Positions 1 to 64,000 of a stretch of 64,000 bases of DNA are shown here, piece by piece. A model generated the notes under the pieces. It saw nothing but the letters and a program-made list of their open reading frames with translations. It was not told where the DNA came from and searched no databases. The stretch comes from an uncultured Opitutia bacterium (GTDB lineage Bacteria > Verrucomicrobiota > Verrucomicrobiia > Opitutales > Opitutaceae): assembly GCA_903873805.1 (NCBI GenBank), contig CAIQQB010000186.1, positions 1-64,000 of the forward strand, in the 5' to 3' direction. How positions within the stretch are numbered: position 1 is the first letter of the stretch; each line of letters starts with the position of its first letter. Position numbers and translations under genes: made by a program.

Positions 1-1220
1 AGCCCGGCGGCGCAGCCGGCCCGGGCGCTGGAGCTGGTCCCGCCGGCGGACCCGGTGCGGGCGGACCGCGCGGTGCCCGCGGCGACGGCGGCGGGAGCGG
101 CGAGGTCACACCGGCCACACCCTTCGGTTACCCCAACGCCCGCGACACCCTGCCGGCAGGCGTCGGCAACAAGGCCATTTCCCTGAAGAACTGCCGCAAC
201 GTCATTCTCCGCGACTTCACGATCTTCCATGGCGGCCACTTCGGCATCCTCGCGACCGGCGTGGACAACTTCACCCTGGACAATCTCAAGATCGACACGA
301 ACCGCGACGGCATGGACATTGACTGCTGCCGCAATGTCCGCCTCTCGAACTGCACGATCAACTCCCCGGGCGACGACGGTCTCTGCCTGAAGAGCAGCTT
401 CGGCCTCGGCTACAACCGCGCCACCGAAAATGTCACCATCACCAACTGCCAGGTGAGCGGCTACGTCGAGGGCACGCTGCTCGACGGCACCCGCAAGCAC
501 AGCCCGAGCGGGCGCAGCCCGACCGGCCGCATCAAGTTCGGCACCGAGGCCAACGGCGGCTTCAAGAACATCAGTATTTCCAACTGCGTCTTTGAATACT
601 GCCGCGGCCTGGCGATCGAGGAGGTGGATGGCGGGGCGATCGAGGACGTCACCATCTCGAACATCACCATGCGGGACATTGACAACGCCCCGATCTTTAT
701 CCGCCTCGGCGCGCGCCTGCGCGGACCCGGCGAGGTGCCTCCCAGCATTATCCGCCGCGTCAGCATCTCCGGCATCGTTGCCCACAACGTCTCGCCGGCG
801 CACGGCATCCTCATCGCCGGCCTGCCCGGCAACGTCATCGAGGACGTGAGCCTGAGCAACATCCTCATCGAATACCGCGGCGGTGGCACCGCCGAGCAGG
901 CGGCGCGCGACGAGCCCGAGTTTGAGAAGGCTTATCCCGAGCCGTCCAGCTTTGGCACCATTCCGTCGTACGGCATGTTTGCCCGGCACGTGAAGAACCT
1001 CACCCTCGACCACGTCGAGCTGCGCTATGCCGCCGAGGACCTGCGGCCGGCCTGCATTCTTGACGATGTCACCGGTGCGGACTTCACCCACCTGAAGGCC
1101 CAGCATGCGGCGGGCGTGCCCACGCTGGTCCTGAAGAACGTCAACGGCTTCATCCTCCGCAGCAGTCCCGGCCTCCCCGACACCACCCGGGACCAGCCGG
1201 TCGCCGCCGACAAGCTCTGA
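1..1220 (+). CDS. Glycoside hydrolase family 28 (polygalacturonase-like), 5'-truncated
   Basis: The reading frame is open from base 3 to the TGA at 1218-1220, so the true start lies upstream of the window. The visible 405 codons contain right-handed beta-helix repeats of the type 'NITISNC', and GH28 landmarks: an NRDG segment (about base 300), an SPGDDG segment (about 365) holding the paired catalytic aspartates, and a GRIKFG segment (about 525) matching the GH28 RIK motif. The family hydrolyses pectin/galacturonan chains, normally outside the cytoplasm. The canonical GHG motif is not obvious. The first 35 or so visible codons are almost entirely Gly, Ala, Pro and Arg, an unusual low-complexity stretch placed just before the helix. 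A strong terminator follows at 1254. Family assignment is confident; substrate is inferred. Confidence 0.85.
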   Translation, partial: PGGAAGPGAGAGPAGGPGAGGPRGARGDGGGSGEVTPATPFGYPNARDTLPAGVGNKAISLKNCRNVILRDFTIFHGGHFGILATGVDNFTLDNLKIDTNRDGMDIDCCRNVRLSNCTINSPGDDGLCLKSSFGLGYNRATENVTITNCQVSGYVEGTLLDGTRKHSPSGRSPTGRIKFGTEANGGFKNISISNCVFEYCRGLAIEEVDGGAIEDVTISNITMRDIDNAPIFIRLGARLRGPGEVPPSIIRRVSISGIVAHNVSPAHGILIAGLPGNVIEDVSLSNILIEYRGGGTAEQAARDEPEFEKAYPEPSSFGTIPSYGMFARHVKNLTLDHVELRYAAEDLRPACILDDVTGADFTHLKAQHAAGVPTLVLKNVNGFILRSSPGLPDTTRDQPVAADKL

Positions 1221-1253
1221 TTCCAGTCGTCCGAACGTTTTTCATTTATGCAG

Positions 1254-1284
1254 GGCCTCACCTCGAGTGAGGCCTTGCTTTTTT
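1254..1284 (+). terminator. Rho-independent terminator of the GH28 gene
   Basis: A perfect 8-bp stem (GGCCTCAC, 1254-1261, pairing with GTGAGGCC, 1267-1274) with loop CTCGA is followed by TTGCTTTTTT. It lies 34 bases after the GH28 stop codon. Confidence 0.85.
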
Positions 1285-1310
1285 CTTCCCGCCGAAGGCA
1301 TCGGCTTGGT

Positions 1311-1384
1311 TGTAGCCGGGGTCGCCGACCCCGGTGCCTTGGAGCTCCGAACTTCAATCTCTGGGGTCAGCGACCCCGGCTACA
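1311..1384. repeat. Interspersed palindromic repeat, copy 1 (GGGGTCGCCGACCCC type)
   Basis: Two arms of about 24 bp are inverted relative to each other, beginning TGTAGCCGGGG and ending CCCCGGCTACA. Each arm is itself a small hairpin (GGGGTC-GCC-GACCCC, and GGGGTC-AGC-GACCCC). The same element recurs at 3742-3814, including the preceding GGCTTGGT. It sits in the 359-bp gene-free stretch 1221-1579, which otherwise holds only the terminator and two further palindromes. Confidence 0.8.
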
Positions 1385-1420
1385 GTGGACCTGCAACGCC
1401 CCGGGGTGCTGATTTCGTGC

Positions 1421-1481
1421 TGTAGGCCAGTTCGCCGACCTGGCTTCGCCGCTCGGAGCCAGCTCAGCGAGCTGGCCTACA
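1421..1481. repeat. Interspersed palindromic repeat, CCAGCTCGCTGG-like variant
   Basis: The arms TGTAGGCCAG and CTGGCCTACA face each other, enclosing inner palindromes around TTCGCCGACCTGG and CAGCTCAGCGAGCTGG. It has the same architecture as the 1311 element (TGTAG...CTACA ends, paired sub-hairpins) but a different core, so it looks like a sister family. Confidence 0.65.
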
Positions 1482-1497
1482 GTGACGATCCTTCGAC

Positions 1498-1522
1498 GGA
1501 CGCCACGGAGTGACGTCCCTAC
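1498..1522. repeat. Short palindromic repeat GGACGCCACGGAGTGACGTCC
   Basis: An imperfect hairpin (GACGCCAC against GTGACGTC) ends in CCTACC, like the CCTAC ends of the neighbouring palindromes. It is probably another small intergenic repeat; only this copy was noticed in the window. Confidence 0.4.
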
Positions 1523-1579
1523 CAGAATCGGCAAACCGTGCCTTTGCCGGCCTTCCTGCCCAAGTCAGCGTCCGCGCCC

Positions 1580-2650
1580 TCACCAGTGGCCGTAGTCGCC
1601 TTTGGCGAGGGACTGGGCGAAGGCGGTGAAGAGTTTCACGCAGGCCTCGACGTCGGCGAGATCCACGACCTCGCTCGGGGTGTGCATGTAGCGCAGGGGC
1701 ACGCTCACGAGTCCCGTTGCCACGCCGCCGCGTCCCATCTGCAGGGCGCGGGCATCGGTGCCCGTCGGGCGCGGATCCGCATCGAGCTGGTGCGGCAGCT
1801 TGAGCCGCTTCGCGGTCGCCAGAAGGCGGTCGTAAATCCACGGGTTGATGTTGGGACCGCGGCAGATGATCGGGCCGCCGCCGAGTTTCGTCTCACCGAA
1901 TTTTCGCGGATCACAGTCGGGGTGGTCGGTAGCATGGCCGACATCAACGGCGAGCGCCAGGTGCGGATTGACGGCGTAGGCGGCCGTGGTTGCGCCCCGG
2001 GTGCCGATCTCCTCTTGGGCCGTGGCGACGGCTACGACCTGGGCGGCCGGGCGTTTTTTTGCGGCGGCGAGGCGGATGAGCGTTTCACCGACGATATAGG
2101 CGCCGACCTTGTTGTCGAAGGCGCGGGCCGCGCCGACGCTGCCGTGGAGCAGTTCGAATTCGGAGTCGTAGGTGACGGTGTCACCGATGCCCACGCGCGC
2201 TAGGGCCTCCTTTTTGGAGCGGGCGCCGATGTCGATCCAGATCTCGTGAATCCTGGGTACCTTCTTGCGGTCCTCCTCGTCCATCAGGTGGATGGCCCGC
2301 TTGCCGGTGACGCCCTTGACCGGGCCAGCGGCGGTGCGGATGACGACCCGACGGCCGGAGATGATGCTGCGGTCGTGGCCCCCGATGGTGTCAAAGTAGA
2401 TAAAGCCGTCCTTGTTGACGTAGGTGATGATGAGTCCGAGTTCGTCCATGTGGCCGGCGAGCAGGAGGACGGGGTCGCCAGCCGGATTGAGGGTGGCGAG
2501 GCGGTTGCCCATGGCGTCCTTCGCATAGGTGTCGGCCGCGGGCCGGACATACTGGTCGAAGACCGCCTGGGCCTCGAACTCGGCGCCGGACGGCGAGCGG
2601 GCGTGGAGCAGGTCGGTGAGAAAGGCGGGAGGAACGAAGGGCTTGGGCAT
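1580..2650 (-). CDS. M42 family metallopeptidase (glutamyl aminopeptidase/endoglucanase M type)
   Basis: A 356-residue protein with the M42 metal ligand pattern in order: GHMDELG (His, about residue 66), AFDNKVGA (bridging Asp), QEEIGTRG (catalytic and metal-binding Glu), VDVGHATDHPD (Asp) and YMHTPSEV (His). M42 enzymes are dinuclear, often dodecameric cytoplasmic aminopeptidases that trim peptides. The start at 2650 (MPKPFVPP) is preferred because the alternative ATG at 2671 lies inside the TTCAACATTCAAC repeat zone and adds only seven unrelated residues. The gene stands alone, transcribed away from hisA. Peptide specificity cannot be read from sequence. Confidence 0.9.
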   Translation of the reverse strand: MPKPFVPPAFLTDLLHARSPSGAEFEAQAVFDQYVRPAADTYAKDAMGNRLATLNPAGDPVLLLAGHMDELGLIITYVNKDGFIYFDTIGGHDRSIISGRRVVIRTAAGPVKGVTGKRAIHLMDEEDRKKVPRIHEIWIDIGARSKKEALARVGIGDTVTYDSEFELLHGSVGAARAFDNKVGAYIVGETLIRLAAAKKRPAAQVVAVATAQEEIGTRGATTAAYAVNPHLALAVDVGHATDHPDCDPRKFGETKLGGGPIICRGPNINPWIYDRLLATAKRLKLPHQLDADPRPTGTDARALQMGRGGVATGLVSVPLRYMHTPSEVVDLADVEACVKLFTAFAQSLAKGDYGHW

Positions 2651-2668
2651 GGTAGGAAAGGAACCGAA

Positions 2669-2911
2669 CATTCAACATCCAACATCCAACATTCAACTTC
2701 CAAAGGGACGGACGGGAGTGAAGTTCAACTTCCAACATTCAAGATCGAACGTTCAACATTCAAAGAGACCGATGGAGAGAAAGGCGGGGCAACGTTCAAC
2801 ATTCAACCGGGCGGAGTACCCAAACAAGCGCCACAAGTCTGCGCCCCTACAAAACAGGGCGAACCGGTGCATGCTGAACGTTGAACGTTCAATGTTGAAT
2901 GTTGAACGTTG
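2669..2911. repeat. TTCAACATTCAAC micro-repeat region between M42 peptidase and hisA
   Basis: Variants of CATTCAACATCCAAC and CAACGTTCAAC recur in both orientations across the spacer. An 18-bp segment, CAACGTTCAACATTCAAC (2790-2807), is repeated exactly inverted at 2894-2911. The right end abuts the hisA start. No promoter could be assigned with confidence inside it. Confidence 0.75.
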
Positions 2912-2929
2912 CGCGCCTCAATGGCGCGC

Positions 2930-3655
2930 ATGACGATTTATCCCGCCATCGACATCAAGGGCGGCCGCTGTGTGCGGCTGACCCAGGGGCGTGCCGATCA
3001 GGAGACGGTCTACTACGAACATCCCGCCGACGTGGCTGCGCTGTTCAAGGCCGCGGGGAGCGCGTGGGTGCACGTGGTGGACCTCGACGGCGCGTTTGCC
3101 GGGGAGCCGCAGAACCTCGCCCCGGTCGCCGCGATTGTCGCGCTGGGGATGAAGGTGCAGCTCGGCGGCGGCATGCGGACGCGCGCTGCGGTGGAGCGCG
3201 CGCTGGCCTCGGGCGTGAGCCGCGTGGTCGTCGGCACCCGTGCCGCGGAGAGCGAGACGTTTGTCGGCGAGCTCGTGCAGGCCTTCGGCGCAAAAGTCGC
3301 CGTGGGCATCGACGCCAAGAACGGCCGCGTGGCCGTGAAGGGCTGGGTCGACACGACGGGCACGGACGCGCTGGGACTGGCGTGCCGGATGGACCAGCTC
3401 GGAGTCGCGACGCTGATTTACACGGACATCGGCACCGACGGCATGCTGACCGGGCCGAACCTGGCGGCGCAGGAGGCGATGTGCGTGGCCGTGAAGGCAG
3501 CGGTGATCGCGAGCGGCGGGGTGAGCCGCCGCGAGGATGTGGTGAACCTGTTGGGCGTAAAAAAACGCCGTCCGAATCTGGACGGCGTCATCGTGGGCAA
3601 GGCGATTTACGAAAAGCGGGTGGAGCTGGCGGATCTGCTGGCGCTGGCGGGGTAG
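2930..3655 (+). CDS. hisA: Phosphoribosylformimino-5-aminoimidazole carboxamide ribotide isomerase (HisA)
   Basis: A 241-residue (beta/alpha)8 barrel, the usual length for HisA. Catalytic Asp8 lies in YPAIDIKGG and the second catalytic Asp (Asp128) in VGIDAKNG. Phosphate-binding glycines are seen in QLGGGMR and ASGGVSRREDV, and TDIGTDGML near residue 170 is characteristic. It catalyses the Amadori isomerisation of ProFAR in histidine biosynthesis, in the cytoplasm. ATG 2930 (MTIYPAID) matches the usual N-terminus; an in-frame ATG at 2921 would add three residues. No other his gene is nearby, so it is an isolated pathway gene here. Confidence 0.93.
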   Translation: MTIYPAIDIKGGRCVRLTQGRADQETVYYEHPADVAALFKAAGSAWVHVVDLDGAFAGEPQNLAPVAAIVALGMKVQLGGGMRTRAAVERALASGVSRVVVGTRAAESETFVGELVQAFGAKVAVGIDAKNGRVAVKGWVDTTGTDALGLACRMDQLGVATLIYTDIGTDGMLTGPNLAAQEAMCVAVKAAVIASGGVSRREDVVNLLGVKKRRPNLDGVIVGKAIYEKRVELADLLALAG

Positions 3656-3741
3656 GGCTGGCGGCTTTTGGAAAACCGCAAAATTCAGCGCAGTGTCGTG
3701 GCAGTGGCGCTGGCGTGCAATGGGCGCGGATTTGGCTTGGT

Positions 3742-3814
3742 TGTAGCCGGGGTCGCCGACCCCGGGGATTGAGGGGTGAGAGCCAAGGCACCGGGGTCAG
3801 CGACCCCGGCTACA
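3742..3814. repeat. Interspersed palindromic repeat, copy 2 (GGGGTCGCCGACCCC type)
   Basis: This is a second copy of the 1311-1384 element. Its left arm TGTAGCCGGGGTCGCCGACC and right arm GGGTCAGCGACCCCGGCTACA are essentially identical to copy 1, and both copies are preceded by GGCTTGGT. Only the spacer between arms differs. It lies between hisA and the convergent FkbM gene; it may help terminate both, but there is no T-run. Confidence 0.8.
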
Positions 3815-3851
3815 GTAGACAGCACAAAGCGGTGGATTTACTCTGTCCACT

Positions 3852-4613
3852 TCACGCCAGCGGCTCGGCGAGATAGTCGAAGCCGGGGCCGGGTGGCAGG
3901 GGGGCGGCGGGATCGATCGGGCTGTAGCGGTAGCGGAGCGGATCGAGAATCGCGAGAATGCCGTCGCGTTCGCAGTCACTGTGCAGGCCCATGAGGATGA
4001 CCGGCCGTTTCGCGGCCAGGGTCAGGCACGCGCCCGCGAGCGCCTTGTGGCCGTGACCCTCGACATCGAGCTTGATGAAATCGGGCGGCTGGATTTCTCC
4101 GGCGGCAACCAGCGCGTCCAGGACGCGCGACTCGACCGAGATGGTGGGGATGCTCTCGTTCCAGGTCTCGCCCTCGTAGGCGAGGTGCGTGCTGGTGTTT
4201 TCCAGGCCCTCGTAGGCGAAGAACCGCTGCGAGCCGGAATGGTCGCTCACGGCGTAGGGAAACGTCTTCACCCAGGGAAGCCGGTTGCGGCGCACGTGCC
4301 GGCGCAGGCGCGCGAGGCTGAGCGGATTCGGCTCGAAGGCGGCCACGCTCCCGGCCGGTCCGACGCGACGGCCGAGTCCGACGGCAAAAAGCCCGTAGTG
4401 GCTGCCGAGATCCCAGACGTTGCGTCCATTCCAATCCCAGAGGTCGACGAGCCGGGCCTGCACCGCGGGTTCGTGCGTGCCGCGCCAGTAGGCGCTCCAC
4501 GGGAAGAGGGTCCAGGCCGCGCCGGCCGCGACGCCGCTGCGCACGCGCACGGGCAGACACGCGACGGGCGGGAGGCGGAGAAAGCGGACGAGAAGGCGGC
4601 GGGCGAGGCTCAT
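3852..4613 (-). CDS. FkbM family SAM-dependent methyltransferase
   Basis: A 253-residue protein. The SAM-binding motif I region is NVWDLGSHYGLFAVGLGRRVG (about residues 65-85), followed by AAFEPNPLSLARLRRH (acidic loop binding the SAM ribose) and the FkbM signature FIKLDVEGHGHKALAG near residue 180. FkbM proteins O-methylate sugars or related small molecules. The gene is outside the polysaccharide cluster but of the same family as 18149 and 24312, so a related glycan-modifying role is an inference. The N-terminal 40 residues are basic and hydrophobic and could lie at the membrane. Confidence 0.82.
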   Translation of the reverse strand: MSLARRLLVRFLRLPPVACLPVRVRSGVAAGAAWTLFPWSAYWRGTHEPAVQARLVDLWDWNGRNVWDLGSHYGLFAVGLGRRVGPAGSVAAFEPNPLSLARLRRHVRRNRLPWVKTFPYAVSDHSGSQRFFAYEGLENTSTHLAYEGETWNESIPTISVESRVLDALVAAGEIQPPDFIKLDVEGHGHKALAGACLTLAAKRPVILMGLHSDCERDGILAILDPLRYRYSPIDPAAPLPPGPGFDYLAEPLA

Positions 4614-4687
4614 GAGTGAAGAAGCGGGATGGAATAGTCTGCAGAATGACCGGACTCCGACCGGCCGGGCTTGAATCTGAGTGGAAA

Positions 4688-4706
4688 GGCCGGTCAGAGA
4701 CCGGCC
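4688..4706 (-). terminator. GC-rich hairpin directly after the oxidoreductase stop codon
   Basis: On the minus strand the perfect 8-bp stem GGCCGGTC-TCT-GACCGGCC begins immediately after the TAG at 4707-4709 and is followed by only TTT. It may act as a weak terminator, or be another member of the local palindrome families, since the related CCGACCGGCCGGG lies nearby at about 4660. Confidence 0.5.
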
Positions 4707-6092
4707 CTACTTTTTGATCTGGTCGGCCAGCTCTTCGAGCGGGTAGGTGATGATTTCGGCGAGCGTGGGGTGGTACCACGGGGCCCGGAGCAGGTCGAAA
4801 ACAGTCGCGCGCATGGCCAGCGGGCCGCTGAAACAGTGGATCAGCTCGCCGGCGTCGCGGCCGACGATTTCAGCGCCGAGGATGCGGCCGCGCTTCGGCT
4901 CGGCGAGGACTTTAACGTAGCCATAGTTGGCCTCCATCAGGATCGACTTGCCGTGGTCGTTGAACGGATACGAGGCGCGGAGGTACTTCACGCCGGCGTC
5001 GTCGAGATCGCGTTCGAGACGGCCGATGGTGGCGAGCGCCGGGTCGGTAAAAACGACATTGAGCAGCAGCGAGTAGTCGACGGGCTTCAGCCGCTTAACG
5101 CCGGCCGCGTGGCGGGCGGCGAGTTCGGCCTGCGCAATCGCGATGTGGACGATCTCGGCGGGGCCGGAGCAGTCGCCCGCCGCGTAGATGTGCGGCGCGC
5201 TGGTCTGCTGCCAGCGGTTGATGAGGATCTGGCCGTTCGCGCGGGTCTTCACGCCGGCGGCGGCGAGGTGCAGCGGCGCGGTGTTGGGCTCGCGGCCGAG
5301 GGCGTTGAACAGGTGGGCGGCGCGGCGGGTGACCTTTTTGCCGTCGTGGAGAAACGTCACCGTGACGCCGCGGCGGTCGCCGGAGATCTTTTCCAGCTTG
5401 GTGCCGGCAAACAGCTCGATGCCCTCGTCCACAAAGGCCTGCTGCACGAGGGTGGAGGCGTCGGCGGAGTGGTCGCGGAGAATGTTGGCGCTGCGCTGTA
5501 CGAGGGTGACGCGGCTGCCGATGCGGCGGAGGAACTGGGCGAGCTCGCAGGCGACGATGCCACCGCCGAGGACGATCACGCTCTTGGGAATGAAATCGAG
5601 GTCGAGCACGTCGTCGCTCGTCCAGAACGGCGTGGTGGCGAGGCCGGACACAGGGGGCACGCTGACCTTGGAGCCGGTGCCGATGAGGAAGAATTTCGCG
5701 CGGAGCTTTCGTCCGTCGGTGAGCTCAAGCGTGTGCGGATCGGCGAAGCGGGCGTGGCTGCGGATGAGGTCGAACTTGCCCGAGGTGAGGGCGTCGACGC
5801 GGTAGCCGGCGAAGTCGGCGATGATCTTCTTCTTCCGTGCGTGCATGGCGCGCGGGTCGGCACGGGCGGAGGGGATTTTGAGGCCGAAGGTTTTGCCCTG
5901 TTGGGCGAGGTGGAGGACCTCGGCCATGTAGAGGAGGGTTTTGGACGGCATGCAGCCGCGGAGGATACAGAGCCCGCCGAGCTCGCGGGCGCCGTCGACG
6001 ATGGCGGTGCGGAGGCCGAGGCCGGCGGCGGTGCGGGCGGCATTGAATCCGGCGCTACCCCCGCCGAGGGCGATGAAGTCGTAGGTTTTCAA
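4707..6092 (-). CDS. FAD-dependent pyridine nucleotide-disulfide oxidoreductase (MerA/Lpd-like)
   Basis: A 461-residue class I disulfide oxidoreductase. The FAD dinucleotide motif is ALGGGSAGFNAA (9-20), the redox pair is Cys42/Cys47 in GGLCILRGCMPSK, a second Rossmann motif VLGGGIVACELAQ (about 173) binds NAD(P)H, the second FAD motif is IYAAGDC (about 305), and the C-terminal HPT...E active-site base is in WYHPTLAEI. There is no N-terminal HMA domain and no C-terminal CC pair, so a true mercuric reductase is unlikely; nor is it beside lipoyl enzyme genes. The electron acceptor is unknown. Stop codon and hairpin at 4688 mark its end. Confidence 0.85.
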   Translation of the reverse strand: MKTYDFIALGGGSAGFNAARTAAGLGLRTAIVDGARELGGLCILRGCMPSKTLLYMAEVLHLAQQGKTFGLKIPSARADPRAMHARKKKIIADFAGYRVDALTSGKFDLIRSHARFADPHTLELTDGRKLRAKFFLIGTGSKVSVPPVSGLATTPFWTSDDVLDLDFIPKSVIVLGGGIVACELAQFLRRIGSRVTLVQRSANILRDHSADASTLVQQAFVDEGIELFAGTKLEKISGDRRGVTVTFLHDGKKVTRRAAHLFNALGREPNTAPLHLAAAGVKTRANGQILINRWQQTSAPHIYAAGDCSGPAEIVHIAIAQAELAARHAAGVKRLKPVDYSLLLNVVFTDPALATIGRLERDLDDAGVKYLRASYPFNDHGKSILMEANYGYVKVLAEPKRGRILGAEIVGRDAGELIHCFSGPLAMRATVFDLLRAPWYHPTLAEIITYPLEELADQIKK

Positions 6093-6140
6093 GAGAGAGA
6101 GATTGTTGCCACGGATGACAGGAATACACTGCGGTGGTCG

Positions 6141-6644
6141 TCAGCAAGCCGGGTGCACGTTTGGCCCTGCTGGGCGACTGGGAGGATTTGGTTCGTGCGG
6201 TTGGTTCACACGAAGGCACGAAGACGCGAAGGATTGTGAACCGTTGACGATCCTCCGGCAGCCTTCCTTGAAGGTGGGCGAACCGAAGTTGATGAGCAGG
6301 CCGAGCGGGAAGTTCAGCAGCCGGATATAGGTGAGAACCTGCTTGGCGTGAACGGGTGCAAGATTTTCAACCGACTTCAATTCCACCAAAACGATGCCTT
6401 CGATTATCAAGTCGGCTCGAAATCCTTCCTCAAATTTGAATCCGGCATACTGGATTGGAATGGGCTTCTGTCGCTCAACCTCCAAGCCTTCGGCTCGCAG
6501 CATCTTAGCCAGCACGGTTTCATATACGCTTTCCAACAATCCGGGACCCAAATTCCGATGCAGACGAAACGCGCAATCCACTACCGTTGCAGCGATCTCT
6601 TCCTTGTCGATTCGTGGTTTCGTGACTTCGTGTGAGTCATTCAT
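6141..6644 (-). CDS. GxxExxY family protein
   Basis: A 167-residue protein starting MNDSHEVTK. Its core (about residues 14-130) carries the naming motif GPGLLESVYE (about 33-42), then ADLIIEGIVLVELKSVE, the PD-(D/E)xK-like segment of the family (fold assignment from family knowledge). The biochemical role of the family is unknown. The last 35 residues (FASSCLRVNQPHEPNPPSRP onward) are unlike the core and are encoded by a CACGAAGGCACGAAGACGCG-type intergenic repeat (around 6208-6232), so the natural stop may have been lost to a repeat insertion. The gene follows the polysaccharide cluster by 66 bp on the same strand. No clear ribosome site decides the start. Confidence 0.75.
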   Translation of the reverse strand: MNDSHEVTKPRIDKEEIAATVVDCAFRLHRNLGPGLLESVYETVLAKMLRAEGLEVERQKPIPIQYAGFKFEEGFRADLIIEGIVLVELKSVENLAPVHAKQVLTYIRLLNFPLGLLINFGSPTFKEGCRRIVNGSQSFASSCLRVNQPHEPNPPSRPAGPNVHPAC

Positions 6645-6709
6645 CTGGTATCTGTTAGTTCTCTGACGGCGAGTAAGTTGCAGATGTCGGATAAAGGCGC
6701 ACGCCCGCC

Positions 6710-8074
6710 TCACCGCCCCTTGCCGAAGATCATGATGTGGATTGTTTTCAGGACGATGGCGGCGTCGACGAGGAAGGAGAAGTGGCGGATGTAGTAGAGG
6801 TCGTATTCCAGCTTGCGGAGGGTGTCGTCCAGATTGGCGCCGTAGGGGTAGTTGACTTGGGCCCAGCCGGTGATGCCCGGTTTTACGAGGTGACGGAAAT
6901 GGTAGCAGGGGATCTGGGCCTCGTATTCGGTGACGAGACGGTCCCATTCGGCACGGGGGCCGATGAGGCTCATCTCGCCGCGGAGCACGTTGACCAGTTG
7001 CGGCATTTCGTCGATGCGGCTGGCCCGCAGAAAACGGCCGACGCGGGTGATGCGGGCATCGCCGGGCTGGGTGTAGCGGTCCCCGCCGCCGCCGGTGCGC
7101 ATCGTGCGGAGCTTGAGGAGCTGGAACGGCCGGCGGTCCTTGCCGATGCGGGACTGCCGGAAGATGACGGGTCCGCGGTCCTCCAGCCAGATGGCCGCGG
7201 CGGCGAGGAGCAGCAGCGGCGTGGCGAGGAGCAGTCCGATGCCGGCGAGCAGGAGGTCGCTCAGCCGCTTGATGCGTTCGAAAACCGGCTCGCGGGCGAT
7301 CTGAAATCCCTCCTGAAACAGCCACGTCTGATTGAGCCGGTAGAGCGGAATCTTGCGCCAGTAAACCTGGTGGAACAGCTCCAGCGTGTAGGTGGGAACG
7401 CCGCGGAAATAGAGCTCGACCAATCGTTCGGACAGGCGGGTGCTGAACTCGCGGTTGGATTCCCGAAGGACTAGCGCCTCGATCTCCAGCGTGCCTGATT
7501 CGATCCGGCCGAGGATCTCTTCAAAGGAAAGCAGCGTGAGTCCGGGGAACGGCGCGGCGGTGTTGCCGGTGATAGTGGCGTAAACCACGGGCTGGGCAAA
7601 ATGCATCTTGGCGCATTCCTCGGCGAAGGCCGCGCAGCTGGCGGGGTCGCCCACGTAGACCAGGCTGCGCAGGCGCTGCTTGTCCAAACTGGAGAGGTAG
7701 AGCGTTCGCCGGTAAATGAGCGTCACCGGCATGAGCACCAGAAAGCTGAGGGCAATGACGGCGCGGCTTTGCTGGAGGGCGAAGCCGCCGCGCAGCACCG
7801 CATACGTGAGCAGGAGGGTGGCCAGCAGGGCGGAACAGACGGCGATCAGGTGCTCGCTCGTGTAGTCGAGACTGAGCATCGCGGTGCGCCCCCGGTAGCC
7901 ATCGATGAGGTAGAAACCCGTAACCAATAGACCCAGAGGGACAAGCAGAGGCGCAATGATCCAGTTGGGGGAGGTTTCGCCGCCCCAGAAATAGCCCACG
8001 AAATTGAAGACCAGCAGCACCGACAGCGTGTCGAGCAGCAGAAGGCTGGCGGCAATTTGGCGGGGGCGTTTCAT
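6710..8074 (-). CDS. Polyprenyl-phosphate sugar-1-phosphate transferase (WcaJ/exopolysaccharide initiating enzyme)
   Basis: A 454-residue membrane protein. Four to five hydrophobic helices fill residues 5-125, followed by a nucleotide-binding-like domain and another strong helix at about 265-290. The C-terminal catalytic domain has RGPVIFRQSRIGKDRRPFQL, KLRTMR, DEMPQLVNVLRGEMSLIGPRAE and KPGITGWAQVNYPYG, the diagnostic bacterial sugar transferase motifs. It transfers a sugar-1-phosphate from a UDP-sugar to undecaprenyl phosphate at the inner membrane, starting each repeat unit. It is the last gene of the 31-gene cluster, 57 bp after its neighbour. The exact sugar (glucose or galactose) cannot be told. 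Confidence 0.92.
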   Translation of the reverse strand: MKRPRQIAASLLLLDTLSVLLVFNFVGYFWGGETSPNWIIAPLLVPLGLLVTGFYLIDGYRGRTAMLSLDYTSEHLIAVCSALLATLLLTYAVLRGGFALQQSRAVIALSFLVLMPVTLIYRRTLYLSSLDKQRLRSLVYVGDPASCAAFAEECAKMHFAQPVVYATITGNTAAPFPGLTLLSFEEILGRIESGTLEIEALVLRESNREFSTRLSERLVELYFRGVPTYTLELFHQVYWRKIPLYRLNQTWLFQEGFQIAREPVFERIKRLSDLLLAGIGLLLATPLLLLAAAAIWLEDRGPVIFRQSRIGKDRRPFQLLKLRTMRTGGGGDRYTQPGDARITRVGRFLRASRIDEMPQLVNVLRGEMSLIGPRAEWDRLVTEYEAQIPCYHFRHLVKPGITGWAQVNYPYGANLDDTLRKLEYDLYYIRHFSFLVDAAIVLKTIHIMIFGKGR

Positions 8075-8131
8075 TGCAGGGGCTGAGTAGGTGACAATCC
8101 CGAATTCGGCAAGCTTGTTGCAAATACGGTT

Positions 8132-9328
8132 TTAGCCGGCGGCATCGAGCCCGGCCAGAAGGCGCTGCCAGTCGCGGACCGCGCGTTCGGCCCGGCCGTT
8201 GGCGGCGTCAAACGCGGCCGCGGCCCGGCCGAGGGCCGCGAGGCCGGCGGGATCGTCCCGCCAAGCATGCAGGGTTTGCGCCATGGGTCCGATGGCGTCG
8301 CGGGCGAACGCGCGCCCGAAGCCGCCCGCCTCGACCTGACGGGCGAGCTCGCACGCGGGAGGACCGAGGAAAAGGACCGGGCGGGCGGCCGCTGCGATGC
8401 CGTAGAGTTTGCTGGGAAAGACCAATTGTTCGCAGCTGGTCCGCAACGTCACCAGATGGACGTCCGCCGCCCCCAGGCTGGCGGCGAGCTGATCGCGCGG
8501 TTGGTGGGGGAGAAAACGGACGTTGTCCAAGCCGCGGCAGGCGGCGAGCGCTTCGAGCCGCGGGCGCTGCGCCCCGTCGCCGATGAACAGGAAGACGAAG
8601 CCCGGGTCCGCCCGGAGCGCCGCGGCGAGATCAAGGACCGGTTCGAGGTCGTGGACCCGGCCGAGGTTGCCGGAATAGGCCACGACGAAGCGGTCGGCGA
8701 CGCCCCAGGCGGTGCGCTGGGCCTGCACGGCGGCGGCGGACGCGGGGGCGAGGCCGGCGGGCGCCCAGTTGGGGCTGACGTGTATCCGGCTATCGGTGAC
8801 GCCGCGGGACCGGAGCAGGGCGGCCATGTCGGCGCCGAGGACCACGGCGGCGTCGGCCCGGCGCCACGCGCGGTCGCGCAGGAGGCGGAGCCAGCCGAGG
8901 CCGCGGGCGCCGAGGGCGAGCGGGAGTTCGGGGTAGATGTCCTGCACCCAGTGCACGACGCGGGCGCCGCGGAGGCGGGCGAGCGGGGCGGCGAGGGCGG
9001 CCAGCAGCGGCGGATCGGTCAGGAGGACCAGGGTGTCGCCGCGGCCCACGTCTCGACCCACGCGCCAGAGGGCGCCGAGACCGAAGGAGGCCCAGTCAAA
9101 GGCCCGGGGGAAGGCGCCGCGACCGCCGAGGCGGGGGCAGCGTACGCGGCGGATTTTCACGCCCCGGTGGGTTTCCCGCGTCGCGCGCGGGGCGGCGGTG
9201 GGCTGGCTGGTCAGTATGAGCACCGGGCGCCCGTCGGCGGCGAGCCCCCCAGCCAGGTCGGTCAGCAGCTGGGCGGTGGCCGGCTCCTCGGGCCAGTAGA
9301 ACCGATTGAGAAAGACGACGCGGTTCAT
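8132..9328 (-). CDS. GT4 family glycosyltransferase
   Basis: A 398-residue GT-B glycosyltransferase (MNRVVFLNRFYWPEEPATAQ). The N-terminal half has the acceptor-side DIYPELP segment (about 130), the C-terminal half starts VVAYSGNLGRVHDLEPVL (about 225) and includes FIGDGAQRPRLE and PSKLYGIAAAARPVLFLG, as in WbuB-like GT4 enzymes, though the usual E-x7-E is degraded. It probably adds one sugar to the lipid-linked repeat unit in the cytoplasm. Its ATG overlaps the stop of the upstream GT2 by 4 bp (ATGA). Confidence 0.85.
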   Translation of the reverse strand: MNRVVFLNRFYWPEEPATAQLLTDLAGGLAADGRPVLILTSQPTAAPRATRETHRGVKIRRVRCPRLGGRGAFPRAFDWASFGLGALWRVGRDVGRGDTLVLLTDPPLLAALAAPLARLRGARVVHWVQDIYPELPLALGARGLGWLRLLRDRAWRRADAAVVLGADMAALLRSRGVTDSRIHVSPNWAPAGLAPASAAAVQAQRTAWGVADRFVVAYSGNLGRVHDLEPVLDLAAALRADPGFVFLFIGDGAQRPRLEALAACRGLDNVRFLPHQPRDQLAASLGAADVHLVTLRTSCEQLVFPSKLYGIAAAARPVLFLGPPACELARQVEAGGFGRAFARDAIGPMAQTLHAWRDDPAGLAALGRAAAAFDAANGRAERAVRDWQRLLAGLDAAG

Positions 9329-10140
9329 GCGGACCGGCGCTGGCGTCGGATTTCGGCGGCGGCAAAACCCTCGTAGCGCGCGAGCAGGCGGCAATACCGC
9401 CAACCGGCGCCACCGTCGAGGAAGCCGCGCCGCAGAATATATTGGTAGGCGAAACGCAGGGCCGGGCGGCAGGGCAGCTCGTAGCTGAGCCGTTTGAGCG
9501 CGCGGCGCCGGGGCAGCGCGGCCGGGCTGAAGAGATCGCGCCAGGGAACGCCGCGGGCGTCGCGGAGATGGGCGGCGGCTTCGGCGCGCGCATAGCGGCG
9601 GTGTTTCTCGAGCCAAGCCGACTCACCGCCCGCGGAAAGGTCGTGCAGGTAGCTGGCGCGGAGGCGGCCGAGGCGCATGCCGGGGGCTTCGCGCTGGCCG
9701 TGCCCGACTTCGATAAACTCGAACTGCGGGGCGCGGACGAAGCGGGCCTGCCACGCGGGATAATCGGTGCAGTGGGGAATCCAGCGGCCCTCCCAGAGCA
9801 TCTTGGGCGCGACGTAGTAACCGTCGAGCTCGGCGGAAGCCGGGGCCGCGGAGGCGACGCGACACTCGGCGGCCAGCTCGGGCGTCATCTGCTCGTCCGC
9901 ATCCAGATGCAGGACCCACGGATGGCGGAACGGGATCTGGCGCTGGGCGTAGTTGCGTTGCTGGGCAAAGTTTTCGAACGGGTTGACGAACACGCGGGTG
10001 CCGGCGCTGCGGGCGAGATCGGCGGTGGCGTCGGTCGAGCCGGAGTCGAGCACGACGACGTCGTCGCAGCCGGCGAGGCCGGCGAGGCAGCCAGGCAGGT
10101 TGCGTTCCTCGTTGAGGGTGAGGATGACGACGGAGAACAT
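9325..10140 (-). CDS. GT2 family glycosyltransferase (WaaE/KdtX-like)
   Basis: A 271-residue GT-A enzyme: SVVILTLNEERNLPGCL at the N-terminus, VVVLDSGSTDAT (about 30) and the metal-binding HLDADEQ (about 78), then GYYVAPKMLWEGRWI. This arrangement is that of the WaaE/KdtX branch of GT2, which adds beta-linked hexoses to LPS cores or related glycans. The C-terminal third is basic with amphipathic stretches, suggesting membrane contact. It overlaps the next GT4 by 4 bp and lies 2 bp after the polymerase-like gene. Confidence 0.87.
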   Translation of the reverse strand: MFSVVILTLNEERNLPGCLAGLAGCDDVVVLDSGSTDATADLARSAGTRVFVNPFENFAQQRNYAQRQIPFRHPWVLHLDADEQMTPELAAECRVASAAPASAELDGYYVAPKMLWEGRWIPHCTDYPAWQARFVRAPQFEFIEVGHGQREAPGMRLGRLRASYLHDLSAGGESAWLEKHRRYARAEAAAHLRDARGVPWRDLFSPAALPRRRALKRLSYELPCRPALRFAYQYILRRGFLDGGAGWRYCRLLARYEGFAAAEIRRQRRSA

Positions 10141-10142
10141 GG

Positions 10143-11582
10143 TCAGGCCGTGGGGCCCCCGGACTTCCGGTCCAGGCGGGCGTAGGCGAGGGCGGCGAAG
10201 AACAGCGTCCAGAAGCCGATCAGGACGGCCCCGTTGGCAAACGGGAGCTCGACCCAGGCATAGAGTGCGACCAGGCCGCAGCCGAGGAGCGGGTAGCCGA
10301 CGAGGGGATGACGGAGCATGCGCCATCGCAGTCCGGCCAGCGGGACCAGCCCCATGAGGAGCAGGCAGGCGGTGCCGACGAAGCCCGTTTCGGCGACGGC
10401 CTGGAGCCAGTCGGAGTGCGCCTTGACGTAGCTGCTCTCATACTGGCGGTCGAGGAAGATGGAGCGAGGGCGGATCAGCATGAAGGCCGTGCCGTAGCTC
10501 TCGAGCCCCCAGCCGAAGGCGGGTTGCTGCATGGCGAGCGTCCAGGTGTCACGATAGAGCCGTTCGCGTCCGGCGAGGAGCGACTCGTGGGCGGCGAGGG
10601 CCTCGCGGGTGTCGGCGACGCGTTCGGTGATGGAGCGGTGGGCGAGCCAGCCGACGGCGCCGATGGTCGCGCTGCCCAGCAGCAGCACGGCGAGGATGGG
10701 CGGCCAGGCGGCGCGGCCCTGCGCGCGGCGGGCGTCCGCGATGTGCCACAGGGCCTGGCCGGTGGCGATCGTGGCGACGACGACGGCGAGGGCGGTGGCC
10801 GAGCGCGAGGCGCTGACCGGGGCGCTGGCGGCGATGAAGATGGCGGCGGCGAGGGCGGCGGTGAACGGCGAATGCCAGAGATCGCGGGCGCGGGGCAGGA
10901 TCCGGCGGGCGGAGTGGAAAAGCAGCCCGATGGTGACGGCGAGGAACAGCACCATGAAGGCGCCCCAATGGTTGTAGTAGATGAACGTGGCGAAGTAGCG
11001 GGGATTGGGCGACGTCGAGAGGCCGAAGTAGAAGCCCCGGCCGAGCAGTTTTTGCACCGTGCCGAAGATCGCCAGCACGAGAGTGTTGAGGGCGGCGGCG
11101 AGAAACAGGAGGCGGAGCGGGCGCCGGTGGCGCACCACCAGCCAGAGATTGAAGGCGGAAAGATAGGCGCCGGCAGTGAAGGCCCAGGTCGCGAAGGTGA
11201 GGGCGGGATTGACGGTGCTCGGCAGCGTGGGGTGGGCCGCCCCGAGATGCACCAGCAGCGGCTGGCCCTCGATCGTGATGGGCTGGAAGCTCGGGTTCAG
11301 GCAGCTGGCGAGGGTGAGCGCCCCGAAAATCACCCACGGCAGCAGCGCCCAGGCACGGCAGCGGGCGTCACGCCCGCGCTCTCCGGACTGGAACAGCGCG
11401 GCCACCGTGAGGAGGATGCCGCCGGCACCCCAGAGGGCGATGACCGTGCGGGCCCAGCCGATATTGCCGCCAAACACCCAGCTCGCAAACAACAGCATCA
11501 GCCCGGTGTGCCACAAGGCGAGCTTCTCGAGGTTGGGTCCGGCGGGTGCGGGCCGGGCGGGGGACGAAGGGGCGTGGTTCAT
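10143..11582 (-). CDS. O-antigen ligase/polymerase family membrane protein (Wzy_C)
   Basis: A 479-residue protein with about 11-12 hydrophobic helices. The signature AHSDWLQAVAETGFVG (about residue 390) matches the H-x-D-x-LQ-x3-E-G pattern of the large periplasmic loop of WaaL/Wzy-type proteins (PF04932 family). These enzymes polymerise undecaprenyl-linked repeat units or ligate a polysaccharide to its lipid anchor on the periplasmic face. It overlaps the preceding GT4 stop by 4 bp. Which of ligase or polymerase applies is open, because a second polymerase-like protein is encoded at 19003. Confidence 0.85.
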   Translation of the reverse strand: MNHAPSSPARPAPAGPNLEKLALWHTGLMLLFASWVFGGNIGWARTVIALWGAGGILLTVAALFQSGERGRDARCRAWALLPWVIFGALTLASCLNPSFQPITIEGQPLLVHLGAAHPTLPSTVNPALTFATWAFTAGAYLSAFNLWLVVRHRRPLRLLFLAAALNTLVLAIFGTVQKLLGRGFYFGLSTSPNPRYFATFIYYNHWGAFMVLFLAVTIGLLFHSARRILPRARDLWHSPFTAALAAAIFIAASAPVSASRSATALAVVVATIATGQALWHIADARRAQGRAAWPPILAVLLLGSATIGAVGWLAHRSITERVADTREALAAHESLLAGRERLYRDTWTLAMQQPAFGWGLESYGTAFMLIRPRSIFLDRQYESSYVKAHSDWLQAVAETGFVGTACLLLMGLVPLAGLRWRMLRHPLVGYPLLGCGLVALYAWVELPFANGAVLIGFWTLFFAALAYARLDRKSGGPTA

Positions 11583-12751
11583 CGGCGGGTGCGCAACTCC
11601 GAGTAAAAGGCCGCGAGGGTGCCGGCGGATTTTTTCCACGAATAATCGCGCAGCGCCCAGGCGCGGGCGCGCCGGCCGCGTTCCTGTAGGACGGCCGGGC
11701 CCTCCGTCAGGAGCGCGGTGAGGGCGGCCCCAAAGCCATACCACGGAACGCAGCGGCCCGCGCCCTCCGCCTCCAGTCCCTGCCACGGGCTCGTCTCGGT
11801 CGCCAACACCGGCAGACTCCGGGCCATGGCTTCGGCTACAACGAGCCCGAAATTTTCGGTGTGGGAGGGCAGCAGGAACAATGTGGCCGCCGCATAAGGC
11901 GGCAATTGGTCCGTGCCATCGAAGACCGCGACCCGGTCCTGCAGGCCGGCGCGGCGGACATAGGCCTGGAGCTGCGGGACGGAGTATTGCTCGGGGATTC
12001 CGACGAGGAGCAGCAGCCAGTCCCGGGGGGCGCACGCGGCCCAGAGATCGATCAGCTCCAGCGGGCGTTTCATGACGTGAAAACGCGAATGGAACAGCGC
12101 GGCGGGACGCCGCCGGAGCTCCGGCCAGCGCTCCTGCCAGTGGGCGGCGGCAGCGGCGTTATCGGCCTCCGGAACCGCGGCGACGCCGTTGGGCGCCAGG
12201 CAGACCGGCTGGGTGAAACCAAGGCGGCGGATGTCGTTGGCCTCGCCCGCACTGGTCGCGTGCCAGCCGGCGGCCCCGGCGAGCGCGCCCGGGTGGATGA
12301 AGTGGTCGGCGAGCGCCTTTTTCCACCGCCGGTGCGACCAGGCCCAGGGACTCATCATGCCCCGGGGCGAGATGACCAGCGGCACGCCGGTGCGCCGGGC
12401 GGCCTCGTGCGCATAATGCAGCGGGCGCAGCCAGAGGCCGTGGTGGTGGACAATCTCGGGCGCGGAATCGCGCAGGTGCCGTCGCAGCGGTGCGGAGGGG
12501 GCGAGGGCCGCCGGCCATTCCCGGGCAAACGTGCGCACGGTCAGGTTCCCCTCGGCCACCGCCTCGCCGACGGCGCCGACGGCGGTGGTCAGGAGTTCCA
12601 CGGTGTGGCCGGCGGCGGCCTGGGCGGTGGAGAGGCCGCGCACCGAGCGGGACGGTCCGCCATGCCGGGCCTCCAGGCTGGCAACGATCTGGGTCAGTCG
12701 CAACGGGGCCGGTCCGGCAGCGGGCGGGGTGGGTTCGGCGGATCCGGTCAT
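11579..12751 (-). CDS. GT4 family glycosyltransferase
   Basis: A 390-residue GT-B enzyme. The N-terminal Rossmann half starts LRLTQIVASLEARHGGPSRSVRGL, a pattern of GT4 proteins; HHHGLW (about 115) and SPRGMMSPWAW follow; the nucleotide-sugar half has FHSRFHVMKRPLELI (about 235) and SHTENFGLVVAEAM, the E-x7-E motif (about 315). Expected to extend the glycan repeat in the cytoplasm. It overlaps both neighbours by 4 bp, strong evidence of translational coupling. Donor and linkage are unknown. Confidence 0.87.
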   Translation of the reverse strand: MTGSAEPTPPAAGPAPLRLTQIVASLEARHGGPSRSVRGLSTAQAAAGHTVELLTTAVGAVGEAVAEGNLTVRTFAREWPAALAPSAPLRRHLRDSAPEIVHHHGLWLRPLHYAHEAARRTGVPLVISPRGMMSPWAWSHRRWKKALADHFIHPGALAGAAGWHATSAGEANDIRRLGFTQPVCLAPNGVAAVPEADNAAAAAHWQERWPELRRRPAALFHSRFHVMKRPLELIDLWAACAPRDWLLLLVGIPEQYSVPQLQAYVRRAGLQDRVAVFDGTDQLPPYAAATLFLLPSHTENFGLVVAEAMARSLPVLATETSPWQGLEAEGAGRCVPWYGFGAALTALLTEGPAVLQERGRRARAWALRDYSWKKSAGTLAAFYSELRTRR

Positions 12752-14043
12752 GAGCGGAAACGCAGCAGCAGCGTGAAATGAACCGTGACAAGTGTGATCA
12801 CCATCTGGACGGCAGCCAGCCCGGCCAGCGGCTGCCAGCGGAACCGGGTCTGCGGGGCGGACGGCAGCAGCAGGACCAGCCACCAGATGAGAAAGATTAG
12901 GATGGGCGGCTCGAAGTAGCGTTGAAAAGCCAGCCGGTTGAGGGCCGTGCTCAGGGCCCAGCCGAGAAAGGCCAGGGCCCAGATCCGCGCGCGGGCGGGT
13001 GCGGCTTCGCGCAGCCGCAGCGCCATCGCGCCCAGTAGGGCGCCGCCGAGGACGGCCCCGGCAGTGATCAGCAGCGAGCGCTCCGCGACGGCGGGAGTGG
13101 CCTCGACCAACCGCCAGAAGTAGCCGCCCCAGCGTCCCGCAGCGACATCCTGGGTGGTGGGCGAGGCCAACGCGAGGAGCAGCCCCACGGCCGCCCCGCC
13201 TGCGACCCAGCCCGAGCGCAGCAGCCGGACCGCCTCGGCCGGCGTTGCCAGCGTCAGCAGATAGGGAAGGCCAAGCGGACCGTAGACGCAGAGCAGGCAG
13301 GCGAGGGGGGCGAGGGTGATCCCCCCGGTGTGGACGGTCGCCCATTCGGGCGGGACCGGGCCGCCCCAGGAGAGAAACAGCCAGGCGCCGACGGCCAGCA
13401 GCGTCAGGAGCGCGGGGCCGCGGCGAAATAGTATCGATAATATGGATACAGTAGACCGGGGATCGGCCGGGGCGTCCAGCCAGGCTCCGGCGGCCAGCGG
13501 CAGCAGCAGCCAGCCGTGGATCTGGCGCAGCCAGCACGCGAGCGCCGCAGCCAGGCCGGCCCGGTGCAGCCGTGCGGTGCCGGCGCCGGGGATGAGCGTG
13601 AGCGCGATGGCCATGAAGAGCAGCGCGGGATTGTCGGTCACCACCCAGGAGGCGGACTTGACGAAGAAGTTGGAGGTGGCCAGCGGGAGCACCGCGGCCG
13701 CGGCGAGCCAGGCCGGACCGGAACTGAAGCGGGTGGCCAACCAGGCGAGCAGGCCGGCGCTGAGGCCCCAGGTGATCAGCCGCAGCTCCCACAGGTGCAC
13801 CCCGGCGACGCGGGTGAATCCGGCGAGGAAATAAGGGTAGCCGGGGCTGACGGCGGAGGTGGTGTCGGTGTGCAGATTGATGGCCGGCCAGTGCGGGGCG
13901 ATCCGGGCGATGGCGGTCACATAAAAGGCGCGCTCGTCGCCGTCGAAGTTCCACCCGTCAGCCGAAAAGATCAGCGGTCCGCAGATCAGGGCGAAGAGGC
14001 CGAGCAGGGCCCAGCGGAACCGGCATGAGGTGGCGGTGCTCAC
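12748..14043 (-). CDS. Multi-spanning membrane protein, GT39/GT83-like candidate glycosyltransferase
   Basis: A 431-residue protein with about 10-12 predicted helices. After the first helix comes DGWNFDGDERAFYVTA, an acidic periplasmic loop reminiscent of the first-loop Asp/Glu of GT-C enzymes such as ArnT/PMT. The start is GTG at 14043, which overlaps the preceding acetyltransferase stop as GTGA; the longer upstream frame is antisense-like and rejected. If GT-C, it would transfer sugars from polyprenyl-phosphate sugars in the periplasm. No fully diagnostic motif is seen, so this remains a candidate. Confidence 0.6.
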   Translation of the reverse strand: MSTATSCRFRWALLGLFALICGPLIFSADGWNFDGDERAFYVTAIARIAPHWPAINLHTDTTSAVSPGYPYFLAGFTRVAGVHLWELRLITWGLSAGLLAWLATRFSSGPAWLAAAAVLPLATSNFFVKSASWVVTDNPALLFMAIALTLIPGAGTARLHRAGLAAALACWLRQIHGWLLLPLAAGAWLDAPADPRSTVSILSILFRRGPALLTLLAVGAWLFLSWGGPVPPEWATVHTGGITLAPLACLLCVYGPLGLPYLLTLATPAEAVRLLRSGWVAGGAAVGLLLALASPTTQDVAAGRWGGYFWRLVEATPAVAERSLLITAGAVLGGALLGAMALRLREAAPARARIWALAFLGWALSTALNRLAFQRYFEPPILIFLIWWLVLLLPSAPQTRFRWQPLAGLAAVQMVITLVTVHFTLLLRFRS

Positions 14044-14603
14044 CGGGGCTGCGGCCGGGGCTTGAGCGGCCGGCAGGGCTGGCCGGCGCAAACCATCGCC
14101 TCGGGCTGGTCCTTCACCACCACGGCCCGGGCGCCGATGACGCAGAGCTCGCCGATGGTGACGCCGGGGCCGACAAAGACTTCGGCGCCCAGCCACGCGT
14201 TGGCGCCGATGGTGATGGGCCGGGTGACCAGCGGCATCGACCATTGGGTGTAGTCGTGCGTGCCGGTGCAGAGATGGCATCCTTGAGAGACGTTGGCGCC
14301 GCGGCCGAGAGTGATGGGCGCCGGATTATAGACCAAGACCTCCCGGCCGAGCATGGTGCGCGGGGCGAGCTTGAGCCGCCAGGGAAACAGCACGCGCACG
14401 GTCGGAAACACCACGACCTGGCCGGGGGCGGAAATGTCGGCCCCGAACAGGCGCAGCAGCCAGGCGCGCCAGGCGTGCAGCGGCCGCGGGCTCCAGCGGA
14501 ACAGGGTGGACTGCACCGCGGCCCAGAGCCAGCGCCGCAGGACTTCGCGCCGCGGATACGGCGTCACGCAGCCCTGGCCGAGATAGGGGGATTCTTCAGA
14601 CAT
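14040..14603 (-). CDS. WcaF-like acetyltransferase (left-handed beta-helix)
   Basis: A 187-residue protein with a hydrophobic/basic N-terminus (residues 20-55), then hexapeptide repeats from about residue 57: VVVFPTVRV, ITLGRGANVSQGC, then CTGTHDYTQWSMPLVTRPITIGANAWLGAEVFVGPGVTIG and VIGARAVVVKD, the typical left-handed beta-helix acyltransferase core with catalytic His in GTHDY. It resembles the colanic acid O-acetyltransferase WcaF family, acetylating a sugar of the repeat unit from acetyl-CoA. Eight bases separate it from the preceding GT4. Confidence 0.88.
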   Translation of the reverse strand: MSEESPYLGQGCVTPYPRREVLRRWLWAAVQSTLFRWSPRPLHAWRAWLLRLFGADISAPGQVVVFPTVRVLFPWRLKLAPRTMLGREVLVYNPAPITLGRGANVSQGCHLCTGTHDYTQWSMPLVTRPITIGANAWLGAEVFVGPGVTIGELCVIGARAVVVKDQPEAMVCAGQPCRPLKPRPQPR

Positions 14604-14611
14604 GCGGCAGG

Positions 14612-15775
14612 TTAAAGGACCGCGCTGGCGTGGTCGAGCGGAGAGAGCAGTGAGGCGAAGTCCGCCAGCAGCCGGTCGGCGAAGACCGGAAAGTCGTACC
14701 GGCGAACATCAGACTGGCCCTGGGCGGCGAGACGGAGGCGTTGGTCAGGATCGTAAACGAGCGCCGCGAGCCGGTCGGCCAGCCGGTCGGGAGCGTCCGG
14801 AGCCGTATGGTCGAAAACGAGCCCGTTGGCGCCCTCGTGCACAAAATCGCGGAAGCAGGCGAGGTCGGACACGACCGGGGCCGCGCCGGCCGCCATCGCC
14901 TCGGCGACGGCGACGCCGAACGTCTCGCCTTGGGCGGCGAGGCTGGGATAGCAGAACACATCGATCTCGCGATAGCGCCGGGCGAGTGCGGCTTCGTCAA
15001 AAGTGGCGTCGGCCACGGTAAACCGGTCGGCCGGCAAGCACTGGGCGAGACGGGCGGCCAGCCCGTCGCGGTAAGCGGGGCCGGAGCCACCGCGGGCGAC
15101 ATCGACGGGGCCGGACAGCAGGACGCGCCAGGGCGGCAGGGGCCGGGCGGCGAGACGGGCGCAGGCTTCGACGAACAGGTCGAGCCCCTTTTCCCGGTGC
15201 AGCCGGCCGACGTAGCCGAGCACGGTTTTGTTGCCGGGCACGGGGCGGGGCGGGAGTGCGAGGCCGTCCCAGGCGATGGGATAGCCGAAGATCCGGGTCA
15301 CGCCGGCGAGCGCGGGGTTTTCCGCGAGCACGCGATCGCGCACCGGCGTGCTGGTGGCGAGCACGCGCGCGAGGCCGCGGTAGAGGCGGAACTGGCCCTT
15401 CGGCATGCGGCCGGGCATGACGACGACGCGGCCGGCGGCGGGGCGGGAGCGCGCCAGCCAGCAGGGTAGCGTCACGGCGTTGACCACGGTGAGATCGGCG
15501 GCGGGCAGCGCCGCCTGTACCCGCAAGCTCCAGCGCAGATCGAGCGCCAGATTCTGCCAAAGTTTCCGCCGGTGATCGAAGCCCGGCAGCCGGAGATGCT
15601 GCACGCCCCCGATCGTCTCGCGGTCGGACCAGCCCGGCCAGCGCCGTGAAATCACCGTGACCGCGTGGCCGCGGGTGGCGAACTCGGTGGCGAGCCGGTG
15701 CCAGGATTTCTCGGTCGCCCCGCCGGCCGCGGGCGGGACCGGGAGGAAAAAGCCCATGACGATGTTGATCTTCAT
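14612..15775 (-). CDS. GT4 family glycosyltransferase
   Basis: A 387-residue GT-B protein: MKINIVMGFFLPVPPAAGGATEK at the N-terminus, with a Gly-rich acceptor-side loop; the C-terminal half holds VLGYVGRLHREKGLDLFVEA (about 195), the nucleotide-sugar phosphate site, and GETFGVAVAEAMAAGAAPV (about 300), the E-x7-E motif. Role: transfer of a nucleotide-activated sugar to the growing repeat unit. Start ATG overlaps the stop of the upstream GT4 by 4 bp. Confidence 0.88.
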   Translation of the reverse strand: MKINIVMGFFLPVPPAAGGATEKSWHRLATEFATRGHAVTVISRRWPGWSDRETIGGVQHLRLPGFDHRRKLWQNLALDLRWSLRVQAALPAADLTVVNAVTLPCWLARSRPAAGRVVVMPGRMPKGQFRLYRGLARVLATSTPVRDRVLAENPALAGVTRIFGYPIAWDGLALPPRPVPGNKTVLGYVGRLHREKGLDLFVEACARLAARPLPPWRVLLSGPVDVARGGSGPAYRDGLAARLAQCLPADRFTVADATFDEAALARRYREIDVFCYPSLAAQGETFGVAVAEAMAAGAAPVVSDLACFRDFVHEGANGLVFDHTAPDAPDRLADRLAALVYDPDQRLRLAAQGQSDVRRYDFPVFADRLLADFASLLSPLDHASAVL

Positions 15776-16974
15776 GCCCGGGTGACGGCGGCGACGGCGG
15801 CCTGCAGGCCGGCGGCGGCGGACGCGTAGGTGTAACCCGCGATGCGCCCGGCGATCCGGGAGCGGAGGGGCGCGGGATCCGCGGCGAGCGCGGCGGCGAG
15901 CTGGGACTGCAGGTGCGCATGGTCGCCGGCGCGGAAAACCCAGCCGGTCTCCCCCTCGGTCACCAGATCGCGCTGGCAGCCGACGCGGTGGCTGACGAGG
16001 CAGGGCACGCCGAGGTGCATGGCCTCGTTGACGGCAAGCCCCCAGGTTTCGTAGAGGCCGAGGGAAGGCAGGACGAAGAGATCGGCGAGCAGGTAGCGGG
16101 CGGGCATCGCGCTCTGGTTGGCAAACGGCAGGATGTGCACGGTGCCGGGCGGCGCGGCCTGCGCGGCCTCGATCAGGGCGGCCTTTTCCGCGCCGTCGCC
16201 GACGAACACGAGGGAAGTGTCGCGGGGGGCAAGGGCCAGAAACGCGGCGAGGAGGGCGCGGGGCTGTTTCTCCGGATGAAACTTGCCGGCAAAGAGCATG
16301 ACCCGGGTGGCGGGCGCGAGTCCGAGCTCGGTTCGCAGTGCGGCGGCGGCGGTCCGATGGTCCAAACGTGTCGAATCGAAAAGGGAGGTGTCGACCGCGT
16401 GCGGGGCGAAGTGCAACTTGCCCTCGGGCACGCCGAACGTCCGGAAATAATCCCGGTTGGCCTGGCCGACAAAAGTGACGGCGGCGAACTGCCGGAAGAC
16501 CCAGGCCAGCATCCACCGTTTCAGCAGTCCGAGCGGCGGCTGATCAATGAGGTGCGAGTCGCCGCGGAAGATGAGCGGCAGGCGCTGGCGGCGCGCCCAG
16601 GCGAGAAAGCCCAGGTGCGTGCGGTAGCGGTAGCCGAAGACCAGGGCGGCGTCGGGGCGCCAGGCGGCGACCCGGGCGGCGAGTTCCGGATTGTCGAGCC
16701 CGCCGAAGTGTTCGGTGCCGGGCCGGCGGGAGCGGTTCGGGACAAACTCGTGGGCGTAGCCGGAGAGCAGATCCACGTCCCAGGCGAACGTGGTGCCGAA
16801 GCGCGGATCGGTCCGGGCGGTGACGCCGAAATCCCAGAGGTAGAAGACCCGCAGCTCCAGCGCGGTGTGGGCGGCGAGCCAGCGGAACCACGGGCTGTAA
16901 TACTGCGTGGGGTGCGAGAGCACGACAGCAAGACGGCACCGCGGGCCGGAGGGGATCGCGTTATCCGCCGGCAT
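15772..16974 (-). CDS. GT4 family glycosyltransferase
   Basis: A 400-residue GT-B protein. N-terminus: LAVVLSHPTQYYSPWFRWLA, a pattern typical of a distinct GT4 subgroup. Later features are FGYRYRTHLGFLAWARR, FRGDSHL, VMLFAGKFHPEKQPRALL (about 225) and LYETWGLAVNEAMHLGVPC, the E-x7-E motif (about 310). The ATG lies 14 bp inside the end of the preceding membrane protein gene. Sugar specificity is not readable. Confidence 0.87.
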   Translation of the reverse strand: MPADNAIPSGPRCRLAVVLSHPTQYYSPWFRWLAAHTALELRVFYLWDFGVTARTDPRFGTTFAWDVDLLSGYAHEFVPNRSRRPGTEHFGGLDNPELAARVAAWRPDAALVFGYRYRTHLGFLAWARRQRLPLIFRGDSHLIDQPPLGLLKRWMLAWVFRQFAAVTFVGQANRDYFRTFGVPEGKLHFAPHAVDTSLFDSTRLDHRTAAAALRTELGLAPATRVMLFAGKFHPEKQPRALLAAFLALAPRDTSLVFVGDGAEKAALIEAAQAAPPGTVHILPFANQSAMPARYLLADLFVLPSLGLYETWGLAVNEAMHLGVPCLVSHRVGCQRDLVTEGETGWVFRAGDHAHLQSQLAAALAADPAPLRSRIAGRIAGYTYASAAAGLQAAVAAVTRA

Positions 16975-18115
16975 GGCTGAGGAGGGCATGGGTGGCGAGC
17001 GCGAGGCTGACCGGGGCGAGGATCCAGTGGCAGCGGTCGCTGGTGTACCAGCCGCGGGCGAGCCAGAGGGCGCCCGGGAGGCCCCAGACAAAATAGCGGT
17101 CAAAGCTGTGGAAGCCCCAGTAGGGTCCGGTGCAGACGATGAGGGCGGCGTTGGCGAGGAAGCCGAGGACGAGCGCGCGTTGCCATGGTTCGCCCGGTCC
17201 GCGCAGGAAGGCCACCCCGCGCCAGACAAGCACCAGCAGCGCGGCGGCGTGGGCGTAGATATAGGCGATCTTCCAGGCGGGGACCGGCGTGAGCCACGGG
17301 GTGAGCAGCAGGTATTTGAACGGCGGACCCCAGTGGCCGGCGGCGGCGCCAAGCTGAGCGGCAGTGGCGGTGCTGAGGTTGAGCTGGTCGAGCGGCAGCT
17401 CGTAGACATGGAGCTGGCGGAGCGGGTCGCCGAAAACAGCGGCGTTGAGCACGAGGAGTCCGGCCACCGGGACCGCGGCGAGCAGCGCGAAGCGGAGGGC
17501 GGCGCGGCCGTCGCGGGGCCGGCTCCAGAGGCCGGCGACCCAGCCGCCGGCCGCCCAGGCGGCGCCGAAGGGCCGCAGCACGAAGGTGGCGCCGAGGACG
17601 CCGCCGGCGAGCCCGGGCCGCGCGTATTTCAAGGCGAGCAGCCCGGCGAGAATGAGCGCCAGGTAGGCGGGTTCGCTGATCGGGTGCAGCCCCGCCAGCA
17701 GCCAGGCGGGCGGAAAATAGACCAGCAGCCACGCCAGCCGGCGCTCGCCGGTGAGACGGAGAAAGAGGATCGGCACCAGCGCGGAGCAGGCCAGCGACAG
17801 GGCGAGCGCCGACCACTCGGGCAGTCCGAGGCGCAGCGGCAGGCCCAGCAGGAGCGGCCAGCCCGGGAAGACCCGCGTGTCATAGACCTTGACCGCGGAC
17901 AGCGGGGCGAGGCCATAGATGACGCGGGCCATGGGGAGAAATGAACCGGCGTCGGATCCGCTCAGGTAGCTGTTCCAAGTGGTGGAGGTCTTGCCAAAGA
18001 GCAGGGCGAGCGGAAGGCAGCGCACCACCACGGCGGCGAGCGCGAGCCGGACGCACAGCCACCGGGGCGGCGCCGGCGCACTGGCGTCGGAAGGGACCGG
18101 AGGAAGGGAGCTCAC
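16961..18115 (-). CDS. Multi-spanning membrane protein, possible GT-C mannosyltransferase-like
   Basis: A 384-residue protein with about 9-10 hydrophobic helices. After helix 1, the loop WNSYLSGSDAGSFLPMARV carries an acidic residue in the position where GT-C transferases have their catalytic Asp, and HPISEPAYLALILAGLLAL (about 145) resembles PIG-V/GT39-type helices. This is a candidate periplasmic glycosyltransferase; no definitive signature is present. The ORF begins with a short Pro/Ser/Ala-rich cytoplasmic tail. Confidence 0.55.
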   Translation of the reverse strand: MSSLPPVPSDASAPAPPRWLCVRLALAAVVVRCLPLALLFGKTSTTWNSYLSGSDAGSFLPMARVIYGLAPLSAVKVYDTRVFPGWPLLLGLPLRLGLPEWSALALSLACSALVPILFLRLTGERRLAWLLVYFPPAWLLAGLHPISEPAYLALILAGLLALKYARPGLAGGVLGATFVLRPFGAAWAAGGWVAGLWSRPRDGRAALRFALLAAVPVAGLLVLNAAVFGDPLRQLHVYELPLDQLNLSTATAAQLGAAAGHWGPPFKYLLLTPWLTPVPAWKIAYIYAHAAALLVLVWRGVAFLRGPGEPWQRALVLGFLANAALIVCTGPYWGFHSFDRYFVWGLPGALWLARGWYTSDRCHWILAPVSLALATHALLSHAGG

Positions 18116-18148
18116 GTTTCGAAGAGGGAGGGAAAGGCCCGGGACGGT

Positions 18149-19003
18149 TCAGGCCGGAAGATCCGGGTGGCCGGGGGCGAGGCAGAGCACGTTGTCGTAG
18201 GCGTGGCGCGGGCTGAGGGCGACCGGACGGCCCGCGGGGGTGAGCGTGTGGGCGCGGTAGCCGCGGGCGGTGAGAAACTCGAGACAGGCCTGACCCGGCT
18301 CGCCGGCGATCTCGATATACACCGCACGGATCCGGCCGGCCGCGAGGGCGGACGCGGCGCCGCGGAGCGCCTCGAGCTCGTAGCCCTCCATGTCGAGTTT
18401 CCACAGGTCGAGCTCGGCAAGCCCGTGGCGCGCCAATTCACCATCGAGTGTAGCGAGCACAATGGGTTCGCCCTCGGCGGCGTTGACCTTGTTCCAGGAA
18501 CCATGGCGGTCGTCCGCTCCGCAGCTGGCGAGGCGCGCCGTCCCCGCCACGGCGCCGAGGCCGGCGGGCTCGACCTGCACCTGGGTGAAATTGTTGGCGG
18601 CGACTCCGGCCTGCAGCCAGTCGCGGGCCGCCGAGCCGGGCTCATAGGCCCAGATCCGCGCGGCCGGGACGAGTGCGGCGAAGTAGAGGACGGTCTGGCC
18701 GATGTTGGCGCCCGAATCGACGACGGTGCGGACGACGGAGGGCCGGGCGCGCAGCCAGTTCCACAGCGCCGGACCCTCGTAGCCGCCGTAGACGATCCAG
18801 CGGTGGGTGGGGTTGGCGAGATCGAGCGGCCACACCGGACCCGGGGCGGTGCGGACCCACTGGACGCCGTGCCGGGCAAGCCGGGAGCCGAAGAGCCGGT
18901 CGCAGAAGCCGAGCTTGCGGGGGAACTCGATCTGCTGGAGCCAGCGCAGCGCGGCGGGCAGCGGCAGGGGGGTGCGGGAAGTGTTGGAGGTGGCGGGGGG
19001 CAT
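18149..19003 (-). CDS. FkbM family SAM-dependent methyltransferase
   Basis: A 284-residue protein. SAM motif I: RTVVDSGANIGQTVLYFA (about 90-107); WAYEPGSAARDWL binds the SAM ribose; the FkbM signature LWKLDMEGYELEALRGA is near residue 200, and YDNVLCL closes the domain. It likely O-methylates a sugar of the polysaccharide. The ATG at 19003 abuts the stop of the polymerase-like gene. Confidence 0.85.
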   Translation of the reverse strand: MPPATSNTSRTPLPLPAALRWLQQIEFPRKLGFCDRLFGSRLARHGVQWVRTAPGPVWPLDLANPTHRWIVYGGYEGPALWNWLRARPSVVRTVVDSGANIGQTVLYFAALVPAARIWAYEPGSAARDWLQAGVAANNFTQVQVEPAGLGAVAGTARLASCGADDRHGSWNKVNAAEGEPIVLATLDGELARHGLAELDLWKLDMEGYELEALRGAASALAAGRIRAVYIEIAGEPGQACLEFLTARGYRAHTLTPAGRPVALSPRHAYDNVLCLAPGHPDLPA

Positions 19004-20439
19004 CAGCCGAAGAATTTGCGGAGCAGGTAGGGCAACAGCACCACCGTCAGGCAGGCCTGGAACAGCGAACTCAGCCAGATGCTGAGTGTGAATTCGGTCT
19101 GGAAAGTCCAGGCCATGAGCACGACGAGGAACAGGCCGGGAAACGAGAGGATCGGGCTGAGCATGGTCCAGGTTTTGACCAGCTTGAAAAATACGCCGCA
19201 GCAAAACGCCAGGATCCCGATCCCGAAGAAGCCAAAGTTCGCGTAGGCCTCGGCGATGAGACCGAAGCCGATGGTCGTCTTGGCCGTGTCCTCCTCGTTC
19301 TGCAGCCCGTAGTAGATGGCGAGGGTGTAGGTGCTGATGTGGCCCGGGGGCTTGTTGGGGCAAAGCGGGCGGGGCACAAACTGGCCCGGAATCTGGCCGT
19401 ACGTCTTGCCATAGAGGAAATCCAGCCGGGACGGGCTGGTGTCGACCACCAGGCAGAGGATGTGCATCAGCGACGTGCGGTCGATGAGCTTGGTCGCGAG
19501 CTGGCGGTCGCCGGATTCGTCACTGGGCTTCAGGCCCTCGTTGATCCATTCCCAGTAGAAGGCCGGCAGCTCGGACACGGTCACCTGCTGGTGATTCCCG
19601 TCGCTGTCCCAATACTGGTCCCGCATGGCGGATTTGCCGTTGTGCAGGACCGCGAGCAGGGCCACCAGCAGCGTGGTGAGCACCAGGGGCAGGCGCCGCG
19701 CGGTGGACATGAAGCCGAGCAGTGCCAACACCAGCATGCTGATGCCGCCGACGAGGAACAGGGTGGAGAACTGAACAATGGACTGGATGATGAGGTTGGC
19801 GCAGAGCAGAATCTTCTGGTCGGACTTGAGCTGCCCGGAGCCCCAGAACCGGCTCATCACAAAAGTGCACACGATGCCGATGCCGCCGACCACGGCGCGC
19901 AAGGTGCCCTCGATTTCCGGCGGCAGCACCAGGATGAAAGTGGTCAGGCAGTTGTAGACCGTGGTCAGCGTGATGCCGTACCCGAACAGCTTGATCATGT
20001 CGCGCGAGATGATCTCCTCGGTCCAGAAGGGCGAAGTGCGGGCGTGACCGGGGATCCGCAGGTAGGTGACCAGCGCCACCAGCTGAAACAGCAGCACGCC
20101 GAGGGCCGCGTGCACCACTGACTCGGGGGCGAATAACTGCAGGGACGCCTGGTGGCTGCTCAGCAGGGGCAGGGCGTAGGCGTTGCCGGTGGTGAGAATG
20201 AAGACCTCGAAGATGGGGAAGGTCTGGCTGGAACTCCGGGACCAGATCAGCGCCGGCAGACAGGCCAGCACGAGTGAGGCGAGGCCGAGCCACAGCAGTT
20301 CCGGCCGGTCCACGTGCGCGGAGACGATGGTGTAAACCACCACCCCGACAAGGGTGGCGCAGCCCAGCTGGAAAAAACGGCGGGCCTGCGCCGAGTTGGC
20401 GCTGGTGGTCGTGTCGTCCGGTCGGTTGGAGGAATCCAT
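19003..20439 (-). CDS. Oligosaccharide repeat-unit polymerase-like membrane protein (Wzy candidate)
   Basis: A 478-residue protein with about 11-12 hydrophobic helices and a large loop at about 285-390 containing RTSLMHILCLVVDTSPSRLDFLYGKTY and NKPPGHISTYTLAIYYG, followed by GLIAEAYANFGFFGIGILAF. The last segment (E-x-YxNFGxxGxxxxxF) is typical of EpsG/Wzy-type polymerases, which join undecaprenyl-linked repeats in the periplasm. A TTG at 20460, overlapping the upstream stop by 4 bp, could be the real start and adds seven residues; ATG 20439 is given here. Confidence 0.75.
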   Translation of the reverse strand: MDSSNRPDDTTTSANSAQARRFFQLGCATLVGVVVYTIVSAHVDRPELLWLGLASLVLACLPALIWSRSSSQTFPIFEVFILTTGNAYALPLLSSHQASLQLFAPESVVHAALGVLLFQLVALVTYLRIPGHARTSPFWTEEIISRDMIKLFGYGITLTTVYNCLTTFILVLPPEIEGTLRAVVGGIGIVCTFVMSRFWGSGQLKSDQKILLCANLIIQSIVQFSTLFLVGGISMLVLALLGFMSTARRLPLVLTTLLVALLAVLHNGKSAMRDQYWDSDGNHQQVTVSELPAFYWEWINEGLKPSDESGDRQLATKLIDRTSLMHILCLVVDTSPSRLDFLYGKTYGQIPGQFVPRPLCPNKPPGHISTYTLAIYYGLQNEEDTAKTTIGFGLIAEAYANFGFFGIGILAFCCGVFFKLVKTWTMLSPILSFPGLFLVVLMAWTFQTEFTLSIWLSSLFQACLTVVLLPYLLRKFFG

Positions 20440-20456
20440 GGGGCTGGGGCGGTTCG

Positions 20457-21776
20457 TCAAACCCGGGTCGCGGCCGCCTCGTCCATCAAGCCGGCCAGCT
20501 GGCGGGTCATGTTGAGCGAGGTGAAGGGTTCGAACGTCTTCGGGTCCGTCAGTTCACAGTGCCGGCAGCCCCCGTCGACAAACCATTGCTGGTGGATTTC
20601 TGCCGCGATGCGGTCCGTATCGCCGGCGTCCCCGAAGCTGAAGCGGACACCGCAGCGCATCTGGCGGGCCATGGCGAGCACCAGGCTGTGGTGGTGAAAC
20701 ACGACGAGCATCGGCCGCTGGGCCAGGATGTACGGGAAAATTTTGGAGGCGCTGTAGCTGGGGTCGTTCGAGCCGACCGCAATCAGGGCGTCGGCCCGCA
20801 GCAGGTAATGCAACGCGTCAAAATACGGCACCCGGTAACAATGCTCGCTCACATAGTCTGCAATCCCCTCCGCCTTGGCCACCGGCATCGCCCACATCCG
20901 GCCGAGCGGGGGCGGCGCGTAGTCGGTGCCGATGAAATGAAACCGCATCCGGCGGGCCTGGTCGGGATGGGAGTCGAGGAAAAGCCGGAAGCCCCTAAAA
21001 ATCGTCGTGAGGGAGATGGTCATGTCGGGGCCGCAGCGGCCGGCGTAGACCAGGTGAAAGTTGCCGTCGGCGAAATTGATCAGCGGCTGCGCCGGTCGGT
21101 GCCGGCGGGCCACCTCGAGGTCGGCCGCGGCGGCGCCGAAGGGCAGGACGCGGACGCGGTCGGCCGCAAACCACGGGTAGCGGGCGGCCAGGCCGGGGCC
21201 GTAGGCGGACGAGACGGCGATGATCCCGGCGGCATCGCGGAGAACGCGCGGCTCATTGCGGCGGGCCATGGCCTGCGAGAGCGAGAACTTGATCCAGCCG
21301 CCTGGCGGACGGGTGCGGGTGCGGCGGTAGTAGTCGTTCACCCAGGGATCCTGGTAGTCGACCATGAAGGGCACGCCGTACCGTCGCCGCCACACCGGGC
21401 CAAGGGTGAAGGCGTCGAACTGCGTTGTGGTGAAAAGGACCAGATCGAAGTGCTCGCCGCGCAGCAGGGCCTCGGCGGCGCGACGCAGGGCGGGTCCGCA
21501 GCGCCACCACAGGCTGCCAATGCCCGCCCAGCGGGTGAAGCGGGGCAGCAGGCCGCGCACGCGGATGATGCGCACATCGGGCGGGTAGGTGGATTCAAGC
21601 AGCGGATCCCGGACGCCGCCCTCGACGCATTCCGGGGTGACGGCCAGCACCACCGGTTCCCAGCCGAACTGCCGCAGGTAGGGCAGCGCCATGCGGGCCC
21701 GCTGCGCATCCGGCGCGTTGATCGGCGGAAAATGCGGGCTGATGATGAGGACTTTGCGCAATGGGGCGGCGGACAT
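20457..21776 (-). CDS. GT4-like glycosyltransferase
   Basis: A 439-residue protein: KVLIISPHFPPINAPDAQRARMALPYL at the N-terminus, VDYQDPWVNDYYRR (about 150), an AISSAYG-type acceptor segment, HLVYAGRCGPDM (about 245), YVSEHCYRVPYFDALHYLLRADALIAVGSNDPSYSASKIFPYI, where the usual E-x7-E is replaced. This is a GT-B fold of the WcaI/GT4-like kind. It probably works on the repeat unit; possible inactivity cannot be excluded. Start at MSAAPLRK is chosen as the first Met before the Rossmann strand. Confidence 0.78.
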   Translation of the reverse strand: MSAAPLRKVLIISPHFPPINAPDAQRARMALPYLRQFGWEPVVLAVTPECVEGGVRDPLLESTYPPDVRIIRVRGLLPRFTRWAGIGSLWWRCGPALRRAAEALLRGEHFDLVLFTTTQFDAFTLGPVWRRRYGVPFMVDYQDPWVNDYYRRTRTRPPGGWIKFSLSQAMARRNEPRVLRDAAGIIAVSSAYGPGLAARYPWFAADRVRVLPFGAAAADLEVARRHRPAQPLINFADGNFHLVYAGRCGPDMTISLTTIFRGFRLFLDSHPDQARRMRFHFIGTDYAPPPLGRMWAMPVAKAEGIADYVSEHCYRVPYFDALHYLLRADALIAVGSNDPSYSASKIFPYILAQRPMLVVFHHHSLVLAMARQMRCGVRFSFGDAGDTDRIAAEIHQQWFVDGGCRHCELTDPKTFEPFTSLNMTRQLAGLMDEAAATRV

Positions 21777-21789
21777 GCTCGGGAATCTC

Positions 21790-22434
21790 TTACGGGGTTC
21801 CGCGCGGCGCGCAAGCCGGGCGCAGCGTCCGGATGTCCCAAGTCTGGCCGCGGGCGTTGGCCACCACCGTCGCTTGGACGACTGGGTATGACGCGGTGAT
21901 CCGGCGCCAGATCGCGCGCCAGTTGCCGGAGCGGTAATAGGAAACCAGCAGGATCCCGCCGGGCCGGACAAAGGGGGCAAAGGCGTTCACGGTGGACCGC
22001 GGATCGCGCGCATAGCCGAGGCTTTCGTTGAACACCACGGCGTCAAACTGCTCGCCGGCCGGTGGCCGCCAGGTTTCGAAGTCCCCTTCGGCAAATTCCG
22101 CAAAGTCCAAACCGAGCGTGCGGGCCCGGCGCAGCCCTTCCGGCGAGAGATCCACCCCGAGCCAGCGAACCGGCCGGGCGGGCGCGAGCACCTGCGCGAG
22201 CCGCCCGCTGCCGCAGCCGAGGTCCAGCACTCGCGGCCGGACGGCGGCCGCGGTGATCAGGCGGGCCAGCGTCTCATAACGGGGATGCTCGTCGTCCGTC
22301 TGCAGCAGGTCCCACCGACCCCCGACATACTCGCGATCGAAGACCGCGGCCGGGGCGGGCCGGCCGAGACCCCTCGGGGCATCGAACAGCCGGCGGCGCA
22401 GATGCCGGATGGCCTTGGCGAGAATCCGGCTCAT
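21790..22434 (-). CDS. Class I SAM-dependent methyltransferase
   Basis: A 214-residue protein with motif I PRVLDLGCGSGRLAQVL (about 68-84), acidic loop LGVDLSPEGLRRA, and AVVFNESLGYARDP (motif IV area) then FVRPGGILLVSYYRSG. Probably a small-molecule or sugar methyltransferase. It overlaps the stop of the PIG-L gene by 4 bp (ATGA), tying it to that deacetylase. Confidence 0.82.
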   Translation of the reverse strand: MSRILAKAIRHLRRRLFDAPRGLGRPAPAAVFDREYVGGRWDLLQTDDEHPRYETLARLITAAAVRPRVLDLGCGSGRLAQVLAPARPVRWLGVDLSPEGLRRARTLGLDFAEFAEGDFETWRPPAGEQFDAVVFNESLGYARDPRSTVNAFAPFVRPGGILLVSYYRSGNWRAIWRRITASYPVVQATVVANARGQTWDIRTLRPACAPRGTP

Positions 22435-23261
22435 GGCTCGAAGAAAAACTCCTCGGCAGATTCGAAGCATCCGGTGAAGCCGGCGGGCAGGACCGCGCGG
22501 CCCCAAGGCGGGCTCGGGGCCAGCTGGGTGACATAGGCGCGGATTGCCTCGCGTTTGCGGCGCAGCACGTCGGGTGCGAGCGGCTGGCGGTAGAGCCGGG
22601 GTTCGGCCCGCAGGATCGGGCCCAGGAGCAGCGGACTCCACAGCGACCAGACCGGATATTCCAGAATCCGGGGCGCGGGGGCCGGGGACGGTTTCAGGGC
22701 ATCCCGGACGATCCCGTTGGCGGCGGCATGCTCGGTGCTCCCGTCGCCGGCGGCGGTGACAAAGATTTCGGTCGGACGAATGCGTTCTGTTAGTTCGCGA
22801 ATCAGTCGGACCAGCGACGCGCGTTGCTCCGGGGCGAGGTCCCGCAGCCGGCCGTCGGGGGCGGCGAAGAAATGCAGGTGTGTGGCGGGGACGCCGAGGA
22901 TGGCCGCGGCGGTGCGCGCCTCGTTCTCGCGGACCACGGCCAGCGCCGCGGGAGTGAGCGAGGGGTGTCCGGGATGCGAGGCGGCGCCGTCGGTGACATA
23001 GGCGACATGGACCGGCTGGCCGGCGGCGGTGCGGGTCGCGATGAGTCCGCCGCAGCCGAAAGTCTCGTCGTCGGGATGGGGTGCGACGATCAGGGTGGAG
23101 GTGCCTGCCGGGCGGGTGGGCCAGGGTTGTTGCCGGGAACGCAGCCGCCAACGCAGGTAACGACCGAGCCCGCGACGCAGGCCCAGCTTGAGCGGGCCCG
23201 CAGCCGGATGGGAGAGGAACCGGCGGGCGGCGCGGACGAGGGGATGCGGCGGGGTGGGCAC
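22431..23261 (-). CDS. PIG-L/LmbE family deacetylase
   Basis: A 276-residue protein. The zinc/active-site motif APHPDDETFGCGGLI lies at about residues 47-61 (P-H-P-D-D), with ENEARTAAAILGV and TAAGDGSTEHAAANGIV later (third zinc His and acid). PIG-L enzymes remove N-acetyl groups from GlcNAc-type sugars or similar. In this setting it may de-N-acetylate an amino sugar of the polysaccharide or lipid-linked intermediate. The start is taken as GTG 23261, 8 bp after the upstream GT4 stop; no ATG fits better. Confidence 0.82.
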   Translation of the reverse strand: MPTPPHPLVRAARRFLSHPAAGPLKLGLRRGLGRYLRWRLRSRQQPWPTRPAGTSTLIVAPHPDDETFGCGGLIATRTAAGQPVHVAYVTDGAASHPGHPSLTPAALAVVRENEARTAAAILGVPATHLHFFAAPDGRLRDLAPEQRASLVRLIRELTERIRPTEIFVTAAGDGSTEHAAANGIVRDALKPSPAPAPRILEYPVWSLWSPLLLGPILRAEPRLYRQPLAPDVLRRKREAIRAYVTQLAPSPPWGRAVLPAGFTGCFESAEEFFFEP

Positions 23262-23268
23262 AGGCGGA

Positions 23269-24303
23269 TCAGCCGGACCGCGTGGTGGCGGCGTAGAGCT
23301 GCAGGTAGCGGTCGGCACAAACGCCGAGACTGAAGCGGGACTCGGCGACCGCGCGGCAGGCGGCGCGGTCGAGCGAGGGCAGCCGGGCGACGGCGGCGGC
23401 GCCCTCGTCGGCCGTTTGCACAAAGAATCCCGTGACCCCGGGCTGCACGATTTCCGGCAGCGCCCCGCGGGCGCAGGTGATGACCGGGGTGCCGGCGGCG
23501 AGCGCCTCGGCAAAAACGATGCCGAAAGGCTCGTCCCATTGGATCGGCACGAGCAGGGCGGCGCACCGGCCCAGCAGGCCATCCTTCTGCACATCGCCGA
23601 CCTCGCCGATCCACTCCACGCCATCGCGGCCGAGATGCGGTGCGACCCGGTCCGCAAAAAAGCGGCCCTCGGGCCCGGTCGTGGAATGGTTGCCCGCGAT
23701 CAGCAGGCGGCGGCCGGCCTGGCGGGCAATGGCGATCGCGAGGTCGGGGCCCTTGATTGACTCGACGCGGCTGAGGAACAGCAGCGGCGCGTCGGCGGGC
23801 ACCTGCGGGACAAACGTGATCTTATCCAGCTCGATGAAGTTGGGGATGGCGTGCCATGTGCCGCCCGCGGGCCGCCCCATGCCGCAGATGAACTCGCTGC
23901 AGCCGGTGAACTGGAGCGAACGACCGGCGAGCCGGGCGGCCAGCGCGACCTGCCGACCGCCCGTGTGTCGCTGATAGGACATGATCTTGGGCAGCCGGGT
24001 GGGCAGGAGCGGCAGGAGGTAGGCGAGCCGGGAAAAGCTGTGCAGCAGATCCGGACGGAATTCGGCTGCGGCGCGGCGCAGGGCGAAGGCGTTGCGCCAA
24101 GTGGCGGCGACTCCGCCCGTGGCCGGCGCGGGCCAGGCAAAACGCCGGGCGGCCGGTGCGGCTGAGTCCGGATGCGCCATCAGCCCGACGTCGTGGCCGA
24201 GGGCGAGATAGCGGCGCAGGAGTGCGTCGACAATCCGCTCGATGCCGCCGTAGCCGACCGGCGGCACGGGAATGAGGGGGTCGGCGGTGAGCAGGATGCG
24301 CAA
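23269..24303 (-). CDS. GT4 family glycosyltransferase
   Basis: A 344-residue GT-B protein. N-terminus MRILLTADPLIPVPPVGYGGIER has the PVGYGGIER loop typical of a GT4 subgroup. Other marks: SYQRHTGGRQVALA, FTGCSEFIC, LLFLSRVESIKGPDLAI (about 180) and EPFGIVFAEALAAGTPV, the E-x7-E motif (about 265). ATG 24303 lies 8 bp after the preceding FkbM gene. Adds a sugar to the cluster's glycan. Confidence 0.88.
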   Translation of the reverse strand: MRILLTADPLIPVPPVGYGGIERIVDALLRRYLALGHDVGLMAHPDSAAPAARRFAWPAPATGGVAATWRNAFALRRAAAEFRPDLLHSFSRLAYLLPLLPTRLPKIMSYQRHTGGRQVALAARLAGRSLQFTGCSEFICGMGRPAGGTWHAIPNFIELDKITFVPQVPADAPLLFLSRVESIKGPDLAIAIARQAGRRLLIAGNHSTTGPEGRFFADRVAPHLGRDGVEWIGEVGDVQKDGLLGRCAALLVPIQWDEPFGIVFAEALAAGTPVITCARGALPEIVQPGVTGFFVQTADEGAAAVARLPSLDRAACRAVAESRFSLGVCADRYLQLYAATTRSG

Positions 24304-24311
24304 GGGGAGGT

Positions 24312-25028
24312 TCAGGCCCAGGAGGAATTCTTGATCAGGGCCGAGTCGTGCCGGACAAACAGCAGGTCGGTCTGCCAGAGCGCCCGGTCAAGGGGGCGGT
24401 AATTCTGGCCGAAGATGTCGTAGGGCACATAGCCGCGTTCGGCGAGTGCGGCCAAGACTTCGCCGATCAGCGGCACGGGGCCGATCCGCAGCCAGGACAC
24501 CTCCGCCAGGATCACCTCGCATTTTCCGAACCACTCGCCGGCGCCGGCGAGCGCCTCCAGTTCGCCGCCCTGGAGATCGAGTTTGAGCAGGCTGCGGGCG
24601 GTGAAGCCGTGGGCCGGCAGCAATTCGGCCAGGGTGCCGACCGGCACGGTGATGCGGTCCGGCGCCGCGGTGGTGCGGTCCGGTCCGCCGACGATGCGGC
24701 TGTTGGTTTCCTCCAGGAGGAAGGTCGCCTCGCCCGGTGTCCGGCCGAGTGCGACCGGGGCGACGGCGGCCCGGCCGAACTGCCGACAGCGGGCCTGCAA
24801 GCCGGCCTGGAGGGATGGCTGGGGCTCGACCAGGAGAAGCTGGGCACCCGGAAAAACAGAGCGCGCCATGGCCGCCCATTCGCCGCGGTAGGCCCCGCCA
24901 TCGAGGATGTGGGTCGGCTCGAAGCCCGCCCCGCGCAGGTTCTGCAGACGGTCATGCTGCGTCACGACTCCGGCCCGGCGGCGGAGGCTGACTTTCCATG
25001 ACTCGGGAAGATAGCGGAGCAGGTTCAT
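24312..25028 (-). CDS. FkbM family SAM-dependent methyltransferase
   Basis: A 238-residue protein. Motif I is the variant HILDGGAYRGEWAAMA (about 42-57), then LLVEPQPSLQAGL, and the FkbM signature LLKLDLQGGELEALAGA at about residue 145. Late ILAEVSWLRIGPVPLIGEVLAALAERGY is typical of this family. Likely role: sugar O-methylation in the polysaccharide. A 94-bp gap precedes it, one of the larger gaps in the cluster, but no clear promoter is seen. Confidence 0.83.
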   Translation of the reverse strand: MNLLRYLPESWKVSLRRRAGVVTQHDRLQNLRGAGFEPTHILDGGAYRGEWAAMARSVFPGAQLLLVEPQPSLQAGLQARCRQFGRAAVAPVALGRTPGEATFLLEETNSRIVGGPDRTTAAPDRITVPVGTLAELLPAHGFTARSLLKLDLQGGELEALAGAGEWFGKCEVILAEVSWLRIGPVPLIGEVLAALAERGYVPYDIFGQNYRPLDRALWQTDLLFVRHDSALIKNSSWA

Positions 25029-25122
25029 GTTAAGGCGGTCAGTCGGCCCGTTGAGCGGACCGGCGCGGCGGACACTGCGCGGGCGACTGGAGGGCGGCAA
25101 GGGAAAGTCGGCGGCGAACTGA

Positions 25123-26337
25123 TCATCGGATCGTCAGGGCGTTTTCCACCAGGGCCAGCAGCCGCGGCGCCTCCCGCTCCCAGCAGTAGGTGGACTCGGC
25201 TGCGGCGCGGGCGGCCCGCTGGACTGCCCGCAGCTGGTCCGGATCGCGCAACCAGCCGGTGAGCGTGCCGAGGGCGGCGTCCGGGGCGTTGGGATCGAGC
25301 AGGACCCCGGCGTGCGGCGCGGCCTGCAACACTTCGCGCTGGCCGGCGGTGGGTGTGGCCACGAGGGCGAGGCCGGCATTGAGGTATTGGAGAATCTTGT
25401 TGGTGATCGTGAGATCCCGGTTGGGGATCGAACTCACCTCCAGCGCCAGGCCGATGTCATGGCGGGCGATGACTCCCGGCAGTGCGGGCGGGGGTACGAG
25501 GCCCAGAAACTCCAGCTGCGGCCGCCGGTCCGGGGGAAGCAGCGAACGGAGATGATCCGGGAATCCCGGCCGGGGCTCTCCGAGGAGCACGACCCGGCTC
25601 GGGACCGGCAGCTGCGCCCAGGTTTGCAGGAAAGCCTCGAGGCCCCGGCCCGGACCGATGGTCTGGGAAAACCAGAAGAAGGCGGGCGCGCTGCCGGTGG
25701 TCGGCGCCGTACGCGGGTCGGGCTGAAGCGGAAACGAGTTCGTGAGGATGGCGGCGCGCGGCCCGCCGTAAGTCTGCTGCAGGGCGGAGGCGAGGGCGGC
25801 CGAGGTGGTGCTGACATACGCGGCCCCGCGCAGCATGGCGCCCTCGACCCGCCGCAGCAGGCGGAGCGGGCGGTGCCGACGCTCGCTTACTTGAAGGTCC
25901 TCGGAATGCCAGTCCTCGATGTCGGCGGCCACGCGCCAGCCCTCGGCGAGCAGCCGGTAGCCGGCCCAGAGGGCGAGTTCGTTGTGGACGATCGTGAGGT
26001 CGGCGGGGTGCGCTCGGGCGCGGGCCAGCAGTTCCCGTCCGGCGCCAAGGGCCGCGACATCCTCGAAGCCAAGTGGCACGGTGCGGACCGCGAGCCACCG
26101 CCGAAGCCGGCGGGCGTTCCGGGTAAATGGCGTGCGGTCGAAAACCAAACTGATGTTTTCATAGCCCCCGGCGGCGGCGAGTTCGGCGTCGAGCCGGTCG
26201 TAATGGGGACGCTCGCTGGGGTGGAGCACCGTGACCCGGTAGCCGGCGCGGGTCAGGGTGGCCGCCTCCTTTTCCGGGCGCGGACTGCGGCTCAGGTTGC
26301 CGGCGGTGAGGATGAGAATGTGGCGGGGGGCTCCCAT
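25123..26337 (-). CDS. GT4-like glycosyltransferase
   Basis: A 404-residue GT-B protein: HILILTAGNLSRSPRPEKEAATLTRAG at the start, IVHNELALWAGYRLLAEGWRVAADIEDWHSEDL in the acceptor half, FFWFSQTIGPGRGLEAFLQTW (about 225) beginning the donor half, and ALEVSSIPNRDLTITNKILQYLNAGLALVATPT, the equivalent of the E-x7-E region with substitutions. The family is clear, the sugar is not. ATG 26337 sits 18 bp after its upstream neighbour. Confidence 0.8.
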   Translation of the reverse strand: MGAPRHILILTAGNLSRSPRPEKEAATLTRAGYRVTVLHPSERPHYDRLDAELAAAGGYENISLVFDRTPFTRNARRLRRWLAVRTVPLGFEDVAALGAGRELLARARAHPADLTIVHNELALWAGYRLLAEGWRVAADIEDWHSEDLQVSERRHRPLRLLRRVEGAMLRGAAYVSTTSAALASALQQTYGGPRAAILTNSFPLQPDPRTAPTTGSAPAFFWFSQTIGPGRGLEAFLQTWAQLPVPSRVVLLGEPRPGFPDHLRSLLPPDRRPQLEFLGLVPPPALPGVIARHDIGLALEVSSIPNRDLTITNKILQYLNAGLALVATPTAGQREVLQAAPHAGVLLDPNAPDAALGTLTGWLRDPDQLRAVQRAARAAAESTYCWEREAPRLLALVENALTIR

Positions 26338-26355
26338 GGCTGGTGCCGGGGCGGT

Positions 26356-27045
26356 TTACTCGGCGGAAGCCTCGACGTAGAGCGACTCGACCTGGCGGTC
26401 GGCCGTGTCCACCAGCAGGGCCGGCTGGCGGCCCTGGCCGAAGCGGCAGCGTTCGATCCGGCCGAAGCCGCTGTCCCGCAGAAAGGCGGCGAGGAGCGCA
26501 AAATCGAAAATCGTCCGGTGGCCGGCCGGCGATTCGCGGTCCTGATAGAAGATCCGGTTGACGCTCGTCATCGGCGTCCAGAGCGGGTCCGACCGCTCCG
26601 CGTCCTCGTAGGGAAACTTTGGTGACGCCCCGCCTGCGAGCTGGCGGGCATAAGTGAGGAGATAGAGTTCGCCGTCGGGCACGACGATGCGGATGGTGCC
26701 GCCCGGGGCCAGCACGCGGCGCGCCTCGCGGAGGAGCCGCCGCGCCGTCGCGGGCGGGAAGTGCTCCAGGCAGTGCTCGGAATAGACCCCCTGCAGCGAG
26801 CCGTCCGGAAACGGCAGCCCGCCGAGGATGTTCCAGCACACGTCCACCCCGGGCCGCCAGAGGTAGTCCAGGTTGATGAGGTGGTCGTGGAGGTTGGGCC
26901 CGCAGCCGAGGTCGAGAAACTTCAGCCGGCGGACCCGGTCGCGGCCCAATTGGAAGCGCCGGTTCCGGATCAGGCGGCCGACGAGGGCCTGGACCTTCGC
27001 GTAAGACAGAAGGGAGCGGCGGGGGGAGACGGTGGTGATCGGCAT
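26356..27045 (-). CDS. SAM-dependent methyltransferase (Methyltransf_11-like)
   Basis: A 229-residue protein with LKFLDLGCGPNLHDHLINLDYLW as motif I (about 41-60), YSEHCLEHFPPATARRLLREARRVLAPGG (motif IV to post-motif), and IRIVVPDGELYLLTYAR. This type is common in polysaccharide clusters and thought to methylate sugars or lipid-linked glycans. It is separated from the GT2 upstream by 5 bp. Confidence 0.82.
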   Translation of the reverse strand: MPITTVSPRRSLLSYAKVQALVGRLIRNRRFQLGRDRVRRLKFLDLGCGPNLHDHLINLDYLWRPGVDVCWNILGGLPFPDGSLQGVYSEHCLEHFPPATARRLLREARRVLAPGGTIRIVVPDGELYLLTYARQLAGGASPKFPYEDAERSDPLWTPMTSVNRIFYQDRESPAGHRTIFDFALLAAFLRDSGFGRIERCRFGQGRQPALLVDTADRQVESLYVEASAE

Positions 27046-27050
27046 TGGGA

Positions 27051-27986
27051 TCAGGGGCCGGCGGTCAGGCGGCGCGCAAGCCGCCAGCCGAACAGGCGGC
27101 GGGCGAAGTGAAATTTGCGGCCGCCCTCAGGTTGGAGGGTGGAACCGCCAAGCTGGCTGACGCGCCCGGCGGCGGTGCGGCGACAGCCGGCCGCACGCGG
27201 ATAGGACTCGAAGATGAAGCGCTGGAAGGCCGTGGCGCAGGCGTGCTGCGTGCGCGGCGAGTCCTCAGCCGCCTGGAGCCGGGCGGCCGACAGCTCGAGC
27301 GAGCGCCAGGCGCTGGCCCAGGCCCGCTCGGACTTGGCCGAGCTGAGGCTGCCGGGCAGATTGGACCGGTAATAGGAGAGGGCGTCCTGGCAGGTGCGCA
27401 CGCCGCGGGAGGCGAGTACGACCCGCGTGAAATATTCGCCGTCGTCGTCGAGTGAGAGCGCCTCGTCCCACGGGCCCGCGCGTTCGGCCAGCGTGCGCGA
27501 AATGAGCCAGGCGGCGGGATGCATCATGGCATTGTGCGCGAACTTTTCGACCACCCACGGGACCGGGTCGGCATCGACGCAGAGGCGCTGGGGCGGAAAC
27601 GTGGCGTCGGCGGGGGAGGCGTAAAAGCGGCTCCAGCGGGCGGCGTAGGCGAAGTCGGGTCCCTCCGCGCCGGCGCGGGCGAGCTGCCGGGCGAGTTTCT
27701 CCGGGGCGAGCAGGTCGTCCGCGTCCAGAAACTGGAACCAGTCGCCGCGGGCAGCCCGGAGGGCGGCATTGCGGGCGGCGGCCGCGCCGCGGTTGGGCTG
27801 TGTGAGGATGGTGACGCCGCGCGCGCCGAAGGTGCGGGCGCGGTCGAGCGTTCCGTCGGTCGACCCGTCGTCCACCACGATGATCTCGCCACCGGGCGGG
27901 GACTGCGCGAGGGCGGACTCCAGGGTGGCGTCGATCCACGGGGCGGCGTTGTGGGCCGGGATGAGGATGCTGACGGCGGGGCTCAT
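27051..27986 (-). CDS. GT2 family glycosyltransferase
   Basis: A 311-residue GT-A protein: VSILIPAHNAAPWIDATLESALAQ at the N-terminus, IIVVDDGSTDGTL (about 36), RGAAAARNAALRAARGDWFQFLDADDLL with the metal-binding DxD (about 88-92), and LSLDDDGEYFTRVV (about 180), the catalytic-base region. The C-terminal 80 residues are basic. It adds a sugar from a nucleotide donor. ATG 27986 is 22 bp from the next upstream GT2. Confidence 0.87.
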   Translation of the reverse strand: MSPAVSILIPAHNAAPWIDATLESALAQSPPGGEIIVVDDGSTDGTLDRARTFGARGVTILTQPNRGAAAARNAALRAARGDWFQFLDADDLLAPEKLARQLARAGAEGPDFAYAARWSRFYASPADATFPPQRLCVDADPVPWVVEKFAHNAMMHPAAWLISRTLAERAGPWDEALSLDDDGEYFTRVVLASRGVRTCQDALSYYRSNLPGSLSSAKSERAWASAWRSLELSAARLQAAEDSPRTQHACATAFQRFIFESYPRAAGCRRTAAGRVSQLGGSTLQPEGGRKFHFARRLFGWRLARRLTAGP

Positions 27987-28008
27987 GCGGAGGGACCGGA
28001 CCCGGCGG

Positions 28009-29025
28009 TCATTGGGCGGAGGGGGCGGTGGCCCAGCCGCATTCGCGGCGGACGGCTTCAAGCCGGGAGACGAGACTGCGCCCATGCCAGTTCCGCCAGA
28101 GGCGCTGGACGACACGAAATTCCCAGCCAAGAAATTGGTTGGAAATTCCCGGCCGGTAAAGGCCGGGATGGGCGAGGGCATTGCGCTGCGCGTCCTCATC
28201 CCAGCGCCGTTTCATGGCCGGATTGTGGGTCTTGGCCTCGCCGTGCCGCCGGGCGACACTCAATGGCCGGAGCAGATGGCGGGGGCGCAGGCCGGGCAGG
28301 AGACGGATCCACAGCTCGTAATCGAGGGCGCAGTGTTGCTCCTCCCACACGGGCTGGTGCCGGGCGGAGGCCCAAAAGGTGCTCGGCTGGGGCACAAGGC
28401 CGGCGAACTTCACATAACGGGCGCGGGCGAGGTGGGAGGGCGCATGTCGCATCCGGCCGTCGGCCTGGTCGAGGTCGAGCGCATCGCCATAGATAAATTC
28501 GGCCCCGTCCCGCCGGGCCTCGGCGACGCGGTGGAGGGAGCCGGGCAGGAGAAAGTCGTCGCTGTTGACCCAGCCGTTGAGGTCGCCGGAGCCGAGGCTG
28601 AAGCCGAGGTTGATCGCGTGGCTCTGGCCGCGGTCGCGGGCGACGCGCGCATAGCTCAGCCACGGGCGGTAGCGTTCGATGATGGCGGCGGACTGGTCGG
28701 TCGAGCCGCCGTCCATCACGATGAGTTCGAGCCGCGGATAATTCTGGAGGAGCAGCGAACGCAGGGTTTCCTCGAGAAACTCGCCCTGCTGGTAGGACGG
28801 CGTGACGAGGGTGATGAGCGGCCAGCCGTCGGGGCCGGTGGCGAACGGCGGGGTCTCGACGGTCCACGGCCAGCCCTGACGGCCGGCGGGCGGCGGGGGC
28901 AAGTCGGCCAGGAGCCCGGTGGGGCGCCAAGGCACGGTCGCCAGCGGGAGACGCACGCCGGCGGCGGCAAATTCGGCGCGGTAGGCGGCCAGGTCGGGGA
29001 GGTTCTGGCGGTAGGGCGGACTCAT
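28009..29025 (-). CDS. GT2 family glycosyltransferase
   Basis: A 338-residue GT-A protein. An N-terminal extension of about 70 residues precedes the catalytic domain LITLVTPSYQQGEFLEETLRSL, ELIVMDGGSTDQSA (about 105), then GSGDLNGWVNSDDFLLPGSL with NSDD as the DxD equivalent (about 150) and CALDYELWIRLL (about 235). This subgroup is typical of polysaccharide clusters (WcaA/WfgS style). It overlaps the stop of the preceding GT4 by 4 bp. Confidence 0.87.
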   Translation of the reverse strand: MSPPYRQNLPDLAAYRAEFAAAGVRLPLATVPWRPTGLLADLPPPPAGRQGWPWTVETPPFATGPDGWPLITLVTPSYQQGEFLEETLRSLLLQNYPRLELIVMDGGSTDQSAAIIERYRPWLSYARVARDRGQSHAINLGFSLGSGDLNGWVNSDDFLLPGSLHRVAEARRDGAEFIYGDALDLDQADGRMRHAPSHLARARYVKFAGLVPQPSTFWASARHQPVWEEQHCALDYELWIRLLPGLRPRHLLRPLSVARRHGEAKTHNPAMKRRWDEDAQRNALAHPGLYRPGISNQFLGWEFRVVQRLWRNWHGRSLVSRLEAVRRECGWATAPSAQ

Positions 29026-30251
29026 GCGGACGCGGCGGCCCGGGGGCCGAAGGCTAGTTCGGCGAGACGGGTGTGCAGGCTTTGCTGAAATTCCGCGAGG
29101 GAGAATTCCGTTTCCGCCACCGCGCGGGCCCGGCGGCCGAGCGCCTCGCGCTGTTCCCGGTCTTCGATCAGGGCGAGCAGGGCCGGTCCGACCGTTTCAG
29201 TCCGGGCCGCGGGGGCATGCCGGCCGATGCCCTTCTCATCGAGATACTCGGCCAGCGACGTCTGCGCGCCGGTGAGCGCGAAAATGGGGAGGCCCGCGGC
29301 GGCGAGTTCGGTGACGCGCGACGGCATCGAGTAGCGCTCGTAGTCGTCGGACGGCTCGGGCTGGCGGGTGAACGGAATCAGGGCCAGATCGGCGGCCGCG
29401 AGCATGCGCCAGAGGGCGTCGCCGCGGAGAAATTCCATGGGTTGCAGCTCGGGCCCGGGCTCGAGGCCGGCGGCGCGCAGCTTGGCGATGCCGTCGGGGT
29501 GGCAGTGCCAGCGGATCGGGGGAAGATCGGGCCGGCGTGTCTGGCACCACCGCCAGGCCGCCTTGAGATCGGGCAGCAGCGCCGGGTTCCAGATGTTGCC
29601 GAGCAGCACAGCCTGGAAGTCGGGTCCCGCCGCGCGGTGCGCGGTCTTGTGCAGGGCAGGCAGGGTGACGTGGAATCCGGGATCGACGAGGCAGGGATGA
29701 CCGGTGACGACGGTGAGGTGGCGGGCAATGGGCCGGCTCACGGCCCACACGGCGGTCAGGCGCGGCCCCAGGCGCTTCAGCAGCGGCTGGAGATTGGCGC
29801 TGGTGCTGGGCCAGAAGTCGTGGACATGCAGGAGCACCGGCAAATTTGAAGGAAGAGCGGCCAGCACGGCCTCCAGCACGGCGAAGCCCTCGGCGCCGTA
29901 GCAGATGGCATAAAGCAGGTCCGGCTTGAACGGCACGGCCTGCAACGCCCGGGCGATTCCGTGACGGCCGGGCGGGAGGGCCCGCGGCCGCCGCCGGGCC
30001 AACAGATTCCAGAGCCGGGCCGGCAGAGCGGCCACGCGTTCGCCCGGGGTCGCGGGCCAGCGGACGCCGTTGAGGTCGATGCTGGCGCGGATCCCGGGAT
30101 CCTGCCCGGTGCCGATAAAGGCGTTGCACAGCCGCTCGGGCGGATACTGGGAGAAATTGCGCAGGAAGATCGCCCCCGTGCCGTGGGTGGTGGAGATGCA
30201 ATTCTCCGAAAAGACGAGGATGCGCGGAAGCGCTGCGGTGGTGGAGGGCAA
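29022..30251 (-). CDS. GT4-like glycosyltransferase
   Basis: About 409 residues if it starts at the TTG at 30251; a CTG at 30260 overlapping the upstream stop is an alternative, and no ATG fits. The body shows ILVFSENCISTTHGTGAIFLRNF, LLHVHDFWPSTSANLQPLLKRLGPRL, VWAVSRPIARHL, FQAVLLGNIWNPALLPDL (about 215) and SMPSRVTELAAAGLPIFAL (about 330), an altered E-x7-E region. GT-B fold is likely; catalytic competence is uncertain. It shares 4 bp with the downstream GT2. Confidence 0.75.
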   Translation of the reverse strand: MPSTTAALPRILVFSENCISTTHGTGAIFLRNFSQYPPERLCNAFIGTGQDPGIRASIDLNGVRWPATPGERVAALPARLWNLLARRRPRALPPGRHGIARALQAVPFKPDLLYAICYGAEGFAVLEAVLAALPSNLPVLLHVHDFWPSTSANLQPLLKRLGPRLTAVWAVSRPIARHLTVVTGHPCLVDPGFHVTLPALHKTAHRAAGPDFQAVLLGNIWNPALLPDLKAAWRWCQTRRPDLPPIRWHCHPDGIAKLRAAGLEPGPELQPMEFLRGDALWRMLAAADLALIPFTRQPEPSDDYERYSMPSRVTELAAAGLPIFALTGAQTSLAEYLDEKGIGRHAPAARTETVGPALLALIEDREQREALGRRARAVAETEFSLAEFQQSLHTRLAELAFGPRAAASA

Positions 30252-30256
30252 GGTGG

Positions 30257-31201
30257 TCAGGATGGGCCGGACGGGATCGGGAAGTGCCGCCAGCCGTGAC
30301 GGAAATACCAGCGCTTGGCGGTGTCGACGTAGTGGTGCATCACGGCGCTCGGCGCGAGCACCTCGGACCGCGACGGCAGCGTGATGTAGTCGGCCGCGGG
30401 CGCGATGGCGCACGGCGAACGGGCGGCGAGCATCGCGACGAGCGCCTGTTCGAGATAGTAGCTGGTCTTCTCCCGGGCATGGAGGGTGGCGCACCAGCGC
30501 TCGAGTTCGTCCCAGTCGAGCGCGTCACTGCGCAGGCCGCAGAGCCCGACGTTGACGAGCGGGGGAATCGGGGCGCCGGCGAGTTCCTGCAGCAGCGGCC
30601 GCGAGTAGCCGTAGGACTCGGCGCAGTCCACCGCGTGGAGGATGCGGTCGGGGGCGGCGAGCCAGCGGAGCAGGAAATCGGGCCGCCGGAAAAAGAGCAG
30701 GTCCGAATCGATCACGAGCTTCCAGCCGGTTGAGCCGAGATGGACGTCGGTGAGCTTGCGGATGTTGGGGTAGTGTTCCCAGCGTTCGCGCAGGACGGGA
30801 AAACGGCGGGCGGGAAGGTGGGCTTCCAGCCGGTCGCGGAGTTCGCCAATCAAGTGAAGGCGCACGCCGGGACCGAGCTGGCGGAGCCGGGTCGCGCAGG
30901 TCTCGTCGATGGAACCGTCATCATAGAGTTCGGCCCGCACCGGGACGGCGGCGGCGCGGGCGAAGGTGTGCAGACAGAAGGCCGTCTGGTACCAGAAACG
31001 CCGGCCGGTCATGAGATGCAGGGTGACGGGCGCGATGCCGGGGAAATCCGGGAGGGCCGGCAGGGTGGCGGCGGCGGCCTCCATCTCCCGGCGCTGGCGC
31101 TCGGTTTCCCGGACGGCGAAGGGCCCGCCGTGGCGCAGGGATTCCTGCATCCGTCCCAGCGGGGTGTGGTAGAATTTGAGGAGCAGCTGGCCGGGGGTCA
31201 T
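30257..31201 (-). CDS. Putative GT-A glycosyltransferase of unrecognised family
   Basis: A 314-residue protein not confidently placed in a family. YDDGSID (about 93-99) resembles the GT-A nucleotide-binding DDGS, and WKLVIDSDLLFFRRPDFL (Asp165-Ser-Asp167) is a convincing DxD metal/nucleotide-sugar site. NVGLCGLRSDALDW (about 218) resembles the acceptor-side loop of GT8-like enzymes. LKFYHTPLG near the start and a C-terminal MHHYVDTAKRWYFRHGW are distinctive. By context it is part of glycan assembly. Confidence 0.6.
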   Translation of the reverse strand: MTPGQLLLKFYHTPLGRMQESLRHGGPFAVRETERQRREMEAAAATLPALPDFPGIAPVTLHLMTGRRFWYQTAFCLHTFARAAAVPVRAELYDDGSIDETCATRLRQLGPGVRLHLIGELRDRLEAHLPARRFPVLRERWEHYPNIRKLTDVHLGSTGWKLVIDSDLLFFRRPDFLLRWLAAPDRILHAVDCAESYGYSRPLLQELAGAPIPPLVNVGLCGLRSDALDWDELERWCATLHAREKTSYYLEQALVAMLAARSPCAIAPAADYITLPSRSEVLAPSAVMHHYVDTAKRWYFRHGWRHFPIPSGPS

Positions 31202-31214
31202 GGGCGGGGCGGGC

Positions 31215-32270
31215 TCAGGGACTGTGGCGCAGGCGGATCAGCTCGACGAGGAGATTGTCGATCGGGTCGATCTTGGTCAGGGTCACGTGGGCGGCGGGAA
31301 TGAGGAGGTTGGCCAAGCCCACGGTGAGGGCGACGCGCGGAGCCAGGCGGGGGTGGCGGCCCGCAAAAGCGAAGCCCCCCAGCAGGACAAGCGGGCAGAC
31401 GATGGCCGCGCTGCGGCTCAGGTCGGCGGCCAGCAGCAGACCGACGACCAGGGTGGCCGTGGCGGCTCCGCCGAGCAGCCAGGGATTACGCCGGATCGTC
31501 CCCGCCACCGGCAGCCAGGCTGCGCGGAGGCCCATCCACCAGGCGATGGGCGCCCAGGAAACCAGCAATCCGGCTCGCGGCAGGCTTTCCCGCAGAAACT
31601 GCTGCGTCGGTCCCGCCACGGCGGGGTCAAAGGCGAAGACCAAGCGGACGGTCACGTAGGGCAGCAGGCCGAGAAGCGGAAGGAGTGCGCGGCGGCCCAG
31701 TCCGACGGAGGTATCGGTCTGGCGCACGGCCAGAGCGAGCGGAAGACCGATGAGAAAGCGCTCGTCCACCCAGGGACAGAGCACACATGTGGCCAGCATC
31801 GTCCAAGGCGAGCTGGCAAAGGCGATGGCGAGCAGCCCCAGCCAGACCCAGCCGTCATTGAGCCCGAGCCAGCCGACCGGGGCGAGCACCGCCGAAGTGG
31901 TGGCGAAGAGCAGGGTGCCGCCGAAGACGAAGCGGAAGTCGGCCAGTCGCCGGACATGCAGGTGCGCGACGTAGCCGGTGGCGGCGAAGACGCCGAGCCA
32001 GGGCAGCAGCAGGGCGCCCCAGCCCCGGAGTCCGAGCAGGTGGCAGACCAGTGGCGGCAGCAGGCGCCAGAGCATGGCCGGCTCAACGTCGCGGCGGAAC
32101 GGGTCCGCGCACTGGAGCAGAAAGGTGTGGGCGCGGTCCCATTGCAGGGTGCCGGGAATGTATTCACGCATCAACCACAGGCGCGGGGCGAAGGCGAGCA
32201 GGCTGAGGGCGAGCGCGCCCAGGGTGCAGCCGAGAACGAGGCGGACCGGACGAGGGGCGGGCGCGTTCAT
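31215..32270 (-). CDS. Multi-spanning membrane protein of unknown function
   Basis: A 351-residue protein with about 9-10 hydrophobic helices. The loop after helix 1 (EYIPGTLQWDRAHTFLLQCADPFRRDVEPAMLWRLL) is acidic and could be a GT-C-like catalytic loop, but no family motif is recognised. It overlaps the upstream GT2 by 4 bp (ATGA) and is one of three unassigned polytopic proteins in the cluster (with 12748 and 16961). Candidate roles are periplasmic glycosyltransferase or polymerase. Confidence 0.6.
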   Translation of the reverse strand: MNAPAPRPVRLVLGCTLGALALSLLAFAPRLWLMREYIPGTLQWDRAHTFLLQCADPFRRDVEPAMLWRLLPPLVCHLLGLRGWGALLLPWLGVFAATGYVAHLHVRRLADFRFVFGGTLLFATTSAVLAPVGWLGLNDGWVWLGLLAIAFASSPWTMLATCVLCPWVDERFLIGLPLALAVRQTDTSVGLGRRALLPLLGLLPYVTVRLVFAFDPAVAGPTQQFLRESLPRAGLLVSWAPIAWWMGLRAAWLPVAGTIRRNPWLLGGAATATLVVGLLLAADLSRSAAIVCPLVLLGGFAFAGRHPRLAPRVALTVGLANLLIPAAHVTLTKIDPIDNLLVELIRLRHSP

Positions 32271-33169
32271 CTGGCAAGACCCTCGAGGCGGCCGCAGACC
32301 CCCTGCCAGCGGATCCGGGCGGCGGCGCCGGACCAGGCGCGGTGGGTGAACCACGCCTTGAACTGCCGCGGTGCGACGGACCAGACCGGGAGGGCGGGCC
32401 AGGGGCAGACACCGTGGCGAGTGAGTGCCTGCACCCAGGATTTCTGAATCCCGCGGTTGAGCCGGGCGAGATAGGCCGGTTCGAGGCGGCCGGCCGGAAT
32501 GAGGTGGATCAGACCGAGTTCGGGAAAATAGGCGGTGTCCCAGCCGGCGGCGAACGCCGTGAGCACAATGTCGTTGTCGCCGCCGGAGGTGAGCTCGGCC
32601 CCGCGCCGATCCGGCAGGCCGCGGTCCGGGGCGTCCAGCCAGGCTTGGGCGGCGGCGCGGCGGAGCACCATGCCGGCCCCGATGGGCGCGCACATCGGGT
32701 AGGCGCGCGGAGGTTGTTCCGCTGCGGCGACGAGGGGCCCGGGGCCGAGATCGCGGAGCGCGAGCAGGCCGAAAAACTCGCGGGTCCAGGCGGCCGGGGG
32801 CGACTCGAACTCGGGCGTGCTGCGGCCGCCGAACGTGCCGGCGCGCGGGTGGAGCGCGGCGAGGTGGAGGGCCTGCTCCAGGTAGTCGGGCGCGAGAACG
32901 TTGTCATCGTCGGCGAGAACAATCAGGTCCGCGGCGGTTTCGCGCAGACCGCGGCGGCGCGCGTGGGTGAGGCCGGGCCGGGGTTCGCCGATGATCCGGA
33001 GATTGGGCAGGCCGGGTGGCGGTGGCGCGAGCGGGGGGGTCGAGGCGTTGTCAACGAGCAGGCACTCCCAGTCGGCGGCGGGAAGGCTTTGGGCGCGCAG
33101 GCCTGCGAGGGTGCGGGCGAGCCGTCCGGCGTGCGGGTTATGGGCGCAGATGATGACGGAAACTTTCAT
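32267..33169 (-). CDS. GT2 family glycosyltransferase
   Basis: A 300-residue GT-A protein: VSVIICAHNPHAGRLARTLAGLRAQ at the start, WECLLVDNASTPP (about 36), GLTHARRRGLRETAADLIVLADDDNVLAPDYLEQAL with DDD as the metal site (about 90), and GAELTSGGDNDIVLTAFAAGW (about 205). The last 60 residues are basic and aromatic-rich. It overlaps the acyltransferase upstream by 4 bp and the membrane protein downstream by 4 bp. Confidence 0.87.
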   Translation of the reverse strand: MKVSVIICAHNPHAGRLARTLAGLRAQSLPAADWECLLVDNASTPPLAPPPPGLPNLRIIGEPRPGLTHARRRGLRETAADLIVLADDDNVLAPDYLEQALHLAALHPRAGTFGGRSTPEFESPPAAWTREFFGLLALRDLGPGPLVAAAEQPPRAYPMCAPIGAGMVLRRAAAQAWLDAPDRGLPDRRGAELTSGGDNDIVLTAFAAGWDTAYFPELGLIHLIPAGRLEPAYLARLNRGIQKSWVQALTRHGVCPWPALPVWSVAPRQFKAWFTHRAWSGAAARIRWQGVCGRLEGLAR

Positions 33170-34326
33170 AGGCGGAACTCGGGGCCCGCCGCCAGCGGCG
33201 AACTCCGCTGGAGGTCCCGGGTGGTCGGGCGGGGCCGGCCGGAGCCGAGGGATTTCCAGCCGAGGGCGTGGCGTTCGACCAGATGCCAGCTGAGGACGGC
33301 GCAGAGGCCGGCGGTCAGGAGACTGAGGGCAAAGTAACCGGCAAACCCGAATTCATGGAGATGAAAATGGGCGAGCGTCTGCTGCACCGGAAAACCGAAA
33401 AGGTAGAGACCGTAGCTGTAATCGCCGCCGAGGCGGGACTCGAGGTTGGCCAACGGCAGGCGGTCTCCGAGCCAAAAGAGGACTACCGGCAGCAGCCAGA
33501 GTGCGAGCGGCGTATGGACGCCCAGGCACCAACCGGCGAACAGCAGACCGCCGGCCGCGGGCCCGGACCAGCGGGGCCGGAAGACGGCGGCCGCGACTTC
33601 CGGGAAGACCGCCCAGAGTGTGCCCGCAAAAAAGAAGAGTGTATCCACCTTGCCCGGGGTGTCGAAGAGCCGGTTCACCGCCGGCGGCAGCCAGCCGGGA
33701 GGGGCCGCCGCCCAGACCGTACAGGGGAGGAGGAGGCCGAGGAGCACCGTCCCGCCGAGCCAGCGGATTCGCCGCAAACATCCCAACAGGCCGAGGCCCG
33801 CGAACATCAGGTAGCAGGCTCCCTCGTAGAAGAGCGTCCAAAGCGAGCCGTTCCAATCCCCGCCGTTCGGCCCGCCGTTGGGAAACGGACCGATGGCAAC
33901 CTGACTCGTGGGCTGGAGCAGATTGTGCCAGACATAGCCAGGTGCCGAGGGCGAGAGGCCGAAGAACGGCGGCAATGGTCCGGCGGTGGTAAAGTAAAGC
34001 AAAGGCGTCAGGACGAAGGCCGTGACGGCGAGGCAAAGCCAGAAGGCCGGGATGAGACGGAGCGCGCGGCACCACAGGAAACGGGGTAGCGAGCCGAGGC
34101 GGTTCCAACTGGCGGCGATCAGGGCGCCGCTCAGCACAAAGAAGCACTGCACCGCGAAAGTGCCGCATTGGATCGTGTGCCGGCTCAGCCGCCAGAGCCA
34201 TTCCCCTTCGAGGTTAAAACCGCCGAGCCAGAAGGCATGCGTGTAGATGACCAGCGCGGCGAGCAGCAGCCGGAGGAATCCGATGCTGTTGCGCTGGGCC
34301 GAAGCCGGGGACGGGGCGGCGGACAT
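33166..34326 (-). CDS. Acyltransferase 3 family membrane protein
   Basis: A 386-residue protein with about 10 helices. NSIGFLRLLLAALVIYTHAFWLGG carries the family's R-x10-H region (His about 30), QCFFVLSGALIAASW matches FFxxSGF, and RALRLIPAFWLCL matches the R-x-x-RI-P motif; the last helices precede a basic cytoplasmic tail. The family (OafA/NodX-like) moves acetyl or other acyl groups across the membrane onto glycans. It is followed by only 3 bp by a second, different acyltransferase 3 gene upstream. Confidence 0.85.
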   Translation of the reverse strand: MSAAPSPASAQRNSIGFLRLLLAALVIYTHAFWLGGFNLEGEWLWRLSRHTIQCGTFAVQCFFVLSGALIAASWNRLGSLPRFLWCRALRLIPAFWLCLAVTAFVLTPLLYFTTAGPLPPFFGLSPSAPGYVWHNLLQPTSQVAIGPFPNGGPNGGDWNGSLWTLFYEGACYLMFAGLGLLGCLRRIRWLGGTVLLGLLLPCTVWAAAPPGWLPPAVNRLFDTPGKVDTLFFFAGTLWAVFPEVAAAVFRPRWSGPAAGGLLFAGWCLGVHTPLALWLLPVVLFWLGDRLPLANLESRLGGDYSYGLYLFGFPVQQTLAHFHLHEFGFAGYFALSLLTAGLCAVLSWHLVERHALGWKSLGSGRPRPTTRDLQRSSPLAAGPEFRL

Positions 34327-34329
34327 ATC

Positions 34330-35445
34330 TCAGTAGGCGTGGCGCTGGCCGAGGGCGACGAGCGGGCTCTCCAGCAGCTTCCAGGACAGGATGGCCGCAC
34401 CCCAGGTGACGGCGACGGCGCCGGCGACGAGCGTGGCACCGGCCGGGGTGTGGAGCACAAAATGTTCGCCGGCCAGTCCGCGGATGAGTCCCGCCCCGAT
34501 CAGTCCGTGCCAGAGGTAGACGAAGTAGGAATGGCGGCCGAGGTGGACCAGCGGACGGAAGGCAAACAGCCGATTGAGGCCGGCCGGCCGGCCGCCGGCG
34601 ACGAGGGCGACGAGGAGCGCAAAGCCCGTCGCCAGCAGCGTGTAGCCGTAAAGGCAGAGTTTGGGGTCGCCCTGCTGGAGTCCCTGAACTGTCAGCAATG
34701 CAATGACCAGACCAATGCCGGCGAGCGAAGCCTGCCAGTGCGCCGACAGGGCGGCAAAAAAAGGCTGGGCCGGGGCGTGGCGGACGGCCCAGGCGACGAG
34801 CACCCCGAGCGCGAGGGTGTCCATGCGGAGCGGCATGAGCACATGCGCGGCGAGCGGGTGGCCGGGAAAAACCAGGACGAGCGTGACTCGGGCGGCCCAG
34901 GCCAGCAGCGCCAGCCCGGCGGCGAACCAAGGCAGCTGCGCCGGGGCAATGCTCCGCACCACCCAGGGGGCAATGAGATAGAACTGCTCCTCGACGGCGA
35001 TTGACCAGAGCGCGGACAACGGCAGCCAGTCCCAGACGGGACTGGCCGCGAGGGCGAAGTTGGTCAGGAACAGTCCGTAAACCCAGGCCGGGAACAGGTG
35101 GCCGGCGCCCGCCAGGCCGGCGGCGATGCCGGCAAAGGCGGCGGCGAGGGTCACATAATAGAGCGGGAGGATGCGCACGGCGCGGCGGAGGTAAAAAATC
35201 CGGGCCAGGCGCGGAGAGGAGCGACGGTCGATCAGAATGCCACCGATGAAGTAGCCGGAGAGCACAAAGAAAAGGTCCACTCCGCACCAGGACAGGCTCG
35301 TGCCCGCCCGCACCCACCCGAGCCACGACCCGCGGCCGGGCGGCAGGGCGGACTCCACCAGATGGTGCCAAAGCACAAGGGCGATGGCGAGTCCGCGGAG
35401 TCCGTCGAGCGGCGCCACACGGGCGGTAGTGTTCTGGGGTGACAA
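34330..35445 (-). CDS. Acyltransferase 3 family membrane protein
   Basis: A 371-residue protein with about 10 helices. APLDGLRGLAIALVLWHHLVE is the classic R-G-x-A-I...H motif, DLFFVLSGYFIGGIL the FFxxSGF motif, FYLRRAVRILPLYYV the R-x-x-RI-P motif, and LWSIAVEEQFYLIAPWVV the WSLxxEExFY motif. It is more canonical than its neighbour at 33166 and only modestly similar, so they are not a recent duplication. TTG at 35445 is the listed start; a GTG at 35418 just before APLDGLRG is equally plausible. Confidence 0.87.
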   Translation of the reverse strand: MSPQNTTARVAPLDGLRGLAIALVLWHHLVESALPPGRGSWLGWVRAGTSLSWCGVDLFFVLSGYFIGGILIDRRSSPRLARIFYLRRAVRILPLYYVTLAAAFAGIAAGLAGAGHLFPAWVYGLFLTNFALAASPVWDWLPLSALWSIAVEEQFYLIAPWVVRSIAPAQLPWFAAGLALLAWAARVTLVLVFPGHPLAAHVLMPLRMDTLALGVLVAWAVRHAPAQPFFAALSAHWQASLAGIGLVIALLTVQGLQQGDPKLCLYGYTLLATGFALLVALVAGGRPAGLNRLFAFRPLVHLGRHSYFVYLWHGLIGAGLIRGLAGEHFVLHTPAGATLVAGAVAVTWGAAILSWKLLESPLVALGQRHAY

Positions 35446-35493
35446 GGGAGGACGGGCGGGTACGACTGGCGCACCGGCCCCAGTGCGCCCGGG

Positions 35494-36744
35494 TCAGGAG
35501 GAGGGCTCCGGGGCGGGCGGCGCCGGCGTGAAGGTCCACTGCCACGGCAGATCCAGCGATCCGATGGCCTGCAGCGGCGGGCACTCCGGGTAGAAGTTGC
35601 CCGAAATGAAGTCGAATTCGGCGGTGTCGTGCCGCACGTCATAATCCTGCCCCGCGTCGCCAAGGAAGATGGAGGCGCGGTAGGTGTCGCTGTGCAGCGG
35701 CAGGGGGAAAATCTCGGCGGTGATCACGCCCGCGGCGGCGGCCGGCGGCGCCCAGCGTTCGCCGAGCATGCGGCCGTTAGAGCCGGCCAGCGGCTGGCCG
35801 TAACGGCTGAACAGCGTGATGCCCACCACCGGACGGCTGAGGGGAAAGGGCGACTGGAAGCCGACGCTGATGCGGAGACGGCCGGTGGCGAGTGCGGTGC
35901 GATCGACGGTGACCGAGGTGATATGGGGCTTGTTCCGGTTGACCGGAACAAACACGGATTCCTCGGCGCCGGAGGCCAGGTAGGCCGAGAGGCACTCATT
36001 GATCGGGCCGGTCTGCATCACCCGCCCCTTGTTCAGCCAGAGTCCGGTGCGGCAGATGGCCTGCAGGGCCGCGGTGTTGTGGCTGACAAACAGGACCGTG
36101 CGGCCCGAGTCATGGGCGACCTCGCCCATCTTGCCGAGGCACTTCTTCTGGAACTGGGCGTCACCGACGGCCAGCACCTCGTCGATGATGAGAATCTCGG
36201 GCTCGAGGTGCGCCGCCACGGCGAAGGCGAGGCGCACGTACATCCCGCTGGAGTAGCGTTTCACCGGGGTGTCGATGAACTGCTCGATTTCGGCGAACGC
36301 CACAATCTCGTCGAACTTGCGCCGGATCTCAGCCCGCGACATCCCGAGGATGGCGCCGTTGAGAAAGATGTTCTCCCGGCCGCTGAGTTCGGGATGGAAT
36401 CCGGTGCCGACCTCGAGCAGGGAGGCGACCCGGCCGCGCAGGGTGATCCGGCCGGTCGTGGGCTCGGTGATGCGCGAGAGGACCTTGAGCAGGGTGGACT
36501 TGCCGGCGCCGTTGCGCCCGATGATCCCCAGCACATCGCCGCGCGGGACGGTGAAGGCCACGTCGCGCAGCGCCCAGAATTCCTCGTCCTGCGCGCGGGC
36601 CGCCGCCCGCCAATGCCGGAACCGGGACCACAGTCCGCGGACGCCCTGCGTCAGCGTGTCCCGGAGGTTGTCATGGCGCGCCTCGTGCGTCAGCGTATAG
36701 CGCTTCGAGAGGTTCTCAACGGTGATGACCGGGGCGGCATCCAT
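35494..36744 (-). CDS. Polysaccharide ABC transporter ATP-binding protein with Wzt C-terminal domain
   Basis: A 416-residue protein. The ATPase domain (1-250) has Walker A GRNGAGKST (76-84), signature YSSGMYVRLAFA (about 165), Walker B ILIIDEVLAVGD, and switch His in LFVSHN. Residues 265-410 form a separate beta-rich domain like the Wzt carbohydrate-binding region that recognises the terminal modification of the glycan in O9a-type systems. With the permease 3 bp downstream it exports undecaprenyl-linked polysaccharide across the inner membrane. The presence of the C-terminal domain implies a chain-end tag, perhaps made by one of the methyltransferases here (inference). Confidence 0.92.
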   Translation of the reverse strand: MDAAPVITVENLSKRYTLTHEARHDNLRDTLTQGVRGLWSRFRHWRAAARAQDEEFWALRDVAFTVPRGDVLGIIGRNGAGKSTLLKVLSRITEPTTGRITLRGRVASLLEVGTGFHPELSGRENIFLNGAILGMSRAEIRRKFDEIVAFAEIEQFIDTPVKRYSSGMYVRLAFAVAAHLEPEILIIDEVLAVGDAQFQKKCLGKMGEVAHDSGRTVLFVSHNTAALQAICRTGLWLNKGRVMQTGPINECLSAYLASGAEESVFVPVNRNKPHITSVTVDRTALATGRLRISVGFQSPFPLSRPVVGITLFSRYGQPLAGSNGRMLGERWAPPAAAAGVITAEIFPLPLHSDTYRASIFLGDAGQDYDVRHDTAEFDFISGNFYPECPPLQAIGSLDLPWQWTFTPAPPAPEPSS

Positions 36745-36747
36745 GGC

Positions 36748-37608
36748 TCAAATGATGTCGGCGAACTCCCGCTCCATCCGGCGGAAATACCAGACCCCGG
36801 TGACCAGCAGGATGGCCACCAGCAGCAGGGAGGTGATGAAGCCGGCCCAGTAGAACGTCGGCTCCGTGTCGAGCAGGCACCAGCGGAAGCCATCGACCAC
36901 GCCCGTCAGCGGGTTCAAGGCCAGCAGGCCGCGCCAGTTGGGATGCATGTCGGTGCGGAAGGCCACCGGCGTGACATAAATGCCCGCCGAAAGCAGGAAA
37001 GGCACGACGTATCTAAAATCACGATACTTGACCGTCAGCGCGGTCATCCAGAGGCCCGCCCCCAGCGCGGTCAGGAGCGCCAGCAGGATGAGCGCGGGCA
37101 GCAGCAGGACGTGCCAAGAGGGCAGATCGTGGTACCAGAGCGCAAAGAGGGCGTAGAGCGCGCAGACGACCAGAAAGTCGATCAGGGCGACGGCGAGGGC
37201 CGACATCGGCACCACCAACCGGGGAAAGTAGATCTTGGAGATCAGGTTGGCGTTGCCCACCAGGCTGCCGCTGGCACCGGAAAAGGCCGAGGAAAACAAC
37301 TGCCACGGGAGCAGACCGGACAGGACCAGCAGCGGGTAGGGGACGCCGCCCGCGGGCATCTTGGCGATGTCGCCGAAGACAAAGGTGAAGACCACCAGCG
37401 TGATCAGCGGCTGCACCAGGGCCCAGGCGACACCGAGCGAGGTCTGCTTGTAACGCACCATGATGTCGCGCCAGGCGAGGAAGCCCAGCAGTTCACGGTA
37501 GCGCCAGAGGTCGCGCCAGTAGTTCTGGCTCAGCCGGCCGGCCTCGATGACCAGAGTGGGGACCGGAGGAGCGGCGGGAGCCGGAGTTGCGTGGAGGGCG
37601 TCTGCCAT
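36748..37608 (-). CDS. Polysaccharide ABC transporter permease (Wzm-like, ABC-2 type)
   Basis: A 286-residue protein with about six helices. WRYRELLGFLAWRDIMVRYKQTSLGVAWALVQPL is the family signature (about 35-68), FGDIAKMPAGGVPYPLLVLSGLLPWQLF follows, and the C-terminus has LNPLTGVVDGFRWCLL. It forms the channel of the exporter with the ATPase encoded 3 bp downstream. ATG 37608 is used. There is a 52-bp gap to the upstream GT4. Confidence 0.92.
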   Translation of the reverse strand: MADALHATPAPAAPPVPTLVIEAGRLSQNYWRDLWRYRELLGFLAWRDIMVRYKQTSLGVAWALVQPLITLVVFTFVFGDIAKMPAGGVPYPLLVLSGLLPWQLFSSAFSGASGSLVGNANLISKIYFPRLVVPMSALAVALIDFLVVCALYALFALWYHDLPSWHVLLLPALILLALLTALGAGLWMTALTVKYRDFRYVVPFLLSAGIYVTPVAFRTDMHPNWRGLLALNPLTGVVDGFRWCLLDTEPTFYWAGFITSLLLVAILLVTGVWYFRRMEREFADII

Positions 37609-37660
37609 CGGGTGGACAGTGAATTGGGGAGAAATCGGCGGGGAGGCGAGCGCAACCTCG

Positions 37661-38725
37661 TTACCAGGCGGCGGCGAGCCGGGCCTGGAAAGCGGCGAAG
37701 GAATACCGTTGGGCGCGGTGCCGGAGCGTTTCGGCCGGCCAGTCGCGATCCAGGGCAGCGGTGCAGGCGGCGGCCAGACCGGGGACGTCCCCCGGGGGCG
37801 CCAGCAATCCGCAGCTGGCGTCGATGATTTCCGGGGTGGCGCCGGCGTCGGCGCCGACACAGGGCTTGCCGGCCGCCAGCGCCTCGATGAAGGCCAGGCC
37901 GAAGCCCTCGCCCGTGCTCGGCAGGGCGAACAGGTCGCAGCGTGCAAACTCCGCCCGCAGTTGCGCGTCGGTGACACGGCCGGCAAAGACCACCGCGTCG
38001 GTCACGCCGCCCTCCGCGGCGAGCGCGCGGAGCCGCGCCTCGTCGTCGCCGGAGCCGACCAGCCGCAGCTGGGTGCCGGGCGCCGCCTGCCGGATCAACG
38101 GCAGGGCGCGGATCAGGAGGTCATAGCCCTTGTAGGCGTCGGCGTGGCTCAGGCGGCCGACACTGAGGATGATCCGACCGCAGTTCTCGCGGAGGTGCGC
38201 GGGCGGGGTGACGGCGAACTCCGGGTCGAGCGCGTTCGGCACCACGGACAGGCGGTCGCCCAGGTCAGGGACGCGGAGATTGATTTCGCGCCGGGTGAAA
38301 TCGCTCACGCACCAGATGCGCGTGGTGCGGTGCAACGCCCAGTTTTCCAGCGCGCTGAACGGCCGCCACACCTCGATGCCATGGGCGACCAGGTAGATCC
38401 GGAGGTTGCGCCGGACCACCTGCACCAGCGCCGCCACCGGCAGTTGGCGCACATGGGTGCAGATGATCCGGTCGGCTCCGGCCGACAGTTGCCAGGCAGC
38501 GCGGACAAAGCGGAGCTTGTTCCCCCCACAGCCAACGGCCGGCCCGGTCCGGCTGCCCAGGGTCTCGCGCAAGCGCTCGGCGGGCAACACCCGATCATTG
38601 AACGCCACCACCCGCACTTCGGCGGTCTCCGGCCGGGCGGCGAGGGCGCGGAGGTAGAGGCGGGTGATGCGCTGGATCCCGCCGTCGCTGGCGAAGAGCT
38701 CGGGGCAGAGCAGGAGAATCTTCAT
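37661..38725 (-). CDS. GT4 family glycosyltransferase
   Basis: A 354-residue GT-B protein: MKILLLCPELFASDGGIQRITRLYLRAL, HGIEVWRPF (about 118), VSDFTRREI and VVPNALDPEF, RIILSVGRLSHADAYKGYDLLIRAL (about 190), TGEGFGLAFIEALAAGKPCVGAD with E-x7-E (about 275). All canonical GT4 features are intact. It overlaps the asparagine synthase stop by 4 bp, so it is the second gene of the cluster and probably translated with asnB. Confidence 0.9.
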   Translation of the reverse strand: MKILLLCPELFASDGGIQRITRLYLRALAARPETAEVRVVAFNDRVLPAERLRETLGSRTGPAVGCGGNKLRFVRAAWQLSAGADRIICTHVRQLPVAALVQVVRRNLRIYLVAHGIEVWRPFSALENWALHRTTRIWCVSDFTRREINLRVPDLGDRLSVVPNALDPEFAVTPPAHLRENCGRIILSVGRLSHADAYKGYDLLIRALPLIRQAAPGTQLRLVGSGDDEARLRALAAEGGVTDAVVFAGRVTDAQLRAEFARCDLFALPSTGEGFGLAFIEALAAGKPCVGADAGATPEIIDASCGLLAPPGDVPGLAAACTAALDRDWPAETLRHRAQRYSFAAFQARLAAAW

Positions 38726-40599
38726 GCGGGACGCGGGCGGTTGGCGAAGGCGATGAGCATCGCCAGACTCCAGACGCGCGACCAGGATCGCGAATCGTTC
38801 CCGGCAAGAAAGGTGTGCCAGCGCTCCTGCACGGCGGCCGGGACGAACAGCCCGCTGCGGCTGACGCTGGCGGGCGCAAAGGTGTCGTCGAGAAACGGCC
38901 GCAGCTCGCCGCGCATCCACACCGCGAACGGCAGCGTGAAACCGCGCTTGCGCCGCTCCGCGAGTCCGGGCGGCAATAGGTCGCGCACGGCGGCGACCAG
39001 GGCCGACTTGGGTCGGGCGGGCGTCGTCCGCCACTCCGCCGGCTGCCGCCAGAGCCAGGTGATGAGCGGGCGGTCGACAAACGGCACCCGCAGCTCCAGG
39101 GAGTGCGCCATGCTCATGATGTCGCTGTCGCGCAGGAGCACATCGGCCATGTAGCCGCTCAGCTCGGCCGCGCTGACGGCGGCGAGCGGGCCCGCCCCGG
39201 CGACCTCGGCCGCGAGCCGGCTCTCCTCGGGATGCGCGGCATAGGGCACGTCCCCGCTGAGCAGGGCGGCGCGGTCGGACTCGGCGAAGACGCGCCGGCG
39301 GAGCAGCGCGAGCGAGACGGCGTCATTCCCGTGGCGGAGGCAGTCCACGAGCTTGCGGTGCCGTTCGTCGCCCCGGCCCCAGCGCGCGAGCAGGCCCGTG
39401 CGCAGCGGTGCGGGCAGCGCCCGCCAGAGCGGCAGCCAGCGGGCCAGCCGGGGCACGTCACGAAAGGATGGATACCCGCCGAACAGTTCGTCCGCCCCGA
39501 GGCCGGAGAGCGCCACCGTCACCCCGCCGGCACGCGCGGCCTGGCTGACGTAGTAGGTGTTGATCCCGTCGCCGGTCGGCTGGTCGAGGGAGCGGACGAT
39601 CCGGCCGAGGTCCGCGGCGACCTGCGCGCCGCCGAGCACGGTGGCGTGATGCTCCGCGCCGAGGTGGCGGGCGTTGTCCGCCGCGGCCTCCGCCTCGGAG
39701 TAGCCCGCCTCGCCGAAGCCGAGTGAGAACGTGCGCAGCCGGCCGCCGCCGAGCCGGGTCATCAGCGCGGCCACCACCGTGGAATCGAGCCCGCCCGAGA
39801 GAAACGCGCCGACTGGCACGTCGGCCACGACATGCGCCCGGATGCTGTCCTCCAGCTGGGCGCGGAGGCCGGCGTGGAAATCGGCGCGCGTGGCGCAGGG
39901 GGTGATGTCCGCCGCCGCCGCGTCGCGCAGGGACCAGTAGGTTTTTATCTCCAGGTTTCCCCCCTGCCAGACGGCGCACTCGCCCGGCCGGAGGCTGAAG
40001 ACGTGGCGGTAGATCGTCTGCGGGGCGGGCACCGCCAGATAGGCGAGGTAGGCGCTGGCGGCGGCGGGGTCGAGGTCCGGATCGACCTGGCCGGAAGCGA
40101 GCAACGCGTTGAGTTCGGAAGCGAAGACGAGGCCACCGCGGGCCTGGTTCCGGAAATAGAGCGGCTTGATGCCGAAGGGATCGCGGGCGACGAGCAGGCG
40201 ACGTTCCTGCGCATCCCACGCGGCGAAGGCAAACATCCCGCGCAACCGTGGCAAACAGGCTTCGCCCCATTCGGCGACGGCGGCGAGCAGCACCTCGGTG
40301 TCACACTCCGTGTGAAACGGCCGGCCCCGGGTGGCGAGCTCGGCCCGCAGCGCGCGGAAGTTGTAGATCGCGCCATTGAAAACGAGGTGCCAGCGGCCGT
40401 CGGGCGTGCTCATCGGCTGCCGGCCGTTGGCGGGGTCGAAGATCGCCAGCCGGCACATGCCGAGCGTGGCGTCACCCCAGGTGCCGAGCCCGTCGTCATC
40501 GGGACCGCGATGGCGCATGGCCGCAGTCATCCGCGCGACCGCGGCGGCCCGTTCAGCGGGGGCGTGCTGGGCACTCAGGAATCCGGCGATGCCACACAT
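38722..40599 (-). CDS. asnB: Asparagine synthase (glutamine-hydrolysing)
   Basis: A 625-residue protein starting MCGIAGF, so Cys2 is the amidotransferase nucleophile. The glutaminase domain covers 1-210 (RGPDDDG, FNGAIYNF, DTEVLL), the synthetase domain follows with the PP-loop FLSGGLDSTVV (about 255) and later GLGADELFGGYPSFR and LELRVPFVD. The enzyme makes asparagine from aspartate, glutamine and ATP, but homologues inside polysaccharide clusters often amidate uronic acids or other sugar carboxylates; that reading is plausible here because the gene heads the 31-gene cluster. Confidence 0.9.
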   Translation of the reverse strand: MCGIAGFLSAQHAPAERAAAVARMTAAMRHRGPDDDGLGTWGDATLGMCRLAIFDPANGRQPMSTPDGRWHLVFNGAIYNFRALRAELATRGRPFHTECDTEVLLAAVAEWGEACLPRLRGMFAFAAWDAQERRLLVARDPFGIKPLYFRNQARGGLVFASELNALLASGQVDPDLDPAAASAYLAYLAVPAPQTIYRHVFSLRPGECAVWQGGNLEIKTYWSLRDAAAADITPCATRADFHAGLRAQLEDSIRAHVVADVPVGAFLSGGLDSTVVAALMTRLGGGRLRTFSLGFGEAGYSEAEAAADNARHLGAEHHATVLGGAQVAADLGRIVRSLDQPTGDGINTYYVSQAARAGGVTVALSGLGADELFGGYPSFRDVPRLARWLPLWRALPAPLRTGLLARWGRGDERHRKLVDCLRHGNDAVSLALLRRRVFAESDRAALLSGDVPYAAHPEESRLAAEVAGAGPLAAVSAAELSGYMADVLLRDSDIMSMAHSLELRVPFVDRPLITWLWRQPAEWRTTPARPKSALVAAVRDLLPPGLAERRKRGFTLPFAVWMRGELRPFLDDTFAPASVSRSGLFVPAAVQERWHTFLAGNDSRSWSRVWSLAMLIAFANRPRPA

Positions 40600-40685
40600 G
40601 GGTGCAAGGAAGGCTTCGCCCCGTCGCTTCCGGTGGAAGCAACCGTTTGGGCGGGGAAGTTCATCTGATCAGGCAGGGATTATGG

Positions 40686-40703
40686 CTAGGGTATTCACCC
40701 TAG
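40686..40703. promoter_or_regulatory. Palindrome in the leader of the polysaccharide cluster, candidate operator
   Basis: CTAGGGTGAATACCCTAG (minus-strand reading) has perfect 7-bp arms around a 4-base centre and lies 87 bp upstream of the asnB start in the 171-bp region that must contain the cluster's promoter. The short spacer and flanking AT-rich bases fit a dimeric regulator site, though a promoter -10/-35 pair could not be assigned with confidence next to it. A transcript hairpin is the alternative. Confidence 0.4.
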
Positions 40704-40770
40704 ATACGATTTCAAGAGATTGAATCCCGAGGAGCTTGCAACCGCTTTGTAGAACAGAAGTTTAAGGGCG

Positions 40771-41310
40771 TCATGCACAAACTGAGGCAGCAACGTCACG
40801 CGCCCCCTCCGGCGTGAATAGTTTTTCAACCAGCAGCAGGCCAAAATCGATGGCGGTGCCGGCGCCGCGTGACGTAAGCAGGCGACCGTCGGCGACTACG
40901 CGCTCGCCGGTGAGCAACCCGGGCAGTTCGGCGGCGACCGAGAAATGGGCGGTGTAGCGACGGCCGGTGAGCAGCCCCGCGTCAAGCAGCACGGTAGGTG
41001 CGGCGCAGATGGCGGCCAGCCACCGGTCGGCGGTGTGATGCCGGCGCACCGTGGCCAGCACCCGCGGATCGGCGCGCAGCAGTTTCACCCCGGGACCTCC
41101 CGGCAGGAAAAGAAGGTCGAACAGCGTTTCGCCGACCGCCGTCAGCGTGGTGTCGGCGTGGACCGTGAAGCCGTTGCGGCCCGTGACATGAATCTGTCCG
41201 CCGAGCGCCGCCGTGGTCACTTCGGCTCCGGCCCGTCGCAGCAGATCGACGGGCGCGACCGCCTCCAATTCCTCAAATCCTTCCGGCAAGATGGTGAGCA
41301 CCGTGGGCAT
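40771..41310 (-). CDS. DJ-1/PfpI family protein
   Basis: A 179-residue protein: VLTILPEGFEELEAVAPVDLLRRAG with the conserved Glu (about 14), FLPGGPG (about 69), and the nucleophile elbow AAICAAPTVLL with Cys102, then GLLTGRRYTAH and TSRGAGTAIDFGLLLVEKL. This matches the YajL/ThiJ/DJ-1 branch, implicated in deglycation or protection from reactive carbonyls; activity is debated in the field. It lies between the cluster leader and a divergent GNAT gene. Confidence 0.88.
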   Translation of the reverse strand: MPTVLTILPEGFEELEAVAPVDLLRRAGAEVTTAALGGQIHVTGRNGFTVHADTTLTAVGETLFDLLFLPGGPGVKLLRADPRVLATVRRHHTADRWLAAICAAPTVLLDAGLLTGRRYTAHFSVAAELPGLLTGERVVADGRLLTSRGAGTAIDFGLLLVEKLFTPEGARDVAASVCA

Positions 41311-41434
41311 GGGCCATGGAAACAGTTTTTCCCGTCCATGCCCAATGTTTTTTGTGGTAACGCCGCCGGCGATATCGTGACCGTCGGAACCCCGCCTCCT
41401 TCCCTTCGGGCTTGGTCCGAAGGAGCCGACGCAT

Positions 41435-41926
41435 ATGGTCGGATCCCCACCAAACGTCATGCCAGATCCGACTTTTTCGATTTCCGTGCGGCGGGCCGCC
41501 GCCGCCGACATTCCCCGGCTTTGCGAATTGCTCGCACTGCTGTTCACGCAGGAGGCGGAATTCAGACCCGATGCCGGCCGGCAGTCCCGCGCGCTCGGGT
41601 GCATTCTCGACGATCCGGCCACGGGGATGATCGTCTGCGCCACCGCCTCCGATGGCGAGATCATCGGCATGGTGAGCCTGCTCTTCATCATCAGCACAGC
41701 CGAAGGTGGACGAGCCGCCTGGCTCGAGGACATGGTCGTGGATCCCTCCTGGCGCGGCCGGGGCGTCGGTGAACGGCTGCTGCAGGAGGCCGTCAGTCGC
41801 GGGCGGGCGGCGGGTTGCACGCGCCTGACTCTGCTGACGGATGAGACCAACGATGGAGCGCGGCGTTTCTACACCCGGGCCGGTTTCGTGGCGTCGCCGA
41901 TGATGCCGATGCGGCTGCGGCTGTAA
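41435..41926 (+). CDS. GNAT family N-acetyltransferase
   Basis: A 163-residue protein with the GNAT core: VRRAAAADIPRLCELLALLF (alpha1), EIIGMVSLLFI, AWLEDMVVDPSWRGRGVGERLL with the acetyl-CoA P-loop R-G-R-G-V-G (about 105-115), and LTLLTDETNDGARRFYTRAGF. Substrate unknown. The ATG at 41435 is preferred over that at 41459 because AAGGAG (41420-41425) lies 9 bases before it, one of few clear ribosome sites in the window. Confidence 0.85.
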   Translation: MVGSPPNVMPDPTFSISVRRAAAADIPRLCELLALLFTQEAEFRPDAGRQSRALGCILDDPATGMIVCATASDGEIIGMVSLLFIISTAEGGRAAWLEDMVVDPSWRGRGVGERLLQEAVSRGRAAGCTRLTLLTDETNDGARRFYTRAGFVASPMMPMRLRL

Positions 41927-42020
41927 GCGACGAGTCCAACGCGGCGGGTTGCGGCCGAGGAAGAAGGGGTGGGAAAATAGCCCTTTCCGCACTGCGGACA
42001 TTCCGACATACGGGACAGGG

Positions 42021-42578
42021 ATGCCGTATCGTGCGCTCTATCTTTCCCTCTGGTTGATCCTGTTCGCCTACTGGATCGCCGGGGCCCGGGGCAACAAACG
42101 GACTGCGTATCGATTCAACCCGCTTTGGCGCGCTCTGGTGGTGCTGGGGGTCGCCGTCCTGCTCCGGTTTTTTGCCGGACGTCCAGAGTATTTCCAGCGC
42201 ACTTTCATCGCCCGCAGCGATGTCAGCGAAGTGGCGGGGCTCATCGTCTGCGCGGCGGGCGTTGCGTTCGCCATCTGGGCGCGCCGGACGCTGGGCCGGA
42301 ACTGGAGTGGCAATCCTACGATCAAGGAGGGCCACGAACTCGTCACCCGCGGTCCTTACCGGTTCGTCCGGCACCCCATCTATACGGGCATGCTGCTTGC
42401 GGCCGCCGGCACGGCCCTTGGGCACGGGCAGGTGCTGGACCTGGTGCTGCTTTTGGTCGCACTCGTTGTGGTTTGGTTGAAATCCCGGGTCGAGGAGCGG
42501 CTGATGCTGCGGCAGTTCCCGCAGGAGTACGCGTCGTATCGCCGGCGGACGAATGCGTTGATTCCATTTCTGCTCTGA
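42021..42578 (+). CDS. Isoprenylcysteine carboxyl methyltransferase (ICMT) family membrane protein
   Basis: A 185-residue protein with 4-5 helices. The C-terminal motif block HELVTRGPYRFVRHPIYTGMLLAA (about 107-130) and SRVEERLMLRQFPQEYASYRRRT are the SAM-binding marks of the ICMT/PEMT-like family. Bacterial members methylate diverse, mostly unknown targets, some of them lipids. ATG 42021 is chosen as the first Met before helix 1; an earlier ATG at 41949 would add a soluble 24-residue leader. Confidence 0.82.
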   Translation: MPYRALYLSLWLILFAYWIAGARGNKRTAYRFNPLWRALVVLGVAVLLRFFAGRPEYFQRTFIARSDVSEVAGLIVCAAGVAFAIWARRTLGRNWSGNPTIKEGHELVTRGPYRFVRHPIYTGMLLAAAGTALGHGQVLDLVLLLVALVVVWLKSRVEERLMLRQFPQEYASYRRRTNALIPFLL

Positions 42579-42658
42579 AACCGGAGGCACGCGCACCCAA
42601 CTTGGCGTGCGGGGCGCTTCGAATGCGAGTTCCCCTCACCGGTTGGGGGACATTATTC

Positions 42659-44668
42659 TCACAGCGCAATCCGCGCCGCGGTCTTGGCCCGCTCGAGGGC
42701 GGCGGAGAGGTCCGGCGGCTTGATGGGTTTGGTGAGATAGTCGTCCATGCCGGCCGACAGACAGCGTTCGCGGTCGCCCTGCATGGCGTTGGCAGTCAGC
42801 GCCACAATCCACGGCCGCACTTCGGAGTTTAACGTCCCCGTCCGCAGACGCTGGGTGGCTTCGAGTCCGTCCATCTCGGGCATCTGCACATCCATGAAAA
42901 TGATGTCGTAGGGCTGGCGGCGCATGGCCTCGAGCACCTCGAGGCCGTTGGCGGCGACATCCGCGCGGTAGCCGAGGCGCGCCAGGATGTGCAGGGCGAC
43001 CTTTTGGTTGACGGAGTTGTCCTCGGCCAGCAGCACCCGCTCCGGATGGGTGAAGCCGGCGGGTGGCAGCGGCAGGGCGGGGGCGGGCTTCGCCTCGGCC
43101 TGATCGCGGACAGCCAGACGGGTGAGGAGCTCGATGATCTGCGCCGGCTTGGTCGGTTTCGAGAGGAGGGCGGCGAACAGGGTTTTGTCGGGCACGAGGT
43201 CGCGCTGGCAGAGCGAGGACAGCAGCACGAGCGGCAGCGCCTCCGGCGGGCGCAACTGGCGGATGGCCTGCGCCAGCATGTGCCCGTCCATCTCGGGCAT
43301 CTGCATGTCGAGGATGGCGAAGTCAAAGTGGGCCCCGGTCCGCAGCACCGCGAGGGCGGCGGGCCCCGAGTCGAGGCCGACGGACTGCATGCCCCAGTTC
43401 TGCGCGAGGCCGGTGAGGATGCGCCGGTTGGTGGCGTTGTCGTCGACAATGAGCAGGCGCCGGCCGGCCAGCGCGACCCGGGGCGAGCCGTGGTAGGGGC
43501 GGGGCTTGTTGGGCAGGGCCTCGACCACCATGCTGAAACGGAACGTCGAACCGCGGCCGGGCTCGCTCTCCACCGACATCCCGCCGCCCATCATCTCGGC
43601 CAGGCGCCGCGCGATGACCAGCCCGAGGCCGGTGCCGCCGTAGCGCCGCGTGGTCGAGGCGTCGGCTTGGGTGAACGACTGGAACAGCCGGCCGATCACC
43701 TCGGGCGCGATGCCGATGCCGGTGTCGGTGACGGCAAACTGGAGCCGCACGCGGCCGGGTTCTGGCAGCAGCTCGGCCCGCAGCGAGAGCACCACCTCCC
43801 CGCGCTCGGTGAACTTCACGGCGTTGCTCAGCAGGTTGACGAGGATCTGGCGCAGCCGCGTGACATCGCCGCGTACGGTCGGGGGCACGCCCTCGGCGAT
43901 CTCGAAGAGGAGGTCGAGTCCTTTCTCCCCGGCCTGCGGGGCGAGCAGGTCGAGCGCCGCCTCAACGCACTCGCGCACGGCGAAGGGTTCCTGCTCCAGG
44001 TCGAGCCGGCCGGACTCGATCTTCGAAAAGTCCAGGATGTCGTTGATGACCGTCAGCAGCGCGTCGCCGCTCTGCCGGATGGTCTCGGCGTAGTCGTGCT
44101 GTTCCGGCGTGAGCGGCGAGTCGAGCAGGAGCGAGGCCATGCCGATGACGCCGTTCATCGGCGTGCGGATTTCATGGCTCATCACCGCGAGGAACTGGCT
44201 CTTCGCCACGCTCGCGGCTTCCGCGGCCTCCTTGGCCACCCGCAGCTCCTCCTCGGCCCGCTTGCGCTGGTCAATGTTCTGGATGAACCCCTCATAATAG
44301 AGCACCTCGCCGTGCTCGTCGCGCACCGCCCGCGCCTGTTCGGAAATCCAGATCACACCGCGGTCCTTGCGCCGCACCTGGTATTCGAGTCCGCGCACCT
44401 CGCTGTCCCGTTCCATCAGCGCCTTGAACGTGTCCCGCACCGTCGGATCGACGTAGATGCTCCGGGAAATGTCGCGCACGCTCTCGAGCAGTTCCTCGAC
44501 CGAGGCGTAGCCGTACATCTGCGCGAGGGCCGGATTCACGAGGAGATAGCGGCCGTCGGGCGTGGATTGGAAGATGCCCTCGATGGCGTTTTCCACGATG
44601 CTGACATAACGCTGGAGCGAGGTGGGCCAGAGATCGGCGGGCGATGAAAGGGTGTTGGTGGCGGGCAT
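42659..44668 (-). CDS. Hybrid sensor histidine kinase (PAS-HisKA-HATPase-REC-REC)
   Basis: A 669-residue protein without membrane helices. Order: PAS (about 20-135), HisKA with phospho-acceptor His165 in MSHEIRTPMNGV, HATPase with NLLSNAVKF (N box), DTGIGI (G1) and GGTGLGL (G2), first receiver with Asp454 in LDMQMPEMDG, second receiver with Asp593 in MDVQMPEMDG. Such kinases sense a cytoplasmic cue through PAS and pass phosphate on via the receivers, often to an Hpt protein; none is encoded nearby and no output domain is present, so partner and target lie elsewhere. GTG 44674 is an alternative start. Confidence 0.93.
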   Translation of the reverse strand: MPATNTLSSPADLWPTSLQRYVSIVENAIEGIFQSTPDGRYLLVNPALAQMYGYASVEELLESVRDISRSIYVDPTVRDTFKALMERDSEVRGLEYQVRRKDRGVIWISEQARAVRDEHGEVLYYEGFIQNIDQRKRAEEELRVAKEAAEAASVAKSQFLAVMSHEIRTPMNGVIGMASLLLDSPLTPEQHDYAETIRQSGDALLTVINDILDFSKIESGRLDLEQEPFAVRECVEAALDLLAPQAGEKGLDLLFEIAEGVPPTVRGDVTRLRQILVNLLSNAVKFTERGEVVLSLRAELLPEPGRVRLQFAVTDTGIGIAPEVIGRLFQSFTQADASTTRRYGGTGLGLVIARRLAEMMGGGMSVESEPGRGSTFRFSMVVEALPNKPRPYHGSPRVALAGRRLLIVDDNATNRRILTGLAQNWGMQSVGLDSGPAALAVLRTGAHFDFAILDMQMPEMDGHMLAQAIRQLRPPEALPLVLLSSLCQRDLVPDKTLFAALLSKPTKPAQIIELLTRLAVRDQAEAKPAPALPLPPAGFTHPERVLLAEDNSVNQKVALHILARLGYRADVAANGLEVLEAMRRQPYDIIFMDVQMPEMDGLEATQRLRTGTLNSEVRPWIVALTANAMQGDRERCLSAGMDDYLTKPIKPPDLSAALERAKTAARIAL

Positions 44669-44777
44669 GCGCACGCGTGCCGCACCCTTTGTGCCAGCGG
44701 CGGCCGCAAAAAACTTTTGTCCGGGAAATTGCCCGGGGCGCTAAAGACCGGCGCGGGTGTTCCGATTAGCCCGGGTT

Positions 44778-44993
44778 ATGTTCCGCGAACCTGCCGCCTT
44801 CCCCCCGGCCCCGTGGCTGCGCCCGCCCGACGCGCCACCGCCGCGCGTCCCTGATCCGACCTGGGACCGGGTGCTGTTCCGGCCGCCGGGGCTGGACAAG
44901 TCGCACATCATCTTCGATCCGCCGCCCTACCGGAGCCTGTTTGCCACTCCGCCGTCCTTCGGGCGCAAAGGGGTTCGGACCGCCGGATCCTGA
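44778..44993 (+). CDS. Small proline-rich hypothetical protein
   Basis: A possible 71-codon frame beginning MFREPAAFPPAPWLRPPD, about 20 percent proline, no signal peptide or known motif. It lies between a divergent kinase gene and the convergent end of 45042. There is no supporting ribosome site. It may be a chance frame in GC-rich DNA. Confidence 0.25.
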   Translation: MFREPAAFPPAPWLRPPDAPPPRVPDPTWDRVLFRPPGLDKSHIIFDPPPYRSLFATPPSFGRKGVRTAGS

Positions 44994-45041
44994 GTGGGTG
45001 GCCGTTGCCAGAACAAACTGCCCGGCTGCGGTCGCCGCCGG

Positions 45042-46472
45042 TCAACGACCGTTCGGAACCGGAGACGCCGGCGGCGCGGCGAAATCAAGCGGCAGACAAA
45101 TGTGGTTTTGAATTTCTTCCGGAGACAGGCCGGTGCCAATGACGTTGAAATGATCCGTCCCGACCGACCACACCACGCGGAACTCACGCGAGTAGCGGAT
45201 GGGCTGGCCGTCGAAATAATCGCGCGGCACCGCGGGCAGATAATCCGGCACCAGCGCGTCGAGGGTGGCGGGCAGTTCGCCATGTTCGCGGTCGTAAAGC
45301 AGAAGGGCGAGGAACGCTTCGTTGGCGGAGATGGAGGACTGAACGCGAAGCTGTTCCTCCAGCTCAGGCTCCCGATTGGGTTGGGCGATCATGCCCAGTA
45401 GTCGCCGGCCGATGAAATTGTCGGGACTGTAACGGCCGATTCCCTGCGGTTGGGCGGCTGCCACCAGTTCATCGGGCTTCAAATGGGCCAGCGTGCTTTC
45501 GGGTTGATCAATGGCGTTGAGTTGGTGGCGCAGATATTCGGCGCAAATCCGGAGCGTCCGGTTGGGCTTGAAGAGCAGGGGAATCGATGCCGCCAGTCTG
45601 AGGGCTTTGCCTGCGGTGGTGGCTGCAGGAGGCCAAGCATAGAAATAGGTGTGCATGTTTCCGTCGTTGAATGTCTCCGGTTCCGGCTCGTCAAAAGGCG
45701 CGAGACCTTGACCCGTGCGTTCCAGCACGGCGTTGAGATCACCCAGTTGCAGCCGCAGGGAGAGGGCGAACGAACCTTTGTCGGGCCGGTTGGCCTCCAG
45801 CAACTGGAGCGCCTGCCGGAGAAGGGCGGCGGGAGGTTTGAATTCAACTGCGATGCCTCTCAGCGATGCCAGCGTCATCCACTTGATGGTCCAGCCCCAG
45901 TGGTAGGTGAGGAGGGATCCGCGGCTGTGCTGGAGGTGCTGGCCGACTTCCAGGGTGGTGAAGAGAAACGTCATGGCCGTTTCGGGTTTGCCGCCGCGAG
46001 CCAGATCCCAGGCACGGATTTGCGCCAGCTGGTCAAGCGGGGGTTGTTCGGGCAGACGCAGGTTTGCGTCCCGGGGAACCTGGCTTTGCGGAGTGCGGGC
46101 GGCTTGTTCCCAGATCGGCCAGACGGCCTCGGTGCCGGCGAGCCATTGGTGCGCGAGGGCGGGATCCCAGTTTTTGCCCGTCAGCATGTCGCGACTTATT
46201 CTGCGTGCGTCATCATTGCCATCATTGAAGAGGTCGGCCTTGACGTTTTTCAACGCCACGGCTTCGGCCTGCTTGATGAGGGCGTAGGCGTTCTGGTCGA
46301 CGGGAAGCTTGAGCCGCTCGACGAGAAGATCGCGCACATCGGGCGGCGGTTCGTCGGGTGAAAGGAAAAGCCAGAGCACGCCGGCCAGCAGGCCGAGACC
46401 AAGGGTGGCGGAAATCTTTTTTCCAATACTCCAGCGGCGTTGGGCGCGGGGTGGGGTGGGCGGCGCGGCCAT
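45042..46472 (-). CDS. Hypothetical protein with N-terminal membrane anchor
   Basis: A 476-residue protein not recognised. Residues about 18-40 (KISATLGLGLLAGVLWLFL) form a single signal-anchor; the rest is soluble and likely periplasmic, mostly helical, with several aromatic and Pro/Leu-rich stretches (for example SLLTYHWGWTIKWMTLASL). The C-terminal part LLYDREHGELPATLDALVPDYLPAVPRDYFDGQPIRY resembles a segment often seen in planctomycete and verrucomicrobial proteins of unknown role. It lies downstream of, and on the same strand as, the GH35 gene, with a 142-bp gap. Confidence 0.7.
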   Translation of the reverse strand: MAAPPTPPRAQRRWSIGKKISATLGLGLLAGVLWLFLSPDEPPPDVRDLLVERLKLPVDQNAYALIKQAEAVALKNVKADLFNDGNDDARRISRDMLTGKNWDPALAHQWLAGTEAVWPIWEQAARTPQSQVPRDANLRLPEQPPLDQLAQIRAWDLARGGKPETAMTFLFTTLEVGQHLQHSRGSLLTYHWGWTIKWMTLASLRGIAVEFKPPAALLRQALQLLEANRPDKGSFALSLRLQLGDLNAVLERTGQGLAPFDEPEPETFNDGNMHTYFYAWPPAATTAGKALRLAASIPLLFKPNRTLRICAEYLRHQLNAIDQPESTLAHLKPDELVAAAQPQGIGRYSPDNFIGRRLLGMIAQPNREPELEEQLRVQSSISANEAFLALLLYDREHGELPATLDALVPDYLPAVPRDYFDGQPIRYSREFRVVWSVGTDHFNVIGTGLSPEEIQNHICLPLDFAAPPASPVPNGR

Positions 46473-46614
46473 GGCGAAAAGTGCGCCTGAATCCGTCCGG
46501 CGGTAAAGGCTGAAATGGTGGCGCTGGCGCCGGGATCGATACTCCCGGCTTGCTGTTCAGACACCTAGGTTGTCGTGGGTGGCGCAAACAGCAGCCCGCT
46601 GCGGCCAGCGGCGA

Positions 46615-48681
46615 TCAGGGAGCCCCGTTGCCGGCGGCGGGTGCGGCCGGCGGTGGAGTCACCGGCGGGACACCCGACGGCGGCACACCCGGCGGAGGGA
46701 AGCCGGGCGGAATTCCGCCCGGGCCCGGCAACGGACCGCGTCCCCGGAATCCGCGCAGGCCCGCGGGCCGGACGCCGCGGTCCAGCGCGACGGGAAAGGG
46801 CACCGCGGTTTCCTCGATGGAGTTGAGGGTGCCGGAAATCTCCGGCACTTTCGGCGCATCGTGCAGCTCGAGCACGGTGATTTCGTTCGCGCCCGCCTTG
46901 AGCCACTGGGCGGGGAGAAACAGCGACCGGATGGCGCCGCGGTCGGTGAAGCGTCCGAGGTTGTGGCCGTTGACCCACACCACACCGAAACCCCAGTTGC
47001 GCAGATCGAGAAAGGTGCCACCCACTGCGGCGAGATCGAACGTGCCGCGGTAAAACGTCGGCCCGATGTGCGGAGCCGTCGAGGCCTGGAAGCTTGCTGC
47101 GCCCGCCGGCAGGGGCAGCGAGAACATGTCCCAGCCGGTCAACTCGGCACCGTCGAGCCAGGCGCCGCCGATGAGGCCCTTGCTGGCGCGGTCCTGGCTG
47201 GCGGCGTTGGTGATGACGCTGATGCGGCCCAGATTGTAGACCAGAATGTCGAGGGTGGCGGGGCCGGCCTCGTCGAGCTGGACCTTGCTGCTGTCGGGGC
47301 CGTAGCCGCGGAAGGCCTTGGCGACGGTATTGCCGTTCACCATCACGACGGCGTAGTCCTGCACCTGCTTCAGTTCGAGCGCGCCCTTGAGTCCGGCGGG
47401 GAAGGTTTTCCGGTAGAGGACGAAGCCGTAGTCCTGGTCGAGGTTTTCCATCGCGACAGGCTTGGCGGCCGAGCGGGTGGGGGCGGCGGGCAGAGTGGCG
47501 AGCAGCGGCTCATGCTCCGTCAGGCGGATGGCGGGCAGGGTGATGACGGCCGGGTCGGGCGGCGGTTCCGGTGGATGCAGACCGAGGCGGGTGCTGAGCA
47601 GGGTCCGGAGCGCGCGGTATTTCTCGGTCACGCGGCCGGCCTCGTCGATGGGCGCGCCATAGTCGTAGCTGGTCTGGACGGGCAGATACTCGTTGCACCC
47701 GTTGGAGAAGCCGTAGCTGGTGCCGCCAAAAAACATGTAGAGACAAAAGGAATTGCGGTTGTCGAGCAGGCCGCCGACCCAGTTGAGGGTGTCGTTGATT
47801 GCGCTGTTGCGGGTCGCGAGCGGCTGGCCGAGGCCGGTGAACCACGCGGTGTACACCTCGGGCACATAGATCGGAAAGTCTCCGAGGGCGGCCCGCAGCG
47901 ACGGGCTGGCGGGACCCTTGAGTCCGTTCTGCTCTGCCATCACGCCGGGTAGCAGGCGGGTGGCGGGCGTGGGGAACGGGTCGCAGATGAATAGCTGGCA
48001 GTCAAAGCCGACGTCGCGGAAGATCTTGTGCAGCGCGACCATGTAGTCGTTGTTGGCGGGGCGGGCGTTGCCGTATTCATTTTCGATCTGCACCATGACC
48101 AGCGGACCGCCCCGGCTCACCTGCAGGTCGCCCACCTGCCGGTAGACCTGCTCGATGTAGCGCCGGCTCCACTCGACATACTTCGGATCGGCGGTGCGGA
48201 TTTTCACATCGGGATATTTCGCGGTCCACCACGGAATGCCGCCGTATTCGACCTCGGCGCAGCAATACGGTCCCGGGCGCAGGATCGCCCACAGGCCGTT
48301 TTGGCGGCAGAGTTCCAGGACGTGGCGGACATCGGTCAGTCCGGAAAACGTAAACTGGCCTTCCTTCGTCTCAACCGTGTTCCAGAACAGATAGAAGCTG
48401 ACCGCGTTCAGACCCATTGCCTTGGCCTGCTTGAGGCGCGTGTCCCAGTCCTCCGGCTGCACGCGGCCGAAGTGCATCTCGCCCGCGAGGAGCAGTGTGG
48501 GCTGGCCGTCGATGAAGAACTGCTGGTCGCGCGCCTCGAACTTGTGCGGCCGGCCGTCGGGGACGATGGTCGAGACGGGCGGCCCGTCCGCGGACCGAAC
48601 AACGGAGGTTTGGGCGGAGAGGACCGCGGTGCAAACGCACGCGGCCAGGCAAACCAAACGGGCGGGGCGGATCAACGGCAT
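46615..48681 (-). CDS. Secreted beta-galactosidase, glycoside hydrolase family 35
   Basis: A 688-residue protein with a signal peptide (about 1-23). The GH35 barrel (about 45-360) has RPGPYCCAEVEYGGIPWW, acid/base Glu202 in VQIENEYG, and nucleophile Glu275 in YVPEVYTAWF. Beta-sandwich domains follow (YRKTFPAGL, WGFGVVWVNGHNLGRF). The last 45 residues are a Gly/Pro-rich tail after the catalytic part, with GIPPGFPPPGVPPSGVPP. The enzyme removes terminal beta-galactose from plant or algal glycans, at the periplasm or cell surface. Confidence 0.92.
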   Translation of the reverse strand: MPLIRPARLVCLAACVCTAVLSAQTSVVRSADGPPVSTIVPDGRPHKFEARDQQFFIDGQPTLLLAGEMHFGRVQPEDWDTRLKQAKAMGLNAVSFYLFWNTVETKEGQFTFSGLTDVRHVLELCRQNGLWAILRPGPYCCAEVEYGGIPWWTAKYPDVKIRTADPKYVEWSRRYIEQVYRQVGDLQVSRGGPLVMVQIENEYGNARPANNDYMVALHKIFRDVGFDCQLFICDPFPTPATRLLPGVMAEQNGLKGPASPSLRAALGDFPIYVPEVYTAWFTGLGQPLATRNSAINDTLNWVGGLLDNRNSFCLYMFFGGTSYGFSNGCNEYLPVQTSYDYGAPIDEAGRVTEKYRALRTLLSTRLGLHPPEPPPDPAVITLPAIRLTEHEPLLATLPAAPTRSAAKPVAMENLDQDYGFVLYRKTFPAGLKGALELKQVQDYAVVMVNGNTVAKAFRGYGPDSSKVQLDEAGPATLDILVYNLGRISVITNAASQDRASKGLIGGAWLDGAELTGWDMFSLPLPAGAASFQASTAPHIGPTFYRGTFDLAAVGGTFLDLRNWGFGVVWVNGHNLGRFTDRGAIRSLFLPAQWLKAGANEITVLELHDAPKVPEISGTLNSIEETAVPFPVALDRGVRPAGLRGFRGRGPLPGPGGIPPGFPPPGVPPSGVPPVTPPPAAPAAGNGAP

Positions 48682-48803
48682 GGGGGTGGGGTCTCCGGGG
48701 AAAAGGAGCAGTTGAGCGGCGGAGACAAAAAAGAGAAGGACAAATCGCGAAGGGCTGCGATATCCTCCCCGGACGCCCGGGCGGGCGGCGGGACTGGGCT
48801 AGG

Positions 48804-49616
48804 TCAGGTTTCGGCCAGCTCGGCGGACTGGCTCTCGGCGGCGACCGACTCCGCCTCCTCGGGCATGGGGAAATCGCGGACGAAATCGGCAAACTGGATG
48901 AGTTCAAAGCGGCCGTCATGGTGTTCCACGATGGCCGTGAGGGACTCGACCCAGTCGCCGGAATTCAGATAATGGATCCCCCCCACCTGCTGGTCGGCTG
49001 GAGTGTGGATATGGCCGCAGATCACGCCGACGCAGCCGCGATCGCGGGCGAGCCGGGCGATATGGCCTTCGAACTTGGAGACGTGGTTGACGGCGCTTTT
49101 CACCCGGCCCTTGATGGCCCGGCTCAAGGACCAGTATTCCTTGCCCCGCCAGGTCCGCCAGGCGTTGTAGGCGCGGTTGAGCCGCAGCAGCATCTGGTAA
49201 CCCCAGTCGCCGAGGTGGGCGAGGAAGGCGAAGTTCTTCGTGATGGTGTCGAACACGTCGCCGTGGAGGACCAAATACCGGCCGCGCGCGCCCTCGTGGA
49301 TGTGCTCCTCCACGATGACGAGGTTCTCAAACTCGAGCGGCAGAAATTTGGCGAGAATGTCATCGTGGTTGCCGCGCAGATATACCACCTGCGTGTCACG
49401 CTTCTCCAGTTTCTTGAGGACGATCCGGATGAACCGCGTATGGGCCTTGCTCCAGTTGCCACCGCGCACAAGCTGCCAGCCGTCGATGATGTCGCCGTTG
49501 AGGATGAGCTTCTCGCAGCGGACGTGGCGGAGAAAATGGTTGGCCTCGCGAACCTTGCTGTCGGGCGTGCCGAGGTGAACGTCGGACAGGATGACGGTGC
49601 GGACGTGAAGTTTCAT
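48804..49616 (-). CDS. plcP: PlcP-like calcineurin phosphoesterase (phospholipase C of phosphate starvation)
   Basis: A 270-residue metallophosphoesterase with all metal motifs: Asp12-Val-His14, GDIID (41-45), GNHDD (82-86), LHGD (117-120), and GHIH (201-204). The segments KEYWSLSRAIKGRVKSAVN and NSGDWVESLTAIVEH match, from memory, rhizobial PlcP, a phospholipase C that removes the headgroup of phospholipids under phosphate limitation, rather than the lipid A enzyme LpxH for which such proteins are often named. Context supports this: two glycosyltransferase genes upstream, with a 4-bp overlap, and Pho-box-like repeats before the operon. Expected product: diacylglycerol for glycolipid synthesis. 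Confidence 0.72.
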   Translation of the reverse strand: MKLHVRTVILSDVHLGTPDSKVREANHFLRHVRCEKLILNGDIIDGWQLVRGGNWSKAHTRFIRIVLKKLEKRDTQVVYLRGNHDDILAKFLPLEFENLVIVEEHIHEGARGRYLVLHGDVFDTITKNFAFLAHLGDWGYQMLLRLNRAYNAWRTWRGKEYWSLSRAIKGRVKSAVNHVSKFEGHIARLARDRGCVGVICGHIHTPADQQVGGIHYLNSGDWVESLTAIVEHHDGRFELIQFADFVRDFPMPEEAESVAAESQSAELAET

Positions 49617-50857
49617 GGCGGGAAAAGGGCGGGGTTGGCGCCGATCGGTTCGGGGTCGGGAAGCCCGGGCAGGCTGCCGCCAGCGGGGGTGGCGAGCACC
49701 CGTCGTGCGATCTCCCGGGCGGCACCGGTGCGGGCCAGCGGCGCCAGGGCGGAACGCCAGGCCTGCCAAACCCGCCCCCGGTCGGCGAAGGCCCGCCAGA
49801 GCGCGGCGATGATGGCCTCGGGGGTCTCGGCCAGCGCCCCGACCCCATGCCGGCGCAGCAGCTCGTAGTTGCCCTCCTCCTGGCCGGGCACGATCTGGTT
49901 GACGATCATCGGGCAGCGGGCGGCGATGGCCTCCTGGGTGGTGGCGCCGCCCGCCTTGCTGACGACGGCGTGATGGGTCATCAACAGGCGCGGAATCTGA
50001 TCGGTCCAGCCGAGGATCTGCGCCGGCCGCGCTCGGCCCGCCGCCAGCGCGCAAAGCCGGCGGCGGAGCCGTTCGTTCCGGCCGACAGCGAACGTGACCT
50101 CCCAGTCGGATTCGGCCAGGAGCCGGCGGGCGGTGGCCTCGGCGTGACGGTTGCCGGAGTGGATGATGCAGAGCACCCGGGGGGCTGGGGCGGGACCGGT
50201 GGCGGCAAGGTCCGGCGGAAACAGCTCGTCTTCGTGCGCGTGAAAGAAGGAGTGAACGGGAAAACCACACACCTGCACGCGGTCCGGCGGGAGGCCGGCC
50301 TGGAGGAGCACGTCGGCCGAATCCTCGTTGGGCACGAACCAGCCGTCACAAGGCGCGCGCCACCAGAGAGAGTGGATGCTGATCGAGTCGGTGACGACAT
50401 TGTAATGCGGGACCGTGGGCAGGCCGGACCGCGCCAGCCGGGCGAGCAGGTAGGCGTAGATCGGGTAGGTGCTGAGGACCACGCGGGGCCGGTCGCGTTG
50501 GAGAAGCATGGCGAGCAGACGCTGTTCGCGGCGCAACAGGAGGCCGAAGGACTGTGTGACCAGCGCCGAACGGTCCATCCAGGCGTAGGTGTGGCGCCAG
50601 AGCTGCGGGGCGTGGTTGATGAGGCCGAGGTAGGCCCGCCGGCTCAGGGCGTTCAGCCGCGGCGCGGCCAGCGCGAACACATCCGCCACCGGCGCGGAAC
50701 CGGGACCGGCCTCCGCCTCGACCGCGGCCGCCAGGGCGCGGGCGGCGGCGTTGTGCCCCTCCCCGAAACCGGCGGTGAGAATCAGCACCCGCGCGGTGCG
50801 GGAACGTTCAACATCCAGCGGATCGGCCGTGGCGCACGTTGTAATGGGGGGGCTCAT
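49613..50857 (-). CDS. MGDG-synthase-like GT28 glycosyltransferase (diacylglycerol glycosyltransferase candidate)
   Basis: A 414-residue GT-B protein. ILTAGFGEGHNAAARALAAAVE (about 24-45) is the G-x-GH-x-x-AA motif of the MGDG synthase N-domain (PF06925), LNALSRRAYLGLINHAPQLWRHTY follows, and the donor domain has TDQIPRLLMTHHAVVSKAGGATTQEAIAARCPMIVNQIVPGQEEGN (about 300-345), the MGDG/MurG-type donor site with PGQEEGN typical of lipid glycosyltransferases. It most likely puts a hexose on diacylglycerol at the inner membrane. Located 2 bp after the GT4 gene and overlapping plcP by 4 bp. Confidence 0.82.
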   Translation of the reverse strand: MSPPITTCATADPLDVERSRTARVLILTAGFGEGHNAAARALAAAVEAEAGPGSAPVADVFALAAPRLNALSRRAYLGLINHAPQLWRHTYAWMDRSALVTQSFGLLLRREQRLLAMLLQRDRPRVVLSTYPIYAYLLARLARSGLPTVPHYNVVTDSISIHSLWWRAPCDGWFVPNEDSADVLLQAGLPPDRVQVCGFPVHSFFHAHEDELFPPDLAATGPAPAPRVLCIIHSGNRHAEATARRLLAESDWEVTFAVGRNERLRRRLCALAAGRARPAQILGWTDQIPRLLMTHHAVVSKAGGATTQEAIAARCPMIVNQIVPGQEEGNYELLRRHGVGALAETPEAIIAALWRAFADRGRVWQAWRSALAPLARTGAAREIARRVLATPAGGSLPGLPDPEPIGANPALFPP

Positions 50858-50859
50858 GG

Positions 50860-52059
50860 TCAGGCGGGCGCGACCGGCGCAGGAGATTGGGCGGAAGGTG
50901 TAGTCTGATCGAGGGAGGTTGGAGATTCGCAGCCCGCGGCGGCGGCGGCGAGGTCGGCCTCGAAACGGCCGATGACATTTTCCCACGACTGGGTTGCCAC
51001 GGCGGCGCGGGCGGCGGGACCAAGACGGGCGCGCAGCGGCGCCTCGGTGGCGAGGCGCACTGCGGCGGCGATGAACTCAGCGGGCCGGTCGCACGGCACG
51101 GTGAGCCCGTTTTCACCGTGGCGGACAAACTGGCGGGCGGCGGCGTAATCGAAACCGGCGACGGCCAGTCCGCTGGCCATCGCTTCCGTCAGCACGTTGC
51201 CAAACGTTTCCGTGAGGCTGGCGTGCACATAGATGTCGGCCGAGGCGTAGTGCCGGGCAAGCTCCTCGCGGGGCACAAAGCCGGTGAAGGACGCCCAGGG
51301 GTGGGCGCGTTGCAGGCCGGCGCGCAGCGGGCCGTCGCCGACCAGCACGAACTGGCAGCGCGGGTTGGCCGCGCGCATCGCGGCGAAAGCGCGGAAGAGC
51401 AGGGGGTAGTTCTTCTCGGCCGCAATCCGGCCGGCATGAAACACCACCGGATCGGCCGGCGCGGCCCCCCACGCGACCCGCTGCAGGGAGGAGCGACGGC
51501 CGGGGTCGAACTGGCGCGTGTCCACACCGCGCGAGAGGACGGCGAGGTTTCGGAACCCGAACCCTGTCAGTTCGGCGCACAGCTCCGGGGTGGGGGCGAA
51601 GGTGCGCCGGGTGCGGTTGTGGACATGCCGGAGCCACCCCAGTGCCAGTCGGTGCAGCGGGGCGAAGCCATAGTGCCGGGTGTAGGCGTGAAAGTTCGTG
51701 TGGAAGCTCGAGGTGACGGGAATCCGGAGGGCCCGGGCCGCGCTGACCGCGGAGGCGCCCAGCGGGCCCTCGGTGGCGACATGCACGAGATCGGGGCGGT
51801 CCGCGCGCCAGGTCCGGCGCAGTCGGCCGCCCGCCGGCAACCCGAGGCGCAGCAGCGGATAACCGGGCAGCGGCAGACCGGGCAGGGGGACCTCCCGGAA
51901 CTCCGGGTGGGCGGCGTCGCCGGGCAGGTCGGACCGGTTGGGCCGGTACACCGTCACCGCCTGGCCCCGCCGTCCCAGTTCCCGGGCGATGACGCCGAAA
52001 GTCATCGCCACGCCGTTGATTTCGGGCGGAAAGGTTTCGGTGACGAGGGCGAGTTTCAC
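50860..52059 (-). CDS. GT4 glycosyltransferase (MgtA/SqdX/Agt-like, glycolipid type)
   Basis: A 399-residue GT-B protein. LALVTETFPPEINGVAMTFGVIA and LVHVATEGPLGASAVSAARALRIPVTSSFHTNFHAY are typical of the subgroup with MgtA mannosyltransferases and SQDG synthase SqdX; VVFHAGRIAAEKNYPLLFRA (about 215) and LTETFGNVLTEAMASGLAV (E-x7-E, about 300) complete it. Agt, the GT4 enzyme next to PlcP in alphaproteobacteria, makes glycolipids under phosphate starvation, so this gene is the likely partner. The start is GTG 52059; ATG 52064 is out of frame. Confidence 0.82.
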   Translation of the reverse strand: MKLALVTETFPPEINGVAMTFGVIARELGRRGQAVTVYRPNRSDLPGDAAHPEFREVPLPGLPLPGYPLLRLGLPAGGRLRRTWRADRPDLVHVATEGPLGASAVSAARALRIPVTSSFHTNFHAYTRHYGFAPLHRLALGWLRHVHNRTRRTFAPTPELCAELTGFGFRNLAVLSRGVDTRQFDPGRRSSLQRVAWGAAPADPVVFHAGRIAAEKNYPLLFRAFAAMRAANPRCQFVLVGDGPLRAGLQRAHPWASFTGFVPREELARHYASADIYVHASLTETFGNVLTEAMASGLAVAGFDYAAARQFVRHGENGLTVPCDRPAEFIAAAVRLATEAPLRARLGPAARAAVATQSWENVIGRFEADLAAAAAGCESPTSLDQTTPSAQSPAPVAPA

Positions 52060-52111
52060 GGCATGGTGGGCGCGGCGGTGCGGCGAGGCTGACGCAGGCT
52101 GGCAGCGCCGG

Positions 52112-52151
52112 ATGGCGATCCGGTGACGATCCGGTGACGATCCGGTGACAA
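52112..52151 (-). promoter_or_regulatory. Tandem Pho-box-like 11-bp repeats before the glycolipid/plcP operon
   Basis: On the minus strand TTGTCACCGGA, TCGTCACCGGA, TCGTCACCGGA and a weaker TCGCCAT follow each other at exactly 11-bp steps (starts 52151, 52140, 52129, 52118). This is the period and close to the core of the PhoB box half-site (CTGTCAT plus four bases). It ends 53 bp before the GTG of the first gene. The -10 is not clear: CAGCCT lies 10 bp after the last unit. Confidence 0.6.
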
Positions 52152-52237
52152 TCCGGCCAAATCCGCGCCGGTCGCCTTTTTTTGAATTGGGGATTGCGCT
52201 GGGGCGGCCGAATTCTACTTTCCGTCTTTTTACCCGC

Positions 52238-54835
52238 ATGCAGTCGCACGGACCGAAACGCGTCTACACACCCCAATCCCTGGAATTTTGGTTCGGCCAG
52301 CTTGAGCTGGACTGGGAGGGGCATTTCAGCGCGGGCCAGCTGGAGGAGGGACGGCGGATCTACCGGGACAGCGAAGTGCGAGAGCTGGAACTGACCCATC
52401 ATGACGCCATTATCCATCGCCGACTGGACAAAAAGGACGAGTACGCCGTGATCGAGTGGGATGGCACGGGGCAGCTGCAGGTCCGGGGCTCGTCGAACGA
52501 CGCAGATTTTGCGCGCGCCCTCGCCGTCGCCGGCCTGCATGAGATTGAGGAGCTGGTCGCCGATGAAATTTCGCCCCTGCCCCGGACCACACCACCCTTC
52601 ACGGGCCAGAGCAACGGCAACGGTTCCGCCACGAACGGCCATGGCCCCGTCCCCGCCTCGGTGGCCGTCCCGCCGGCCGGACCCGGTCAGCCTGCCGCCC
52701 CGGCCGCCGTTCCCGGACCCTCGCGCCCCCTGCACCTGGTGTTCAGCACGACCGCCGGCGGGCTGGCCTGCCAGGCCCTCTGGGTCGGCGCGGACAAGAA
52801 GCGCGTGCCGGCGCTGGGCATGGCGGCGCATACGCCGGGCAACGGCCATGTCACCTCGAGCGAACGCGCCAAGCTCATCGGACTCGCCGCCTACGCCCGC
52901 AAGGCCCACTTCCAGTATCGCAACGACACCGGGGCCTATGTCCTCGAGAACATCGCCGAGATCCCCAACTTCCTCAAGGGCACCCTCGCGGCCTGGCGGC
53001 GCCTCTTCAGCATCGAGCTGGACGCCAACGCGGCCAACCTGCTCCTCGGCACCCGGACGATCGAAATTGAGGCGGTCGCCGAACAGGGAACCGGGAGCCA
53101 CGGCACCCCCGACGGCAGCCTGAACCTGCGCTGGATCTTCAAGGCGGGCGAACGGCTGCTGACCGACGCCGAGGTCACCGCCCTGGTGAAAAGCGGCACG
53201 TCACCCGTCATCCTGCCCACCGTGGGCATCGTGGCGCTGCCGACCGAGCAGCTCGCCTCCCTCGCCGCCTGGCGCGAGAATGTCGCCGCGACCCATGCGG
53301 ACGGGCAGCTTTCGCCCTATCTGATCTTCTCGTTGTACAACGACACCCGTTTCAAGCTCACCCTTTCGTCCGAGCTCGAAGCATGGCGGCAGGGCGTGCT
53401 GCTCCCGCGGCCGGTCGCGGCGGTCCTGCCGGAACTGTTGCGGCCGTACCAGCGCCGCGGGGTCGAGTGGCTGCATCATCTGGCCGATGTCGGCTGCCAT
53501 GGGCTGCTCGCCGACGAGATGGGGCTGGGCAAGACGCTGCAGGTGCTGTCTCTATTGGGAGCGCGCCCGATCTCGGACCTCCCGAGCCTGATCGTATGCC
53601 CGGCCAGCGTCGTGCCGGTCTGGCGCGAGGAGATGGCGCGATTCTTCCCGGCGATGGCGGTTGACGTCCTCAAGACCGGCCACGATTTCACCCAGCGAAA
53701 GGATCCTGCGGTCTGGCTCGCCAGCTACACGCAGCTCCGCAAGCACCGGGCGCTCCTGCCGCAGCAGGAATTCGGCTATGCCATCCTCGACGAGGGCCAG
53801 TTCATCAAGAATCCCGACGCCAAGATCACCCAGACCTGCTTCGCCGTGCGCGCCCGCCACCGGGTGGTGCTGACCGGCACTCCGCTGGAAAACCACCAGC
53901 TCGACCTCTGGTCAATCTTCCGCTTCCTGCTGCCCGGGCTGCTGGGGTCCCGCACCGGCTTTGAAGTATCGCTCGGGGCGGACCGGACGGAGACGCTCGG
54001 GCGGCTGCGGGCGCAGCTCGCTCCGTTCATCCTCCGGCGGACCAAGGGCGAGGTCGCGCAGGAACTTCCGCCCAAGGTCGAAATGGATCTGATCTGCCCG
54101 CTGACCGATGTGCAGCGGGCGCAGTATGCCCAGATTTGCAGCGAGGGGCTGCAGCGACTGGGCAACGACGTTGGCGCCGCCATGCGCGAGAAGTCCTTCG
54201 GTTTCCTCGCCCTGCTCACCCGCCTGCGCCAGACCTGCTGCGATCCCGATATGCTGCCCTGGCTCAAGGCCCCGCTCAGCGACTCGGGCAAGATCACCCT
54301 CCTGGTCCAGAAGCTGGCCGAAATTGTCGGCAGCGGCCACAAGGTCGTGATCTTCTCCCAGTTTGTGATGCTTCTCGACCGGGTGCGCGAAGCCCTGATC
54401 CAGAATTTCCCCGACCTGCCGCGCTATGAGCTCACCGGCATGACCCTGGACCGGCTCAAGCCTGTGCAGGGCTTCCAGAACGCCGCGGGTGCCGCCGCCA
54501 TGCTGGTCTCGCTCAAGGCGGCGGGCACCGGCATCACGCTGCATGCCGCGGACTACGTCTTCCTGCTCGACCCGTGGTGGAATCCCGCCGTCGAAGCCCA
54601 GGCCGTGGATCGCGTGCACCGCATCGGACAGAAAAGCACGGTGTTCGTCTACCGGATGGTCACCGCCGGCACCATTGAGGAGCGCATCCAGGTGCTGAAA
54701 GCCTCCAAAAAGGATCTGTTCGACAAGCTCATCGGCGGCCTCGGCGGGGATTTCGACCTCAGCCAGCATTTTACCTCGCTGAACGAACTGGTGCAGCTCA
54801 CCACCGCGCAGGTCGAGGCCGAGCCGGCCCCCTGA
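52238..54835 (+). CDS. SNF2/Rad54-family DEAD-like helicase
   Basis: An 865-residue protein. Residues 1-115 are a specific N-domain (starting MQSHGPKRVYTPQSLEFWFGQ); about 125-160 is a Gly/Asn/Pro/Ala-rich linker; the helicase begins at about 405 (LLRPYQRRGVEWLHHL). Motifs: I ADEMGLGKTLQ, II LDEGQFIKNP (DEGQ in place of the usual DEAQ), III LTGTPLENHQLDLWSIFRFLLPGLL, V AAGTGITLHAADYVFLLDPWWNPAVEAQA, VI DRVHRIGQKSTVFVYR. It is an ATP-driven double-stranded DNA translocase; bacterial members remodel nucleoprotein or transcription complexes. It is divergent from the glycolipid operon and not obviously linked to it. Confidence 0.9.
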   Translation: MQSHGPKRVYTPQSLEFWFGQLELDWEGHFSAGQLEEGRRIYRDSEVRELELTHHDAIIHRRLDKKDEYAVIEWDGTGQLQVRGSSNDADFARALAVAGLHEIEELVADEISPLPRTTPPFTGQSNGNGSATNGHGPVPASVAVPPAGPGQPAAPAAVPGPSRPLHLVFSTTAGGLACQALWVGADKKRVPALGMAAHTPGNGHVTSSERAKLIGLAAYARKAHFQYRNDTGAYVLENIAEIPNFLKGTLAAWRRLFSIELDANAANLLLGTRTIEIEAVAEQGTGSHGTPDGSLNLRWIFKAGERLLTDAEVTALVKSGTSPVILPTVGIVALPTEQLASLAAWRENVAATHADGQLSPYLIFSLYNDTRFKLTLSSELEAWRQGVLLPRPVAAVLPELLRPYQRRGVEWLHHLADVGCHGLLADEMGLGKTLQVLSLLGARPISDLPSLIVCPASVVPVWREEMARFFPAMAVDVLKTGHDFTQRKDPAVWLASYTQLRKHRALLPQQEFGYAILDEGQFIKNPDAKITQTCFAVRARHRVVLTGTPLENHQLDLWSIFRFLLPGLLGSRTGFEVSLGADRTETLGRLRAQLAPFILRRTKGEVAQELPPKVEMDLICPLTDVQRAQYAQICSEGLQRLGNDVGAAMREKSFGFLALLTRLRQTCCDPDMLPWLKAPLSDSGKITLLVQKLAEIVGSGHKVVIFSQFVMLLDRVREALIQNFPDLPRYELTGMTLDRLKPVQGFQNAAGAAAMLVSLKAAGTGITLHAADYVFLLDPWWNPAVEAQAVDRVHRIGQKSTVFVYRMVTAGTIEERIQVLKASKKDLFDKLIGGLGGDFDLSQHFTSLNELVQLTTAQVEAEPAP

Positions 54836-54868
54836 GGGCTCTGGCCGCGACGCCCTAGCGGCGGCGTG

Positions 54869-54934
54869 CTGTCATGAAATGGAACGCGGTTAATCACCCG
54901 TTCGTAACCTGACCGTCACGGGATTGTAACAATT
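54869..54934 (+). promoter_or_regulatory. Extended Pho box upstream of the porin-pst genes
   Basis: Units spaced exactly 11 bp: CTGTCAT (54869, identical to the E. coli half-site), two weak units at 54880 and 54891 (the latter TAATCAC), then TCGTAAC (54902), CCGTCAC (54913) and TTGTAAC (54924). The last two form an 18-bp box whose end (54930) is 10 bp before CATTCT (54941), the distance expected for a PhoB-activated -10. Start codon of the porin follows at 55015. Confidence 0.65.
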
Positions 54935-55014
54935 GCCCGGCATTCTCGGTGTGTTGACCGCGTGTTTTAGGCGCGCGGCCGGCACCCAACCCAACCGACC
55001 GAACCAAGAACACC

Positions 55015-56391
55015 ATGGCTATCAACTCCCTCAAACGGCTGGCGCTGCTCGGCAGCGTGGCTATCGGCCTGGCCCTCCCGGCCCGCGCCCAGGACAGCGG
55101 ACCCCTGCTCGACCTCCTCGTCAAGAAGGGCATCGTCAACGATCAGGAGGCGGAGGATATCCGCGCCGCCCTGGTCAAGGACTTCGCCGCCAACACCTCG
55201 GCGGGCAAGCTCAACCTCAGCCCGGCGCTGACCGAATTCGCGTTGAGCGGCGACATGCGTCTCCGCGAACAGTTTGAGACGCAGCGCACCATCGCGGTGC
55301 CCGGCACCGCTTCGGTGGCCAACGAGCGGGAGCGGGTGCGCCTGCGCTTCCGCCTCAACGGCGACCTCAAGCTCCAGAGCGGCTGGGGCGCGGGTTTCTC
55401 GCTGCAAACCGCGCAGAACGCCGACTCCGCCAACCAGACCCTCGATAACATCGGGACCAACTACGGCATCTATCTGGCCCGGGCCTATGTATCCTACCAG
55501 CCCAGCCTCAACTGGTTTTTCACCGGCGGGAAATTCAAGAACCCGTTTTTCACCACCGATCTCGTGTGGGACGCGGACATCAATCCCCAGGGGTTTGCCG
55601 AGACCCACACCACGTTTCTCAACGGCAAGGACACCTTCGAGGTGCGCGCGGGCCAGTTGGTGATGAAGGATAACGCCGAGGCCATCGCCGCCGGCGCGGC
55701 GCCCACCACAGGCGTCGATGCCTGGCTGTTTGACCAGCAGCTGGTCTACACCAAATGGTTCGGCGCGGAGAACCTGAGCGACGTGCTTTTCGCCCCCGGT
55801 TTCATGTTCTACAACGCGTCGACAATCACCTCACAGGTGAGCGGCACCAACAAGGAGCAGGCCTACAACGGCAGCACCAAGTACCTCAAGATCGTCACCC
55901 TGCCCGGCGAAGTGAATTTTGCCAATATCTACGGCACGGGCACCCAGCTCAAGACGTACTGGGATTTCACCTATAACACCGCGGCCAACGACCGCGCCCA
56001 CCAGTCCGTCGCCAATGGCGGCTACGGCCTCCCCGCGACCACCAACAAGGGCGCCATGTCCTGGCTCGTCGGCCTCGGCTACGGTTACGGCCAGGGCAAG
56101 AACAAGGGTGATTACAGCCTCAAGGCCGATTACCGCCAGACCGGCATTTCCGCGCTCGATCCGAACATCACCGATTCCGACTTCGCCTTCAACCGCCTCA
56201 ACCAGAAAGGCTACAAGTTCTCCGGCTCCTACAACCTCACGGATTTTGCCAGCCTAACGGTTACTTACTTCATCACCTCGCGCCTCAACGATTCGATCAA
56301 CACCAAGGCCCCGGCCTTGGCGGCGGATCCCACTCTCAGCGACCTTAACAGCACCAACACGCTGCAGGTCGACCTTAACGTGAAGTTCTAA
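55015..56391 (+). CDS. Outer membrane porin (Porin_5-type), likely phosphate-regulated
   Basis: A 458-residue protein with a signal peptide (about 1-25, ending LPARAQ). A short N-terminal helix (DLLVKKGIVNDQEAEDIRAALVKD, about 29-54), a coiled or SLH-like segment seen in such porins, precedes a beta-rich body with alternating strands such as LSGDMRLREQF, ERERVRLRFRLNGDLKL and LARAYVSYQPSLNWFFTGGKF, ending NTLQVDLNVKF with a terminal Phe, the usual outer membrane signal. It lies 27 bp before pstS, with Pho-box repeats upstream, so it probably admits phosphate or phosphate esters; selectivity is inferred. Confidence 0.8.
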   Translation: MAINSLKRLALLGSVAIGLALPARAQDSGPLLDLLVKKGIVNDQEAEDIRAALVKDFAANTSAGKLNLSPALTEFALSGDMRLREQFETQRTIAVPGTASVANERERVRLRFRLNGDLKLQSGWGAGFSLQTAQNADSANQTLDNIGTNYGIYLARAYVSYQPSLNWFFTGGKFKNPFFTTDLVWDADINPQGFAETHTTFLNGKDTFEVRAGQLVMKDNAEAIAAGAAPTTGVDAWLFDQQLVYTKWFGAENLSDVLFAPGFMFYNASTITSQVSGTNKEQAYNGSTKYLKIVTLPGEVNFANIYGTGTQLKTYWDFTYNTAANDRAHQSVANGGYGLPATTNKGAMSWLVGLGYGYGQGKNKGDYSLKADYRQTGISALDPNITDSDFAFNRLNQKGYKFSGSYNLTDFASLTVTYFITSRLNDSINTKAPALAADPTLSDLNSTNTLQVDLNVKF

Positions 56392-56418
56392 CCCCCAGAC
56401 CGCCCAACTCCCACTCCC

Positions 56419-57240
56419 ATGAAAAAATCCATCCTGTTCGCCCTCGCCGCCCTGGCCGCCACCGGCGTCGCCCACGCGCAAAAGCTCGTCATCAAGGGGT
56501 CCGACACCCTCGGGGCGAAACTCGTGCCGACCCTCGCCGAGGAATACAAGGCCAAGCACCCCGGGGTCTCGTTTGAGATCGCCGCCGAGGGCTCGACCAC
56601 CGGCATCAGCGCCATCATCGACGGCACCGCCCAGATCGGCATGTCCTCGCGCCGCGCCAAGCCGACCGAGATGTCCGCCGCCCAGGCCAAGGGCGTCAAC
56701 ATGAAGCCGACCATCGTCGCCTACGACGGCATCGGGATCATTGTGAACGAGAAATGCCCCGTGGCCAAGCTCACCAAGCGCCAGATCGAGCAGATCTTCG
56801 CCGGTGATATCACGGACTGGTCCGCCGTCGGCGGTCCGGCCGGCCCGATCTCGATCTACACCCGCAACACCTCCTCCGGCACGTATTCGGACTTCAAGGA
56901 CCTCGCGATGAACAAGCGCGACTACGCCCCGTCGTCCCAGAAGATGGCCGGCAACGAGCAGATCGCCGCCGAGGTCGCCAAGAACGTGAACGGCATCGGC
57001 TACGTCGGCCTCGCCTACATCACGGATCCCGGCATCAAGGCGGTCGCGGTTGATGTGGAAGGAGTCGCGCTGCTCCCCAGCAAGAAGACCGTGCTCGACA
57101 AGACCTATCCGTACGCCCGGCCGACGTTCTACTACACGAACGGCGAGCCCACGGGCGAGGCGGCCAAGTTCCTCGAGTTCACCCTCAGCGACGAGGGCCA
57201 GGCCATCGCCAGCAAGATCGGCTTCGTCCCGCTCAAGTAA
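56419..57240 (+). CDS. pstS: Phosphate ABC transporter substrate-binding protein
   Basis: A 273-residue periplasmic protein with signal peptide MKKSILFALAALAATGVAHA (1-20). The phosphate site segments are LVIKGSDTLG (about 23-32), EGSTTGISAI (about 57-66), QIGMSSRRAK and RNTSSGTYSDF (about 152-162). These match the short PstS family that donates phosphate to PstCA. It ends 105 bp before pstC, with a terminator in between, which fits the usual excess of binding protein over permease. Confidence 0.92.
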   Translation: MKKSILFALAALAATGVAHAQKLVIKGSDTLGAKLVPTLAEEYKAKHPGVSFEIAAEGSTTGISAIIDGTAQIGMSSRRAKPTEMSAAQAKGVNMKPTIVAYDGIGIIVNEKCPVAKLTKRQIEQIFAGDITDWSAVGGPAGPISIYTRNTSSGTYSDFKDLAMNKRDYAPSSQKMAGNEQIAAEVAKNVNGIGYVGLAYITDPGIKAVAVDVEGVALLPSKKTVLDKTYPYARPTFYYTNGEPTGEAAKFLEFTLSDEGQAIASKIGFVPLK

Positions 57241-57247
57241 CGGGCGG

Positions 57248-57265
57248 TTGTCACGCCAATGTCAC
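57248..57265 (+). promoter_or_regulatory. Pho-box-like pair between pstS and pstC
   Basis: TTGTCAC (57248-57254) and ATGTCAC (57259-57265) are 11 bp apart, as in a PhoB box, and sit directly after the pstS stop. No -10 is visible 10 bp downstream, and a terminator follows at once, so it may not work as a promoter. Confidence 0.4.
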
Positions 57266-57267
57266 CG

Positions 57268-57305
57268 GGGCCCGCTTGACCGACCGTCAGCGGGCCCTCC
57301 TTTTT
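57268..57305 (+). terminator. Rho-independent terminator after pstS
   Basis: A perfect 9-bp stem (GGGCCCGCT, 57268-57276, with AGCGGGCCC, 57289-57297) with a 12-base loop is followed by TCCTTTTT (57298-57305). It should cut part of the transcript so that pstCAB are made at lower level than pstS. Confidence 0.88.
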
Positions 57306-57345
57306 AGCCGCCTTCCAATCCGGTTTCCGTCCGGTCCGCACTGCC

Positions 57346-58947
57346 ATGCCGTCCGCCCCCCCCGATCCGCCGTCACCGTTTCCCATCACCAAGGCGCGCA
57401 CGCACCTGCTGGGGTTGACCTTTGACGAATGCATCCAGGTATTCTTTGGCGGCAACGCCGTCATGGCGGTGGTGATTCTCGGGTTGATCACCTTCTTTCT
57501 TTTCAAGGAGGGGGCCAGTTTCTTCGGCCAGAACCGGGAAAACCTCACCGTCTACCGCCGCGCCGGTCTCGAGTATGTCGATTTCATGCGCCAGCAGGAG
57601 CAGGATCACACCGCGCTCACGCGCTACCTGTCCGACCTGCGCCTCCGCACCCTCCAGCACCTGACGGGCCCCGGCGGGCTCACGCTCGCCGCCGCCAACA
57701 CGCAGCTCGCCCCTTTTGACGAATTTGCCAACCGCTACAGCGATGCGGTAGTGCCCCTGCGCGGGTTTGTCTCCGACCTCACCGATGTCGCCACGGCGAT
57801 CAAGACCAAGTTCATCGTGATGGGGGACAATAAAACCCAGCGAGAACAGCTCCTCGGTGCCGGCAAGACCGCCGAAGCCGCCGCCGTGGTCATCACTCCG
57901 GTCGACTTCAAAGCGGAGTTGGCCCCCCTCGTCGGCACGCTGCCCGCCTACCGCGACCTGAGTACGGCGTTTGCCAAAAGCCTGACCGAAGCCATCGCTT
58001 CCCCGCCCAAGCTGCCGACGCCGGAGCTGCAGGCGCGGATGGAGCGGTTCCGCGCGTTGACTCAGCAATATCTGGTGTCTTTTCCAGCCACCCTCAAGAA
58101 CCTCGAGTCCTGGGACTACCTCAAGCCGGTTCCGGTGTGGCAGGCGTTCACCGCGTTCCTCTTCGGCAAGGACTGGCTCACGGCGAGTTTCTGGCAGGAT
58201 TGGTATGGCATCGTCCCGCTCTTTGTTGGATCCCTGCTCGTATCCGTGATCGCCCTGCTGCTCGCGGTTCCGCTCGGGGTGGGGGCGGCTATCTACGTCA
58301 ATCAGATCGCGAGCCCGTTGGAACAGCGGCTGATCAAGCCCTCGATCGAGTTCATCTCGGCCATCCCGTCGGTCGTGCTCGGCTTCTTCGGCATCGCCGT
58401 GTTGGGTGAGGCCCTGCGCGCCCTGTCGCACGTGACCTGGCTGAGTTGGGTGCCCGGCTTCCCTTTTGCCGAGCGGCTCAACGCCCTCACGGCGGGGTGC
58501 CTACTGGCCCTCATTGCCGTGCCCACCATCTTCACCCTGGCGGAGGACGCGCTTAACAACGTGCCGCGCTCGTTCAAGGAGGCGTCGTTCGCCCTCGGTG
58601 CGACCCGGCTCCAGACCGTCCTGCGCATCATTGTGCCGGCTTCGCTCTCCGGCATTGTCTCCGCCGTGCTGCTCGGGCTGGGTCGCGTGATCGGTGAGAC
58701 GATGGTGGTGCTCCTCTGCGCGGGCAACCGCATTGCCAGTCCCGATTTCACCGCCGGACTCGGGGTGGTGACCCAGCCGGTCCACACCATGACCGGTATC
58801 ATTTCGCAGGAAATGGGCGAGGTCGTGCGCGACAGTATCCAGTATCGCGCCCTGTTCGTCGTGGGCATCGTGCTCTTCTTCCTTGCGTTGCTGATCAACT
58901 TCCTCGCTCAGAAAATCGTGCGGAAATACCGCATTTCGATCGGCTGA
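57346..58947 (+). CDS. pstC: Phosphate ABC transporter permease PstC with large periplasmic insertion
   Basis: A 533-residue protein, far longer than the usual 300-330. Helix 1 is at about 35-55 ([15 protein letters not shown]), followed by a 210-residue soluble region (about 60-270) with helical, charged segments, then the permease domain with [45 protein letters not shown], and the EAA-type loop [30 protein letters not shown] (about 400). The insertion lies between helix 1 and the transport domain, in the periplasm. Partner PstA follows after 8 bp. Confidence 0.9.
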
Positions 58948-58955
58948 CCCGTCCC

Positions 58956-60101
58956 ATGAACCCGGTTCAACACCCGTTTACGGCGCGTAAAAATCGCAGC
59001 CGCGCTCTGGAAAAGCTCACGTTCTGGCTGTTCCGTCTGGCCACCTATCTGGTGCTGGCCTGCGGCTTTTTTGTCTTCGGCAACATATTCATCAAGGGTG
59101 CCGGCACCGTGTTCAAAAAGAGTTTCCCCTTTGTGAACACGGTCTTCCTCACCGAGGCGCCGGAATCGCTCTACGTCTTCACCTATCAGGGCACCAAGAT
59201 GGAGCTGGGCGACCGGGACTACCGGGCCTTTCGCGCCGCTGAGGAAGCCAGGGCGAAGGCGGCCGGCCAGCCGGTCCCGCAGTTCAATGCCGAAAGCTAC
59301 GTCTATTCCGCCGGCGGCATCTTCCCCTGCATCGTCGGCACCGTGCTGCTGGTGGTCGGCTCCATGGCCATCGCGCTGGTGCTCGGCGTCTGCGCGGCCA
59401 TCTACCTCAACGAATACGCCCGCGACGGCCGCTTCATCCGCTTCGTCCGCCTCTCCATCCTCAACCTCGCCGGCGTGCCTTCGATTGTCTTCGGCCTCTT
59501 CGGCTTCGGCCTCTTCGTGCTGTTCGCCCCGCGCCTCGGGGTGGCTCCCGATCCCGAGAAGTGGCATTTCCGCCTCTGGCCGCTGCATCAGTATGTCAAT
59601 TTCGTCGGCTGGGGCGTCTCACTTATTTCAGGTTGGTTCACCCTGGCGTTCATGGTGCTGCCGGTGATCATCACCGCCTCCGAGGAGGCGCTCAAGTCCG
59701 TCCCGCGCGGTTTCCGCGAGGGCTCGCTCGCGCTCGGGGCCACGAAATGGCAGACCATCCGCAAGAACGTGCTGCCCTACGCCCTGCCGGGCATCCTCAC
59801 CTCGTCCATCCTCGGCATCGCCCGCGTCGCCGGCGAGACCGCGCCGATCATGTTCACCGCCGCGTTTGTGGTGCGCGACAAGCTGCCGTGGGAGGGCCTC
59901 GACCACTGGACCGACTTCTTCTTCCAGGGCGTCATGGCGCTGCCCTACCACATCTACGTGGTCTCCTCCAAGATTCCCCAGAACGAATACACCGCCCGGG
60001 TGCAATACGGCACCGCCTTCGTCTTCCTCTTTCTGGTCGCCGTCATCGCCCTGGCTTCGATTCTGCTCCGCAACCGGCTCCGCAAACGCTACCAATGGTA
60101 A
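58956..60101 (+). CDS. pstA: Phosphate ABC transporter permease PstA
   Basis: A 381-residue protein. Helix 1 is at about 25-48; an insertion of about 75 residues (about 50-125, with [31 protein letters not shown]) precedes the permease domain [51 protein letters not shown], and [37 protein letters not shown], the ATPase-coupling loop (about 240-275). It ends 4 bp past the first candidate start of pstB (overlap 60095-60101). Confidence 0.92.
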
Positions 60102-60955
60102 CCGCCCCCACTTCCGCCGCGCCCATGGAAAACACCGCCGCCCCCAGCACCCTCACGATCAAGGTCCCGGGCGCGCCCGCGGCCGACCCCGGCGTGGCGT
60201 CCACTCTCATCGAGATCAGCGATCTCGACTTCTACTACGGCGCCAAGCAGGCCCTCTTTGATGTCAATCTCCGGCTCGACGAGAAACGTGTCACCGCCTT
60301 CATCGGTCCGTCCGGCTGCGGCAAGTCCACGCTGCTCCGCTGCCTCAACCGCATGAACGACCTCATCGACGGCACCGCCATCCGCCGCGGCGCGATCAAG
60401 GTCCGCGGCATCGACATCTACGGTGCCGACGTCGACCCGATCGAGCTGCGCAAGCGGGTCGGGATGGTCTTCCAAAAGTCCAACCCGTTCCCCAAGTCCA
60501 TCTACGAAAACATCACCTACGGCCTTCGCATCCAGGGCGTGCGCAGCAAGACCCGGCTCGACGAGGTGGTCGAGCGCTCCCTCCGCGGAGCCGCGCTCTG
60601 GGACGAGGTCAAGGACCGCCTCCACGAAAGCGGCCTCGGCCTCTCCGGCGGCCAGCAGCAGCGCCTCTGCATCGCCCGCACTATCGCGGTCGAGCCCGAG
60701 ATCATCCTGATGGACGAGCCCTGTTCCGCCCTCGACCCCATCGCCACCGCCAAGGTCGAGGAGCTCATCCATGCGCTGAAGAAGCAGTTCACGATCATCA
60801 TCGTCACCCATTCCATGCAGCAGGCCGCCCGGTGCTCCGACAAGACCGCATTCTTCTACATGGGCAAGCTGATCGAATATGCCGACACCAGCACGATTTT
60901 CATGAATCCCGCCAACCCCCAGACCGAAGCCTATGTCTCCGGTCGGTTCGGCTGA
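60095..60955 (+). CDS. pstB: Phosphate ABC transporter ATPase
   Basis: A 286-residue protein. Walker [10 protein letters not shown] (about 71-79), Q-loop [19 protein letters not shown], signature [13 protein letters not shown] (about 185), Walker [13 protein letters not shown], and switch His in [14 protein letters not shown]. The fifth-last segment [17 protein letters not shown] is typical of PstB. An N-terminal stretch of about 40 Ala/Pro/Thr-rich residues precedes the domain; ATG 60125 would shorten it. Powers PstCA-mediated phosphate import. Confidence 0.94.
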
Positions 60956-61044
60956 CCGACGCGGCCAGTAGCGAGCAGCGGGTAGCGAGGAACGAGCATC
61001 CCAAACCATCAATTCAAGCACCGTCTATCCGCCTCCTCCGATTT

Positions 61045-61078
61045 CCGTTTTTCAGCGTTTCAGTTTTTCAGCTTTTCC
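61045..61078. repeat. TTTTTCAG-type direct repeats before phoU
   Basis: The pstB-phoU gap (145 bp) holds a run of TTTCAG units (CCGTTTTTCAG, CGTTTCAG, TTTTTCAG, CTTTTCC) after an AGTAGCGAGCAGCGGGTAGCGA stretch. Both are simple, repeat-like sequences of the kind spread through the spacers of this window. Nothing resembling a promoter was seen. Confidence 0.5.
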
Positions 61079-61100
61079 TTCCTTCTTCCGCTTTCCAACC

Positions 61101-61778
61101 ATGACCCGTTTTTTCGACTCCGAACTCGAGACCTTCCGCTCCAGCCTCATTCTGATGGGGGAGACCTCGATCCGCCAGGTCCGCGATGCCCTCACCGCCC
61201 TGGTCGGGGCCGATATTGCGCTGGCCGACCGCGTCATCGCCGCCGATGACGAGATTGACCGCCTCGAGATCCGGATCGATGACGAGGCCATCCGCTACAT
61301 GAACCTGCGCGCCCCCGTCGCCACCGAGCTGCGCCTGGTGATCGTCGGCATGAAGGCCTCCCATGACCTGGAGCGGGTGGGGGATGAGGCCACCAGCATT
61401 GCCCGGCGCGCCGTCAAGCTCGCCTCCGAGCCCGCCCTCAAGCCCTACGTGGACATTCCCCGCATGGCCACCATTGCGATTGAGATGCTGCGCGACGCCA
61501 TGGACTGCTTTCTCCAGGTGGATGCCGAGAAGGCGATTGCGGTGATCAAGCGCGACTCCGAGGTCGATGCCATCAACCGCCAGCTCTACCGGGAGCTCAC
61601 CAGCTTCATGATTGAAAACCCCGCCACGATCAGCCGCGCGCTGGAGCTCATGTTCATCTCCAAGTCGATCGAGCGCATCGCCGACCACGCCTCCAACATC
61701 GCCGAGGAGATGGTATTTCTCGCCCAGGCTCGCGATATCCGTCACTCCGATGGCTTGAAGAAAAGCGGTGACCTGTGA
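61101..61778 (+). CDS. phoU: Phosphate signalling complex protein PhoU
   Basis: A 225-residue helical protein with two PhoU repeats: LILMGETSIRQVRDALTAL...AADDEIDRLEIRIDDEAIRYMNLRAPVATELRLVIVGMKASHDLERVGDEATSIARRAV (about 15-105) and AMDCFLQVDAEKAIAVIKRDSEVDAINRQLYRELTSFM...LMFISKSIERIADHASNIAEEMVFLA (about 125-215). The E/D-x-x-x-D metal clusters ERVGDEA and ERIADHA are intact. PhoU links the Pst transporter to the PhoR/PhoB system; neither phoR nor phoB is in the window. Confidence 0.93.
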   Translation: MTRFFDSELETFRSSLILMGETSIRQVRDALTALVGADIALADRVIAADDEIDRLEIRIDDEAIRYMNLRAPVATELRLVIVGMKASHDLERVGDEATSIARRAVKLASEPALKPYVDIPRMATIAIEMLRDAMDCFLQVDAEKAIAVIKRDSEVDAINRQLYRELTSFMIENPATISRALELMFISKSIERIADHASNIAEEMVFLAQARDIRHSDGLKKSGDL

Positions 61779-61813
61779 CTGGGCTGAGTTCCGGTGGCTT
61801 GTGACCACCTTGG

Positions 61814-61835
61814 GGACGCGACGCCATCGTCGCGT
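61814..61835. repeat. GACGCGACG hairpin downstream of phoU
   Basis: Perfect 9-bp arms, GACGCGACG (61814-61822) and CGTCGCGTC (61827-61835), face each other. There is no T-run, so it is more likely an interspersed hairpin than a terminator. Confidence 0.5.
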
Positions 61836-61904
61836 CTTATCCGCCCGGCTGAAATCCGAAAGGTCGGCGCGGTGCCCTCACCCCGCGGGTTGGACCGCTG
61901 CAAA

Positions 61905-61994
61905 TCGTTCTCGTTCTCCTACTCATTCTCTTTCTCACTTGTGGGTTCTTGGTCTTGATTCTGAGAACGAGTAAGAGAAGGAGAACGAGAACGA
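61905..61994. repeat. 90-bp inverted repeat with TCGTTCTCGTTCTC arms
   Basis: A 33-bp arm starting TCGTTCTCGTTCTCCT (61905-61937) is matched, 29 of 33 positions, by the inverse of 61962-61994 (ending GAGAACGAGAACGA), around a 24-base spacer. The transcript would fold into a long, pyrimidine/purine hairpin. No gene overlaps it. Its function is unknown. Confidence 0.75.
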
Positions 61995-62040
61995 TTTTCG
62001 GATATGGAATAGCAAACGCCAGGGGCTGCCAGTTCACCCC

Positions 62041-62358
62041 TCAGCGCAACCCCCGCACTAGGCGCAGCTGGGCGATCAGGCGGTGGACGTTTTCCGGCGC
62101 AATCCGGTCCGTGATCACCGAGCGCGGATAGTTGTGTTCCACATCCAAATGCACGCCCGCTTCGCTGCCGGGCCGCACGAAGTCCTCCACAAAATCCATC
62201 CCGCCGCGCGGTTTGATCCACCGGTAGTACGGGTCGGGATCGTCGGACTCGATTACGATGTCATCATGCAGGAACACGTTGCAGTAGAGCGTCAGATCCC
62301 GGAACGAAGCGAACCAGGTCGGTGGATTCAGCAGGGAGTCTCGAATGTTGATGGTCAT
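62041..62358 (-). CDS. Small conserved-looking hypothetical protein
   Basis: A 105-residue protein beginning MTINIRDSLLNPPTWFASF. It is acidic and rich in aromatic residues (LTLYCNVFLHDDIVIESDDPDPYYRWIKPRGGMDFVEDFV), with no signal peptide or membrane helix. The regular amino acid mix and the clear ATG after the longer antisense-like frame suggest a real gene. No family is recognised. Confidence 0.6.
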   Translation of the reverse strand: MTINIRDSLLNPPTWFASFRDLTLYCNVFLHDDIVIESDDPDPYYRWIKPRGGMDFVEDFVRPGSEAGVHLDVEHNYPRSVITDRIAPENVHRLIAQLRLVRGLR

Positions 62359-62458
62359 CGAGGAATCTGCGGTAGCAGCATTGCTGCCAATAACGGCACA
62401 CCGGGGATTTTTTTTACCGTGACGTGGCCGGCTCCGGCATGGTTCCATCAACCCACCT

Positions 62459-64000
62459 ATGAATCATCCGCGCAAACCGGTCCTTCTTGTCATCCGCGAT
62501 GGCTGGGGCAGCAATCCCCATCCCGAACAGGACGTCTGCAACGCCGTCCATCTCGCCCGCAAGCCGTGCGATGACGCCCTGCACGCCGGTTCCCCCCGCA
62601 CCCTGGTCGCGGCCAGCGGACTCGACGTCGGTCTGCCCGACGGCGTCATGGGCAACAGCGAGGTCGGCCATGAGAACATCGGCGCGGGCCGCATTGTCGA
62701 CCAGGAGCTCGTGCGGCTGAACAAGCTCTTTTCGGAGAAACGCCTCGCGGCCAATCCGGTCTGGCGCGCTGCAGTCGCACGCGTCCGGTCGCATCCCGGC
62801 GCCAAGCTGCACCTGATGGGGATCGTGAGCGACGCGGGCGTCCACGGGATGCTGGAGCACCTCTACGGCATCCTGCGCCAGGCGAAGGAGGACGGCCTCG
62901 GCGCCGGGCAGGTGTTCATCCACGCCTTCACCGACGGCCGCGACACGCCGCCGCAGAGCGGCCTCGGCTACATCCGCCAGGTCTCGGCCCAGTGTGCAGC
63001 CATCGGCGTCGGCCGGATCGCCACCGTGTGCGGCCGCTTCTGGGCGATGGATCGCGACAACCGCTGGGAGCGCGTGCAGCAGGCCTACGACATGTTGACC
63101 GGCCGCGCGGCGCTCGCCAGCGCCCCGAGCGCCGAGGCGGCGGTGGAAAATTATTACACGCATCCACTCAGCCCGACGCAGAACGGTGACGAGTTTGTGC
63201 CCGCCACCTGGGTGACCGGGGCCGACGGCAAGCCGGTGGCCACGATCGGCAATGGCGATTCCGTGCTGTTCTACAACTACCGCGGCGACCGGCCGCGCGA
63301 AATCACCCGCGCATTTGTAATGGACGATTTTGCGGGCTTCAACCGCGGACCCAAGCTCGACCTCTACTACGCGACCATGACCGAGTACGAGAGCGGCCTG
63401 CCGGTGCATGTCATTTCACCCAAGCCCGAGAAGTTGAAAAACATCCTCGGCGAGGTTGTGGCGGCCGCGGGCATCGCGCAGTTCCGCTGCGCCGAGACGG
63501 AAAAGAACCCGCACGTGACCTTTTTCTTCAACAACTACCGCAAGGAGCCGTTTCCCGGCGAGGAGCGGGCGTGCCCGTCCAGCCCCAAGGTGCCGACGTA
63601 TGACATGCAGCCAGAGATGTCCGCGGCGCAAGTGACGGAACTGGCGAAGGCGGCGATCCTCTCCGGCAAATACGGCTTCATTGCCGTGAACTACGCTAAT
63701 CCCGACATGGTGGGCCACACCGGCTCGCTGCCGGCGGCGATCAAGGCGGTGGAGGCCACCGATGCCGGGGTGGGCGAGCTGCTGGCCGCGCTCCGGCAGG
63801 TGGACGGCCGCGCGGTCATCCTGGCCGACCACGGCAACTGCGAACAGATGTGGGATTTCGAGCACAACTCGCCGCACACCTCGCACACGTTGAACCTCGT
63901 CGAGGTCTTTGTCGTCGGCGAAGGCTTTGCCACCGGCAAGACGAAGCTGCGCACCGGCGGCCGGCTGGCCGACATCGCCCCGACCGTGCTGGCGCTGATG
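62459..64000 (+). CDS. gpmI: 2,3-bisphosphoglycerate-independent phosphoglycerate mutase, 3'-truncated
   Basis: The frame runs from ATG 62459 to the window end (514 codons without stop). Asp14 in VIRDGWG, the phospho-serine Ser67 in MGNSEVGHENIG, HAFTDGRDTPP (about 162), YNYRGDRPREITRAF (about 275), FFFNNYRKEPFPGEERA, ANPDMVGHTG and LADHGNCEQMWD, with the second metal site His in SPHTSHTLN. This is the alkaline-phosphatase-fold phosphoglycerate mutase of glycolysis and gluconeogenesis, needing Mn. Only a few tens of residues at the C-terminus should be missing. Confidence 0.94.
   Translation, partial: MNHPRKPVLLVIRDGWGSNPHPEQDVCNAVHLARKPCDDALHAGSPRTLVAASGLDVGLPDGVMGNSEVGHENIGAGRIVDQELVRLNKLFSEKRLAANPVWRAAVARVRSHPGAKLHLMGIVSDAGVHGMLEHLYGILRQAKEDGLGAGQVFIHAFTDGRDTPPQSGLGYIRQVSAQCAAIGVGRIATVCGRFWAMDRDNRWERVQQAYDMLTGRAALASAPSAEAAVENYYTHPLSPTQNGDEFVPATWVTGADGKPVATIGNGDSVLFYNYRGDRPREITRAFVMDDFAGFNRGPKLDLYYATMTEYESGLPVHVISPKPEKLKNILGEVVAAAGIAQFRCAETEKNPHVTFFFNNYRKEPFPGEERACPSSPKVPTYDMQPEMSAAQVTELAKAAILSGKYGFIAVNYANPDMVGHTGSLPAAIKAVEATDAGVGELLAALRQVDGRAVILADHGNCEQMWDFEHNSPHTSHTLNLVEVFVVGEGFATGKTKLRTGGRLADIAPTVLALM

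Follow-up and report, generated by a model that had tools for sequence, protein, structure and literature searches.

Three consecutive genes on the minus strand of a 64-kb stretch of bacterial DNA (the window, analyzed at its full length) raise the question of whether their host swaps membrane phospholipids for glycolipids when phosphate is scarce. The preliminary description had proposed such a swap in a probable verrucomicrobial genome, and the nearest named relatives proved to be Opitutaceae. Among the open reading frames of the window, the three genes encode a GT4 glycosyltransferase, a GT28 glycosyltransferase of the UgtP-MGD1 type, and a PlcP-type phosphoesterase. They are as tightly packed behind 11-bp repeats as originally described, and the coordinates, the 2-bp gap between GT4 and GT28, and the 4-bp ATGA overlap between GT28 and the phosphoesterase gene were all confirmed. 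Judged from its sequence, the cluster is very probably an operon with which an Opitutaceae-like verrucomicrobium remodels its lipids under phosphate starvation. Its features are as follows:

52112..52151, minus strand: Pho-box-like direct repeats, four 7-bp units, one per 11 bp, lying 53-92 bp ahead of the GT4 start (scan and relatives)
50860..52059, minus strand: GT4 glycosyltransferase, Agt-like, 399 aa, GTG start at 52059, first gene of the operon (Pfam and BLAST)
49613..50857, minus strand: GT28-type diacylglycerol glycosyltransferase, MGD1/UgtP type, 414 aa (Pfam MGDG_synth)
48804..49616, minus strand: PlcP-type metallophosphoesterase, predicted phospholipase C, 270 aa (tree and identity)

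The GT4 gene has a divergent SNF2 helicase gene as its neighbor, for which ATG 52238 is the most likely start; MQSHGPKRVYTP is kept in relatives. With the start there, the repeats sit between divergent genes.

Repeats shared with the adjacent pst operon

The cluster adjoins a porin-pstS-pstC-pstA-pstB-phoU operon at 55015-61778, a neighbor absent from the preliminary description, which has repeats of the same kind:

54891..54930, plus strand: Pho-box-like repeats like those of the GT4 operon, ahead of the porin-pst operon (scan)
55015..56391, plus strand: porin, Porin_5 (Pfam, 110 bits), probably an anion or phosphate porin to judge by its position
56419..57240, plus strand: pstS, phosphate-binding protein (TIGR02136 above cut-off)
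57248..57265, plus strand: Pho-box-like repeat of two units in the pstS-pstC interval (13/14 matches, tied for best among the two-unit sites of the window)
57346..58947, plus strand: pstC (TIGR02138 above cut-off)
58956..60101, plus strand: pstA (TIGR00974 above cut-off)
60206..60955, plus strand: pstB, start approximate (TIGR00972 above cut-off, residues 217-464 of frame 59561-60955)
61101..61778, plus strand: phoU (TIGR02135 above cut-off)

On the minus strand, the units at 52112-52151 read TTGTCAC, TCGTCAC, TCGTCAC, and TCGCCAT, separated each time by cgga. The repeats exceed chance: scored with the degenerate unit YTGTMAY, which was drawn up after the sequence was seen, the two top triple sites in the window were those of the GT4 operon and the porin-pst operon (19/21 matches each), and the next best site reached 17, as did the maximum in six dinucleotide-preserving shuffles of the window. 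When the window was scanned with the strict Escherichia coli unit CTGTCAT, neither site ranked first; in comparison with CTGTCAT-N4-CTGTCAT, the 11-bp period and a YYGTMAC-like core were present, and the strict consensus unit was not selective. Perfect triple-repeat sites numbered three in the 3.78-Mb genome: one at the GT4 operon, one at the porin-pstSCAB-phoU operon 3 kb off, and one at G000:C120:20115 that is probably incidental. A two-mismatch site at C73, with a response-regulator-like frame and an ISL3 transposase in its vicinity, was also set aside as probably incidental.

Scores of at least 16 were found in relatives upstream of GT4 in 30 of 45 regions (random windows, 23 of 1125), upstream of the porin in 13 of 13, upstream of GT28 in 0 of 37, and upstream of SNF2 in 0 of 24, counts that overstate significance inasmuch as the upstream sequences share kinship. 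The independent support for these putative sites is their recurrence in relatives, at the first gene and not at the inner genes. The repeats are best described as Pho-box-like candidate Pho-type control sites shared with the pst operon; their initial designation as Pho-box-like is supported in silico by the pst-shared sites and by conservation in relatives. A search of the genome for PhoB returned nothing over the curated PhoB cut-off (best candidate, G000:C178; best score, 241 versus 296 bits).

Predicted identities of the three enzymes

The phosphoesterase fell on the PlcP side of the tree with the characterized PlcPs, in a separate subclade formed by a Verrucomicrobiota-Bacteroidota branch, of which we know of no characterized member; a long branch (100/99) set the LpxH clade apart. 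Its identity was 46% to Pseudomonas aeruginosa PlcP, 39% to a Sinorhizobium meliloti PlcP candidate, and 21% to E. coli LpxH, and the di-metal ligands D12, H14, D42, N83, H118, H202, and H204 were invariant in the alignment. The assignment as a PlcP-type enzyme, a predicted phospholipase C, is well supported. The preliminary description had likewise preferred PlcP to LpxH or LpxI and had named a phylogenetic position inside LpxH/LpxI as one result that would count against it; LpxH stands apart in the tree obtained. If the enzyme were instead an LpxH-type UDP-2,3-diacylglucosamine hydrolase, the cluster would serve lipid A or lipopolysaccharide synthesis. Such a role would agree with the LpxH-type annotation of its public homologues and with a weak similarity to LpxH (24 bits for TIGR01854, 44 bits for PRK05340, and, in a PDB search for a solved PlcP, a distant LpxH at E 7e-5 as the sole match), but the two model scores lie far under the curated cut-offs of 190 and 134 bits, respectively. 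Furthermore, GNHDD takes the place of the GNRDF of LpxH, the GDWVES motif also differs from its LpxH counterpart, and the lipid A step is already covered because the genome encodes a separate LpxI. An LpxH or LpxI identity was rejected on the tree, the sub-cut-off scores, the motifs, and this LpxI, and with Pho-box-like sites and pst neighbors in addition, a lipid A cluster is scarcely credible.

The GT28 protein is the single PF06925 match in the genome (Pfam MGDG_synth, 76 bits versus a cut-off of 25). It matched plant MGD1 at E 6e-26 and a processive diacylglycerol beta-glucosyltransferase at E 5e-25, with the GxGH and GQExxN motifs aligned. The NCBIfam equivalog for diglucosyl diacylglycerol synthase gave 166 bits against a cut-off of 500, and by that standard the predicted enzyme is a relative and not an orthologue of UgtP.

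The GT4 protein scored above the Pfam cut-offs for Glyco_transf_4 and Glycos_transf_1 and has the E-x7-E motif as ETFGNVLTE. Its score against P. aeruginosa Agt1 was about 130 bits, whereas the 23 other GT4-type frames in the genome reached at most 58 bits; its best BLAST similarities outside Verrucomicrobiota were to glycosyltransferases adjoining plcP, including Agt1. By BLAST, therefore, this predicted lipid glycosyltransferase is Agt-like, being closest to the Agt type, and the family matches support the original claim of two lipid glycosyltransferases from different families.

A predicted remodelling pathway and its alternatives

The comparison of plcP neighbors across Verrucomicrobiota that had been proposed at the outset showed that the Opitutaceae as a group have kept the cluster, in which GT28 and plcP are often separated by a gene for a diacylglycerol kinase; the only diacylglycerol kinase of the source genome is located away from the cluster. 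Elsewhere in the phylum, plcP was found with GT4 or pst genes, arranged as GT4-plcP-phoU, as plcP within pst operons, or as a GT4::PlcP fusion protein in the Akkermansiaceae-Rubritalea lineage, and many relatives have GT4-plcP without GT28. One further apparent fusion, at L121, was rejected: its long frame is a GC-rich read-through, and GT4 lies in another frame.

At low phosphate, a PhoB-type regulator would bind the 11-bp repeats and switch on the operon, and the neighboring porin-pst-phoU operon, to judge by the shared sites, would be induced jointly. PlcP, by homology, would cut membrane phospholipids into diacylglycerol and a phosphorylated head group that could be recycled, and GT4 and GT28 would move sugars from nucleotide sugars onto diacylglycerol, yielding phosphorus-free glycolipids. 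From the family mechanisms, GT4 is expected to be a retaining enzyme that forms alpha linkages, and GT28 an inverting enzyme that forms beta linkages and might attach several sugars; two glycolipid classes could result. In many relatives the in-cluster kinase probably turns surplus diacylglycerol back into phosphatidate. We tentatively suggest, at somewhat less than even confidence, that Verrucomicrobiota have a distinct version of remodelling, in which PlcP of the dedicated Opitutaceae operon works with GT4 as a retaining and GT28 as an inverting enzyme, so that the glycolipids fall into two stereochemical classes, commonly with a kinase steering diacylglycerol to phosphatidate, and in which the fused protein of the Akkermansiaceae-Rubritalea lineage would hand diacylglycerol straight from lipase to glycosyltransferase.

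Two alternatives concern control and acceptor. UgtP-type enzymes of Firmicutes build lipoteichoic acid anchors whatever the phosphate level, and the cluster might similarly make constitutive glycolipid anchors or other glycolipids, with the repeats incidental. The repeats, however, stand at the cluster and the pst operon, with one other site that looks incidental; relatives keep them at the first gene and not at inner genes; and in other parts of the phylum plcP lies within pst-phoU operons, all of which makes constitutive synthesis very unlikely. It is less improbable, though still unlikely, that the cluster is Pho controlled and PlcP frees diacylglycerol but one glycosyltransferase uses another acceptor, with GT4, for example, acting on phosphatidylglycerol or only extending the GT28 glycolipid. 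GlcN-phosphatidylglycerol synthase was the best NCBIfam match of GT4 (126 bits), no firm node in the GT4 tree joined it to the characterized Agt clade, and UgtP and other lipid glycosyltransferases are known for processive two-step synthesis. The 126 bits are nevertheless well under the model cut-off of 480, the similarity to Agt1 is to a diacylglycerol user, and the many relatives with GT4-plcP without GT28, or with the fusion, suit direct use of the PlcP product.

Significance and comparison with known systems

To our knowledge, nearly all that has been established about PlcP-Agt remodelling comes from Proteobacteria. A report of PlcP from a verrucomicrobium dates from 2015. A literature search covering few subscription journals found no paper on lipid remodelling by this cluster in Verrucomicrobiota, on plcP with a diacylglycerol kinase, or on a glycosyltransferase-PlcP fusion; the pathway is known in other bacteria, and the GT4-GT28-plcP combination, its kinase-containing versions, and the fused form in Akkermansia relatives appear not to have been described. 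With an Opitutaceae-wide operon, plcP across Verrucomicrobiota, and close Bacteroidota homologues, the trait can be put to the test in host-associated lineages as well as those of soil and freshwater, and the fusion offers a direct test case for substrate channelling from phospholipase to glycolipid synthase. The plasmid records searched assign these genes to lipid A, and public annotation therefore probably underestimates the occurrence of lipid remodelling.

The proposed swap of phospholipids for glycolipids gained sequence support from PlcP, the Pho-type cluster, and two lipid glycosyltransferases, but the GT28 beside plcP, put forward as its most novel point, had been partly anticipated. 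In type Ia methanotrophs a Bacillus subtilis-type (UgtP-type) diacylglycerol glycosyltransferase lies next to plcP (PMC9239053), and marine bacteria have plcP with polyglycosyl-diacylglycerol transferases (PMC4796936). The methanotroph arrangement resembles the present cluster in this respect and differs in having no agt beside plcP, in not being verrucomicrobial, and in being predicted there (PMC9239053). UgtP/YpfP and plant MGD1 share family and conserved motifs with the GT28; unlike it, they have no known plcP operons in their organisms.

Pelagibacter provides a precedent for the PlcP-Agt pathway (PMC4796936). Pelagibacter HTCC7211, the Methylosinus plcP-agt pair, and Agrobacterium Agt resemble the cluster in pairing PlcP with one phosphate-responsive GT4 Agt, but no GT28 or diacylglycerol kinase is described for the HTCC7211 and Methylosinus pairs. 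In the HIMB59 phosphate islands, a glycosyltransferase, a diacylglycerol kinase, an 'LpxH', and pst genes stand together, the same gene types side by side as in the Verrucomicrobiota clusters; those islands are alphaproteobacterial, and the passages describing them neither name the 'LpxH' as PlcP nor discuss a lipid role (PMC10734472). Lipid renovation in P. aeruginosa uses PlcP-Agt1/Agt2 (PA3219, PA3218, and PA0842), with Agt1 acting on diacylglycerol (PMC8528852). Both systems have a PlcP homologue and an Agt-kind glycosyltransferase in an operon behind a Pho-box-like repeat, and both have two lipid glycosyltransferases; in P. aeruginosa, however, both are Agt homologues and Agt2 is unlinked, whereas the cluster described here has a GT28 as its second glycosyltransferase in the same operon, the reversed gene order (glycosyltransferase first, plcP last), and pst adjoining.

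Gene layout and assignment of the phosphoesterase

Both the gene layout and the protein families bore out the preliminary description of a GT4 gene, a GT28 gene, and a phosphoesterase gene tightly packed on the minus strand. A 2-bp gap and then a 4-bp ATGA overlap separate the three genes, and the next gene upstream encodes a divergent SNF2 helicase. The porin-pst-phoU operon beyond it, absent from the preliminary description, is among the strongest contextual support.

48804-52059, minus strand: GT4 (399 amino acids, Agt-like; GTG start at 52059), then the GT28-type enzyme, then the metallophosphoesterase
55015-61778, plus strand: porin-pstS-pstC-pstA-pstB-phoU, beyond the SNF2 gene

Several further GT4-type genes at 8429-38179 (minus strand) probably form a polysaccharide cluster.

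The phosphoesterase showed 46% identity to a Pseudomonas aeruginosa protein encoded beside a glycosyltransferase in a plasmid-borne block, which from its gene content we take to be PA3219-PA3218 (plcP-agt1), and 39% identity to a Sinorhizobium meliloti homolog adjoining acyl-homoserine-lactone synthase and LuxR genes, presumably the position of SMc00171, the characterized PlcP. If the protein were instead the lipid A enzyme LpxH, it would be expected to group with LpxH, yet its identity to Escherichia coli LpxH was 21%, and in a 69-protein tree, the analysis on which the preliminary choice of PlcP over LpxH or LpxI had been staked, LpxH stood on its own side (100/99), opposite all PlcP-like proteins, including the window protein. 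The window genome also encodes LpxI; a PlcP query matched only the window copy, and the best other metallophosphoesterase match was ApaH-like. The lipid A reading was therefore rejected, and by sequence the protein belongs to the PlcP side. It retains all seven metal ligands and is predicted to have phospholipase C activity. Its position is within a Verrucomicrobiota-plus-Bacteroidota branch (100/100); we know of no characterized member of this branch, so we infer the substrate range of the window enzyme. Plasmid records give PlcP-family genes the name of a lipid A enzyme, UDP-2,3-diacylglucosamine diphosphatase, also in a block that looks like P. aeruginosa plcP-agt1; what appears to be the chromosomal plcP-agt1 block with its neighbors occurs on P. 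aeruginosa plasmid record NZ_CP137508 and two more.

Repeats upstream of the cluster and the pst operon

The minus-strand repeats at 52112-52151, TTGTCAC cgga TCGTCAC cgga TCGTCAC cgga TCGCCAT, are intergenic because the conserved SNF2 start is the ATG at 52238, and their 7+4 geometry matches the Pho box quoted as CTGTCATNNNNCTGTCAT (PMC8528852). When the window was scanned for triples of YTGTMAY at 11-bp spacing, a pattern devised after the window had been seen, the top two triples were the cluster repeats and TCGTAAC ctga CCGTCAC ggga TTGTAAC ahead of the porin-pst operon, and their score was never attained in six shuffles of the window. Across the whole 3.78-Mb genome, a succession of three YYGTMAC units occurred without mismatch at three sites; besides these two, there was one in the vicinity of dnaA and ispG (contig C120, 20115-20143), which is probably incidental.

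Since the pattern was post hoc and neither site ranked first with the strict E. coli unit, relatives served as an independent test. A score of at least 16 was reached in 30 of 45 regions upstream of GT4, the first gene, and in all 13 upstream of the porin, versus 23 of 1,125 random windows from the same loci, 0 of 37 regions upstream of the inner gene GT28, and 0 of 24 upstream of the divergent SNF2 gene; kinship among the relatives inflates these counts, yet first and inner genes still differ in this way within the same genomes. The Pho-box-like repeats noted at the head of the cluster were confirmed, with matching sites at pst that are likewise conserved in sequence. PhoB is predicted to bind these repeats and control the cluster; the best PhoB candidate of the window genome scored 241 bits, below the curated cutoff of 296. 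A two-unit repeat between pstS and pstC (57248-57265, plus strand) suggests a separate promoter for pstCAB.

Two glycosyltransferases

The window GT4 matched Agt1 at 33% identity (about 130 bits), versus at most 58 bits for the 23 other GT4-type frames of its own genome, and the converse held for Agt1. By the tree, it may or may not be a strict sister of the proteobacterial Agts. Its best NCBIfam match, far under the model cutoff, was GlcN-phosphatidylglycerol synthase. Diacylglycerol (DAG) is the probable acceptor, but in view of that match the GT4 may use another. The genome has no PF06925 protein besides the GT28, which matched both plant MGD1 and a processive DAG beta-glucosyltransferase and aligned with them at the GxGH and GQExxN motifs; by the curated cutoff the GT28 is not a UgtP ortholog (166 versus 500 bits). 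GT28 enzymes use an inverting mechanism and would yield beta-linked glycolipids. The Agt group of GT4 is retaining (PMC8231724) and would yield alpha-linked glycolipids; these linkages, the sugar identity, and the enzyme responsible for the first sugar are all matters of prediction. In the window genome, an OlsB-type acyltransferase was found and BtaA (betaine lipids) was absent.

Conservation and comparison with known systems

PlcP turned up in 77 of 100 family genomes and in 87 of the 289 that made up the phylum sample. Comparison of plcP neighbors across Verrucomicrobiota, as the preliminary description had proposed, showed GT4-GT28(-DAGK)-PlcP to be recurrent in the family, and the cluster is conserved at the sequence level, including in Opitutus sp. 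GAS368, Cephaloticoccus, and Geminisphaera colitermitum. Among 40 same-family loci, GT4-GT28-DAGK-PlcP was commonest (12), followed by GT4-DAGK-PlcP and PlcP alone (7 each) and the window arrangement, GT4-GT28-PlcP (6, and one more in which the GT4 match is split); further loci had GT4-PlcP-GT28 or PlcP-GT28. The extra gene, a DAGK_cat/YegS_C lipid kinase presumed to act as a DAG kinase (DAGK) in the cluster, lies between GT28 and plcP at loci L036-L040, L043, L045, L047, L050, L061, L063, L064, and others, and is absent at the window; the sole kinase of this type in the window genome lies away from the cluster (contig C180, 1805-2170) and is 51% identical to the operonic kinase.

Other Verrucomicrobiota had GT4-plcP-phoU, or plcP right after pstCAB-phoU or ahead of pstSCAB-phoU; plcP lay directly in or beside pst-phoU operons at four loci of other families (L120, L124, L126, and L127), and genome G111 had two such copies. 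A single open reading frame of about 650 to 760 codons encodes both GT4 and PlcP in Akkermansiaceae, Rubritalea, Persicirhabdus, and some relatives (loci L105, L108, L109, L115-L118, L134, L200, L203, L205-L207, L209, L213, L226, L236, and L241). Fused members from one group of compared genomes (f7) grouped in a single clade (98/93) of the PlcP tree, consistent with a single fusion event. Bacteroidota homologs on the shared Verrucomicrobiota-plus-Bacteroidota branch lacked these neighbors; in a plasmid record of Parabacteroides distasonis, the glycosyltransferase gene that a PlcP-like gene overlaps is not recognizably a GT4 Agt.

PlcP and a GT4 Agt are known to carry out lipid renovation in P. 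aeruginosa (PMC8528852), Pelagibacter (PMC4796936), Agrobacterium, and Methylosinus, and PlcP was reported in a verrucomicrobium single-cell genome in 2015. The GT28 gene, which the preliminary description had considered the most novel point, has partial precedents in the UgtP-type glycosyltransferase adjoining plcP in type Ia methanotrophs (PMC9239053) and in marine bacterial plcP with polyglycosyl-DAG transferases (PMC4796936). The HIMB59 phosphate island also unites a glycosyltransferase, a DAG kinase, "LpxH," and pst, presented without a lipid interpretation in that part of the account (PMC10734472). As far as the literature searched shows, two things are new: an Opitutaceae-conserved GT4+GT28(+DAGK)+PlcP operon whose repeat sites are matched at pst, and the GT4::PlcP fusion.
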